Positions 1 to 44,896 of a stretch of DNA of 44,896 nt are shown one piece after another. The translations under genes were made by a program, and so were the position numbers. Origin of the DNA: Butyrivibrio sp. (GTDB lineage: Bacteria; Bacillota; Clostridia; Lachnospirales; Lachnospiraceae); assembly GCF_017635265.1 (NCBI RefSeq), contig NZ_JAGBLU010000093.1:1-44896 (forward strand). Reading direction: 5' to 3'. Below the pieces are notes generated by a model. The model was not told the origin of the DNA. It did no database searches and saw only the letters and a program-made list of their open reading frames with translations. Position 1 is the first letter of the stretch. Each line of letters begins with the position of its first letter.

Positions 1-197
1 AAAGTACGCCATTTTTAGGGCAATTCTTCTCAATCGATCCCATATCTTCCAATCTTTTAGGATAGTATTAACTTTTCAAGGTTCAATCGGGCGGATCCCG
101 TTATTTATGCTCTAAATGCACTTCAATTCCGAAAGGCTATCGGAATATATAATTTGTTGTTAATAAACCCTGCGATTGAGTTTATAACCATTCTTCC
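1..197. other. Gene-free left edge with a degenerate flank repeat
   Basis: No convincing gene is seen here. Bases about 141-197 resemble bases about 12262-12330: both contain a TGTTGTTAATAAAC core followed by a similar AT-rich run. In both places the match lies directly 3' (in the minus-strand sense) of a decayed GNAT acetyltransferase fragment. The two ends therefore look like copies of one ancestral segment. Confidence 0.45.
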
Positions 198-401
198 TCA
201 TAGTCTTGATCTCACTTTGTTTACACATATTATATTGCCATAATAGCACTTTTCATTACATAGAATATGGCTACCATCTGTCATTAAATAGATTTCATAT
301 TTTTCTTTTGCGAACTCTAACAATTGGGCTCCTATGCCCTGTTTCCAAAAGAAGTAATCTACATATAATTCCGAAATTTCTTTTCCATCCAGATGCATCA
401 T
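198..401 (-). pseudogene. GNAT acetyltransferase C-terminal fragment
   Basis: A 67-residue open stretch that looks like the acetyl-CoA-binding half of a GNAT N-acetyltransferase. ELYVDYFFWKQGIGAQLLEF matches beta4/motif A, where family members have R/Q-x-x-G-x-G/A. The N-terminal half expected of a ~150-residue GNAT is absent, and the reading frame upstream belongs to a different GNAT piece. The methionine at the start of the open frame is unlikely to be a true initiator. I read it as the tail of a broken gene. A very short functional protein cannot be excluded but is unlikely. Confidence 0.6.
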
Positions 402-403
402 TC

Positions 404-777
404 CCTTAACTATGCATCATCATATACCCAAACTTTATTGAGAAGTTCAGGATCCTTGAATTCATTGCCCCATCACCAACAAGTCTTCCCATTCCTATAA
501 GTTCACCATCTTTAATGGCTGAGACATTTATAAGTCCGTTTTGCAGTGCCTTTCTTGCATGTTCTAAAGGAATATCCGCAAAGCCTGTAGCAGTTCTTAG
601 TCTTACAAAGTCTTCAGGGGTTAGGATATTATCAACCAGCTCTATCATTCTGTTTTTTCTCCATAATCTATTTTTGACTACATGTCCTGTATATTTTTTC
701 ATTCTCTCATTTAGAACATTGTGAACCTGCATGCAACCTACCATCTTCATATCAGACTTCCTTATAACCAATAGCAT
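404..777 (-). pseudogene. Chimeric, frameshifted GNAT remnants
   Basis: The ORF joins two unrelated GNAT pieces. The first ~43 residues (IRKSDMKMVGCMQVHNVLNE) look like the middle of one acetyltransferase. From MIELVDNILTPEDFVRLR onward it resembles the N-terminus of another (a GNAT with a GELIGMGRLVGDGAM beta-hairpin). Just after GDGAM, where the family continues into motif A, the frame breaks. A neighbouring frame reads KDPELLNKVWVYDDA and then stops, which suits the C-terminus of a third reading frame. No complete acetyl-CoA fold survives. Together with 198-401 this is a graveyard of duplicated GNAT genes. Confidence 0.6.
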
Positions 778-1126
778 ATTGAAAGATTATAGTCAATGAA
801 CGACCACATAAAGAATTGACTCTTAAGTAATTTTGGGGAGTTGCAGTCATAGATATAAACTATTTTTATTGATTCAATTTGAAATAACGCGGATTGAGGT
901 CAACCAATTAATCTGTAATAGTTGACTCCTTATAGAAATAATGAATTTTGAAGTCAACCATGGTAAGCAATCTAATTGACTCAATTTGTATAATATGAGA
1001 TCTGCGGTCAATTACTACGCAGTTTATGGGTGACTTAATTTGAACAATACAAGATTTGCAGTCAACTAGTGCCAAGCAACAGTTTGACTCAAATAGAAAA
1101 CCGGAAGCCAGACAGGCTTTCGGTAA
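776..1126. repeat. R1 repeat, left copy (six ~54-bp units plus terminator hairpin)
   Basis: This 351-bp block recurs at 13438-13787 with only scattered substitutions and single-base indels. Inside it a motif repeats every 53-54 bp: GTCAA, ~20 variable bases, TTGACTC, then a ~24-bp AT-rich linker often starting AATTTG and ending in TTGCA/TTGAG. Six units are visible. The last ~27 bp form a terminator-type hairpin shared with the right copy. The left boundary falls within the array, because the right copy has a seventh unit that this copy lacks. Confidence 0.9.
1100..1124 (-). terminator. Terminator hairpin at end of R1 left copy
   Basis: ACCGGAAGCC and GGCTTTCGGT pair across a 5-nt loop with one G-T wobble. 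On the minus strand the stem is followed by TTTTCTATTT, as expected for an intrinsic terminator. The same hairpin, perfectly paired, terminates rpsI at 13761-13785, so this one was copied together with R1. It would end transcripts reading through the R2 element at 1127-1250. Confidence 0.7.
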
Positions 1127-1250
1127 TTATCTCTTGCAGAACTTTTTCAATGTCCTAAGTGCTGTGTTTGTGGCATTTACAGGATAAGTTGCTGTTTACC
1201 TGCTGCGTACGCAAGGAAGCTCAGGGCTATTGTATGCGGCTGGTGGCAAC
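1127..1250 (-). repeat. R2 element, copy 1 (63-nt palindrome plus 61-nt tail)
   Basis: The core (1188-1250) is an imperfect palindrome. GTTGC pairs with GCAAC at the ends, and inside ACCTGCTGCGTAC pairs with GTATGCGGCTGGT over 13 positions with one mismatch and two G-T wobbles. Related cores lie at 4294, 8137 and 10825. The 61-nt tail (1127-1187) has the same length in copies 3 and 4. Read on the minus strand it ends in codons for F-C-K-R-stop, close to the end of rpsI (F-S-K-R-stop). Likely a structured RNA or small palindromic mobile element; the function is unknown. Confidence 0.8.
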
Positions 1251-1274
1251 TTTAAGTCAAATTCTTCAGAGTCG

Positions 1275-1357
1275 TTATATTCTCTCCGCTATATCCATAA
1301 TTGCACCTCCACGCAATGCGTTGAGTGAATTATATCATGCCTTTCCATCGCTCGCAA
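1275..1357 (-). promoter_or_regulatory. Orphan promoter, RBS and 7-codon ORF
   Basis: On the minus strand a good sigma-A promoter is present: TTGCGA (1352-1357), 17-bp spacer, TATAAT (1329-1334). It is followed by GGAGGTG and an ATG at 1296-1298. The ORF encodes only M-D-I-A-E-R-I before TAA at 1275-1277, and R2 copy 1 begins about 24 nt later. This is either the stub of a gene cut off by the repeat or the 5' end of a ~230-nt transcript (leader peptide, R2 hairpin, terminator at 1100-1124). Confidence 0.6.
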
Positions 1358-1376
1358 TGCGTGTTTTATATGTAAT

Positions 1377-1405
1377 CAGAACCACCGGCTAAGCCGGTGG
1401 TTCTG
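1377..1405. terminator. Long perfect hairpin downstream of the MATE gene
   Basis: CAGAACCACCGGC and GCCGGTGGTTCTG form a 13-bp perfect stem with a TAA loop, 12 bp after the MATE stop codon. Neither side has a clean run of T, so it may be a transcript-end stabiliser rather than a textbook intrinsic terminator. Its position between two minus-strand transcription units supports a 3'-end role. Confidence 0.5.
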
Positions 1406-1417
1406 ATTATTGCTACT

Positions 1418-2767
1418 TTATTCTATTGCTTTAGTTCTTTTGCCAATTAAACAATAGTATGTCACCATGAGCATCAGAAAAGCGCCTATCCATGCAGATA
1501 CTTCAGAAATGGCAATTCCCTTAAATCCGTTCCTTCCTACCAAAAAGCCAAAGATCAGTCTCATAATGACTTCGAGCCCGCCTGAGAGCATTGGTATAAG
1601 GGTATTGCCCAACCCCTGAACAGAGTATCTGTATACAAAAAGCCAGCCCAAGGCAAAAAAGCTAATTCCCATGATTGGCATAAAATTAGTACAATAACCG
1701 ATTATAGTGTTATCAGTCAGCAGCATCTTAGCCAGGCTTCCGGGCACAAATATCATAAGGAGCGATATAGGCACATTCACAAGTGTAGAGAGCATCAGGC
1801 CCTGTCTTACTCCTGTGCGTATCCTGTCATATTTGCCGGCGCCCTTATTTTGCCCCACAAAGGTCATCATGGAAAGACCTACGGACATTCCGAACTGCTC
1901 AAAGAGTGATGCAAATTTCATACAGGCTGAATAGGCTGCCACATATGCGCTTCCCATAAGATTTACGAAGTACTGCAATACCATGGCCCCTGCGGCTGTG
2001 ACCGAATTCATAAACGCCACAGGAAGTCCTATTTTCATCAGTTCAACCAGTAACAGCTTTTCATCTGCTAATTCTGAAGCATTTTTTTCAAAACTCATAA
2101 AATCGATACTTTTTAGCTTTCTAAGGCACAACAGGTATGATACAAACTGTGAAACCACTGTTGCCACTGCTGCCCCGGCAACTCCCGTGCCAAAGGCCAT
2201 TATCAAAATAATATCCAGCATGATGTTCACAAGTGAGGAACAAATCATAGCAGTGAGGGGTGTTCTGGAATCTCCCATTGACTGGAGAATTGTAATCTCA
2301 AGGTTATTCATAACCGTCACAACAATTCCCAGTAAGATCACGGCAAAATATCTATATGAATCACCAAAGATATCCTCAGGAGTATTCAGGAAGGTCAGCA
2401 TCTTATTGAGCAGAGAAATGCATACTACAGTAAACACTATTCCAAAAGTTATACTGAGCTTCTTGGCTGCCCTGATATATGCATTCAGCATAGCAATATC
2501 ATTTTTTCCAAAGCTCTGGGCAAAGGTTATGCCAAATCCTCTGGTCATCCCCACAACAAATCCAAGTATAAGGAAGTTAAGTGTCCCGGTTGCCCCAACA
2601 GCAGCCAGCGCCTGATCCGAGATTCCCTTGCCAACTATAATGCTATCCACAAGACTATATAGTTGTTGGAAAAGATTCCCCCATAATAAGGGCAAAAAGA
2701 ACAGTATGATCTGTTTCATACTGTTTCCTGAGGTCATATTTTGTGTGGTCTGTTCTGTATTTGTCAT
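1418..2767 (-). CDS. MATE family efflux transporter
   Basis: A 449-residue polytopic membrane protein of the MATE (multidrug and toxic compound extrusion) family, which exports cationic drugs or metabolites by Na+ or H+ antiport. The N-terminus (FFLPLLWGNLFQQLYSLVDS followed by IIVGKGISDQALAAVG) is the signature first helix and loop of the DinF/NorM-type branch. About twelve hydrophobic segments follow, and the length is typical (440-460). It is monocistronic on the minus strand, divergent from the acyltransferase at 3062. The substrate cannot be inferred. Confidence 0.93.
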   Translation of the reverse strand: MTNTEQTTQNMTSGNSMKQIILFFLPLLWGNLFQQLYSLVDSIIVGKGISDQALAAVGATGTLNFLILGFVVGMTRGFGITFAQSFGKNDIAMLNAYIRAAKKLSITFGIVFTVVCISLLNKMLTFLNTPEDIFGDSYRYFAVILLGIVVTVMNNLEITILQSMGDSRTPLTAMICSSLVNIMLDIILIMAFGTGVAGAAVATVVSQFVSYLLCLRKLKSIDFMSFEKNASELADEKLLLVELMKIGLPVAFMNSVTAAGAMVLQYFVNLMGSAYVAAYSACMKFASLFEQFGMSVGLSMMTFVGQNKGAGKYDRIRTGVRQGLMLSTLVNVPISLLMIFVPGSLAKMLLTDNTIIGYCTNFMPIMGISFFALGWLFVYRYSVQGLGNTLIPMLSGGLEVIMRLIFGFLVGRNGFKGIAISEVSAWIGAFLMLMVTYYCLIGKRTKAIE

Positions 2768-3061
2768 GGCCGCTCTCTTTGGTCTTTCTCTTGATGTTTT
2801 TAGCCAAGGGAAAAATATACTCTTGAAGGCATTTTACCAAAATTATTTTTTTCTGCATATCCTAAAAATGAAGGATACCACATAGAGCATGAACTCTCCG
2901 GGCTATGGGAACTTGTAGGGGGTGAGTTTTGTGTTGAAGGAGTTTTAGATTCGCAATCAAATTTAACATTTCACCTATGTAAATGTTCGGTTTGGTTGGT
3001 GGACATTTCTTTGCCTTACAATTACGATAATGTTAAAAATAATTGCAAAGGTGAGGTATTT
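2768..3061. promoter_or_regulatory. Divergent intergenic region with an inverted repeat
   Basis: About 290 bp separate the divergent MATE and acyltransferase genes. A perfect inverted repeat, AACATTT (2965-2971) and AAATGTT (2981-2987), separated by 9 bp, lies about 75 bp upstream of the acyltransferase start and could be an operator. A weak plus-strand promoter, TTGAAG-17-TCAAAT, lies just before it. No gene is seen here. Confidence 0.35.
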
Positions 3062-4150
3062 ATGAAAAAATACTACTTAGACAATATCAGATGGGTGACC
3101 GTAGTTCTGGTTGTCATTTATCATGTGCTTTACATGTATAATGGCGAAGATATTCTTGGTGGCTTAGGAAAGATTACTGCTCTTGATGTGCAGTATTATG
3201 ACATTTTCCTGTATGCAGTCTATCCGTGGTTTATGCTTCTGCTGTTCCTTATATCGGGAATATGCTCCAGATATTATTTGGATAATCATACCGCAAAGGA
3301 ATTTGCAAAAAGCAGGACAAGAAAACTGTTGATTCCTTCTACTATAGGATTATTTGTATTTCAGTTCATCCAGGGATATGTCAGTATGTCAATTAGCGAC
3401 GCTTTCGATTCTATGCAGGAAGTACCCGGTGTAATCAAGTATTTCATCATGGCGCTAAGCGGAACCGGAGTTCTTTGGTATGTACAGCTGTTATGGCTGT
3501 TTTCGATGGTGCTTTTGCTCGTTAGAAAAATCGAGAAGGATAGACTGTGGGAACCGGGAGGGAAGGCTAACATAATAGCAATACTTTTGATGACTGTAGT
3601 AATATGGGGAGCGGCGCAGATTTTTAATACTCCGGTTGTTGTGGTATATAGGTTCGGATATTACGGTGTTGCATTCATGCTTGGATATTTTGTGTTCTCA
3701 CATGATGAAGTAATTAAGACGCTGAAGAAGTATTTCGTATTGCTGTTTGCACTTGCCGCAGGTGTGGGAATTTCATTCTGTGCCGTGTACTTCGGTAAAA
3801 ACTATGCGGATGCTCCTATTAACAAATCAGTGCTATTTTCAGGATTTGGATGGCTTATGAGCATGGCGATTCTTAGCGGTGCATCAAAGTATGCTGATAA
3901 GCAAAATGCTTTTACGGCATGGATGAGCAAAAATAATTTCGGGCTATATGTATTCCATTATCTTGGGATATCAACAGTTGCTTTGCTTCTGGGAAAACCC
4001 GGGAATCTTCCGGCAACAATGGTTTATACAATCAGCCTGATTGCCGGATTTGTGGTAGCATATGCTTTGAATGCCGTGATATCAAGGATTCCTTTCTTCA
4101 GATGGGCGGTACTCGGATTAAAGAAAGAGGGAAAAAACGATGTTTCATGA
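3062..4150 (+). CDS. Acyltransferase family 3 (OafA-like) membrane protein
   Basis: An integral membrane acyltransferase (362 residues from this start) of the acyltransferase_3 family, which O-acylates cell-surface carbohydrates or other extracytoplasmic acceptors. The N-terminus YYLDNIRWVTVVLVVIYHV carries the family's D-x-x-R...H pattern in the first helix; about ten transmembrane helices follow. The ATG at 3062 is preferred over in-frame starts 22 codons upstream because AAAGGTGAGG sits directly in front of it. It stands alone on the plus strand. Its 3' end overlaps the stub of an XRE-type regulator at 4140, suggesting a former two-gene operon. The acceptor is unknown. Confidence 0.88.
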   Translation: MKKYYLDNIRWVTVVLVVIYHVLYMYNGEDILGGLGKITALDVQYYDIFLYAVYPWFMLLLFLISGICSRYYLDNHTAKEFAKSRTRKLLIPSTIGLFVFQFIQGYVSMSISDAFDSMQEVPGVIKYFIMALSGTGVLWYVQLLWLFSMVLLLVRKIEKDRLWEPGGKANIIAILLMTVVIWGAAQIFNTPVVVVYRFGYYGVAFMLGYFVFSHDEVIKTLKKYFVLLFALAAGVGISFCAVYFGKNYADAPINKSVLFSGFGWLMSMAILSGASKYADKQNAFTAWMSKNNFGLYVFHYLGISTVALLLGKPGNLPATMVYTISLIAGFVVAYALNAVISRIPFFRWAVLGLKKEGKNDVS

Positions 4151-4187
4151 CAATCTGGTAACTCTTAGAAAAATGAAAAATATGTAG
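4140..4187 (+). pseudogene. Truncated XRE-type regulator N-terminus
   Basis: An ATG overlapping the acyltransferase stop by 11 bases opens a frame reading MFHDNLVTLRKMKNM, then TAG. This is the characteristic N-terminus of small XRE-family helix-turn-helix proteins (…NLxxLRKxKxMSQEELA…), cut off where the conserved S-Q-E-E should start. The overlap is typical of translational coupling. The rest of the gene is missing, and about 105 bp further on R2 copy 2 begins, so the deletion probably accompanied that rearrangement. Confidence 0.55.
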
Positions 4188-4293
4188 AGTAATAAATGAC
4201 AGGGAAATATCAACCTAAGAGGAATCGGAGGCGAACCGGAAAGCGAAGTGCCTGGAAATCAAAGCCTATGATTACATGGTGAGATTTGAGAAT

Positions 4294-4356
4294 TTTGCTG
4301 TCTACCTGCTGCGTACGCAAGAAAGCTCAGGGCTACTGTATGCTGCTGGTGGCAAC
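4294..4356 (-). repeat. R2 element, copy 2 (core only)
   Basis: 63-nt palindromic core, same length and register as the other three, with terminal TTGC/GCAA arms and TGCGTACGCA in the left arm. Unlike the others it lacks the 61-nt tail: the left flank (4188-4293) shows no match to the KR-stop tail. It therefore sits at a truncated junction between the plus-strand acyltransferase/XRE stub and a minus-strand ORF stub. Confidence 0.75.
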
Positions 4357-4389
4357 TTTAATAACCGCGATCAAAAATAATATTCTGAT

Positions 4390-4521
4390 TTATAATTCTA
4401 TTGCCATGCATATAGCTCCGTCGAGTTTGTCGTATGGAGGATAATTGTCAATAACCCTGATGTTCTCAAAGTTTTCATCTATCTGTGGAATACCCGACAT
4501 CACCCTGTCAAATGCTGCCAT
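4390..4521 (-). pseudogene. 43-codon chimeric ORF stub
   Basis: AGGAGGCAGAT directly precedes an ATG, so translation signals are intact. The first ~18 residues (MAAFDRVMSGIPQIDENF) resemble the N-terminus of a larger P-loop/PEP-binding-type protein. The remainder (VIDNYPPYDKLDGAICMAIE) looks like the end of something else before TAA. The ORF ends 33 bp before R2 copy 2. I read it as a deletion fusion of a gene's start with another gene's end; a genuine micro-protein is less likely. Confidence 0.45.
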
Positions 4522-4544
4522 ATCTGCCTCCTTTCCAGCCAAAT

Positions 4545-5249
4545 TCACTCAATGCATTTTCTAACAAATTCCTCAAAAATCAGCCTGCTGTTATCATCAC
4601 TTTTATATGAGAACTCCGGATGCCACTGAAGTCCCCATACAAATTTCTTATCCGGCATTTCAACTGCTTCTATAATGCCATCATCCGCAACTGCCATTAT
4701 CTTTAGAGCTCCAGCCTTTTCCTTTATTGCCTGGTGATGATAACTATTCACAGGCAGTGATTTCCGATTCAACAATCTGAAAAGACCGCTGTTTTCCATC
4801 AGCATCACCTTATGCACAGGTACATCATACGGTGGTGTCTGATGATGCTCTGTAGCCGATGAGTGCTGAGTTGGCAAATCCTGATATAGCGTTCCTCCCA
4901 GAAAGACATTTATAAACTGGATTCCCCTGCATACGCCCAACACCGGAATGTCACGTCCCAGAGCCCGGCCAAGCAGGATATGCTCCATTTTGTCCCTTTC
5001 CCTGCATGTTGCTCCGCACTGTGGAATTTTATCCTCGCCATAAGTTGATGGCTCAACATCATGTCCTCCGGTCAGGAGAATCCCTTGTACTGTCCCTAAA
5101 AGCATATCAATAGTTTCCTCTTCTGATGTAAGTGGAAGCATAATAGGGACGCCTCCTGCTTCTTCCACTCCTTCCATATAACCTGGAAGCATCCAGAAAC
5201 TGTTTTTTACTTCGTCTACCAGTGGCACAACTCCTATTATAGGTTTCAT
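4545..5249 (-). CDS. Gamma-glutamyl-gamma-aminobutyrate hydrolase-like class I amidotransferase
   Basis: A 234-residue peptidase C26/PuuD-like enzyme, expected to hydrolyse gamma-glutamyl amides such as gamma-glutamyl-GABA. The catalytic triad is visible: nucleophile Cys107 in PVLGVCRGI, and His210/Glu212 in QWHPEF. The oxyanion-side motif GILLTGGHDV lies at residues 57-65. The start at 5249 (MKPIIGVVPL) follows GGAGGAAGTGT and matches the family N-terminus; the 41 codons open upstream are leader. No puu pathway genes are adjacent, so the true substrate is open. Its leader contains a striking terminator-like stem (5269-5306). Confidence 0.85.
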   Translation of the reverse strand: MKPIIGVVPLVDEVKNSFWMLPGYMEGVEEAGGVPIMLPLTSEEETIDMLLGTVQGILLTGGHDVEPSTYGEDKIPQCGATCRERDKMEHILLGRALGRDIPVLGVCRGIQFINVFLGGTLYQDLPTQHSSATEHHQTPPYDVPVHKVMLMENSGLFRLLNRKSLPVNSYHHQAIKEKAGALKIMAVADDGIIEAVEMPDKKFVWGLQWHPEFSYKSDDNSRLIFEEFVRKCIE

Positions 5250-5268
5250 ACACTTCCTCCAAAAATAC

Positions 5269-5306
5269 AAAAGGCAAAAGCACCTTTTGCGGCGCCTTTG
5301 CCTTTT
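5269..5306 (-). promoter_or_regulatory. Terminator-like leader hairpin (putative attenuator)
   Basis: AAAAGGCAAAAGCACC (5269-5284) and GGCGCCTTTGCCTTTT (5291-5306) pair along all 16 positions, with two G-T wobbles in the RNA, around a 6-nt loop. On the minus strand the stem runs into TTTTGCCTTTTGTATTTTT, which then reaches the RBS 19 nt upstream of the hydrolase ATG. A promoter lies ~130 bp further upstream. A terminator inside a gene's own leader implies conditional read-through. No T-box or known riboswitch sequence was recognised. Confidence 0.6.
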
Positions 5307-5431
5307 CTTTATCATACTACAAATAATGTTGATTATCCAATGCCATAGCTTTTTCTTTTTATCTTGGTACATTAACTGGAAGTTAATCTATTCAGAAATA
5401 CTTAAATTTTTCTTTGTAGCAACTGTTTATA

Positions 5432-5460
5432 ATTATACCTATATCTACCATCCTGTTCAA
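5432..5460 (-). promoter_or_regulatory. Promoter for the hydrolase gene
   Basis: Minus-strand TTGAAC (5455-5460), 17-bp spacer, TATAAT (5432-5437): a near-consensus sigma-A promoter. Transcription from here would give a ~175-nt leader that includes the 5269-5306 stem. The rest of 5250-5630 shows no gene. Confidence 0.65.
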
Positions 5461-5630
5461 TATTATGCACTATCAGTTATTCATCTCTCAGGTCTTAGAT
5501 TATTCCTATTAAGATTAGGGACTTGTTGCTCTTTTCTCTGATCAACTATTGCCTGGCTTTCTCTTAGCTTTTGTAAAATGCTTGTTTTAGCCTTTTCAGC
5601 TATCTCAGGCCTCCCTAAGTCATGATAATA

Positions 5631-6383
5631 TTAAAGATTTGCATTGACCAGTTTTAAAAACTTCTTATCATTCATTTGCTCATTAGTTACATAATCCCCA
5701 TCACAGAACAGTGCATATGTGGTAATTGGTGTTGGAGCATTCTGAGCCTGATCTCTGGTCTCTATTTTGATCGCTCTAAACGGTATTCCATTGTTCTTAG
5801 CAGTCTCTTCCAAAACAGGCACATACTTGGCATTAAATGGGCACTGATTCGTGTAATAAAGCACGTATCCTTTTTCATCGATACGAGGATGCTTTGCACA
5901 TTCCTTGAAGCATGGTGTTTCAACACTTTTTTCAAAGGACAGATACCACAGCTGGATTCCATTATCGGCTTCATCACAAACTTGAAAGCCTTTGAATGCT
6001 AGAAACTTTGGATCAGAAAGGAATGGCTTTTTCTTAGCAGCAGATAATATGCAAATTCCCTTCTTCCCCTTTTCCTTACTGTCCTTTATGCACTCATTAA
6101 GAAGATCACTTGAATATCCATGTCCCTTTAAGGAACCTGAAACCCACAGACAATCGATATACATATATTCCGGTGCATTTATCGGATTCCACGCATACTC
6201 TGCCGGGATATATTCAATAAAGCATTTACCGCGTTCGACACTCTTTAAGAAAACAAGCCCTTCATCAAATCTGTCAGCAAGCCAGGCTTTCTTGGATGAT
6301 ACCTGTATATCTTTATTGTTTGATATAGCACAACAGATGTGTTCTTCTTCAAGATTATCCTTGGATACTCTTATATACTCCAT
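5631..6383 (-). CDS. GNAT N-acetyltransferase with YoaP-type C-terminal domain
   Basis: A 250-residue two-domain protein. The N-terminal ~145 residues are a GNAT fold: YIDCLWVSGSLKGHGYSSDL corresponds to beta4-motif A, with G-x-G-Y-x-x-D/S in the acetyl-CoA loop. The C-terminal part (LYYTNQCPFNAKYVPVLEE…) matches the YoaP-like domain, with a Cys in a thioredoxin-like NQCP context. The substrate is unknown. It is the third gene of an operon with a WYL regulator and a GyrI-like protein, 2 bp after the latter. Confidence 0.85.
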   Translation of the reverse strand: MEYIRVSKDNLEEEHICCAISNNKDIQVSSKKAWLADRFDEGLVFLKSVERGKCFIEYIPAEYAWNPINAPEYMYIDCLWVSGSLKGHGYSSDLLNECIKDSKEKGKKGICILSAAKKKPFLSDPKFLAFKGFQVCDEADNGIQLWYLSFEKSVETPCFKECAKHPRIDEKGYVLYYTNQCPFNAKYVPVLEETAKNNGIPFRAIKIETRDQAQNAPTPITTYALFCDGDYVTNEQMNDKKFLKLVNANL

Positions 6384-6385
6384 CT

Positions 6386-7021
6386 TCAGCTCTCCTTTCT
6401 AATAGGATGTCTTATAACCGTCTTAAGCTTCTCTGGCACCACTTTCCTTGCATCGCTAAGGTAAATCTCATGGTGCAATCTATTTTCTGTGATATCTAAA
6501 ACATATCCCTGCTCTTCCGCAAACTTATGCATCAATTCCACTGTTGCAGGCTCGTCATCATAGGCACCAACATGCATACACTGGACACAAAGTCCCTCAT
6601 CGTAAGAGAAGAATTCCACCTTGGAAAAATCTTCATTTTTCTTGACTGTAGCTTCTGCAATAGCCCAATCAAAATCTTCCTTTGTCGCAAAATCCGGCAA
6701 ACGTATTACAGATATCCAGTTAAAATCAGTTTTACGAGCATAATCTATTCCCTCTACTCCGTTCTGCCACCAAAAGCCCTCTAATGGAGGTACTACATAA
6801 TCAAAATAGCCCTCGATTTGATGACTGCCTCTTTTACTCATCTTGATAGTGAATGCGATCGCATATAAAAGACCTATAGCCTGCTTATACCCTCCGCCCT
6901 CTTCGTTGGGATCACCAACGCCTCTCACGGCAATATAGTTCATCTTCGGAACCGTCACTATGGAAGGCGTATCATTAGGCATATAGAATTCTTTGTACTC
7001 CTTCTTGTAATCGAATGCCAT
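6386..7021 (-). CDS. GyrI-like small-molecule-binding domain protein
   Basis: A 211-residue stand-alone GyrI-like (SHS2/BacR ligand-binding) protein. Typical features are the opening IVTVPKMNYIAVRGVGDPNE, the central GFWWQNG aromatic stretch, and the closing HHEIYLSDARKVVPEKLKTV. Such proteins bind, and in some cases hydrolyse, hydrophobic small molecules and often accompany a regulator. It lies 4 bp after a WYL-domain regulator and 2 bp before a GNAT, so the trio may sense and modify one xenobiotic; that role is inference. Confidence 0.88.
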   Translation of the reverse strand: MAFDYKKEYKEFYMPNDTPSIVTVPKMNYIAVRGVGDPNEEGGGYKQAIGLLYAIAFTIKMSKRGSHQIEGYFDYVVPPLEGFWWQNGVEGIDYARKTDFNWISVIRLPDFATKEDFDWAIAEATVKKNEDFSKVEFFSYDEGLCVQCMHVGAYDDEPATVELMHKFAEEQGYVLDITENRLHHEIYLSDARKVVPEKLKTVIRHPIRKES

Positions 7022-7025
7022 GTCT

Positions 7026-7937
7026 TTATTCCTCCTTGTAAATCGTCGCCATTTTCTGTACCATCTTTGAAATCTGCCTCCTGGCTTCTACCGGCTCAAG
7101 CACTTCTGCTTTATTTCCAAAGGTCATTATCCATGTGATCAAATTATCTGAGTCCGTGTAATCCGCAGTAAACATAAGTCTACCATCCTCTGTTTCCGTA
7201 AAACAGTTTGGTCCGAATTCCTCCACCAGGCGCCACTTTACATCCTTTGAAAACAGCGCTTTTACCTTGATTCCACCAGGAAATATCTTTTCTGTAGACA
7301 GATCAGGTAATGGAGCGTTTCTGCAGACAAATCCTTTATCCGTTTCAACCACTTTAACCATGCGGTTTAATTTAAATAGACGATAATCTTTACGCTTTTG
7401 ACACCATCCATAGACATACCAGCTGCTCCACTTAAACACTACATAATATGGCTCAATAGTTCGTTTTCCTTCTCCCGCCTGAGCATAATAGTGGAAGGTC
7501 AAAAGATGCCTGTTTTCTATCGCATCCTGAATAGTAGATATCTTAGGAGCCAGCGATGTCTTGTACCAAGAAGACAGGTCGATAAGGACAGAATCCCTAC
7601 CGCTGATAAACTCCGAAGAACCTGCCTGGAGCTTCTCCATAAGCTGCCCATAATATCCGCTTCCACTAACACTATCAAGGCTTCGTAGTCCCGCCAGGAT
7701 CATCTGCATGTCACGGGATGTCAAAAGAGTCCTATCCATCTTATAGCCATCCATGATGCTTATACCGCCTCCAACTCCCTGGGTCGTTTTGATTGGTATT
7801 CCTGCCTGACAAAGAGTTTCAATATCTCTATTTATTGTTCTTCTAGACACTTCGAAATGCTCAGCCAGCTCCGGAGCTGTCGTCACCTCTTTTTGCAAAA
7901 GAATTGATAGTATACCGATCAGTCTGTCTATCTTCAT
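7026..7937 (-). CDS. WYL-domain transcriptional regulator (YafY/DeoR-type HTH)
   Basis: A 303-residue regulator. The N-terminal HTH_11 winged helix spans residues ~1-60 (ELAEHFEVSRRTINRDIETL), followed by the WYL ligand-sensing domain (TIEPYYVVFKWSSWYVYGWC and later YRLFKLNRM) and the WCX C-terminal extension. The ATG at 7937 is chosen because GAAGGTGATCAA precedes it; the eight codons upstream consist of that RBS. As first gene of the operon with the GyrI-like and GNAT-YoaP genes it is probably their local regulator. No operator could be assigned. Confidence 0.92.
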   Translation of the reverse strand: MKIDRLIGILSILLQKEVTTAPELAEHFEVSRRTINRDIETLCQAGIPIKTTQGVGGGISIMDGYKMDRTLLTSRDMQMILAGLRSLDSVSGSGYYGQLMEKLQAGSSEFISGRDSVLIDLSSWYKTSLAPKISTIQDAIENRHLLTFHYYAQAGEGKRTIEPYYVVFKWSSWYVYGWCQKRKDYRLFKLNRMVKVVETDKGFVCRNAPLPDLSTEKIFPGGIKVKALFSKDVKWRLVEEFGPNCFTETEDGRLMFTADYTDSDNLITWIMTFGNKAEVLEPVEARRQISKMVQKMATIYKEE

Positions 7938-8021
7938 TTGATCACCTTCTATAATTATCATACAAGCACAAACACGTCATCTATATGTCATGTTTATATT
8001 CTACACTATTTTAGACAACAA

Positions 8022-8050
8022 AAAACCCACAACCAGATGGTTGTGGGTTT
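8022..8050 (-). terminator. Intrinsic terminator after the DUF2971 region
   Basis: AAACCCACAACCA and TGGTTGTGGGTTT form a 13-bp perfect stem with a 2-nt loop (effectively 11-12 bp plus a tetraloop), followed on the minus strand by TTTTTTGTTGTCT. It terminates transcripts coming from the DUF2971/AAA ATPase genes through R2 copy 3. Confidence 0.8.
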
Positions 8051-8075
8051 CTGAAATCTGCAACTGCAGATATTC

Positions 8076-8199
8076 TCATCTCTTTGTGAACTTTTTCACT
8101 GTCTTAAATGCCTTATTTTGGGCATTTGTTGGACGAGTTGCTGTTTACCTGCTGCGTACGTTAGAAAGCTCAGGGCTACTGTATGCAGCTGATGGCAAT
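8076..8199 (-). repeat. R2 element, copy 3
   Basis: Same 124-nt architecture as copies 1 and 4: 63-nt core at 8137-8199 and a 61-nt tail whose minus-strand reading ends F-T-K-R-stop. One core pair (T-G in copy 1) is T-A here. The tail contains a small hairpin (AAATGCC…GGCATTT). Immediately outside the tail, AATCTGCAACTGCAGA matches AATCTGCAACAGCAGA at the same place downstream of rpsI (13811-13826). Homology to the rpsI 3' flank therefore extends beyond the stop codon. Confidence 0.8.
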
Positions 8200-8271
8200 T
8201 TTTATTATTTGCAATCCAAAAATCAATCTCTGATACTTTTTCTACCATATTTGCTATATAATCTGGAATAT

Positions 8272-9255
8272 TTAATAAAATGGTCTAGCTTTCATCATAG
8301 AGTAGGTTACGTCTGCCTTCACACAATATTTCTCTACCAAACTTTTTACAACATCTACAAACCACTCTGATGCATAAGGCGAAATATATATTTTTTCTAT
8401 CAACTTGTCTATACTAATAGGGATGAATACACCCTTTCCACTTGAATGGATTTTACTTATGACTGCCCTTACTTCGTTTTCATACTCAAATGATTTTCGC
8501 TTATACCAAAAAGCTCCATTTATAGGTGCAAAGTTTTTATCAAAATCAATATATTTTATTTTTCCGATGCTTATAGTAGGATCTTTATCAAAAGCTTCAT
8601 ACAACCTTTTAGTCGTTGTCTGGATGGCAATTGCATTAGCAGCATCTTTTGAATAAAGCTTCCACATCGCCTCCGATTCATAGCTATTTAAGTGCCAACA
8701 GCTGATATAGGTATATTCTCTCGATTTCTGTCCTACTTTTTCAATTTGATTTAACAAGCAATTCGCTTCTTCAATTATTTTTTCATGTGTATTATCGCAA
8801 GGATTTCGTCCAGGTGCGGTGGATACAGCATGCTTAAAAAAATCCAAATAGAAAGCATCCCATTTCTCTTTATTCTTTTCAACTCCTTTTGCACCTTCGA
8901 AAATATCTTCGAAAGAACTCGCAGCACAAAAAAATAATTCATTCCGACTTATCAGTTAAACAAACTTCGCTAAATCCATATATCTCCACAATTTATCATC
9001 TGGAAGCGGTTCCTCATATTCAAGTTCTTGCCAATAGTATCGTACAACCGTTTCTTCAAGCATAGGTGCACAATCATCACACAAAAGAGCAGCGTCTCTT
9101 CCCTTCATGTACCCCAAATGCGCCGTATCTCCTTCCACAAATGTCTTTCCACAATTTGTACAATTTCTCCTATGCTCATTAAAAAAAATATCCAATTCCT
9201 TTGTGTGCTTTAAAGTCATTTTCTGCATATCCGCCTCACATATCAAATAATCCAT
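8272..9255 (-). pseudogene. DUF2971 protein with N-terminal zinc finger, interrupted by one in-frame stop
   Basis: Two ORFs (9255-8956 and the frame after it) are one 328-codon reading frame split by TAA at 8956-8958. The first part carries a CxxC…CxxC zinc-finger-like motif (Cys32, Cys35, Cys59, Cys62) and ends KLWRYMDLAKFV. The frame then continues LISRNELFFCAASSFEDIFE, exactly the family pattern (…KFVxLIxxxELFFxxxxxFxDPFE). A single C-to-A change (TCA to TAA) would explain the stop. The remainder is an intact DUF2971 domain ending FWYKRKSFEYENEVRAVIS…. The family function is unknown. It lies 6 bp after the AAA ATPase. Alternative: restart at TTG 8847. Confidence 0.8.
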
Positions 9256-9261
9256 TTAACA

Positions 9262-10566
9262 CTATATAAATCTCAACAAAAAATCATTAATCCCTATAAT
9301 AGTAAACCCATTTTCATCCATGGATTCATTAATTGGTTTATTTACAACGAGTATCTTTTGTACTTGATCATTCAGCTTAAAATAAGGGCGTACTTCTCTT
9401 TCTCTTGTTTCTGCATTAGAGATATCAGCAGTCACCTGTATATAAAGCGATCTAATCCCTTTTGTTGCATAGAAATCCACTTCATTATTTTTCCTTATTG
9501 ATTTTCCATTTTTATCTTTTTCAACAGTATCAAATGCACCAACATTAACAGAATATCCATTATAACAAAGCTCATTATAGACAATATTTTCAAGCATTTG
9601 CCCCTCATCTGGAAAAGCAAAATTTAGGCGAGCATTTCGCAAGCCTGTATCAATAAAATAATATTTTCTAAGTGCACCAATTTCTTTCCGTCCTTTTAGA
9701 TCATATCGTTTTGCTTCACGCAATAGAAAGGCATCTTTAAAATAACCTATATAGTTTTCAACAGTCTGTTTATCAATATTTTCATGTCGAACACTCTCAA
9801 ATGTATTAGCAATTTTTTCTGAATTAAGCAGTGAGCCTGTTGAAGAACTTATGATATTACACAGTTCATCTAGTGCCTCTCCTTTTTTCAGATGATTCCT
9901 TTCTACAATATCAGCAAAGTATGTTGTAGTGAACAAGCTCTTTAGATATTCTTTTCTCTCTTCGTCACTTTTTAATACAGCCAGAGGCATTCCACCATAT
10001 TGCATATATGAATATATTGCCTCTGTTGCTGAACCTCCTACATATCCATAGTATTCTTCAAATGAAAGCGGAGAAAGTTTTATATTCGTTGCTTTATCTC
10101 TAAATTCAGTAACTATATCTGAAGACAACATCTTAGAATTTGATCCTGTCACATATAAATCTATATTCTTTTCTCTTGATAGACCAAGTACAACGTCTAC
10201 AAACGATATGACTTCAGCTTCACTAGAATCTGCCAAGACATGCTTTCCATCTGTGAGAGTCGGATTAATTATGGAATATACCTTCTGAATCTCATCAATA
10301 AATACATAATATTTTTCTTCCCCAGCGCATTGCTCTCGTATATATGCTCCTAATTCTAAAGGATCACGATATTTACTATTTTTATCATCATCCAATTCCA
10401 AGATAATTATTCTATTCTCCGGAACCTTATCTGAAAGCAGGTATTCTCTATATATTTCTTTAAGAAGAAAAGACTTTCCACATCTTCTCACACCAGTTAT
10501 TACCTTTGGAAAGCCATTATTTCTAGCATTAATCAACTGATTAAGATATCTATCTCTTTTTATCAT
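9262..10566 (-). CDS. AAA ATPase with DUF4143 domain
   Basis: A 434-residue protein of the archaeal/bacterial AAA_14 + DUF4143 family. Walker A is GVRRCGKSF (residues ~25-33); Walker B is YYVFIDEIQKV (~85-95). An arginine-rich sensor region (VTGSNSKMLSSDI) follows, and the C-terminal DUF4143 part (KYYFIDTGLRNARLNF…) has an N-x-VDFYA stretch resembling a restriction-endonuclease-like core. Such proteins are widespread but functionally undefined. The promoter is framed by two identical palindromes, suggesting tight autoregulation. It is upstream of the interrupted DUF2971 gene. Confidence 0.9.
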   Translation of the reverse strand: MIKRDRYLNQLINARNNGFPKVITGVRRCGKSFLLKEIYREYLLSDKVPENRIIILELDDDKNSKYRDPLELGAYIREQCAGEEKYYVFIDEIQKVYSIINPTLTDGKHVLADSSEAEVISFVDVVLGLSREKNIDLYVTGSNSKMLSSDIVTEFRDKATNIKLSPLSFEEYYGYVGGSATEAIYSYMQYGGMPLAVLKSDEERKEYLKSLFTTTYFADIVERNHLKKGEALDELCNIISSSTGSLLNSEKIANTFESVRHENIDKQTVENYIGYFKDAFLLREAKRYDLKGRKEIGALRKYYFIDTGLRNARLNFAFPDEGQMLENIVYNELCYNGYSVNVGAFDTVEKDKNGKSIRKNNEVDFYATKGIRSLYIQVTADISNAETREREVRPYFKLNDQVQKILVVNKPINESMDENGFTIIGINDFLLRFI

Positions 10567-10580
10567 ATTATCTCCTAAAT

Positions 10581-10657
10581 TGTAGAATTCTACATTTTTG
10601 TCAATTATATTCTACCATTACACATTTTCTTAATCAACAAAATTGTAGAATTCTACA
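10581..10657 (-). promoter_or_regulatory. Promoter flanked by two identical palindromic operators
   Basis: TGTAGAATTCTACA occurs at 10581-10594 and again at 10644-10657, each inside an identical AAATTGTAGAATTCTACATT-type context. Between them lies a minus-strand promoter: TTGATT (10632-10637), 17 bp, TAGAAT (10609-10614). One palindrome overlaps the start of the transcript and the other lies upstream of -35, 63 bp apart (six helical turns). This geometry fits cooperative or looping repression of the ATPase gene. The repressor is not identified. Confidence 0.65.
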
Positions 10658-10688
10658 TTTTTAGCGATTTATATAACAAAATAAAAAA

Positions 10689-10716
10689 ACACCCCAGGAC
10701 AGTTGTCCTGAGGTGT
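10689..10716 (-). terminator. Intrinsic terminator
   Basis: ACACCCCAGGACA and TGTCCTGAGGTGT pair with one mismatch around a GT turn. On the minus strand the stem is followed by TTTTTTTATTTTG. It ends transcripts from the GNAT/methyltransferase pair after R2 copy 4. Confidence 0.8.
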
Positions 10717-10763
10717 AATAAGTCGTACATGATTGTCCAAAGACGTAATACGTTGTGAAACGA

Positions 10764-10887
10764 TTATCTCTTTGAGAACGTTTTGATGTGATAAAGTGCC
10801 TTATTTAAGGCTTTTTCACCTCAAGTTGCTGTTTACCTGCTGCGTACGCAAGGAAGCTCAGGGCTATTGTATGCGGCTGGTGGCAAC
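10764..10887 (-). repeat. R2 element, copy 4
   Basis: 124 nt: core 10825-10887 is identical to copy 1 over the 63 bases, but the 61-nt tail differs at many positions while keeping its length and the final F-S-K-R-stop reading, identical to the last codons of rpsI. The tail keeps a GCC…GGC hairpin. It sits directly behind a 19-codon ORF and in front of an intrinsic terminator, in the same orientation relative to the upstream gene as copies 1-3. Confidence 0.8.
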
Positions 10888-10888
10888 A

Positions 10889-10948
10889 TTACATTCTCTT
10901 TTTACTAATACCTTTAATAAATGTCTTTACTGCTAATGACCGTTTCAT
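10889..10948 (-). CDS. 19-residue basic ORF coupled to the GNAT gene
   Basis: Its ATG overlaps the GNAT stop codon (TGATG), an arrangement typical of translational coupling. It encodes MKRSLAVKTFIKGISKKRM and stops 1 bp before the R2 core. The peptide is basic with no recognisable domain. It may be the stub of a gene truncated by R2, like those near copies 1 and 2, or a coupled micro-peptide. Nothing beyond the overlap supports expression. Confidence 0.3.
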   Translation of the reverse strand: MKRSLAVKTFIKGISKKRM

Positions 10949-11403
10949 CAGTTCTCCCTATAAAACCGAGGTCCTTCTTCACCAATAATTCCAAGAGGGA
11001 AAAATTTGCACTTTTCAAGAACTCTTTGAGACTTTGAATTTTCTGGATCAGTTTCTGCTTCTACGCGAGAAATACCTGACTGTTTCAAGGCCCATGCAAC
11101 AGCTGATTCAACTGCTTCAGTCGCATAGCCTTGTCCTTGGTATTCTTCCACAATACCATAACCAATCTCAACTGAGCCATCATCACCCTGCCCTTTGAAA
11201 CATAAATCGCCAATATGGGTGCCATCCTTTTTATTTATCATCCACGTTGCATACCAATTCCATTTTTCCGGATTAGCAAGACATTCCTGCAGCATTTCAC
11301 TATATGCTTTTATCAATTCCGGATCTGTCTGCTTTTCAATAATGCTTCGCATCTCTGACTCTGATGCGGTTTGTATTTTTAAACGATTTGTTTCAATAAT
11401 CAT
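10948..11403 (-). CDS. GNAT acetyltransferase, RimJ/RimL type
   Basis: A 151-residue acetyltransferase of the Acetyltransf_3 (RimJ/RimL-like) branch. Its start, MIIETNRLKIQTASESEM, is the standard first strand. IGYGIVEEYQGQGYATEAV supplies the Q/R-x-x-G-x-G/A acetyl-CoA loop, and ENSKSQRVLEKCKF is the usual motif B helix. ATG 11403 is preferred to the TTG five codons upstream. It lies 28 bp after the methyltransferase and shares its transcript. The substrate is unknown. Confidence 0.88.
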   Translation of the reverse strand: MIIETNRLKIQTASESEMRSIIEKQTDPELIKAYSEMLQECLANPEKWNWYATWMINKKDGTHIGDLCFKGQGDDGSVEIGYGIVEEYQGQGYATEAVESAVAWALKQSGISRVEAETDPENSKSQRVLEKCKFFPLGIIGEEGPRFYREN

Positions 11404-11431
11404 ATTGTATTCTCTCAAAATTGAAATTGTG

Positions 11432-12205
11432 TTACTTATTCTTCCTCATCTTTATAATCATATAAACAGGAGATTCAACGAATCCTTCATATCGGTATGG
11501 CTGAGATTCTTTCCATTCTTCTGGAGGCATAGGCTCGCATACTTTCTCAATGGATAACCCTGCACCAATAATTGCATTCATGTAATCCGCGAATGTGTGA
11601 TGATAACTTTTACTAAGATGATTCTCATACTCATCATTGTACTCAAGCCATGGCTGAATATACGCTCTCATGGACTTATCCAAGTATCTGACATTCCACT
11701 CCTCATCCTCAGGATAACTGCCATCTGCATGTTCTATTGGATACATTGCCGAATATACCGGATGAATGATTGAAAATATGCATTCTCCTCCAGCTTTAAG
11801 ACTCTTTGAAACATTCTCAAAAAGCTGTCCTAAATCCTTTATGTAGTGACTTGTAGTAGATGAAAAGATAAAGTCCACAGGTTCTTCTACCACCTCACCG
11901 CATGTTGCAGCATCGTGCAAAATAAACTCCGCGTCAGAATTACTTTTTTCTGCCTTTTCTTTGGCTATCTGTAGCATTTCCTCAGACAGATCGATACCAA
12001 GAAGTTTATCTGGATTACAGTTTTCCAATAGAAATGTGAATATACCTGTACCACATCCTAAGTCCAATACTGTCTTTCCTTTTAAATCAGGAAGCAGTTC
12101 TTTTATACACGGCCACTCAATATTAAAGCTATATGAGTCTTCAGCGTTATTGAACTCCTCGTATGCCTTAGCCATGCTATTCCAATCAATTTTAATATCG
12201 TTCAT
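11432..12205 (-). CDS. Class I SAM-dependent methyltransferase
   Basis: A 257-residue UbiE/COQ5-like small-molecule methyltransferase. Motif I VLDLGCGTGIFT binds S-adenosylmethionine; LLGIDLSEEML is motif II with the acidic residue that binds the ribose hydroxyls; FSSTTSHYIKDL and LKAGGECIFSI correspond to motifs post-II and III. Followed by a GNAT gene. A GGGGAGGAC RBS precedes the ATG. The acceptor substrate is not predictable. Confidence 0.9.
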   Translation of the reverse strand: MNDIKIDWNSMAKAYEEFNNAEDSYSFNIEWPCIKELLPDLKGKTVLDLGCGTGIFTFLLENCNPDKLLGIDLSEEMLQIAKEKAEKSNSDAEFILHDAATCGEVVEEPVDFIFSSTTSHYIKDLGQLFENVSKSLKAGGECIFSIIHPVYSAMYPIEHADGSYPEDEEWNVRYLDKSMRAYIQPWLEYNDEYENHLSKSYHHTFADYMNAIIGAGLSIEKVCEPMPPEEWKESQPYRYEGFVESPVYMIIKMRKNK

Positions 12206-12261
12206 TTTCTAGTCCTCCCCTGATGCGAATAAAGCTAAATCAACAACTACAATTGTCATCA

Positions 12262-12438
12262 TTTATAAAAATATATTATGTTGTTAATAAACACAATGAT
12301 TTTATTTATGAACCACTATTCCTTATGCACCAATTTCCGCTACAATGCCTTAACCGGCATTTTTGCATAGCCATTTCTTCTCTCTGATGACCTGACTGAA
12401 TAGCCAAATGTACCGTATATTTTCATGCACTCATTTAG
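12262..12438 (-). pseudogene. GNAT remnant with duplicated 3' flank
   Basis: Bases 12340-12438 read, on the minus strand, LNECMKIYGTFGYSVRSSER then RNGYAK and a stop. This is the motif A region of the same GNAT family whose fragment (LNERMKKYTGHV) lies near 680-777. No start or C-terminal half remains. The adjacent 12262-12330 matches 141-197. The remnant begins immediately after the nuclease-like gene's stop codon. Dead sequence, useful as a marker of an old duplication. Confidence 0.55.
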
Positions 12439-12439
12439 G

Positions 12440-13234
12440 TCATCTAAGATATCTATCTACTAATTCACTTACAATCCTTGAATCTAAAACATCCTGCTCC
12501 GTCTCAAAAGTGAGTATCAAACGCTCGCCCGGGTATATTTTATTCATTTGGTAAGTGTTGATCTTTCTTATAGCTTTTTTTACATATTCCGGCTTGTCCA
12601 TCATTCCTTCATGCTCCCAATATATTTCTTTTTTCAGTTTTTTGGAAAAGAATGTAAAATCTGGATATATTATTCCATATCCCGAAAGTATTAATGGCTT
12701 TTCGTACTTGTATAGGACATTGTTCCTGTAAAAGAAATCAGCAAGTATCTTCTCTGATTTAGATCGCACACGTTCACCTTTTTCCGTTAGTATTACCGGA
12801 ACTCCCTCTTTAAATTCTTTTCCTTTATACTGTGCACTAAACCATTGTTCCTCTAGTTGTTGTGCTGTAGGTTCGACAGGAGTTATAAGTGCTTGCCTCT
12901 CATCATGTAAAGATTTATATATCTGCTCAATCTCATCGTCGGAATAGTCTTTTAGACTTCTTGTGATCAGTTTCAATCTGCTCTCCGCCTTTTTTATAAC
13001 TGTGTCATTGTAAGACTTCTGTGCAAGTCGATAAGCAAGTTCCATATTGTCTTTCGTTATATATGAACCATATCTATCATCAACGCAATGATAATATCTT
13101 ACTTTTCCACTATCTACTGATATACGAAGCCTTCCCTCAGGATTATTAGTAACATCTATACCTTTATTCGCTTTAGAGATTACGCTTTCTAAGTATTTTT
13201 GCTCCTTTAATAACATTTCTTTTAATCCATACAA
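12440..13234 (-). CDS. Hypothetical protein with PD-(D/E)XK-like nuclease core
   Basis: 264 residues. The N-terminal half is charged and helical (coiled-coil-like around 60-130) and without recognised domain. The C-terminal half reads RVRSKSEKILADFFYRNN…YPDFTFF…KEIYWEHEGMMDK. The spacing of E161, D192 and E207 resembles the E…D…(D/E)xK arrangement of Vsr/DUF559-like or PD-(D/E)XK nucleases. The lysine expected after the third acidic residue is not obvious (WEHEG), so activity is uncertain. A weak AGAGG lies 12 nt before the ATG. No modification or partner gene is adjacent. Confidence 0.55.
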   Translation of the reverse strand: MYGLKEMLLKEQKYLESVISKANKGIDVTNNPEGRLRISVDSGKVRYYHCVDDRYGSYITKDNMELAYRLAQKSYNDTVIKKAESRLKLITRSLKDYSDDEIEQIYKSLHDERQALITPVEPTAQQLEEQWFSAQYKGKEFKEGVPVILTEKGERVRSKSEKILADFFYRNNVLYKYEKPLILSGYGIIYPDFTFFSKKLKKEIYWEHEGMMDKPEYVKKAIRKINTYQMNKIYPGERLILTFETEQDVLDSRIVSELVDRYLR

Positions 13235-13437
13235 TAATTTTTTCCTCTTTTCTTTTTATATTTTTGATATTAATTATGAAATTACTTGATATCTCACTTT
13301 AGGCGGATACTCCTCCTCAAGCTTATTTGACTCATATCCCACGAAATCCGCAGTTTATGCGGATTTCTGAGATTTAGTTCAAGAAGTCAGCAGATATGAA
13401 GTCACCATACTCCTATGCCAAAAGTGACTTTTTTAGA
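13235..13437. other. Gene-free segment with hairpin and seventh R1-type unit
   Basis: GAAATCCGCA (13343-13352) and TGCGGATTTC (13358-13367) form a perfect 10-bp stem without a T-run. A further 54-bp-type unit starts at 13401 (GTCACC…AAAGTGACTT, 30 nt), exactly one period before the first unit of R1 copy B. The array therefore extends left of the duplicated segment here. No ORF is supported. Confidence 0.6.
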
Positions 13438-13787
13438 ATATTGAAAGATTATAGTCAATGAACGACCACATAAAGAATTGACTCTTAAGTAATTTTTGGG
13501 AGTTGCAGTCATAGATATAAACTATTTTTATTGATTCAATTTGAAATAACGCGGATTGAGGTCAACCAATTAATCTGTAATAGTTGACTCCTTATAAAAA
13601 AATGAGTTTTGAAGTCAACCATGGTAAGCAATCTAATTGACTCAATTTGTATAATAGGAGATCTGCGGTCAATTACTACGCAGTTTATGGGTGACTTAAT
13701 TTGAACAATACAAGATTTGCAGTCAACTAGTGCCAGGCATCAGGTTGACTCAAATAGAAAACCGGAAGCCAGACAGGCTTCCGGTAA
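13438..13787. repeat. R1 repeat, right copy (54-bp array downstream of rpsI)
   Basis: Near-identical to 776-1126. Units start at 13454, 13508, 13561, 13614, 13668 and 13722 (spacing 53-54 bp), each GTCAA…TTGACTC (30 bp) plus a 23-24-bp linker. The 20 bases inside each unit differ between units but are conserved between the two R1 copies. That shows duplication of the whole block rather than independent growth. Located in the 3' region of rpsI; the array could form a series of short-stem RNA hairpins or act as clustered protein-binding sites. Confidence 0.9.
13761..13785 (-). terminator. rpsI terminator
   Basis: ACCGGAAGCC and GGCTTCCGGT form a perfect 10-bp stem with an AGACA loop. On the minus strand it is followed by TTTTCTATTT. 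It lies 50 bp after the rpsI stop and ends the rplM-rpsI transcript. The left R1 copy carries the same hairpin with one substitution. Confidence 0.8.
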
Positions 13788-13837
13788 AATTCTTTGAATA
13801 TTTCCAAGGAAATAACAATCTGCAACAGCAGAAACAA

Positions 13838-14236
13838 TTATCTCTTGCTGAACTGTGGAGCACGACGAGCTTTCTTTAAGCCGTACTTCTTTCTTTCCTT
13901 CATACGAGGATCTCTTGTAAGGTATCCGGCCTTCTTAAGTACAGGTCTGTACTCATCTGAATCAGCCTGAAGAAGAGCTCTTGAAATACCGTGTCTGATT
14001 GCACCAGCCTGACCTGTTGTGCCGCCACCTCTTACTGTAACAACAACATCAAACTTATCTGCTGTCTCTGTAGCTACGAGAGGCTGTCTAACGATAACCT
14101 TGAGTGTTTCAAGTCCGAAATACTCATCGATAGGTCTCTTATTGATTGTTATATTTCCATTTCCAGAAACAAGGTATACTCTAGCGATTGATTTCTTTCT
14201 TCTACCTGTTCCATAGTAATTAGCTGACTTTGCCAT
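13838..14236 (-). CDS. rpsI: Ribosomal protein S9
   Basis: 132-residue uS9, a 30S head protein whose C-terminal tail reaches the P-site t[19 protein letters not shown] at the N-terminus and the basic tail [17 protein letters not shown] are diagnostic. The ATG at 14236 follows AAGGAG; six codons open upstream are leader. 26 bp after rplM, as in nearly all bacteria. Its last codons (TTC AGC AAG AGA TAA) resemble the outer end of R2 tails elsewhere in the window, which may make this the target or source of those elements. Confidence 0.98.
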
Positions 14237-14262
14237 TTTATTATTCTCCTTCACTTACCAGA

Positions 14263-14691
14263 TTAAAATGTTAATACTTCAGGCTTCTGAGCTGCGTGTG
14301 GATGCTCTGAACCAGCATATACGTGAAGCTTTGTGTACATTTCTCTACCAAGAGATCCCTTTGGAAGCATTCCCTTTACAGCATGCTCGATAACTCTCTC
14401 TGGCTTGTCGTTGAGCATCTGACGAAGTGAGAACTCTTTGTGATGTCCAACATAATCTGTGTGGTGCCAATACATTTTCTGATCAAGCTTCTTACCAGAA
14501 ACCTTAATCTTCTCTGCATTGATAACGATTACATAATCACCTGTATCGATGTTAGGTGTGTAAATAGGCTTGTTCTTTCCTCTAAGTACGTTTGCAACGT
14601 TAGAAGCAAGACGTCCAAGTGTCATATCTGTAGCATCAACTACATACCACTTTTTCTCTACTGTAGTTGCACTAGGCATATAAGTTTTCAT
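14263..14691 (-). CDS. rplM: Ribosomal protein L13
   Basis: 142-residue uL13, an early-assembly 50S protein. Characteristic motifs: [36 protein letters not shown], and [20 protein letters not shown]. Length standard. First gene of the rplM-rpsI operon, with its own promoter just after truA and a ~155-nt structured leader. Confidence 0.98.
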
Positions 14692-14699
14692 TATGTTTC

Positions 14700-14855
14700 C
14701 TCCAAATTAAAACTAATACTTAATTTGTAACTCATGCAAAACCCTTCACCTGATTCTGCAATATATATGAACATATTGAAGCTTACCGGGACATCAATAT
14801 GTCACTTACTAACTTGTGGGCATAGTTACAGAAAAACTCTGTCACACAGTAAGAT
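14700..14855 (-). ncRNA. Structured leader of rplM-rpsI (candidate L13 leader)
   Basis: The 5' UTR contains a strong stem, ACATATTGA (14771-14779) with TCAATATGT (14794-14802), and further pairing (CAGAG…CTCTG; TTACT…AGTAA). It sits where Firmicutes carry the autoregulatory L13 leader RNA, and its length and position fit. Identity is inferred from position and structure, not from a covariance match. Confidence 0.5.
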
Positions 14856-14885
14856 ATTATATGACCGTTTTTATCTGTTTGTCAA
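14856..14885 (-). promoter_or_regulatory. rplM-rpsI promoter
   Basis: Minus-strand TTGACA (14880-14885), 18-bp spacer, TATAAT (14856-14861): both hexamers match consensus. The -35 begins 7 bp after the truA stop codon, so rplM-rpsI is transcribed independently of the upstream ecf-truA genes. Confidence 0.8.
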
Positions 14886-14891
14886 GATGAT

Positions 14892-15677
14892 TTATGAATT
14901 TCCACTCTCCTTTTCCGGTTCCGGAATCCCATCCAAAAACTCATATTTAACAAGAAACAAACCACAGGCAGGTGCAGTCGGTCCGGCCGCAGTTCTATCT
15001 TTTTTTTCGATCATTTCCTTCACATCCAATGGTTTTCCCTTGCCTCTTCCGATCTGCAGTAGTGTCCCTGCAATGATTCTGACCATATTATATAGAAAAC
15101 CGTTTCCTGTGACTCTGATAATTACTTCATCACCATGCCTTAAAATTTCGACCTTTTTAATTGTTCTGACATGACTTACTGCCTGAGATTCCACATTACA
15201 AAAGCTGGTAAAATCGTGCTCACCTTCAAGGAAACGCGCAGCCTCGTTCATAACTTCAATATCCAGCGGCATACTGAAATGGTATGTATAAAAACGCCTG
15301 GTCGGAACAGGCATCTTGGTATTCAATACTCGGTATTCGTATGTCTTAAGCGTATCACAATGTCTTGGATGAAAATCAGCATGTACTTCCTTTGACTTAA
15401 CAACACATATATCCTGAGGAAGAATGTGATTAAGAGCATATGAAAACCTGTCTCCCGGTATTGTAGATTCAGTATCAAAAACCGCTATATTACCATATGC
15501 ATGCACACCTGCATCTGTCCGGCTTGCGCCTATTACTTCCACTTCCTCACCGGTCAGTCCGTGTATCGCCCTGTTAAGCATCTCTTCAATTGTATTATGG
15601 GTACTTTTTTGAAGTGCCCAACCGTTATAGGATGTTCCATCATAAGAAACAACCAGCATAATTCTGCGTTTTTTCAA
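14892..15677 (-). CDS. truA: tRNA pseudouridine(38-40) synthase TruA
   Basis: 261 residues. Isomerises U38-U40 in the anticodon stem-loop of many tRNAs. Catalytic Asp55 sits in the invariant GASRTDAGVHA. YDGTSYNGWALQ at the N-terminus and GNGFLYNMVRIIAGTL near residue 200 are the other conserved blocks. Follows ecfT by 27 bp, the usual Firmicutes order ecfA-ecfA-ecfT-truA. Confidence 0.97.
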   Translation of the reverse strand: MKKRRIMLVVSYDGTSYNGWALQKSTHNTIEEMLNRAIHGLTGEEVEVIGASRTDAGVHAYGNIAVFDTESTIPGDRFSYALNHILPQDICVVKSKEVHADFHPRHCDTLKTYEYRVLNTKMPVPTRRFYTYHFSMPLDIEVMNEAARFLEGEHDFTSFCNVESQAVSHVRTIKKVEILRHGDEVIIRVTGNGFLYNMVRIIAGTLLQIGRGKGKPLDVKEMIEKKDRTAAGPTAPACGLFLVKYEFLDGIPEPEKESGNS

Positions 15678-15704
15678 TCATAGCTCCTAATTAAAAAGAT
15701 GTTT

Positions 15705-16511
15705 TTACCTAAACAATAATCTGCCAAATACTATTATGACAACAAGATAAATAATAAGCACAATATAAGCGATATAATCACTTCGCCTGTAAATCAGCGG
15801 CTTCATCTTGGTTCTTCCTTCACCTCCGCGGTAGCATCTGGCCTCCATCGCCATAGCAAGATCTAAAGCTCTCCTGAATGCAGAGATAAAAAGAGGCACC
15901 AGTAAAGGAACCAGACTCTTAGCCCTGTTTAAAAGTGATCCGCTCTCAAAATCCGCACCTCTTGCCATTTGAGCCTTCATAATCTTGTCGGTTTCTTCCA
16001 AGAGAATAGGTATAAAACGAAGCGCAATTGACATCATCATAGCTATCTCATGCACGGGAACATGAACCACCTTAAGTGGTTTAAGTACGCTTTCAAGTCC
16101 ATCGGTCAGGTTATTGGGAGTGGTAGTCAGTGTCATGATTGATGAACCCGTAATAAGGAAAACAAGCCTTATTGCCATCAATACAGCAAGCTTTAGTCCC
16201 TCGTATGTAATACTGATCTTCCAAAAGCTTACAATCGGCTCTCCCGGAGTCAGCACCAGATTAAAGATCATGGTTATAATCAGCAGGAAAAAGATTGTTT
16301 TCATGCCTCTGAACATGAACTTTACAGGAACATTTGACAAATAAATGCATGAACCAAGAAAAACAGCCGCAATTACGTATCCCCAGAGGTTCTTGACCAG
16401 AAAAAGAGAAATGATAAACGCAAAGGTTGCAATCAGTTTAACCCTTGGATCAAGTCTGTGTATCGCTGAATCTGTTCTATAATATTGTCCAAGTGTAATG
16501 TCTCTTAACAT
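15705..16511 (-). CDS. ecfT: ECF transporter transmembrane component EcfT
   Basis: 268-residue integral membrane subunit of the group II energy-coupling-factor module, which couples ATP hydrolysis to vitamin uptake by interchangeable S components. Both Ala-Arg-Gly coupling-helix motifs are seen (QMARGADFES and EARCYRGG), with several hydrophobic helices before and one after. Overlaps the ATPase gene upstream by 7 bp. No S component is encoded nearby, as expected for the shared-module type. Confidence 0.95.
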   Translation of the reverse strand: MLRDITLGQYYRTDSAIHRLDPRVKLIATFAFIISLFLVKNLWGYVIAAVFLGSCIYLSNVPVKFMFRGMKTIFFLLIITMIFNLVLTPGEPIVSFWKISITYEGLKLAVLMAIRLVFLITGSSIMTLTTTPNNLTDGLESVLKPLKVVHVPVHEIAMMMSIALRFIPILLEETDKIMKAQMARGADFESGSLLNRAKSLVPLLVPLFISAFRRALDLAMAMEARCYRGGEGRTKMKPLIYRRSDYIAYIVLIIYLVVIIVFGRLLFR

Positions 16512-17356
16512 TTTCCAAACACCTTAAGTATCTCATTTTTTGCTTCTGCAATAGTAGTAGCCTCAGTATCCACATCAAAACCTGCTTCTTTCAGTTCCTG
16601 CATAACATAAGTAACTGCAGGCGCTGCAAGACCGATACCTTCAAGCTCTTTGTAATGTCTGAATACCTCTTTGGGCTCACCATCCAGAAAAACTCTTCCT
16701 TTATTCATCACGATTATTCGCTGAACGTAGTCAGCTACATCATCCATGCTGTGACTGACCAAAATAACCGTGATTCCCATTTCATCATGTAGTTTTGCAA
16801 TAAGGTTTAATATGTCCTCGCGCCCTTTAGGATCCAGCCCTGCTGTAGGCTCATCAAGAATAAGTACCTCCGGCTTCATTGCAAGTACTCCGGCAATTGC
16901 CACTCTTCTTTTCTGACCGCCTGACAGATCAAACGGAGACTGGTAAAAGTATGCATCATCAAACCCGACCTGCTTCAAAGCTTCATAGGCCCGAAGCTCC
17001 ACCTCTTTTTGCGGAAGTCCCAGATTCCTGGGTCCAAAGCAAACATCTTTAAAACAATCCATTTCAAACAGCTGATGTTCAGGATACTGGAACACCAATC
17101 CAACCTTGGCTCTGAGCGCCTTTTTATCAAAATCGGAATCATAAATATCCTTACCATCAAAATAAACGTTTCCGCTTGTAGGTTTAACAAGTCCGTTCAT
17201 ATGCTGTATAAGCGTAGACTTACCTGACCCTGTATGCCCTATAAGTCCGATAAACTGTCCCTTGGGAATTTCAAGGTTAACATCTATCAAGGCCGCATGA
17301 GCCATGGCTGTGTCTTCATCATATATGTAATTCACATGATCAAGTATTATCGACAT
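16505..17356 (-). CDS. ecfA2: ECF transporter ATPase EcfA2
   Basis: 283-residue ABC ATPase of the ECF module. Walker A GHTGSGKST (residues ~37-45), Q-loop VFQYPEHQLF, signature LSGGQKRRVAIAG, Walker B VLILDEPTAGLD, and H-loop VSHSMDDVA. The C-terminal domain is typical of EcfA proteins. Second of two paralogous ATPases that form the heterodimer; overlaps ecfT. Confidence 0.95.
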   Translation of the reverse strand: MSIILDHVNYIYDEDTAMAHAALIDVNLEIPKGQFIGLIGHTGSGKSTLIQHMNGLVKPTSGNVYFDGKDIYDSDFDKKALRAKVGLVFQYPEHQLFEMDCFKDVCFGPRNLGLPQKEVELRAYEALKQVGFDDAYFYQSPFDLSGGQKRRVAIAGVLAMKPEVLILDEPTAGLDPKGREDILNLIAKLHDEMGITVILVSHSMDDVADYVQRIIVMNKGRVFLDGEPKEVFRHYKELEGIGLAAPAVTYVMQELKEAGFDVDTEATTIAEAKNEILKVFGKC

Positions 17357-17464
17357 AGTTTAATGTATCTCTCATTTCTCATTGATAAAAGAAATAGTAT
17401 ATAGATTTCCTGCAAAATCTGCATTTTGCGCTCACTTCAATCTGCTGCCAAAACAATGCAATAG

Positions 17465-18316
17465 CTATTTGGACTTCAGTTTTTTTAACTCATCAACCAA
17501 CTCTTCTCTGCTAAGTATTCCGTCAGGAAGAGGCAAGCCGCTCTTTTTAAGCTCATATGCCAAAAGAGTTACCTGCGGAACACCAAGTCTTAATTCTTTG
17601 AGCTTTTCAACCTGCGAAAAAATTTCTCTTGGAGTGCCTTGCATTTCTATGTGCCCTCCATCCATTACAAAAACTTTGTCAGCATAAATTACTTCTTCCA
17701 TGTAATGGGTTATAAGAATTATTGTGATGCCCTCGACATTATTGAGCGCTCTGGCAGCTCTTATAACATCCTTTCGACCGTTAGGATCAAGCATCGCAGT
17801 AGGCTCATCAAGGATTATGCACTTGGGGTGCATGGCGATTACACCTGCAATTGACACACGCTGCTTCTGACCGCCGGAGAGATGGTTAGGAGATGATTTT
17901 CTGAATTTAAGCATATCAACTGCGCGAAGGCTCTCTTCCACTCTTTCCCATATTTCATCAGTGGGAACTCCCATGTTCTCAGGGCCAAATCCAACATCCT
18001 CTTCTACAACCTGGCCGATTATCTGATTGTCCGGATTCTGAAATACCATTCCGGCTTCCTGTCTGATGTCCCATAAATGAGACTCATCTTCAGTATCCAT
18101 CCCATCAACAAATACGTGTCCCTCAGTTGGATATAAAAGGGCATTAAAATGCTTGGCTAAGGTAGATTTACCGGAGCCGTTGTGTCCCAGAATAGCAATG
18201 AACTGACCGGGCTTTACATCAAGATCGACATTATCGACAGCCCTTGTTATGCCTTCTACATTGCCTTCTTCATCTCTTCTTATATATTCAAATACCAGTT
18301 TATCAGTGCGTATCAT
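17465..18316 (-). CDS. ecfA1: ECF transporter ATPase EcfA1
   Basis: 283-residue ATPase: Walker A GHNGSGKST, signature LSGGQKQRVSIAG, Walker B CIILDEPTAMLD. The start at 18316 (MIRTDKLVFEYIRRD) follows GGTGAAAAAC; the 17 codons open upstream lack an RBS. Normally this gene follows rplQ directly. Here 8.8 kb of accessory genes separate them. The 108-bp gap to ecfA2 holds no recognised signal. Confidence 0.95.
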   Translation of the reverse strand: MIRTDKLVFEYIRRDEEGNVEGITRAVDNVDLDVKPGQFIAILGHNGSGKSTLAKHFNALLYPTEGHVFVDGMDTEDESHLWDIRQEAGMVFQNPDNQIIGQVVEEDVGFGPENMGVPTDEIWERVEESLRAVDMLKFRKSSPNHLSGGQKQRVSIAGVIAMHPKCIILDEPTAMLDPNGRKDVIRAARALNNVEGITIILITHYMEEVIYADKVFVMDGGHIEMQGTPREIFSQVEKLKELRLGVPQVTLLAYELKKSGLPLPDGILSREELVDELKKLKSK

Positions 18317-18437
18317 GTTTTTCACCTGCCATACCGCAACATTATACCATAAATCAAGCATCTGCAATACTTTATCGCATCACTTCCAAAATAAATGTTA
18401 TAATATATTATTGTTATCAATTTAAGGGGACACTAAA

Positions 18438-19439
18438 ATGAACAATAAATATTTTAAAGATTTTGTGTTATTAGCCGTTGTTATCGTTATAACCGGTGTT
18501 TTGGCAAGATTTTTATCCGGAGGCGAAACCCTTGAAGAATATGCTCAAAAAAACTCTGACGCCACTAAAAATATATCAACAGTTGCAGAAACAGAAAGCA
18601 TTATAGCATCAACAGCTACAGAAGAAACAAAAAATGCTGAAATCTCCCCTGTTTCCGAAGTAACAAACAGTGATAAAGGTTCTCCATCCGAAAAAGAAAT
18701 AACCAGTGCCGCAGCTTCAAAAGAAATAGCAAGTGCTGAAGGCACCACCGTTCCAAAAGATGCAGATAATGCCGCGATGTCTTTTTCTTCAAAGGAAGTG
18801 AAAAGTACTGAAGCATCTTCAGTTGCAGAAGAACCGGGAGGAAGAATTATTTATTCAGAAGGTTTTTACTATGAACCCATATCAAATGAAATATTTGGTC
18901 GCATTTCCGGAATATCCTATCCCACAGACTGCAGCGTTCCGCTGGATGACCTTCGATATGTAGTGTTACAGTACGTGGATTTTTCCGGAAACGATCAAAC
19001 AGGTGAAATGATCTGCAATAAAGCTATTGCTAAAGACATAGTTGAAATATTTTATGAGCTATATATAAGCGGATATCAGATTGAAAGCATCAAATTAATA
19101 GATGAATTTGACGGCGATGACACTTCTTCCATGCTTGCCAACAATACCTCATGTTTTAACTATCGTGTCGTAGAAGGAACAACACATCTGTCCAAACATG
19201 CCCTGGGCATGGCAATAGACCTCAATCCGTTCTACAATCCATATATTACGTACAACAGCGATGGCACAATCAATATCTCTCCTAAAGGAAGTGAAGCTTA
19301 TGCAGACAGGGCAGGAAACTTTCCCTACAAGATAGATGAAAATGATCTGGCATTCAAACTATTCAAACAACATGACTTTACCTGGGGCGGCAATTGGAAC
19401 TCCGTCAAAGACTACCAACACTTTGAACGTTCAAAATGA
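18438..19439 (+). CDS. M15 family (VanY-type) peptidoglycan carboxypeptidase, membrane anchored
   Basis: 333 residues. One N-terminal membrane helix (VLLAVVIVITGVLARFL), a ~110-residue Ser/Thr/Glu/Ala-rich wall-spanning linker, then a C-terminal M15 metallopeptidase domain. Zinc-binding residues: His254 and Asp261 in SKHALGMAID and His328 in DYQHFE, with the GGNW loop before. It should cleave D-Ala-D-Ala or L-Ala-D-Glu bonds in peptidoglycan outside the membrane. AAGGGGACACT precedes the ATG. Among the few plus-strand genes here; no vanH/A/X genes, so it need not be a vancomycin-resistance gene. Confidence 0.88.
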   Translation: MNNKYFKDFVLLAVVIVITGVLARFLSGGETLEEYAQKNSDATKNISTVAETESIIASTATEETKNAEISPVSEVTNSDKGSPSEKEITSAAASKEIASAEGTTVPKDADNAAMSFSSKEVKSTEASSVAEEPGGRIIYSEGFYYEPISNEIFGRISGISYPTDCSVPLDDLRYVVLQYVDFSGNDQTGEMICNKAIAKDIVEIFYELYISGYQIESIKLIDEFDGDDTSSMLANNTSCFNYRVVEGTTHLSKHALGMAIDLNPFYNPYITYNSDGTINISPKGSEAYADRAGNFPYKIDENDLAFKLFKQHDFTWGGNWNSVKDYQHFERSK

Positions 19440-19716
19440 GCCATGCGCAATAAAAAATAGACTATAGACGTTGAAAGTTTACTTTCATAAGGCTATAGTC
19501 TATTTTTTATGGATACGGCGAATGCCGTACAACGAGGAATTTTGCATAGCAAAATTTCGAGTGGAACGCATGGCGCAGCCATAAGCAATAAAAAAGGGAT
19601 ATAGACGTTGAAAGTTTACTTTCATAAGGCTATAGTCTATTTTTTATGGATACGGCGAATGCCGTACAACGAGGAATTTTGCATAGCAAAATTTCGAGTG
19701 GAACGCATGGCGCAGC
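19440..19716. repeat. Tandem hairpin repeat (117-bp identical units, period 137)
   Basis: Bases 19463-19579 and 19600-19716 are identical. Each unit holds three palindromes: GAAAG…CTTTC inside a ctatagtctat arm, TACGGCGAATGCCGTA, and AATTTTGCATAGCAAAATT. The first unit is enclosed by GCCATGCG (19440-19447) and CGCATGGC (19567-19574), a perfect 8-bp terminal inverted repeat. In the second unit the left end is degenerate. It looks like a small palindromic non-autonomous element that duplicated in tandem. Confidence 0.85.
19452..19508. terminator. Bidirectional terminator between peptidase and ABC operon
   Basis: AAAAAATAGACTATAG (19452-19467) pairs perfectly with CTATAGTCTATTTTTT (19493-19508), 16 bp, with a T-run on each strand. 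It lies 12 bp after the peptidase stop and downstream of the convergent ABC operon. The copy at 19600-19645 keeps the right arm only; its left arm is AAAAAGGGATATAG, so it should be weaker. Confidence 0.8.
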
Positions 19717-19763
19717 AGTAAGTGACTCTCATTCGCAGAGCGCCCGGCGCAGCTCATACCATT

Positions 19764-20552
19764 TTAACGGGCAACTTTATAAGGAAATATTGTTTTATAT
19801 TCTTCGGAGCTGATCTGAAACGAAACAATCTTTGAGCATACATTAAAGAATTGTTGAATATTCTCCTCCGTCACTATTTCATCAGTTTTTCCCATGAGCT
19901 GCTGATTATTATAACCAAGCATCAGTGTTGTATCCGAAATTGCCAGTGCATGGTCGGGAAAATGTGTATTAATAAGACAACTCGTATGATATTCGTTTGA
20001 TATCTTAACAATTGTATCTATTACCCTGAGCTGATTTTTCATATCCAGATTGGATTCCGGTTCATCAAGAATTATAAGTTCCGGCTCAGAAATAAGTGCT
20101 CTCGCAATCATTACCATCTGCAATTCTCCACCGCTAAGGGCATTGCAGAACTTATTTGCAAGCTTTTGTATTCCCAGCATCTCCATTATATTTTCAGCTT
20201 TCTCATAGTCCTCTTTTGAAGGAACCTCAAAAAAGTTTTGCCTGGAATTAAGTCCCATAACAATTGCATCAATACATCTATAAGAGAAAACTCCCTTTTT
20301 TGCCTGAGGAACATATCCGGTTTTTTTCCAGAATTCCTTGTCTGTGTATGAGCTTAGCTTTCGTCCGTCAAGGTAGTTCTCACCACTGTTCCACTTAAGA
20401 AATCCCATGATACACTTAAGCATAGTGGTTTTTCCCACTCCATTTGGCCCAAGTACAGTCATTATTGTATCTTCACCTATTTCAAGATTTATATCCTTTA
20501 AAATAGTCTTATTTCCATATCCAAAGCATCCGTTTTTTACTTCAAGTTTCAT
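19764..20552 (-). CDS. ABC transporter ATPase, FecE/BtuD type
   Basis: 262-residue ATPase of the iron/siderophore/cobalamin importer family. Walker A LGPNGVGKTT, signature LSGGELQMVMIARAL, Walker B LIILDEPESNLD, H-loop INTHFPDHA. The start at 20552 is chosen because GGAGG lies 8 nt upstream, inside the codons of the longer alternative. Last gene of the six-gene nitrogenase-like operon, 32 bp after the permease. Powers import of the ligand captured by the 21639 binding protein. The ligand is unknown; family members carry chelated iron, heme or corrinoids. Confidence 0.92.
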   Translation of the reverse strand: MKLEVKNGCFGYGNKTILKDINLEIGEDTIMTVLGPNGVGKTTMLKCIMGFLKWNSGENYLDGRKLSSYTDKEFWKKTGYVPQAKKGVFSYRCIDAIVMGLNSRQNFFEVPSKEDYEKAENIMEMLGIQKLANKFCNALSGGELQMVMIARALISEPELIILDEPESNLDMKNQLRVIDTIVKISNEYHTSCLINTHFPDHALAISDTTLMLGYNNQQLMGKTDEIVTEENIQQFFNVCSKIVSFQISSEEYKTIFPYKVAR

Positions 20553-20584
20553 ATCGGATTCCTCCATAATTAAAAAGCACGTTA

Positions 20585-21613
20585 TCAGCCACCGGTTTTT
20601 CCCATAGTTTTTCTAAGCATAAATCCAAAGAAAGGTGCTCCAATCATTGCTGTCAATATAGACAACGGAAGTTCTGCCGCTGTAAGGCTTCTGGCAATAC
20701 TGTCAATTATCAGCAAATATCCTGCACCTATAATAATACAGGCAGGAATAAGTCCTCTGTGATCGTCTCCCACTATGAATCTGCCGATATGCGGAATAAC
20801 CAGACCTATCCAGCCTATAATTCCGCAAAGTGATACAGATACAGCCGTCATAAGGGTTGATACTACAATTATAATAAGTCTCAATAATTCTACATTTACG
20901 CCCATGGATATAGCTTCCTCTTCGTCAAGGGACAAAAGATTCATCTTCCACCTGAGCATCATCAAAATAACTGTGCAGGGTAATATAGTACATGCCGCAA
21001 TAACAACCTTGCCATAGGATACAGATGCAAGACTTCCCATCAGCCATACTGTAATAGCAGGGAGTGTATCCTGTGGGTCAGCCACATACTTTATTAAAGA
21101 TATAAGTGCCTCAAAAAAAGCTCCAACTATTACACCTGACAGCACCAGCATAAATAACTCAGTCTTTTTATTAACCCTGGATATCATCAAAACAAGCGCT
21201 ACAGCCAAAAGGCCAAAAATAAGTGCCTGACCTTGAACAATTGCACTGTTTCCCGAAAGTAAAATCCCAAGAGCTGCTCCAAAGCCCGCTCCCGCAGAAA
21301 CTCCCAGAATATCCGGACTAACAAGTGGATTTCCAAATATACACTGATATGATGCGCCGGAGCAGGCAAGACCTGCTCCGACAATCATGCTCATAAGTAT
21401 TCTCGGAAGTCTCACCTGCATAACAACATTTTTTATAAGCGGATCGAGTGTTTCATCCATTGTAAGTGCCTTAAAAACATCTTCAAGTGAAATTGCATAT
21501 CTCCCCACGCAAATTGCAGCAAAGAAAATAATTACAAGTATTAAAATAAGGCAGATAATTTTCAAATGAATTTTCCTGATCAGATCAATATTTTTTGCAG
21601 TCTCTTTTTCCAT
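20585..21613 (-). CDS. ABC transporter permease, FecCD/BtuC type
   Basis: 342 residues, about ten transmembrane helices. Family blocks seen: VRLPRILMSMIVGAGLACSG, GNPLVSPDILGVSAGAGFGA, and the coupling segment GWIGLVIPHIGRFIVGDDHR. Homodimeric permease of type II importers for siderophores, heme or vitamin B12. 25 bp after the binding-protein gene; a single permease gene suggests a homodimer. Confidence 0.94.
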   Translation of the reverse strand: MEKETAKNIDLIRKIHLKIICLILILVIIFFAAICVGRYAISLEDVFKALTMDETLDPLIKNVVMQVRLPRILMSMIVGAGLACSGASYQCIFGNPLVSPDILGVSAGAGFGAALGILLSGNSAIVQGQALIFGLLAVALVLMISRVNKKTELFMLVLSGVIVGAFFEALISLIKYVADPQDTLPAITVWLMGSLASVSYGKVVIAACTILPCTVILMMLRWKMNLLSLDEEEAISMGVNVELLRLIIIVVSTLMTAVSVSLCGIIGWIGLVIPHIGRFIVGDDHRGLIPACIIIGAGYLLIIDSIARSLTAAELPLSILTAMIGAPFFGFMLRKTMGKTGG

Positions 21614-21638
21614 CCGGTCAAATACCTAATTTCTTTCT

Positions 21639-22832
21639 TTAGTTCTGTGTATCACCTAAAATTTCATTCAGCATCTCATCTGTAAGTTCAAAGTTGTAAA
21701 CTTCCTTGTAAAACTCTTTTACTTCTTCATTCATATCCATGTCTTCAAAAGCTTCGGGATGCTGTATCTTTGCAAGCCACTTAATCATAAGAGGTGTTTC
21801 TACTCCCGGTGGATCCCATCTATATCCGCCAATCGGTATTTTGTAAACCTGTCCGCTTTGTACAGCTTCAACAACTGACCAATCCTCTCCCTCAAGCTTG
21901 TTTTCCAAAAGATCTGAAGGCTGCAGTTCAGTGAAATTACCTATGTATATTATTGAAGGGTTCCACTCATAAACCTGCTCCATATTGATATTTAATGCCT
22001 CACCTGACAAATCTCCTGCCGGATTGGTTGCACCACTGTGCTCAAGCCAATATGAAGAGAAGCCGGTTCCTGTCACTTTCATATCATCAGATAAAAGAAG
22101 TACATTAGTGAAATCTTCTTCTGTAAGATCTGCAAGTGCAGCATCTACCTCATCTACCTGCGCATGGAAATAAGCAATCAGCTCCTGAGCTCTTTCAGGC
22201 TTCCCCATCATTGTTGCTATAATCTGAATCCAGGTTTCAAGATCGTCAATTGATCCATATTGAAGTGCAATGACTTTTATTCCTGCATCTTCCATCTTCT
22301 TGATTTCATCTTCCATATAGTTCCACTGGAATACTACATCAGGCTGAAGCTTAATGAGTTCCTCAACATTAACAACAAAGCTCGTATCCACAAACTCTGT
22401 AGATGCATTTGCAAGTTCAAGGTACATATACTTAAGTGCACTGTCGTTATAGGCAACAATTGAAGACGGGTTACATCCTACCAGATTCTCGTTATTTCCT
22501 ACTACGGCATAAAAAATATAAGGAAATGGCATAATAGTTGTAACAACCCTCTCAGGAACACCATCAAGCTCGATAGTTTTTCCCAACTGATCGACGATCG
22601 TGATTGTTCCGTCAGCATTAACCCTGCTTTCGTTTGAAGTGGCTACCTGTGCCTCCTGACTTGATTCAACAGATGCCTGATCAACTGCAGCTGTCACACT
22701 TGCAACGCTTGCAGCTTCTGATGAATCTTCAGTAACTGTAGTTTCCGTTTGGACGCTTCCGCATCCAACAGAACTGAAAAGCATAACAGAACACAAAGTC
22801 GCTGCCAGCTTTTTGAAAAAATCTTTTTTCAT
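21639..22832 (-). CDS. ABC transporter substrate-binding lipoprotein (FecB/BtuF fold)
   Basis: 397 residues with a lipoprotein signal peptide (KKLAATLCSVMLFSSVGC, lipobox SVGC). A Ser/Thr/Glu-rich linker then leads to a class III binding domain: TIVDQLGKTIELDGVPERVV is the usual first strand, followed by LQPDVVFQWN and VEAVQSGQVYKIP. The fold binds metal chelates or tetrapyrroles. It follows the nitrogenase-component genes by 51 bp, so it belongs to the same operon. No motif fixes the ligand. Confidence 0.9.
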   Translation of the reverse strand: MKKDFFKKLAATLCSVMLFSSVGCGSVQTETTVTEDSSEAASVASVTAAVDQASVESSQEAQVATSNESRVNADGTITIVDQLGKTIELDGVPERVVTTIMPFPYIFYAVVGNNENLVGCNPSSIVAYNDSALKYMYLELANASTEFVDTSFVVNVEELIKLQPDVVFQWNYMEDEIKKMEDAGIKVIALQYGSIDDLETWIQIIATMMGKPERAQELIAYFHAQVDEVDAALADLTEEDFTNVLLLSDDMKVTGTGFSSYWLEHSGATNPAGDLSGEALNINMEQVYEWNPSIIYIGNFTELQPSDLLENKLEGEDWSVVEAVQSGQVYKIPIGGYRWDPPGVETPLMIKWLAKIQHPEAFEDMDMNEEVKEFYKEVYNFELTDEMLNEILGDTQN

Positions 22833-22883
22833 TTTCTCCTCTTTCCGAAAAGCAAACGCTTTTCAAATATATATTTGATTAAC

Positions 22884-24062
22884 CTAGGACAAAATTTGCC
22901 CCAAGATATCATCCATCTCTTTTCCGATAAAATGTACGGACTTATTCCAATAAAGCTTACTTGAAATGGCTACATGCGGTATCTCAACGATTTTCATCGA
23001 ATTATTGTCTAAAAGATCACCCAATAGCGGATCTCCGACAAGTTTCTCATATTTCCCCGAATCAATAAGATCAAGAAGCATTTCTTCACTTTTTATATCC
23101 ATATCTCCATCAAGAGCCAGTTCCTTGCGCAGCCCTGTCATAGTTCCAACTACGACATTTATGTCTTTTGTCCTTTTGTTTATATTTCGGCGAATACTGT
23201 TTCCAAGAATCTGCTCTCCTACAATCAGGATTGATTTCTTATCACCAAAACCATTTACTTTACCGCTTTCATCCTTTCCAAGTACTCTGTTAACTTTGTC
23301 TTTTCTTGTCATTTCCAACATATCAATAAGCTCTTCATCATCAGTACCTGTAAACATTCCTGCCACAAAAGGTATTCCATATTTCTCATATAAATACTTG
23401 GCTGTATTAAGTCCCGATTCTGTAACAACAAGATTAACCTGAGCCATGGTTAAATTTTCTATCTGACTAATGCAGGCTCCCATCATCATTTTTCCAACTA
23501 CTCTATAGCCTAAACTGCCGAGCTTATCATATAAATCATCTGCATTTGAATTAGCTGAAAAATCCAATGGCGTAGTGCCAAGAACATTGATGCCTTTATC
23601 AAATTTTTCCTCCGAAGGTTTTATGAACCGCTTAACAACGGCCAGCATAGCTTCGGATACTCCTTTGTTATACAGGCCCAATCCGTTTGTTGAAAAGCCA
23701 AAGGCAGGCAGTCCTGTCAATTCCTCAATTTCATGTGCTATACCTTTTAAATCAGAGCCTATTACCATTGGAACGGGACTTCCTATAATTGAATAGCATG
23801 TCGGATTTTTATATTCCGATGTCTTAAGAACGTTTTTGATAAGTTTGTCGTCCCTGCCAAGAACTGCATCTATTTCTCTAAGTCCCGAGCAATATACCAT
23901 GGATTTTGTCCCATACCATCTTGGCTCGTCATATCCTGTATAATTACCTGTACATCCGGATGCATCGTGAATAATACTCATTCCGCCCAAATCGAACATG
24001 GCGGAACAAACTCCTGAATAATCCGGTGCAATGGCAGGTAATGTAATCCATAACTGTTCCAC
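22884..24062 (-). CDS. Nitrogenase component 1-like subunit (NifK/NifE-like)
   Basis: 392 residues, shorter than NifK (~460-520). The N-terminus APDYSGVCSAMFDLGGMSII…HDASGCTGNYTGYDEPRWYG matches the component-1 pattern (C…AL…GI…HG…GC). Cysteines are at 19, 37, 58 and 89. Where family members have S-T-C-V-P before IGDD, this protein has GSPVPMVIGSD, so the third canonical cluster cysteine is missing. Presumed partner of the 24084 product as heterotetramer, reduced by the NifH-like ATPase. No nifB, nifE/N or nifV is present. A divergent nitrogenase-like (broadly 'group IV') enzyme of unknown substrate is most likely. Confidence 0.85.
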   Translation of the reverse strand: MEQLWITLPAIAPDYSGVCSAMFDLGGMSIIHDASGCTGNYTGYDEPRWYGTKSMVYCSGLREIDAVLGRDDKLIKNVLKTSEYKNPTCYSIIGSPVPMVIGSDLKGIAHEIEELTGLPAFGFSTNGLGLYNKGVSEAMLAVVKRFIKPSEEKFDKGINVLGTTPLDFSANSNADDLYDKLGSLGYRVVGKMMMGACISQIENLTMAQVNLVVTESGLNTAKYLYEKYGIPFVAGMFTGTDDEELIDMLEMTRKDKVNRVLGKDESGKVNGFGDKKSILIVGEQILGNSIRRNINKRTKDINVVVGTMTGLRKELALDGDMDIKSEEMLLDLIDSGKYEKLVGDPLLGDLLDNNSMKIVEIPHVAISSKLYWNKSVHFIGKEMDDILGQILS

Positions 24063-24083
24063 TGTTTTTTCCTCTTTTATCTG

Positions 24084-25358
24084 TTAAACAATAATAATCG
24101 CATCATCCAGAATTTTCTTTAAATCTGTGATTTCATCTTTAGTTTCACGCATTTTTTTCAGCAGTTCTATGAGGCCATTGTAGCCAAACAATCCATTCTG
24201 GCCTCCTATGTCAACCACATGTTTCGCACCTGATATATAACCTGCACTATAGCCAACCGCCAAATAATCTTCAGACACATGTTCTTCTTCCGTCACCTTT
24301 GGATTAAGCGGCTGACGAATCTCCATCTCAGGATAATTTTCCATCACCCATTCATAGTTTTCCTTGTCAGATGGAATCAACAACTGTGAATATATTCTTC
24401 TGACATTTAATCCGGCTTCAAGAAGGCATCTGGCAAATTCAAATGGTCTGGTAATAGCTTCCTGATCCACTATGATAGGCATATTTTCCAAATAGTTTCT
24501 TGTCAACTCAAGTTCTTTTCTTGCTCTGCTTTCATAGCTTTCAAGTTCAGGACACTCACATCCAAGTTTTTCGGCTATTTTTTCATATCCCGCCCTTATA
24601 TTCTCAGGTCTAAATGCAATCAGTACTTTCTCATAGGGAATTTGAAGCTTTTTTTGCATATTTCTTGCTGCATATTCTCCTGACGGTGCAATTACAACAT
24701 TAAGTGCACTTTTTGCCATATCCTGATAATTATCAAAAGACTTATAGTCAGATATGTGCCTTATTTCATCGGCTCCCATTGAAAGTAACACTTCGAATAA
24801 TTCACTGTTCTTTGATATTTCCTGCAAATTCCCGATAATATTTATGCCTTTGTCTCTGTCATCATTTCTCTCAAGAACTGAATACAGTTTATTCTGCACA
24901 TTTACAACCGGGGGAACTCCTGTATCTGTCGATGTCGGATTCATGTGACAGTCAATAAATTTTATCCCCGGATACATATCACAAAGTTCAGCCATAAGCG
25001 CCTCATGGTCCGTTCCAAGAAGATCGTCTATACAGCTGACAAAAATTCCCATAACTCTTGGTACTCTATTTCTTTTTTTTAAAAAAGAAAGAAGTTCTTC
25101 AAGAGCATCTTTAAGCATTTGTTCATAGTCACCGGATACAATTGACTGTTCGGTTAAAAACAAATACGAAACACGCTCTTTTCTGCCATCCATTCTGGCA
25201 CCAAGCGCTCCATGCCTTCCGCACGCTGCCGGACTTACAAACAAAAAATAACTCTCAGGTATCAGCTGTGCTGCTTTTAATACTCCCCAGCTACCATGGG
25301 CAGGAGATGAATAATGAAGGCTTGTTTCAAACACATTGTCTATCAAGCTGCAACTCAT
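24084..25358 (-). CDS. Nitrogenase component 1-like subunit (NifD-like)
   Basis: 424 residues. [16 protein letters not shown] (Cys46) and [14 protein letters not shown] (Cys109) correspond to the second and third cluster cysteines of NifD/BchN. The 63-residue spacing is intermediate between BchN and NifD. The first cysteine, expected near residue 20, is replaced (SSPAHGSW). Cys275/His442-type cofactor ligands of NifD could not be identified. The gene overlaps the nifH-like gene by 32 bp and has GGAGG 8 nt before its ATG, implying tight coupling. It is followed after 21 bp by the second subunit. Function unknown. Confidence 0.85.
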
Positions 25359-26112
25359 AGGCGCTTACCTCCAAAACTTTTTCTGCCAGAGTCCTGTAAC
25401 AACCTGCCATTCTTGAATCGGGAAGTGCTTCAATAACTGTCTTTCCCTGTGCTTCTGCCTGTTGAACAGCTCCGTCACGCGGAATTACGCATAACACTTT
25501 TTCACCCATTTCATTTACGGCTTTTTCAACAATTTCCACTTCGTTTTCTACGTTTCTGCTGTTTAATATAATTCCACCAAGTTTTGCATAACCTCTTTTT
25601 CCAAAATTATGAACAGCACTGACTATATTGGATGCTGCATAAAGAGCCATCATCTCGCCTGAAGTTACGACAAGTACATGATCAGCATATCCTTCTCTTA
25701 TAGGCATAGCGAAGCCACCGCAAACCACGTCTCCAAGCACATCATAAAGCACAATATCCGGTTTATATATATCGTATGCTCCCAGTTCCTCCAGCTTATC
25801 GAAAGCCGTTATTATGCCTCTTCCTGCACAACCGATTCCCGGTGTCGGTCCTCCGGCCTCTACACAGAGGATATCGCGAAAGCCCTTGAAAACAATATCG
25901 TCAAGCTCAACTCCTGTTGGGCCTTTATCTCTAATCTGATCAAGAACTGTGGGTATCTTTACTCCATTCATCAAACATTTTGTTGAATCGGATTTGGGAT
26001 CACAGCCAATCTGCATTACCTTATATCCGGCATCTGCCAATGCCGCAGATAAATTTGAAGTTGTGGTGGACTTTCCAATGCCACCTTTGCCATATACAGC
26101 AATTTTTACCAT
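25327..26112 (-). CDS. NifH-like nitrogenase iron protein (reductase ATPase)
   Basis: 261 residues; P-loop NTPase that would pass electrons from a bridging [4Fe-4S] cluster to the component-1-like partner. [12 protein letters not shown] is Walker [10 protein letters not shown] follows. Both cluster ligands are present: Cys95 in PGIGCAGRG, with Arg98 equivalent to the ADP-ribosylation arginine of NifH, and Cys131 in [16 protein letters not shown]. The start at 26112 follows AGGAGAAACTT; the seven upstream codons are discarded. Shorter than NifH (~275-295) at the C-terminus. First gene of the operon, divergent from a CRP-like regulator. Confidence 0.93.
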
Positions 26113-26178
26113 AAGTTTCTCCTCTTTAATCAATAGTTTTTATCTGACAAAATCCAGTCAGAAGCGGATACCTTAACA

Positions 26179-26212
26179 GACCAAAAGACGGTCATAAAAG
26201 GTAACCGGTTAC
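26179..26212. promoter_or_regulatory. Palindromes between the nifH-like gene and its divergent regulator
   Basis: GTAACCGGTTAC (26201-26212) is a perfect 12-bp palindrome, extended by A/T runs on both sides. Next to it GACC-N7-GGTC (26179-26193) is a second inverted repeat. Both lie 70-130 bp upstream of the nifH-like start and just upstream of the regulator's promoter. This position suits operators for the divergent CRP-like protein. Neither resembles the classic TGTGA-N6-TCACA site. Confidence 0.5.
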
Positions 26213-26253
26213 TTTTTTGTATATAAAACTGCAATAAAACATCACTCCAAATC

Positions 26254-26317
26254 TTGTATATAAGCGCTTTTTGTATTAAAATATCGGAGTAGAATGTTAG
26301 CTATTGCTAACCACTGA
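26254..26317 (+). promoter_or_regulatory. Regulator promoter and 7-codon leader ORF
   Basis: TTGTAT (26254-26259), 17 bp, TAAAAT (26277-26282). Just after it CGGAGTAGA precedes an ATG at 26294 that opens M-L-A-I-A-N-H-stop. Within that mini-ORF GTTAGC and GCTAAC form a 6-bp inverted repeat. It is better provided with ribosome binding sequence than the main ORF and could be a regulatory leader peptide. Confidence 0.45.
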
Positions 26318-26375
26318 CAAGATTATCAAATATAGAAAGAATAATATGTTGCCTACGCAACACTTTTTGATTTTT

Positions 26376-27047
26376 ATGGAAAACATTCAAGAACTGGGAA
26401 AATGCAGACTTTTTAAAGATATAGATTTTTCTGATATAGATTTACTTTTAGAAAAATCAGACTACTATATCAAAGAATATCTGAAAGGAGCTGACATATA
26501 TCCCGCAGATTCACCAATCAGCCATGCAGGAATAATATTATCCGGAGAAGTCGATGTATTGCACACCTCGATACACGGAGATGAGGAAATTGTAGGAAGG
26601 GATTGCAAAGGGGATATAATCGGACCGGCTTTTTGCATAACAGGAACCTGCAACGATCTGTCTCAATTCAGAGTCAGGAATAATGTAATAGTTTTCTTCT
26701 TTAATATTAACAAAATACTGGAAAATCCGGTTTGTTCCGAATACTATTCGATATTTATAAGAAATCTGACAAACATATTGGCTTCTAATAATATAATCCT
26801 TAATCGTAAGATCAAGCTATTAACAAGGCGCTCCCTTAGAGAAAAGCTGATGGTATATTTTATTCATCTGTCTGATATGGCCGGCAGTAATAGCTTTGAG
26901 CTGCATTTTACCAGAGAAGAACTTGCAAGATATGTCTTTTCCGAGCGTTCATCTGTTTGCCGGGAGCTTGGAAAAATGCAGGATGATGGACTTATAAAGG
27001 TAAACGGCAATATTATCACAATTTCCAATGACTTTTCATTCACATAA
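26376..27047 (+). CDS. CRP/FNR-family transcriptional regulator
   Basis: 223 residues from this start: an N-terminal cyclic-nucleotide-binding-type beta barrel (SHAGIILSGEVDVLHTSIHG) and a C-terminal Crp-type winged helix (FTREELARYVFSERSSVCRE) with recognition helix SERSSVCREL. The FNR N-terminal cysteine cluster is absent, so oxygen sensing by [4Fe-4S] in the FNR manner is unlikely. The ligand is unknown. The start is uncertain: ATG 26376 fits family length but lacks an RBS, and ATG 26346 adds ten residues with a weak AGAAAG. Divergent from, and probably regulator of, the nitrogenase-like operon. Confidence 0.85.
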   Translation: MENIQELGKCRLFKDIDFSDIDLLLEKSDYYIKEYLKGADIYPADSPISHAGIILSGEVDVLHTSIHGDEEIVGRDCKGDIIGPAFCITGTCNDLSQFRVRNNVIVFFFNINKILENPVCSEYYSIFIRNLTNILASNNIILNRKIKLLTRRSLREKLMVYFIHLSDMAGSNSFELHFTREELARYVFSERSSVCRELGKMQDDGLIKVNGNIITISNDFSFT

Positions 27048-27077
27048 AAAGGGACTAGCAAATACTAATCCCTTTTA
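27046..27077. terminator. Bidirectional terminator between regulator and rplQ
   Basis: AAAAGGGA-C-TAG pairs with CTA-A-TCCCTTTT (one mismatch), with T-runs on both strands. It separates the converging CRP-like gene and the rpoA-rplQ transcript, 13 bp beyond the rplQ stop. It shows that transcription of the ribosomal operon ends before the accessory block. Confidence 0.75.
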
Positions 27078-27089
27078 AAAAACTCTGAA

Positions 27090-27626
27090 TTATACTAACT
27101 CAAGAACAACCATCATAGCTGCATCGCCTTTTCTCTGGCCAATCTTAACGATTCTTGTGTATCCACCCTTACGGTCTGCATACTTAGGACCATACTCATC
27201 GAAAAGTTTTGCAACAAGGTCGATTTCCTTAGTATTTCTCTTTCTTCCCTTATTCTCCTGTGGAACTTCAACTACAGGATAAAGAGTCTTAAGAAGCTGT
27301 CTTCTTGCGTGCATACGTGAAGGCATATCTTTCTTGATTTCCTTCTTAACAGTTGTATACTTTGTAACCTTCTTGCCATCTACAACTTCTTTTACTCTCT
27401 TACCGTCTTTGTCCTTTTCAGGAACCTTGCAATCAACTGTAAGTGTCTCGAAGTTGTCCTTCTCTTTAGCTGCAAGAGTGATCATAGGCTCTACGATCTT
27501 CTTGATTTCTTTTGCTCTTGCTTCTGTGGTAATAATCTTACCATTGTAAAGAAGTGCTGTTACCTGATTACGAAGAAGTGCTCTTCTAGGTTTTGTTGCT
27601 TTTCCAAGCTTTCTGTACATTGCCAT
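27090..27626 (-). CDS. rplQ: Ribosomal protein L17 (long form)
   Basis: 178-residue bL17. MAMYRKLGKATKPRRALLRN and GGYTRIVKIGQRKGDAAMM are the conserved ends. Typical L17 is ~115-130 residues; here about 55 extra residues, rich in Lys/Glu/Asp (KDKDGKRVKEVVDGKKVTKY…), interrupt the middle. I associate this insertion with Lachnospiraceae. Last ribosomal gene before the accessory block, 161 bp after rpoA. Confidence 0.97.
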   Translation of the reverse strand: MAMYRKLGKATKPRRALLRNQVTALLYNGKIITTEARAKEIKKIVEPMITLAAKEKDNFETLTVDCKVPEKDKDGKRVKEVVDGKKVTKYTTVKKEIKKDMPSRMHARRQLLKTLYPVVEVPQENKGRKRNTKEIDLVAKLFDEYGPKYADRKGGYTRIVKIGQRKGDAAMMVVLELV

Positions 27627-27728
27627 TGTTTTAATTCCTTTCTCATCTGCAGGTTTCCCCTGCCAGTTAACATGAGGAAATGCTCATCGGTCTTACTTTC
27701 CGGATGCTGTTAATGTTACTATGAGAAC

Positions 27729-27762
27729 CCGGACCGGTACACATCGGCTTTATCCGGTCCGG
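27729..27762 (-). other. GC-rich hairpin between rpoA and rplQ
   Basis: CCGGACCGG (27729-27737) and CCGGTCCGG (27754-27762) form a perfect 9-bp stem in otherwise AT-rich DNA, in the unusually long 161-bp rpoA-rplQ gap. No T-run follows, so it may be a processing or stability element or an L17 leader rather than a terminator. Confidence 0.45.
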
Positions 27763-27787
27763 ATATTCATTTAAATGATATTAGTAA

Positions 27788-28744
27788 TTATTCGCCATCT
27801 GCTCTGAGTGAAAGTCCAAGCTCATCAAGCTTAGCAAGAACTTCCTCAAGTGACTTACGGCCAAGATTACGAACCTTCATCATATCATCAGGAGTCTTGT
27901 TTGCAAGTTCCTGAACTGTATTGATTCCGGCTCTCTTGAGACAGTTGAATGAACGAACTGAAAGTTCAAGTTCATCAATAGACATCTCAAGAACCTTACC
28001 CTTCTCATCATCTTCCTTCTCTACCATAACTTCTGCAGTCTTGGCATTCTCGGAAAGATCGATAAAGAGGCTAAGATGCTCTGAAAGAACCTTAGCTGCA
28101 AGGCTTACAGCCTCGTCAGGAGTAAGTGTTCCATCAGTATGAACATCAAGTGTAAGCTTATCAAAATCAGTAACCTGACCTACACGTGTATTCTCAACAG
28201 TTACGTTTACTCTCTCTACAGGAGTGTAGATAGAATCGATAGCGATAACTCCGATTGGAAGATCGCCTGTCTTATTCTTGTCTGAGCTTACATAACCTCT
28301 TCCTTTAGTGATGGTAAGCTCCATATAAAGCTTAGCATCTTTTCCGGAAAGTGTAGCGATTACCTGATCAGGATTCATAATCTCAATATCCTGATCTACC
28401 TGAATATCAGAAGCTTTCACAACACCTTCACCATTGAACTCGATATAAGCTGTCTTTGGTTCATTTGTGTCTGAAGAATTCTTAATTGAAAGATTCTTGA
28501 TATTCATAATGATCTCAGTTACGTCTTCCTTAACTCCGGGAATAGAACTGAACTCATGCAGAACGCCTTCAATCTTAACCTGACTAACTGCTGCTCCAGG
28601 TAATGAAGAGAGCATAATCCTGCGAAGGGAATTGCCCAGTGTAATACCGTATCCTCTCTCAAGAGGCTCCACTACGAATTTACCATACTTCTTATCATCT
28701 GAGATTTCAGCAACTTCAATATTTGGTCTTTCAAAATCAAACAC
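27788..28744 (-). CDS. rpoA: RNA polymerase subunit alpha
   Basis: 318 residues. The N-terminal dimerisation domain includes [20 protein letters not shown] and the C-terminal DNA-binding domain the helix-hairpin-helix [20 protein letters not shown]. The two are joined by an acidic linker (EKEDDEKGK). Length and motifs are standard; order rpsD-rpoA-rplQ as in Bacillus. Confidence 0.98.
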
Positions 28745-28789
28745 TGATATACCCTCCTTAAGTGGTTTGTTAACAAGTTAATTATATCA

Positions 28790-29383
28790 TTATTTTGAAT
28801 ACAACTCGACGATAAGCATTTCGTCAACCGGTACGTCGATAACTTCTCTTGAAGGAAGTTCTTTTACTGTACCCTTAAGGCCTTCCTTGTTAACATCAAG
28901 CCATTCAGGAACAAGTCTTCCTGCTGTGATCTCTGAAATATCCTTGAATCTCTGGATATTCTTAGCTGCTTCTTTAACTTCGATTACATCACCAGCTTTG
29001 ATAAGGTATGAAGGGATGTTGATCATCTTGCCATTAACAGTAATGAACTTATGAAGAACAACCTGTCTTGCTTCTCTTCTTGTTCTTGCAAATCCCATTC
29101 TGAAGATTACATTGTCAAGTCTGCTCTCAAGAATTGTCATAAGGTTTGAACCTGTCTGACCCTTCATTCTGTCAGCACGAACATAGTAATTTCTGAAAGG
29201 CTTCTCAAGAACACCGTAGATGAATTTAGCCTTCTGCTTCTCACGAAGCTGAAGTCCGTACTCACTCATCTTCTTACCAGCTCTAGCTGATGTTCTCTTT
29301 GACTTCTTGTCATATCCAAGAAATGTTGGATCCAAATCAAGTGATCTGCATCTTTTTAATACTGGAACTCTGTTTACTGCCAT
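28790..29383 (-). CDS. rpsD: Ribosomal protein S4
   Basis: 197-residue uS4, a primary 16S rRNA-binding protein. GFARTRREARQVVLHKFITV lies in the S4 RNA-binding domain. The N-terminal zinc-type cysteines of some S4 proteins are absent (only Cys12 is seen), marking the zinc-free form. A 139-bp gap (29384-29522) upstream contains a TTACA…TGTAA stem and may hold an S4-responsive leader; this is tentative. Confidence 0.97.
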   Translation of the reverse strand: MAVNRVPVLKRCRSLDLDPTFLGYDKKSKRTSARAGKKMSEYGLQLREKQKAKFIYGVLEKPFRNYYVRADRMKGQTGSNLMTILESRLDNVIFRMGFARTRREARQVVLHKFITVNGKMINIPSYLIKAGDVIEVKEAAKNIQRFKDISEITAGRLVPEWLDVNKEGLKGTVKELPSREVIDVPVDEMLIVELYSK

Positions 29384-29522
29384 TTTTTGGCTCCTTTCTT
29401 TTTCTCAGATCGCCATTTGCTCTCTGATGTTGTTTACAGTGTTATGCACCTTCGTCCAACGAGTTATAGTTTACACATCTATATGCACATGTAACTGCTT
29501 ATAATCGTGATAGGATCACCGA

Positions 29523-29933
29523 TTATACTCTACGACGCTTAGGTGGGCGGCATCCGTTATGTGGTACAGGTGTTACGTCTGTGATAGATGTAACTGTAAG
29601 ACCGCTTGCAGCAAGAGCTCTGATTGCAGCTTCTCTTCCTGATCCCGGTCCCTTAACGAATACATCAACAGTCTTAAGGCCATGTACAAGTGCAGCCTTA
29701 GTTGCTGTCTCTGCAGCTACCTGTGCAGCATAAGGAGTAGATTTCCTTGAACCCTTAAATCCCAGACCGCCGGCACTTGCCCAGCTAAGAGCATTTCCTG
29801 CAGCATCTGTCAAAGTAACGATTGTGTTATTGAAAGATGACTGGATATGTGCCTGTCCGTGTTCAACGTTTTTCTTGACACGCTTTTTTGCAGCTGCTTT
29901 CTTTGCAGCTGTAGCTGATTTCTGATTTGCCAT
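29523..29933 (-). CDS. rpsK: Ribosomal protein S11
   Basis: 136-residue uS11 of the 30S platform. [20 protein letters not shown] and the C-terminal [20 protein letters not shown] are diagnostic. The N-terminus has a short Lys/Ala-rich extension ([16 protein letters not shown]). Between rpsM and rpsD as usual. Confidence 0.98.
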
Positions 29934-30034
29934 TTTAAACTAACCTACTTTCTTCCTATAAATACTAGTTGTAATGTTACTTTATGAATCTGCCATGCAC
30001 AAATTCATCCGGTCCCAATAGCCTCTGGAAAGAA

Positions 30035-30403
30035 TTACTTCTTCTTATTAGCGATTGTTCTCTTTGGTCCTTTTCTTGTTCTTGCATTTGTCTTAGTTCT
30101 CTGACCACGGCAAGGAAGTCCTCTTCTGTGACGCATTCCTCTGAAACATCCGATCTCAGTAAGTCTCTTGATGTTCATAGCAACTTCTCTTCTAAGGTCA
30201 CCCTCTACCTCGTAGTCGTTACCGATGATCTCGGCAATTCTCTTTACTTCTTCGTCTGTAAGATCACGAACACGTGTGTCCGGATTTACTTTTGCTGCCT
30301 CAAGAATCTTGTTTGAGCTTGTTCTACCGATACCGTAGATATATGTCAAACCGATCTCTACTCGCTTATCTCTAGGTAAATCTACACCTGCAATACGAGC
30401 CAT
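30035..30403 (-). CDS. rpsM: Ribosomal protein S13
   Basis: 122-residue uS13 of the 30S head, contacting the P-site tRNA and 50S bridge. [20 protein letters not shown] and [20 protein letters not shown] are characteristic. Upstream, a 188-bp gap to rpmJ contains a stem GATTGGG(G)C…GCCCAATC (30495-30517) that could be a leader element; no gene is supported there. Confidence 0.98.
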
Positions 30404-30591
30404 TTTAATTCCTCCATTTACAAATAAATAATAGTTTAATGAGAAGCTTTACTCCTCCTGCTCCGGTAATCTTGTCCAGAGCTGTTACTTGTTTGATTGG
30501 GGCTTTATTGCCCAATCGGACAGTACTTAATCCGATCTTTCCAATACGCAATTCATTATTGGTATCAAAAAGTAATCCGAAACGGCTCGAA

Positions 30592-30705
30592 TTAACCCTG
30601 TCTCTGTTTGTGCTTAGGGTTGTCACAGATTACTCTGATAACGCCCTTTCTCTTAATAACCTTGCACTTCTCGCACATAGGCTTAACAGAAGACCTAACT
30701 TTCAT
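30592..30705 (-). CDS. rpmJ: Ribosomal protein L36
   Basis: 37-residue bL36. The frame reads [19 protein letters not shown]…[17 protein letters not shown], with the zinc ligands Cys11, Cys14, Cys27 and His32 of the zinc-binding (C+) form. AAGGAGAAAC precedes the ATG at 30705. Normally next to infA; here separated from it by the TRAP/uracil permease block. Confidence 0.96.
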
Positions 30706-30786
30706 TGTTTCTCCTTTCCTGCATGGTAACAGAATAATGCCTGAAAAAGGGCACACTATCCCCTTTTCCTAAAAAGACCATTTGAT

Positions 30787-30815
30787 ATCATAGCATATAT
30801 TAATTCAATAATCAA
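30787..30815 (-). promoter_or_regulatory. Promoter of rpmJ-rpsM-rpsK-rpsD-rpoA-rplQ
   Basis: Minus-strand TTGATT (30810-30815), 17 bp, TATGAT (30787-30792), about 80 bp upstream of rpmJ and downstream of the uracil permease terminator. It would let the second half of the ribosomal cluster be expressed independently of the inserted genes. Confidence 0.65.
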
Positions 30816-30830
30816 CATGTTTTTACAAAA

Positions 30831-30872
30831 AAAATACCAGGATTCCGATAAAAATTTTCTACCGAAATCCTG
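30831..30872 (-). terminator. Terminator of the uracil permease gene
   Basis: CAGGATTTCGG and CGGAATCCTG pair with a small internal mismatch. On the minus strand they are followed by GTATTTTTTTT. The terminator ends 27 bp beyond the permease stop and just before the rpmJ promoter. Confidence 0.75.
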
Positions 30873-30898
30873 ATAATATATTATTGCAGCTGAGCCCT

Positions 30899-32281
30899 TC
30901 AACCTACTTCTTCATGATTGTTAAAGCTTACGCCTCTGTTTATGTCTCCCTTATGATTTATACCAAAGTCATAATCATTTCCCGGTAAAACAGCATTAAG
31001 TATAATTCCAAGAAGTGCTGCTATTGCAAGTGAAGTAAGTGTTACAGGAGTATTTCCGATTGTGAAAGTGATTCCATCTGAAAAACCAAGTCCTGACACA
31101 AGTATAACTGCCGCAACAATGAGGTTTCTTGATTTTGTAAAATCAACTTTATTCTCAACTACGTTTCTGACACCGATTGCTGAAATCATTCCGTATAGTA
31201 TAAAGCTGATGCCACCGATGATTGCTGTAGGCATTGTTCCAATGATATCTGAAATCTTCGGAATAAAGCTTACCACTATAGCATAAACAGCTGCAATCTC
31301 AACAACCTTAGGGTCATAAACCTTGGAAAGTTCAAGAACACCTGTGTTTTCACCATATGTTGTATTTGCCGGACCGCCAAAAAGTCCTGCTATTGCTGTT
31401 GCAAGTCCATCTCCAAAGAGTGTTCTGTGAAGTCCCGGATCCTCTATGAAATTTTTGTTTGTAGTTGCAGATATAGCTGAAATATCTCCAACATGCTCCA
31501 TCATTGTAGCAATTGCAATAGGTGCCATAACAAGTACTGCTGTAAGATCAAATTTGGCAATTTGGAAAGGTGGAAGACCAACCCAGCTTGCTTCTGCCAC
31601 AGGTGCAAAATCCAATATTGCACTTCCATCTGCATTTGTGAAGCCAACAGCATTCATTATAAGAGCGACAACGTAAGATATTACTACTCCCATAAGAATA
31701 GGAATAATCTTGAACATTCCCTTGCCCCATATATTAAAGAAGATAACAACGAAAAGTGCTACAAGAGCAAGGAACCAGTTTGCAGAAGCATTTGACACAG
31801 CGGAAGGTGCCAATGAAAGTCCAATACAGATAATGATAGGGCCTGTAACTACAGGTGGAAGGAAATGCATAACCTTCTTAACTCCAACAATTTTAATAAC
31901 TATTGCAAGGATAAGATATAAAAGTCCCGCAACAACAATACCACCGCATGCATAAGGAAGTTTTTCTCCATATGTCATATCAGCATATTTTCCACTGTTT
32001 AAATTAGCTACTGTGGCAAAACCACCTAGAAATGCGAATGATGATCCCAGAAAAGCGGGAACCTTGAACTTAGAAAAAAGATGAAACAGAAGTGTACCGA
32101 TACCGGCAAAGAAAAGTGTAACCTGAACCGAAAGTCCTTCCCCATTAAAATAACCATTAACTAAAATCGGAACTAAAATAGTGGCTCCAAACATTGCAAA
32201 CATATGCTGCAATCCCAAGAGCGCCATTTTGGGTTTTCCCAACGTCGTGGCATCATAGATAGCCTGTCTTTTTTCTCCCAT
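30899..32281 (-). CDS. uraA: Uracil permease (nucleobase:cation symporter-2 family)
   Basis: 460 residues with about fourteen membrane segments. LGLQHMFAMFGATILVPILV is the family's first-helix signature. The substrate-site regions show APIAIATMMEHVGDISAIS (E in the UraA-type position) and GGPANTTYGENTGVLELSKV. Proton-coupled uptake of uracil is most likely; xanthine transporters differ at these motifs. Single gene, with a possible TTTATT-17-TATACT promoter at 32323-32351 and its own terminator. Confidence 0.9.
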   Translation of the reverse strand: MGEKRQAIYDATTLGKPKMALLGLQHMFAMFGATILVPILVNGYFNGEGLSVQVTLFFAGIGTLLFHLFSKFKVPAFLGSSFAFLGGFATVANLNSGKYADMTYGEKLPYACGGIVVAGLLYLILAIVIKIVGVKKVMHFLPPVVTGPIIICIGLSLAPSAVSNASANWFLALVALFVVIFFNIWGKGMFKIIPILMGVVISYVVALIMNAVGFTNADGSAILDFAPVAEASWVGLPPFQIAKFDLTAVLVMAPIAIATMMEHVGDISAISATTNKNFIEDPGLHRTLFGDGLATAIAGLFGGPANTTYGENTGVLELSKVYDPKVVEIAAVYAIVVSFIPKISDIIGTMPTAIIGGISFILYGMISAIGVRNVVENKVDFTKSRNLIVAAVILVSGLGFSDGITFTIGNTPVTLTSLAIAALLGIILNAVLPGNDYDFGINHKGDINRGVSFNNHEEVG

Positions 32282-32368
32282 TTTTCTCCTCCTAAAAAAG
32301 GTATTTAATTTTTTCCTCGGCTAGTATATCATTTACTGCCTGACAAATAAACCGTTTTTTTCAAGATT

Positions 32369-33385
32369 TTAGTATTCCGATATTTCATTTATCAGTTCCA
32401 TTTGATTGCCGCAATATTTCTCATATACGGTCGACATTGCATTTCTGAAACGAGCCTTTTCAGATTCTGAAAGTTCTATAACCGTCACACCGTTTTTCTC
32501 AGCGTTTTCTCTCGAAGACTTTTCACTCTCCTGCCATAATTTTCTTTCATATAATGACGATTCTTTGGCACAGTCCAGTATAATCTGCTGATCCTTCTCA
32601 TCAAGCTTATCCCATATCACTTTGGAACATATCTGAAGTTCAGGAACTCTGGTATGCTCATCCACAGTATAAAATCTTGCTACATCATAATGCTTCATAG
32701 CATCATATGATGGCCAGTTATTCTCTGCGCAGTCCACAATTCCCTGCTCAATGGCTGAATACACGTCAGAATACACTATTTTCACAGGATTGGCCAAAAG
32801 TGCCGAAACCATGTCTGCCATCATATCCGATTCCTGAACTCTTATATTTAAGCCTTCCAAATCCTCCAGTTTCCTGATTGGCAAAGTGCTGTAAAAATTT
32901 CTGGCACCCGCATCATACCATGAAAGTCCAACTATTCCTATGTCTGATGTTTTCTTTAAAAAATCATCACCTATTTCCCCATCAAGGACACGCCACATAT
33001 GTTCAGAATCCTTATATAAATACGGAAGCTGTAATATATTCATTTCAGGCTCAAACTCAGCAAGTTGGGATAATGATACTCTGGCAAAAGAAACTCCGCC
33101 GAACTTTAGCTGTTCAATAACCTGCATTTCACTGCCAAGCTCTGCATCGCATTTTACTTCTATCTTGATTCTCCCACCTGATCTGACATAGACAAGATCA
33201 GCAAATTTACGGGCTCCCATGGTTGTAGGATAATCATCTGTCTGATTTTCAGCATAAAGCAAAACATATTCCGGCATATTCCCATATACGTCCTTATTGG
33301 CCCAGAAAAAGAGCCTTCCCCCTACTATTATCACTATTATGAGTGCTGATAAAAATATCAAGCCATATCCCAATCTTTTTTTCAT
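32369..33385 (-). CDS. Membrane-anchored TRAP-type (DctP-like) binding protein
   Basis: 338 residues. One uncleaved N-terminal helix (LGYGLIFLSALIIVIIVGG) without lipobox cysteine, then a complete DctP fold: TTMGARKFADLVYVRSGGRI, LEGLNIRVQESDMMADMVSA (with the carboxylate-binding Arg) and YSAIEQGIVDCAENN. It overlaps the response regulator by 4 bp and follows the kinase, not the transporter. Like DctB of Bacillus it may act as a co-sensor presenting ligand to the kinase; this is inference. Confidence 0.85.
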   Translation of the reverse strand: MKKRLGYGLIFLSALIIVIIVGGRLFFWANKDVYGNMPEYVLLYAENQTDDYPTTMGARKFADLVYVRSGGRIKIEVKCDAELGSEMQVIEQLKFGGVSFARVSLSQLAEFEPEMNILQLPYLYKDSEHMWRVLDGEIGDDFLKKTSDIGIVGLSWYDAGARNFYSTLPIRKLEDLEGLNIRVQESDMMADMVSALLANPVKIVYSDVYSAIEQGIVDCAENNWPSYDAMKHYDVARFYTVDEHTRVPELQICSKVIWDKLDEKDQQIILDCAKESSLYERKLWQESEKSSRENAEKNGVTVIELSESEKARFRNAMSTVYEKYCGNQMELINEISEY

Positions 33386-34167
33386 TGACCTAATACTCCG
33401 ATTCTGTATTCGCTTGGTGTCTTACCAACCATACGTTTAAAAAGTCTTGTAAAATAATTGGCATCTCTGTATCCGGCCTTTAATCCCACATCTTTTATAT
33501 TAATCATGGGATTGGCCAAAAGCTCTTTGGCCTTACTCATTCTGTATTCATTCAGATAAGTAATAAAGTTCTTACCAAAATTCTGTTTGAACAATTTGCA
33601 AAAATAAACATCTGAATAGCCAAGAAATCCTGCTATATCCTGAAGCGCAATATCTTCGGCATAATGCCTGCTTATATATGAAGATATTTCGTCAATAAGT
33701 GCCCCCGGGCGATCCGAAGTGCCGGTCAAAGCCTCGCCTTCCATGTCTCCTTCAGCATTGTTTTCTGAAAAAAACTCTTTTCCTTCCAAAGACCTGTCAC
33801 ATATTCTGAAGGCTTCTTCCAATACATTTATAAGTTCCTCATCAGATCCGGGCTTTAGAAGATAATCCAGTGCCCGTACTTCAATAGCTCTTTTTGCATA
33901 ACTGAACTCATCAAATGCTGTCAGGAATATAATATTGCTTTTCCTGTCTTTTTCTTTTATCATCCAAGCTGCATCAAGCCCATTCATCCCCGGCATTTCT
34001 ATGTCTAAAATAGCTATCTGACAGGCATTTTTTCTGTATTCTTCGACGGCCTCAATTCCATTTTCCGCCACAAATACTTCCACCCTGTCAGAAAAAAATT
34101 CTTTTATTTTTTTATTTATGACCCTGCGCTCAATAGGTTCATCATCCGCCACAAGTATTCTGTACAT
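33382..34167 (-). CDS. AraC-type response regulator (YesN family)
   Basis: 261 residues: an N-terminal receiver with phospho-acceptor Asp55 (AILDIEMPG), the acidic pair DDE at 8-10 and Lys in LLKPGSD. The C-terminal pair of AraC HTH motifs (DIAGFLGYSDVYFCKLFKQN and AGYRDANYFTRLFKRMVGKT) completes it. Partner of the kinase 9 bp upstream. It probably controls the neighbouring TRAP genes in response to their substrate. Confidence 0.94.
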   Translation of the reverse strand: MYRILVADDEPIERRVINKKIKEFFSDRVEVFVAENGIEAVEEYRKNACQIAILDIEMPGMNGLDAAWMIKEKDRKSNIIFLTAFDEFSYAKRAIEVRALDYLLKPGSDEELINVLEEAFRICDRSLEGKEFFSENNAEGDMEGEALTGTSDRPGALIDEISSYISRHYAEDIALQDIAGFLGYSDVYFCKLFKQNFGKNFITYLNEYRMSKAKELLANPMINIKDVGLKAGYRDANYFTRLFKRMVGKTPSEYRIGVLGQ

Positions 34168-34176
34168 TTCATCTCC

Positions 34177-35679
34177 CTAAATTTCTTTTCCTCTCAATGG
34201 AATATCAATTTTCACTACAGTTCCCACGTCCGGCCGGCTTTCGATATCAAGCTTTCCGTCCTCGTACATAGCCCTGATTCTCCTGTTTATGTTACCAATT
34301 CCGATTCCGACAACATCACTCGGGCTTTGATTTCTCTCATCATCAAACAGCCTCTTTTTGATTTTCCACAACATGATTTCATCGATTCCAACACCGGAAT
34401 CTCCGACCTCAATCAAAAGTCTCTTCTCTTTTTGTCTTACCCTTACATATATCTTTCCGCCCTCTACTTTTGGTGAAATACCGTGAATGATAGCATTTTC
34501 CAAAAGCGGCTGCAACGTAAACGTCGGCACCACAACAGCATTTTCATCAACATCTGAATCGACTTCAAAATCGACTCTGCTCCCAAATCGCATCTTCTGA
34601 AGGTACATGTAATCTTTGGATATCTTTAATTCCTGGGCCAGTACAGTTTCTTTTGCCTGAGTCTTAAGATTGTATCTGAAAAGCGAGCTTAAGGCCTCAA
34701 TCATCTGTTCTGTAGTGTGAGCATCTTCAAGATTGGCTGTTCCTGCAATCACGTTTAATGTATTGAAAAGAAAATGTGGATTAATCTGGTTTTTTAGTAG
34801 TTCAAGGTTCATAGTTTCAAGCTGTTTTTCTATCTCAAGATTCTCCATTTCCTGAGCATGAAGCCGGTCAAGTGCTTCTCTTTTTTCCTCAAGAGCCTTG
34901 ATATATTCGCCTGTGGCAAATTTCATTTTATTAAAAGCAGTAACAAGCTCTCCTATCTCGTCCTTATTATCAACATGTATATCATCAATAAAAAAGTCAT
35001 TGGCAGCTATTTTCCTCGATGCACCTGCAAGCTTTAATACAGGGACAGTAATTGACCTGTCCATCATAACTGATATTTCTATTATTACAATAAAGACAAT
35101 TACGCCGAGTGCTGCCACCAAAAAAGGAATACTGACAATTACAGGCACAAGCTCCTGATATTTGGCATTTCCTTCTTTCAGAGTTATGTCTACAAAGCGC
35201 TGCGCATACTGGGCAAGATATTTTTGCATTCCGTAAACTTCGTACAGTTCACTTATATGCATATTATCGGTTTGAAAGTCATTAATTACCTTATCCCGTT
35301 TATTGCAGTATTCACTGTAAGCTGTCTTTAATGCAAATAAAAGAGCATATCTCTCTTCCCCAAGCCTTTTGTAATCAAGAGTAACTTTGTGTATTACTCT
35401 CCAGGTTCCACCCGCACTTGCTTCCCACTCTATGGTGTTGGCAGGATCTGAGCCGTGCACATATTGATCAAATACTTCAATCTCTCTGTTTAACGAATTG
35501 ATGATTTCCCCGCTTTTGGCATTGTCTTCCATAATATCGTTGAAATCCATCAGAAAGAGCTTAATTATCCACACACAAAATAAAAGCGCTGCCAGGATTG
35601 CCACAAATACACTTCCAGTAAACACTTTTATCTTATTTTTTATAGTCAGATTTTTCCAGATATTTCTTATCTTTTTCAT
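34177..35679 (-). CDS. Sensor histidine kinase, YesM family
   Basis: About 500 residues. The first helix (VFTGSVFVAILAALLFCVWI), a ~150-residue extracellular domain and a second helix (FLVAALGVIVFIVIIEISVM) precede HAMP (AASRKIAANDFFIDDIHVDN). The His_kinase domain has QINPHFLFNTLNVIAG (phospho-acceptor His), followed by an HATPase with N-box LLENAIIHGI and G-boxes GDSGVGID and GIGIGNI. ATG 35679 is preferred to a start five codons upstream. Forms a two-component pair with the YesN-like regulator and is co-transcribed with a TRAP-type binding protein. Confidence 0.93.
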   Translation of the reverse strand: MKKIRNIWKNLTIKNKIKVFTGSVFVAILAALLFCVWIIKLFLMDFNDIMEDNAKSGEIINSLNREIEVFDQYVHGSDPANTIEWEASAGGTWRVIHKVTLDYKRLGEERYALLFALKTAYSEYCNKRDKVINDFQTDNMHISELYEVYGMQKYLAQYAQRFVDITLKEGNAKYQELVPVIVSIPFLVAALGVIVFIVIIEISVMMDRSITVPVLKLAGASRKIAANDFFIDDIHVDNKDEIGELVTAFNKMKFATGEYIKALEEKREALDRLHAQEMENLEIEKQLETMNLELLKNQINPHFLFNTLNVIAGTANLEDAHTTEQMIEALSSLFRYNLKTQAKETVLAQELKISKDYMYLQKMRFGSRVDFEVDSDVDENAVVVPTFTLQPLLENAIIHGISPKVEGGKIYVRVRQKEKRLLIEVGDSGVGIDEIMLWKIKKRLFDDERNQSPSDVVGIGIGNINRRIRAMYEDGKLDIESRPDVGTVVKIDIPLRGKEI

Positions 35680-35758
35680 ACATCCACAACACAATAAGGA
35701 GACAACGTTATATTTACCAAAAAATTATAGCGCTGCCTCCTTAAAAAAACTATTATAT

Positions 35759-36229
35759 CTATGCTGTTATTTTAGAACAGAGAAAATCATAAAAAGCATC
35801 TTTCTCTTTTCCCAGTACCCTGTCAGTCAGCATATACCCATGTCTGTCATCTGACATTATAATAATCATGTTCTTTCTTTTTATGGCATTTGATATATTT
35901 TTCCACTTAATGTTCTGAGTCTGTCCACCTGTTTCCACATGAAGCCCTTTGTCATTAAAGGTTAACTCAATGTCTTTTGTAAGAGCCTCAAGCTGTTTTA
36001 CGCTCATCCCATAGGTTGCAAGAGGCTGTATCACCGGGAAAAGAATACATCCCAAAACCAAAAAGCTCTTAATGATGCCGGAACTTGCACCCCAAAACCT
36101 GATTGTCAAAAGAAAAAGTGCCACAGTAAACACTATATTCACAATTCCAACCACAGACTTGTAAGTTCTAAGCATAGCCATTTTCCATAGATCTGATGCT
36201 TTAATATCACAAATATACTTATATTCCAT
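35759..36229 (-). CDS. YcxB-like membrane protein
   Basis: 156 residues. Two closely spaced hydrophobic segments (VGIVNIVFTVALFLLTIRFW and IIKSFLVLGCILFPVIQPLA), then a soluble C-terminal domain (ELTFNDKGLHVETGG and KRKNMIIIMSDDRHGYML) typical of the YcxB-like family. Function unknown. It lies between dctM and the sensor kinase, 21 bp after dctM, and is probably co-transcribed with the transporter. Confidence 0.75.
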   Translation of the reverse strand: MEYKYICDIKASDLWKMAMLRTYKSVVGIVNIVFTVALFLLTIRFWGASSGIIKSFLVLGCILFPVIQPLATYGMSVKQLEALTKDIELTFNDKGLHVETGGQTQNIKWKNISNAIKRKNMIIIMSDDRHGYMLTDRVLGKEKDAFYDFLCSKITA

Positions 36230-36250
36230 AAAAAGCCTTTCAAATAATCA

Positions 36251-37546
36251 TTATTTCATCAACAGATTAGGTAAAAACATACTTATTTCAGGGATAAAGG
36301 TCAACAACAATAACACTACTATCATACAAAGATAAAATGGCAATGTTGCTTTTACTACTTTTTCCATTTTAACCTTACCCACAGCAGAACCTATGAAAAG
36401 AACCGCTCCTACAGGAGGAGTCAAAAGTCCTATACCGCAGTTTAAAATTATCATTATACCAAACTGTATCGGATTGATTCCGATTGAAGTTGCAATAGGT
36501 AAAAGAATAGGTGTTGCAATAAGGATAATTGGTGCCATATCCATAATGCATCCAAGTACCAGCAAAATAACATTTAAAAGCAGTGCAATAAGTATTGGAT
36601 TTCGTGTAAGTCCTATAATAGCATTTGCAGCAAGATCAGGAACATGCAGCGTTGTCAGGCAGTAACCGAAAATACTTGATGTAGATATAAGTATGAGAAC
36701 AATTGACAATGTATCAACGCACTGTTCAAGTGTCTTCCATACCCCTTTAAAATCAAGTCCCTTATAGATAAAAACACTTACAACAAGACTATAAATTACT
36801 GCAACAGCCGCTGATTCGGTAGCTGTAAAAATTCCACCGACAACACCTACTACAACGATAACTACTGCGGCCAGCGCCCAGAATGAAACTCCGAGCTGCT
36901 CAATGAATCTCTTTATGCTAAATGCATCTCCCTTAGGATAATGACGTCTCTTTGAAATAATATAAGATCCGATCATAAGAGATGCTGCGAGAAGTGCCCC
37001 CGGAAAATATCCTGCAAGAAACAGACTTCCGACAGATACGCCCCCTGCACTCATAGCATAAATAACCATATTATGACTGGGAGGAACCAGTAAACCTTCG
37101 CAAGATGAAGTTATTGTAACCGCAGTTGAAAAGTCATCGTCATATCCCTGTTCAACCATCATAGGGATCAAAATACTTCCAAGAGAGGCAGTATCTGCAG
37201 CTGCAGAACCTGATATTCCTCCAAAGAAATAGGAAGCTACTATATTGACCATTGCCATGCCGCCGGTCATCCAACCGACGCAGGCATCCGCCAAAGCAAT
37301 AAGCTTTTCTGATATTCCGCCTGTTCCCATAATGCATCCCATTGTTATAAAGAATGGTACCGCCATAAGTGAAAAAGAACTAATTCCCTTTACCATCTGC
37401 TGACAAACTGTTGTAAGGGGAAGTCCCTGATACAACAGGCAAAGGATTGAAGATAAGGCTACTGCATACGCTATCTGAAATCTCAAAAAGATCATTATCA
37501 AAAAGCTTATGAGTAATATTGCAATTGCTGTAGAATTAGCAGTCAT
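36251..37546 (-). CDS. dctM: TRAP transporter large permease DctM
   Basis: 431 residues, about twelve helices. The large TRAP membrane subunit couples Na+ flux to uptake of organic or sugar acids. Recognisable blocks: FFGGISGSAAADTASLGSIL, LLVPPSHNMVIYAMSAGGVS and GLLTPPVGAVLFIGSAVGKV. Its start overlaps the dctQ stop by one base. The substrate is not encoded in visible motifs. Confidence 0.95.
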   Translation of the reverse strand: MTANSTAIAILLISFLIMIFLRFQIAYAVALSSILCLLYQGLPLTTVCQQMVKGISSFSLMAVPFFITMGCIMGTGGISEKLIALADACVGWMTGGMAMVNIVASYFFGGISGSAAADTASLGSILIPMMVEQGYDDDFSTAVTITSSCEGLLVPPSHNMVIYAMSAGGVSVGSLFLAGYFPGALLAASLMIGSYIISKRRHYPKGDAFSIKRFIEQLGVSFWALAAVVIVVVGVVGGIFTATESAAVAVIYSLVVSVFIYKGLDFKGVWKTLEQCVDTLSIVLILISTSSIFGYCLTTLHVPDLAANAIIGLTRNPILIALLLNVILLVLGCIMDMAPIILIATPILLPIATSIGINPIQFGIMIILNCGIGLLTPPVGAVLFIGSAVGKVKMEKVVKATLPFYLCMIVVLLLLTFIPEISMFLPNLLMK

Positions 37547-38070
37547 TACTTATTTCCCTCCTTTACAAAAAAGCTCTTAATATGATTGTAGATTGCCTCA
37601 ACCTCGAAAATGATCATCGCAAGTCCGGCCACAGGTATCGGAAAATACATCCAAAACCTGGAGAGCTTAGGAAGAGAAACATACACTCCTTTGCTTCCGA
37701 TTGTAGAAGCATACTGCCATCCAACAATAAGCATTACAAATGCCAAAAACATGATGCAGACATCTGATAACAGATCCAGTATCTTGATCAGATTATTTGG
37801 CAAGTATCTGTCAAGAGCAGTCATTCTGATATGCGCACCTCTTCTTATTGCCAGCGCCGCAGACAAAACTGCCATGTAAGCCATAAGCGTAAGTACGATT
37901 TCCTCAGTCCAGGAAGGATCGGGAATAAAAGGAATATATCTTCCCAAAACGCTCATGCTCGTAATAATAATATCTGCAATCAACAGCAGTTTACAGATAA
38001 AAAGCATAACCTTATATGTCACATCATATACAGGCTTGATTTTATCAACAGTTTTAAAAAATGATTCCAT
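37546..38070 (-). CDS. dctQ: TRAP transporter small permease DctQ
   Basis: 174 residues with four membrane helices. SWTEEIVLTLMAYMAVLSAA and RRGAHIRMTALDRYLP are the family signatures. The small membrane subunit pairs with DctM. 13 bp after dctP and overlapping dctM. Confidence 0.94.
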   Translation of the reverse strand: MESFFKTVDKIKPVYDVTYKVMLFICKLLLIADIIITSMSVLGRYIPFIPDPSWTEEIVLTLMAYMAVLSAALAIRRGAHIRMTALDRYLPNNLIKILDLLSDVCIMFLAFVMLIVGWQYASTIGSKGVYVSLPKLSRFWMYFPIPVAGLAMIIFEVEAIYNHIKSFFVKEGNK

Positions 38071-38083
38071 ATTTCCCCTTTTA

Positions 38084-39163
38084 TCACTTCATATCAACAA
38101 TTTTCTGATAATAGTCTTCAAGACCTTTGATGTTCTCCTCGATTACAGGCTTAACTGCTTCCTGCCACGGAGTGATATCTTCAACTTCAATGATATTTAC
38201 CCCTTCAGCTTTGAGTTCTTCCAATACAGCATTCTCTTTTTCTTCTGAAATTGAACGATTATATTCTGAAGCTGCCTTGCCGGCTTCAACAAGAATCTGC
38301 TGCTGATCTGCAGAAAGCTTATTCCATGCATCGTCAGTAATAATTACCTGAATAGCTCCAAGTGTATGTCCGTCAAGAATCATATAAGGTGCAACTTCCG
38401 GAAACGCATTAGACTTATAATTGGCTATAGGCTGCTCAGCACCGTCAACTACACCTGTCTGGAGAGCTGAATAAAGTTCACCAAAGCTGACAACTGTAGG
38501 AGAAGCACCAAGTCCTTCAACAAGACCATTCATAATAGGGTCATTTGAAACGCGAAGCTTCATTCCCTTGAATGAACTAATATCTGTAACTTCATTTACT
38601 GTGAAGAAATGACGGAAACCTTCTTCTCCATAGAAAAGACCTCTTACACCACTTCCATTTTCTGAAGGTTCCTGAAGGAATTCCTGTGCAAGATCTGATG
38701 TTGCGAAATTCCAGAAGTGATCACGACTTGTAAAGATATAAGGAAGAGAAAGAAGCATAGACTTCTGTCCGCCATAGCTTGTAAGCGCAAAAGCAGAAAT
38801 TCTTGACATATCAATTGTTCCGCCTCCGCCAAGCATCGTGTCTAATACATCATTTTCAGATCCAAGTACTCCACTTGCCTGAAGGTCAATGATGATTGAA
38901 CCATTTGATCTTGCCTCAACCTCTTCTTTAAACTTCTGGTCTGTCATACCTACAATGGTATCAAGAGGGTTAACCTCAGCCATAACAAGTGTGATAGCAT
39001 CCGCTGCAGGTGTAACTGTCTCTGTGCTTTCAGTCTGCGTTGTCTCTTCTTTCTGTTCCGCTGCGGGTGTTTCTGCCGGCGCTTCAGGAGCAGATACTCC
39101 ACATGCCACAACAGATAGTCCCATTGCTAACGCCATAAGAACTGATACAACTCTTTTTTTCAT
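38084..39163 (-). CDS. dctP: TRAP transporter solute-binding lipoprotein DctP
   Basis: 359 residues. Lipoprotein signal (LMALAMGLSVVACG), Ala/Glu/Thr-rich linker, then the DctP domain. FKGMKLRVSNDPIMNGLVEG contains the Arg that salt-bridges substrate carboxylates. GELYSALQTGVVDGAEQPIA is the family hallmark. First gene of the dctPQM operon; GGGAGGTTAC precedes the ATG. Likely ligand an organic or uronic-type acid; no finer call is possible. Confidence 0.94.
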   Translation of the reverse strand: MKKRVVSVLMALAMGLSVVACGVSAPEAPAETPAAEQKEETTQTESTETVTPAADAITLVMAEVNPLDTIVGMTDQKFKEEVEARSNGSIIIDLQASGVLGSENDVLDTMLGGGGTIDMSRISAFALTSYGGQKSMLLSLPYIFTSRDHFWNFATSDLAQEFLQEPSENGSGVRGLFYGEEGFRHFFTVNEVTDISSFKGMKLRVSNDPIMNGLVEGLGASPTVVSFGELYSALQTGVVDGAEQPIANYKSNAFPEVAPYMILDGHTLGAIQVIITDDAWNKLSADQQQILVEAGKAASEYNRSISEEKENAVLEELKAEGVNIIEVEDITPWQEAVKPVIEENIKGLEDYYQKIVDMK

Positions 39164-39200
39164 TTCTGTAACCTCCCGTTATAAAATTAAATTAGTGCAA

Positions 39201-39278
39201 TAAAAAAATGACATTGTCTTTCGACAATGCCATTATATGTTACCGCGAAGGGCGGTAAAATCGGACATTATTATCATA
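39201..39278 (-). promoter_or_regulatory. infA-dctP intergenic: possible promoter, hairpin and terminator in the dctP leader
   Basis: ATGACATTGTC (39208-39218) and GACAATGCCAT (39223-39233) form an 11-nt-arm stem followed on the minus strand by seven T, a good terminator. A second stem, TTACCGC…GCGGTAA, lies at about 39240-39258. A TATGAT -10 candidate (39273-39278) lies upstream of both. If dctP starts there, the terminator is inside its leader (attenuation). If not, it simply ends the infA transcript. Confidence 0.5.
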
Positions 39279-39379
39279 GCCTAGCATATTTTTAACAATA
39301 GTGGCAGTTGCTTTATATTAGCCGGAATATATGACTTCAATCTAATCCGGAAATATAAAAACACCTACACTATTATGGA

Positions 39380-39598
39380 TTATTTATCTCTCCAGATAAT
39401 TCTTCCTTTTGTAAGGTCATATGGTGAAAGTTCAAGTGTAACCTTGTCACCGGGTAAGATTCTGATGAAGTTCTGACGAAGCTTACCACTGATATGGGCA
39501 AGAACTACATGTCCATTCTCAAGTTCAACCTGAAACATAGTGTTTGGTAGCTTCTCAATAACCTTTCCTTCGATTTCAATTACATCAGCCTTAGACAT
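39380..39598 (-). CDS. infA: Translation initiation factor IF-1
   Basis: 72 residues, exactly family length. S1-like OB fold: [20 protein letters not shown], then [20 protein letters not shown] and [14 protein letters not shown]. The start at 39598 is preceded by AGGAGGAAAGAA; nine open codons upstream are discarded. 23 bp after map. rpmJ, which normally follows, is 8.7 kb away. Confidence 0.97.
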
Positions 39599-39621
39599 TT
39601 CTTTCCTCCTATCCTTTACTA

Positions 39622-40380
39622 TCAAATAATAGTTAATATCTCTGGTTCGCCATCTGTTATAGCGATCGTGTTTTCATAATGTGCTGCCAGAGAGCCATCA
39701 ACAGTTACAACTGTCCACTCATCATCAAGCCATCCAACATACCTCTCCCCCATAGTTATCATAGGTTCAACACATATTGTCATGCCCTTTTTGAGTTTAA
39801 CACCCGGAAGCAATTTTTTATAGTTAGGTACCATTGGTTCTTCATGAAGACTTTTTCCGATACCATGACCTGTCAACTCTCTTACTATACCATATCCGAA
39901 GGGTGTAATGTAGTCATCAATCGCTCTGGATATTTCATGTAATCTGTTTCCGGCCCTTGCTTTCTTTATGCCTTCAAAAAAACTTTGTCTGGTAACGTCA
40001 ATGAGCTTTTGTGCTTCATCGCTTATTTTACCGACGCCCCAGGTTCTGGCCGCATCGGAATGATACCCTTTATATATGAGTCCTGTATCGAAGGTTACAA
40101 TGTCACCCTCATTAAGGATTCTATCAGCACTTGGAATTCCGTGAACAACTTCGTCATTCACAGAAATGCAAACAGAAGCGGGAAATCCCTCATAGTTCTT
40201 GCAATTAGGTATTCCACCAAGAGAACGGATAGTATCTTCTCCAATTCTATCAAGTTCTAAAGTTGAAATTCCGGGCTTAAGCGCATCGTGAAGTGCCTCA
40301 TGCACCTTGGCAAGTCGTTGCCCGGACTGTCTCATAAGATCGATTTCTTCATCAGTCTTAATTGTAATAACTTTACGCAT
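39622..40380 (-). CDS. map: Methionine aminopeptidase, type I
   Basis: 252 residues. Removes N-terminal Met from nascent proteins. Metal ligands are recognisable in [20 protein letters not shown] (two Asp), [15 protein letters not shown] (His), and CVEPMITMG and HYENTIAI (two Glu). [10 protein letters not shown] holds the substrate His. Overlaps adk by 8 bp. Confidence 0.97.
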
Positions 40381-41017
40381 TCAAAATACCTACGATATTG
40401 CTGAAAACTTCCTGCATATCCTTTGTACCGTCAACTGTCTTTAGTATATTCTTCTTATCATAATAGTCAATAAGAGGCTGGGTCTGCTCGTGATAAACTG
40501 ACAATCTGTTCTGAACTGTTTCAGGCTTATCATCATCTCTCTGAACAAGTTCACTGCCGCACTTATCACAAATACCTTCCTGTTTAGGTTTAATATGCTC
40601 TATATGATAAGTTGCACCACATTTTAGGCATGCTCTCCTACCGGACATTCTGCGAACAATATTCTCATCAGGAACATCAACATTAATAGCGAAATCAACT
40701 TTATCCCCAAGTTTTGTAAGTTCACTGTCAAGAACATCAGCCTGAGGTATAGTACGTGGAAAACCATCAAGAACATAACCATTCTTGCAATCTTCATTTG
40801 CAACTCTGTCCAAAAGAAGCTGTACTGTAAGCTCATCCGGAACAAGCTGTCCCTTATCCATGAACTCTTTAGCCTTCTTACCAAGCTCTGTTCCATTTTT
40901 GATATTCGCTCTAAATATGTCTCCGGTAGAAATGTGTGGGATATTATATTTATCCGCAATCATCTGAGCCTGTGTTCCTTTTCCTGCGCCGGGTGCGCCC
41001 AACATTATTATCTTCAT
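40373..41017 (-). CDS. adk: Adenylate kinase (zinc-LID form)
   Basis: 214 residues, the usual long form. P-loop [15 protein letters not shown]-binding [11 protein letters not shown], and LID with four zinc cysteines ([10 protein letters not shown]…ICDKCG). The second ATG (41017) is chosen because GAGGG is correctly spaced from it and it gives the canonical [10 protein letters not shown] start. The 109-bp gap to secY contains a large stem. Confidence 0.97.
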
Positions 41018-41073
41018 ACCCATAACCCTCTTTTATTTTTAAATAAAATCCAATATTCTGATTAAAGACAAAT

Positions 41074-41114
41074 AAGAGGTTGCAAGGGCGCAAATGCATC
41101 CCCTGCGACCTCTT
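41074..41114 (-). terminator. Hairpin between secY and adk
   Basis: AAGAGGT-x-GCA-x-GG and CC-x-TGC-x-ACCTCTT pair over ~13 positions with two mismatches, followed on the minus strand by TATTTGTCTTT. Probably a weak terminator or partial attenuator that lowers transcription from secY into adk-map-infA. Confidence 0.5.
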
Positions 41115-41126
41115 TTAAGTTACCAA

Positions 41127-42446
41127 TTAATCTTCCAGGAATCCTTTGTAATTACGTACAAGCATCTGAGATTCAACCTGTTTGATTGTCTCCAGAATAA
41201 CACTTACCACAATGATAAGGCTTGTTCCACCGAATGAAACGCTTGCTCCAAACATACCATTAAAGAAGATAGGTAATACACCAATTATTGTAAGACCACA
41301 TGCTCCGATGAAAATGATATAGTTCAGAATACTTGTGAGGTAATCACTAGTAGGCTTACCTGGTCTGATTCCAGGAATAAAGCCGCCCTGCTTTTTCATA
41401 TTATCTGCAATCTCAATCGGATTAAATGTGATTGAGGTATAGAAATATGCAAAAAAGATAAGCAGTAAAATATACACAACCAAACCAATAGAATAATTCC
41501 AATGATTTGGATTGCACCAGTTACTCTGGTTCAAATATGCAATGAACTGTCCCCAGGCTCCTGATCCATTATAGCCAACAAGCTGGCTTATAATGATAGG
41601 GAACTGGAAAAGTGACATTGCAAAGATAATAGGCATAACGCCTGCTGTATTGACCTTGAGAGGAATCTCCGAACGGTTTCCGCCGTAAGTTTTTCTTCCC
41701 TGAATCTTCTTGGCATACTGAACAGGAATTCTACGTTCAGCACCATTAAGAAGAACAACCAATACTACCATTGCAATAATAACTGCAATAATAACAATTG
41801 CTGATACTACTCCCCTTGCAATAGGCTTGCCGCTCACAAACTGACCAAACAGTGAGCTTATATCTGACGGCATTCTTGAAAGAATGTTGATAGTCAGAAC
41901 TATTGATATACCGTTTCCAACCCCATTTTCTGTGATTCTTTCACCAATCCACATCAGGAATGCACTACCAGCTGTGAGTGCTGCTACAATCTGAACTACA
42001 AGGAAAACAGACTGTGAAGTTAAGAAGCCTGTATTTCTGTAGAATCCGATTGCCATTGCGATGGATTCGATAAGTGCCAAAGCTACAGTTATATATCTTG
42101 TAAGAGCTGTAAGCTTCTTTCTTCCGTCTTCACCATCTCTCTGCCACTCCTCAAATTTGGGAATAGCAATTGTAAGAAGCTGAATGATAATGGAAGAAGT
42201 AATATAGGGTGTTATATTGAGCGCCAAAACTGACATATTCTCAAATGAACCACCTGTAAATCGATCCATAAAGCCAAATGCATCACTCTCTGTCAAACCC
42301 TGAAACCAATTTTTGAATACAGATGTATTCATTCCAGGTACCGGAATAGCAGAACCAAGTCTGATCAGGGCTAGCATTGCAAGAGTAAACAGAATTTTCA
42401 TTCGAATTTCTTTTACTTTTAATGCATTCATTAGGGACTTAAACAT
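41127..42446 (-). CDS. secY: Preprotein translocase subunit SecY
   Basis: 439 residues, ten transmembrane helices, the protein-conducting channel. IPVPGMNTSVF after helix 1, GIGNGISIVLTINILSRMPS-type loop and the C-terminal FIPGIRPGKPTSDYL block are typical. Its start overlaps the rplO stop codon by one base. Confidence 0.98.
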   Translation of the reverse strand: MFKSLMNALKVKEIRMKILFTLAMLALIRLGSAIPVPGMNTSVFKNWFQGLTESDAFGFMDRFTGGSFENMSVLALNITPYITSSIIIQLLTIAIPKFEEWQRDGEDGRKKLTALTRYITVALALIESIAMAIGFYRNTGFLTSQSVFLVVQIVAALTAGSAFLMWIGERITENGVGNGISIVLTINILSRMPSDISSLFGQFVSGKPIARGVVSAIVIIAVIIAMVVLVVLLNGAERRIPVQYAKKIQGRKTYGGNRSEIPLKVNTAGVMPIIFAMSLFQFPIIISQLVGYNGSGAWGQFIAYLNQSNWCNPNHWNYSIGLVVYILLLIFFAYFYTSITFNPIEIADNMKKQGGFIPGIRPGKPTSDYLTSILNYIIFIGACGLTIIGVLPIFFNGMFGASVSFGGTSLIIVVSVILETIKQVESQMLVRNYKGFLED

Positions 42447-42886
42447 TAGATCACCTCTGTTGTTCCACCAAGTGCCTCGATTTTTTCCTTAGCTGATGCG
42501 CTGAAAGCGTTAGCCTTAACCGTAAGCTTCTTAGTAAATTCGCCATTTCCAAGAATCTTTACACCGTCAAGTTCTTTCTTTATGATACCATTATCCTTAA
42601 GTGCCTGAACATCAACAACTGCTCCGTTGTCAAATACTTCAAGTGCGCTTACGTTGATACCTACGATATTCTTATGGTTGATATTCTTGAAGCCTCTCTT
42701 TGGAAGTCTTCTGAAAAGTGGCATCTGACCACCTTCGAAACCAAGTCTTGGAGCTCCTGAACGAGCTTTCTGACCCTTGTGTCCCTTACCGGCAGTCTTA
42801 CCGTTTCCTGAAGCATGTCCACGGCCTCTTCTAAAACTATCGCTGTGAACTGAGCCTTCAGCAGGTCTTAAGTTGGATAATTCCAT
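42446..42886 (-). CDS. rplO: Ribosomal protein L15
   Basis: 146-residue uL15. [40 protein letters not shown] and [13 protein letters not shown] are diagnostic. The start at 42886 follows AAGGAGGAATATC; the 22 upstream codons are leader. Confidence 0.98.
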
Positions 42887-43003
42887 GATATTCCTCCTTA
42901 TAAATACTGGAGCTTGTACCGCTATGCGCAGCATATGTTTATCATACACCACTCGCGTATACGTAGAACAGCTCCAGTCACATTTTATGTTTCAATAACC
43001 TTA

Positions 43004-43192
43004 TTAGATTTCTTCAACCTTAACAAGGTGTCTGATCTGCTGAATCTGACCTCTTGTAGCTGAGTTGTCAGGAAGTTCAACAGAACTATTAAGTTTCTTG
43101 AATCCCATTGATTTTACTGTTGCTACCTGCTTAGGTACAGCACCGATTGTGGACTTAACCAATGTGATTTTAAGTTTCTTCTCGCTTGCCAT
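43004..43192 (-). CDS. rpmD: Ribosomal protein L30
   Basis: 62-residue uL30. KITLVKSTIGAVPKQVATVK and LGF-like SMGFKKLNSSVELPD fit the family. ATG 43192 follows AGGAGGAAGAGTG. 14 bp after rpsE. Confidence 0.97.
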   Translation of the reverse strand: MASEKKLKITLVKSTIGAVPKQVATVKSMGFKKLNSSVELPDNSATRGQIQQIRHLVKVEEI

Positions 43193-43206
43193 CACTCTTC
43201 CTCCTA

Positions 43207-43716
43207 TTATGCGGTTACTTCTGAAACTGACTTACCGCGCTTTGCTGCAACTTCTTCAGGTGTCTTTAACTGAGCAAGACCATTGATTGTAGCATAAACA
43301 ACGTTCTGCTTGTTGTTTGAACCAAGTGACTTAGTTCTGATATTTCTGATTCCGGCAAGCTCACATACGGAACGAGCAGGACCACCGGCGATGATACCAG
43401 TACCTTCTGGAGATCTCTTAAGTAAAACTTCAGCAGAGCCAAACTTACCTACGAAATCATGTGTAATACTGTTGTTCTCATCAAGAGGAACAGTAATAAG
43501 GTTCTTTGTAGCATCTTCCTTACCCTTACGGATAGCATCTGGGATTTCTGTTGATTTGCCCAGACCAACACCAACGTGTCCATTGTTGTCACCAACTACA
43601 ACAAGTGCAGTGAACTTCATGTTACGTCCACCCTTAACAACCTTTGTAACACGTTTGATGGTTACAACTTTATCTGTCAATTCGAGCTGACTAGCATCTA
43701 CGATTGTACGCTTCAT
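43207..43716 (-). CDS. rpsE: Ribosomal protein S5
   Basis: 169-residue uS5. [20 protein letters not shown] is the double-stranded RNA-binding motif; [17 protein letters not shown] and [20 protein letters not shown] mark the C-terminal half. Standard length and position. Confidence 0.98.
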
Positions 43717-43734
43717 TATGTGTTTTCTCCCTTC

Positions 43735-44103
43735 TTAGAATTCCAGGCCAGCTTCTCTGGCAGCATCAGCAAGTGCTTTTACCTTGCCGTGGTAGATATA
43801 TCCACCTCTGTCAAATACAACGGCTTTGATACCTTTTTCCATTGCTCTCTGCGCTACTACGCTTCCAACCTTTGAAGCAGCATCAATGTCATCTGTATTT
43901 TTAAGCTCAGCCTTGATATCTTTCTCAAGAGTTGAAGCAGATACAATTGTTTTACCGGCTACATCATCAATAACCTGTGCATATACATGATTATTGCTTC
44001 TAAATACTGCGAGACGTGGTCTTTCAGCTGTGCCGCTGAAACGATTACGAATCCTCATGTGCTTTTTAGCACGAACTTTTGATCTTGATTCCTTACTAAC
44101 CAT
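43735..44103 (-). CDS. rplR: Ribosomal protein L18
   Basis: 122-residue uL18, binds 5S r[43 protein letters not shown] and [20 protein letters not shown] are diagnostic. Confidence 0.98.
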
Positions 44104-44124
44104 TTTGCACTCTCCTTATCTTAA

Positions 44125-44664
44125 TTATTTCTTACCAGTCTTACCAACTTTACGTCTGATAACTTCATCAGCATACTTGATACCCTTGCCCTTATATGGC
44201 TCTGGAGCTCTCTTTTCTCTGATGATAGCAGCGTGCTGTCCAACTGCTTCTTTATCAATTCCCTTAACTGTAATTACCTGACCCTCAACAACTGTCTCGA
44301 TTCCTTCAGGATCAACAAGTTCTACAGGGTGAGAATAACCAAGTGTCAGAGAGAGTGTCTTACCATTCTTAGCAGCTCTGTAACCTACACCGTTAACTTC
44401 AAGCTTCTTTTCGTAGCCATCTGTAACACCAATAACCATGTTGTTAAGAAGGCTTCTTGAAAGACCATGTAAAGCTCTAGTCTTCTTCTGATCGTCAGGT
44501 CTCTTAACCTCAATATGTCCATCTTCCTGTGAGAAAATAATCTCAGCCGGGAAAACTCTTGTAAGAGTACCCTTAGGTCCCTTTACAGTCACCTTATTAT
44601 TTTCTGCAACTTCTACAGTTACACCTGCAGGAATTGCGATTGGCATTTTTCCGATTCGTGACAT
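44125..44664 (-). CDS. rplF: Ribosomal protein L6
   Basis: 179-residue uL6. [19 protein letters not shown] at the N-terminus and [20 protein letters not shown] at the C-terminus are invariant-type blocks. 21 bp before rplR. Confidence 0.98.
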
Positions 44665-44679
44665 GCCCGTACCTCCAAT

Positions 44680-44896
44680 TTACCAAATGAATGCAAGAAC
44701 TTCGCCACCAACCTGAAGCTCTCTTGCTTTTTTATCAGTTACAACGCCCTGGTTTGTAGAAATAATTGCAATACCAAGACCACCTAATACTCTGGGAAGC
44801 TCATCCTTGCCTGCGTATACACGAAGACCAGGCTTTGAGATTCTCTTAAGACCTGTGATAACCTTATCGTTTCTGTCAGCACCATACTTAAGAGTG
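44680..44896 (-). CDS. rpsH: Ribosomal protein S8 (partial, 5' end outside window)
   Basis: C-terminal ~72 residues of uS8, running off the right edge. The frame ends …GGEVLAFIW-stop, close to the family's GGE(I/V)LxxVW. Upstream parts ([20 protein letters not shown] and ISTNQG) are the conserved central block. 15 bp before rplF. Confidence 0.96.

Follow-up and report, generated by a model that had tools for sequence, protein, structure and literature searches.

The six-gene operon described here lies in a 44,896-nucleotide contig of Butyrivibrio sp. (NZ_JAGBLU010000093.1, the whole of which is called the window), and we give an even chance to the view that it encodes an import-coupled, ATP-driven two-component reductase, by which a metal complex is imported and then reduced by an H/D/K enzyme with a single [4Fe-4S] cluster in D/K. 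According to this mechanism, which is based on gene content, co-conservation, correlated importer and reductase trees, the cysteine pattern and a predicted fold, the complex taken up by S, P and A would contain a metal, most likely iron. The catalytic component, of DPOR-like type, would be formed by D and K, holding the cluster between them and devoid of a FeMo-type cofactor, H would supply D/K with low-potential electrons while hydrolysing ATP, and the imported complex would be bound and directly reduced by D/K. We infer the direction of transport, the [4Fe-4S] cluster and the reduction of the imported compound; more tentatively, the compound may be an iron complex that serves as a building block, since a related clade whose importer is orthologous is tied to H-cluster assembly in cases where HydG is lacking.

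All six genes (H, D, K, S, P and A) were called as open reading frames on one strand (Table 1). They lie where the preliminary description had placed a same-strand H-D-K plus FecB/FecCD/FecE operon, and their Pfam matches agree with it; the D/K pair scored 77 and 90 bits with Oxidored_nitro. H and D overlap by 32 bp, and D-K, K-S and S-P are separated by 21, 51 and 25 bp, as previously given, whereas the 32 bp given for P-A holds only from the second in-frame ATG of A, the gap being 17 bp from the first. A lipobox, VGC, was read by eye in the sequence of S. The divergent CRP/FNR-type gene is a possible regulator of the operon; among 80 related loci, a CRP-type gene was present at 10, and at 7 of these it was an immediate neighbour. 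None of the four flanking genes scanned with Pfam corresponded to HydE, HydF, TM1266 or HypDEF. In the six sources scanned, nothing but a tRNA and an S4 leader exceeded the gathering score, and no riboswitch or RNA leader was found at the operon, so that this kind of clue to the substrate was dropped.

Table 1. Genes of the operon and the neighbouring regulator gene, in positions of the window.
Feature	Position	Strand	Characteristics
H, NifH-like ATPase, reductase component	25327..26112	-	261 aa; Pfam Fer4_NifH 332 bits
D, component-1-like subunit	24084..25358	-	424 aa; Pfam Oxidored_nitro; invariant Cys46, Cys109
K, component-1-like subunit	22884..24062	-	392 aa; GTG start; Oxidored_nitro; invariant Cys37
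S, FecB-type substrate-binding lipoprotein	21639..22832	-	397 aa; Peripla_BP_2 84 bits
P, FecCD-type permease	20585..21613	-	342 aa; FecCD 301 bits
A, FecE-type ABC ATPase	19764..20567	-	267 aa; ABC_tran 103 bits
CRP/FNR-family regulator, divergent, beside operon	26304..27047	+	HTH_Crp_2, weak cNMP_binding

The curated cut-offs of NCBIfam, a set that holds no Mar or Isr model, were used as a class test, and H, D and K remained below those for NifH, NifD, NifE, BchL, BchX, BchN, BchB, CfbC and CfbD. H reached 351.8 bits with nifH (cut-off 394.35), K 44.2 bits with nifD (653.55) and D 35.1 bits with the N2-ase alpha subfamily (486.05). The DPOR/COR models gave 206.4 for BchL (345.15), 197.3 for BchX (331.2), 18.6 for BchN (419.95) and 47.1 for BchB (490.35), and those of CfbCD gave 348.7 for H with CfbC (402) and 24.8 for K with CfbD (268.4); moreover, D and K are two different subunits, unlike the single component-1 subunit of CfbCD. 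The best PDB match of H was 9fmg_D (279 bits), a Mar complex going by its title, followed by NifH Fe protein entries at 272 bits and below, while the best PDB matches of D and K by sequence were NifE chains and the predicted fold of K was closest to BchB.

The only invariant cysteines were Cys46 and Cys109 in D (52 sequences) and Cys37 in K (55 sequences), the latter within an HDASGC...DEPRW motif. A cofactor cysteine equivalent to nitrogenase Cys275 was absent among the invariant cysteines of these two alignments. From the three invariant cysteines, a DPOR-like enzyme with one [4Fe-4S] cluster is expected. With DPOR (BchL/BchN/BchB), whose cluster is ligated by three cysteines of N and an aspartate of B, the window's enzyme would have in common the two-component ATP-driven design, the K fold and the number of cysteines; it differs in their distribution (two in D, one in K), in scoring below all Bch cut-offs and in being linked to an importer.

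Pairing of importer and reductase was followed across 80 related loci in named records from several phyla. S, P and A were found together near D/K at 50 of them and at least S or P at 66, and the importer and reductase distances were correlated (r 0.57, 70 loci). [Clostridium] aminophilum DSM 10710 carries the same operon, with a D protein 69% identical to that of the window. Since the arrangement is conserved, chance is excluded as the origin of the gene grouping, and the co-occurrence on which the preliminary description had staked its reading was borne out, the importer being co-conserved with the reductase. Beyond this core, the families that recurred in at least 4 of the 80 loci were the CRP regulator, Opp/Dpp-type transporter parts, a HypB-like GTPase, and methyltransferase-like, SDR-like and P-type ATPase families; the last three and the transporter permeases were named by eye, apart from a single Pfam match checked for the P-type ATPase and another for the Opp substrate-binding protein. 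These recurring families name no substrate and were discarded as a pointer to it; neither tetrapyrrole nor siderophore genes were seen among them. A HypB/CobW-like GTPase stood beside 5 of the 80 loci; at 3 of these, inspection of the locus showed it in the company of an orphan ABC ATPase and an SBP_bac_6-like protein. The alternation of FecBCD and Opp types could reflect different substrates.

The unexpected element is the association of a related clade of the same enzyme, clade A, with H-cluster genes and a missing HydG. In clade A the importer is orthologous, HydE, HydF or TM1266 lies alongside, and most of the genomes are without HydG, the enzyme known to supply [FeFe]-hydrogenases with their CO and CN ligands. 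Within the window's taxonomic family, the enzyme family to which clade A belongs occurred in 25 of 31 genomes with HydE and without HydG vs 4 of 128 with both, and beyond that family HydG was present in 0 of 15 clade-A-like genomes vs 22 of 40 controls, both being counts that ignore kinship. Clade A loci have either the importer or HypDEF together with a second HDK trio. Clade A appears to stand in for HydG, the builder enzyme for the iron centre of hydrogen-making enzymes. Among open PMC papers, a scope with subscription journals mostly outside it, none was found stating that a nitrogenase-like HDK replaces HydG; the accessible part of PMC9431212 reports several acetogens without detected HydG, with HypCDEF but without HypAB, for which it proposes a divergent candidate for HydG and the use of free diatomics.

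An unlikely extension of these observations is that HDK enzymes open a way to the iron-carbonyl-cyanide unit of the H-cluster that does not need HydG. In clade A the unit or its precursor would either be made in the cell by HypCDEF and the second HDK or be taken up in finished form through the FecBCD-type importer, and the window's operon would represent an older lineage, with the importer only, which takes iron complexes of this class from surrounding cells and reduces them. On the tree, the window's DK falls outside clade A, and the node joining its group to the clade A side has a support of only 0.61. HydE, HydF and HydG gave nothing over cut-off in the window's genome (88% complete). The H-cluster context is not simply transferable to the window because HydE was present in 3 and HydG in 2 of 11 importer-linked non-A genomes of the taxonomic family, and HydG in 20 of the 50 genomes behind a set of related loci. 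HydG replacement was rejected on these HydG counts as a general role of the window's group, which is linked to the importer and has no tie to HydG. HydA without any maturase was also discarded as a mark of the group, as it occurs in the HDK-free genomes G105 and G160.

When the S family profile was compared with the PDB, 4ovk was the best match (E 2e-100), followed by HI_1472 (3e-42), presumably the molybdate/tungstate binder MolA; the Ni/Fe binder 4ino was matched as well, and tetrapyrrole binders scored more weakly (heme binder IsdE 5e-14, BtuF 6e-9). Judged by this comparison, S is closer to HI_1472 and a Ni/Fe binder than to heme or B12 binders, and an oxyanion is a possible ligand because HI_1472 is among its better matches. 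The earlier proposal of import plus reductive modification keeps the chelate as its best reading; a tetrapyrrole in particular lacks support, given these matches and the lack of tetrapyrrole genes among the recurring neighbours. The matches to HI_1472 and 4ino and the HypB/CobW-like GTPase would also suit an unlikely alternative, close to a suggestion of Dos Santos 2012 (PMC3464626), in which the importer provides the reductase, or its cluster, with iron, molybdate, tungstate or nickel and the compound that the enzyme acts on is a different one, produced within the cell. However, a dedicated importer would hardly be needed for a single-[4Fe-4S] enzyme, and the importer is replaced beside clade A by HypDEF with the second HDK, a combination that is no metal importer.

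It is quite unlikely that D/K form a non-catalytic, NifEN-like assembly platform for some metal cluster, part of which the importer supplies: the NifE matches and the maturases adjoining clade A argue for it, but the operon lacks a NifB-like gene and the invariant residues include no cofactor cysteine. We consider it improbable that a ferric siderophore is imported and its iron released reductively by H/D/K for nutrition; the importer family and the iron-binding relatives matched by S agree with this, yet siderophore genes were not seen among the recurring neighbours, ATP-driven NifH chemistry would be far stronger than ferric reduction requires, and clade A operons with HydE/HydF would be left unexplained. 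Import and reduction of a heme, corrinoid or porphyrin, the preliminary lead, is very improbable despite the BchB-like fold of K and the heme and B12 systems among FecBCD-type importers, as it is opposed by the neighbours and S scores given above and by the length of K, at least 119 residues short of full BchB chains (511-536 aa).

The import-coupled reductase has a precedent in its gene arrangement: nitrogenase-like proteins beside ABC transporters were in print in 2012, and the accessible part of PMC3464626 describes them in Methanocorpusculum labreanum and Clostridium cellulovorans with no function assigned. The preliminary description is to be corrected in this respect, as this type of arrangement was already in print. 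The same text gives two cysteines in the D/E-like and one in the K/N-like subunit of M. labreanum and Desulfitobacterium hafniense; by description, the window's operon has this cysteine pattern and an adjoining ABC transporter and resembles that group, for which the part of the text available holds no link to HydG loss. It also describes Coprococcus catus-type NifHEN-like pairs with hydrogenase maturation genes, by description of the same kind as double clusters of clades A and B with HypDEF; the window's group, likewise compared by description, differs in having the importer and no adjoining Hyp or Hyd genes.

Most of the widespread nitrogenase-like enzymes that have no part in N2 fixation lack an assigned function, and the HydG pattern makes one part of them testable, as it ties a clade to HydG loss in gut anaerobes and other Clostridia, in which the importer substitutes for HypDEF. 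Were this borne out, the H-cluster could be built in a second way, the two maturation systems of hydrogenases would be connected, and an organometallic precursor might be among the compounds imported; should the substrate be no more than an ordinary iron chelate, nitrogenase-type ATP-driven reduction coupled to import would still be new to us.

MarHDK and IsrHDK, as in the window, combine a NifH-like protein with two component-1 subunits outside N2 fixation, and the methylthio-alkane reductase MarHDK has a radical SAM B partner and sulfur genes. Such a partner and sulfur genes also accompany the isethionate reductase IsrHDK in the accessible part of PMC11423573, unlike the window's operon. The available parts of PMC9147875 and PMC10418091 have no direct bearing on the operon. 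PF00148 had four matches in the whole genome, namely the window's D/K and a second pair on another contig (C27), which adds to the earlier picture a second nitrogenase-like set, of the Mar/Isr type, whose cluster includes a radical SAM protein that is NifB/MarB-like by eye.

The six genes of the window operon were found on the minus strand, tightly packed and at the coordinates assigned by the preliminary description, and Pfam searches upheld the identities proposed there: a NifH-like ATPase (H), two component-1 oxidoreductase-like subunits (D and K), a FecB-type lipoprotein (S), a FecCD permease (P) and an ABC ATPase (A), the last three forming the importer. The top PDB matches of S were 4ovk (E 2e-100), HI_1472 (3e-42) and 4hn9, followed by the Ni/Fe binder 4ino (1.5e-26), with heme and B12 binders ranking far lower. 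None of the H-cluster maturases HydE, HydF and HydG exceeded the cut-off in the window genome (88% complete; the window is contig C67). A whole-genome search located further PF00148 genes only as a pair on contig C27, where the H protein scored above the nifH cut-off, the one component-1 protein scanned fell below every cut-off, and cysteine-synthase-like, NifX-like and radical SAM NifB-like neighbours were recognized by eye. This set is probably of the Mar/Isr type, and the cell probably has a second, sulfur-linked nitrogenase-like enzyme.

Named genomes were scanned with a profile, which yielded 584 candidate stretches; the best 80 of these were taken as related loci, and their record titles name Clostridia, Spirochaetes, Synergistes, Chloroflexi and other groups. 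Among them, seven or more lie on the same contigs as family-set loci, and L086 and L114 share one contig. By our own gene assignments, S, P and A all lay near D/K in 50 of these best 80 loci and S or P in 66, so that the anticipated co-conservation of importer and HDK held. An ABC ATPase alone occurred in three loci, where it belongs to an Opp/Dpp-type system, importer parts were absent in nine, several of them truncated by contig ends, and D/K went uncalled in two; since the ORF picker loses genes on GC-rich contigs, importer genes were likely missed in these counts. Tree distances of DK and S were correlated (Mantel r 0.57, 0/999 permutations; 70 distinct loci with both, species descent uncorrected; r 0.55 with duplicates kept), and the 11 clade-A S proteins formed one bipartition (support 0.85 with duplicates removed, 0.91 with duplicates kept). 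The importer belongs with the HDK reductase. Nitrogenase-like genes next to ABC transporters, as well as Coprococcus catus NifHEN-like pairs with hydrogenase maturation genes, are described in the available parts of Dos Santos 2012 (PMC3464626), where roles in metal transport and cluster assembly are proposed.

At four loci (L140, L141, L146, L159) an Opp/Dpp-type peptide or nickel importer adjoins HDK in place of the FecBCD type, and such a permease also occurs at L133 and L145. A HypB/CobW-like GTPase recurs near importer-type operons (L089, L096, L100, L112, L129), Treponema and Tissierella included, followed in L089, L100 and L112 by an orphan ABC ATPase and an SBP_bac_6-like protein.

Within Lachnospiraceae, D matched 57 of 299 genomes at E 1e-5, 39 with at least 127 bits and the other 18 with at most 42. 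Gene maps of the strong loci and DK trees delimited clade A (importer-linked HDK sets accompanied by HydE, HydF or TM1266, together with the second HDK of the double clusters; 33 loci, support 1.0), clade B (mostly the first trio in double clusters HDK-HypF-HypD-HypE-HDK) and the remaining importer-linked loci, including the window. HypF, HypD, HypE, HypC, HydE, HydF and TM1266 exceeded the cut-off in sampled members. With clade B as outgroup, importer-linked loci formed a series giving rise to clade A, its nearest neighbours being L065 (0.94) and two sets of four loci (0.98 and 0.99); the importer therefore looks older than clade A in this tree. The window's group (47 loci) joined the clade-A side at only 0.61, too low for a firm 'sister group'.

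HydE exceeded the cut-off in 159/299 family genomes and HydG in 131 (132 matches at E 1e-70, one a fragment); weaker HydG matches, judged by their lengths and positions, resemble ThiH and HydE. HDK was present in 25/31 HydE+ HydG- genomes versus 4/128 HydE+ HydG+ genomes (Fisher p 1.5e-19, descent uncorrected; 298 genera), the 25 including one of the window's kind (G048). Clade-A/B HDK occurred together with HypD in 18 genomes, every one of them with HydE and none with HydG; in 17 of these, HypF lay in a fetched HDK stretch (exception G091). The seven importer-type clade-A genomes had HydE in 7/7, HypD in 0/7 and HydG in 1/7 (G224); HydF was not above the cut-off in one (G175). Counting against a replacement of HydG are six HydE+ HydG- genomes without HDK, three of them less complete (G011 86%, G128 69%, G246 77%) but three nearly or fully complete (G086 100%, G142 94%, G181 97%). 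HydE was missing from ten HDK genomes: G245, G285 and eight others that are of the window's kind.

As an independent test, 391 Clostridia genomes were searched with a clade-A profile; at E 1e-40 there were 21 matches, one of which is the window. Fifteen extra-family matches reached at least 450 bits (next best 348), spanning seven families and eight genera, with six in one genus; 11 were tree-placed in clade A and four dropped by length or label filters. HydG was found in 0/15 of these genomes (97-100% complete) versus 22/40 other class genomes chosen by handle number (62-100% complete; Fisher p 1.1e-4), and in 4/5 of the remaining profile matches, where G419 and G485 are the same loci as L095 and L089. 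The fetched stretches of the 15 clade-A-like genomes were of importer type in five, Hyp type in nine and neither in one (G694); within these stretches HydE occurred in 6/15, and one or more of HydE, HydF and TM1266 in 12/15. We judge it fairly probable that clade A replaces HydG. In its available parts, PMC9431212 reports that HydG was undetected in 5/8 acetogens and that five had HypCDEF but no HypAB; a divergent candidate for HydG is also considered there. In open PMC literature (subscription journals mostly outside the search) no paper was found linking these findings with the Dos Santos neighbourhoods.

Next to the clade-A enzyme, importer and HypDEF+HDK-B alternate, and the simplest inference is that import provides the product of HypDEF+HDK-B. 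The importer would bring in an iron-cyanide-carbonyl unit, or a precursor, otherwise made by these proteins; Fe(CN)2CO is given as the HypCDEF product in the available part of PMC9431212. Because the orthologous importer is common to both, the window operon probably handles a related metal complex, yet a shared organometallic substrate seems unlikely. HydG occurred in 20/50 genomes of the window's kind behind the best 80 of 584 loci (four of these genomes also in the family count) and in 2/11 such family genomes (G072 placed by D similarity alone, G152 nearer clade A). Since such operons occur in genomes both having and lacking HydG, and no HydE, HydF or HydG of the window genome passed the cut-off, our claim for the window operon stops at the uptake and reduction of a metal complex, probably one of iron, a reading we put at roughly even chances.

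Features and loci recorded alongside the analysis
Feature	Locus	Position	Remark
Clade-A D (example)	L046	9470-10789	C-terminal tail, GxGC motif kept in 19/19 aligned; absent from window D
C27 set	L075 (window genome, G000)	11285-17338	
HypC gene above cut-off	L220	11011-11223	between HypF and HypD; class family f45
70-aa genes in HypC position	L219-L224		where called
S4-Clostridia ribosomal protein leader RNA	window	30492-30541 (-)	ribosomal protein region adjoining operon
Double clusters HDK-HypF-HypD-HypE-(TM1266)-HDK-(HydF)-(HydE)	L045, L048, L056, L058, L060, L062-L064, L069, others		genomes without HydG
[FeFe]-hydrogenases, intact H-cluster motifs	L161, L163, L164, L166, L167, L168, L172, L173		no HydE, HydF or HydG above cut-off; genomes with and without HDK
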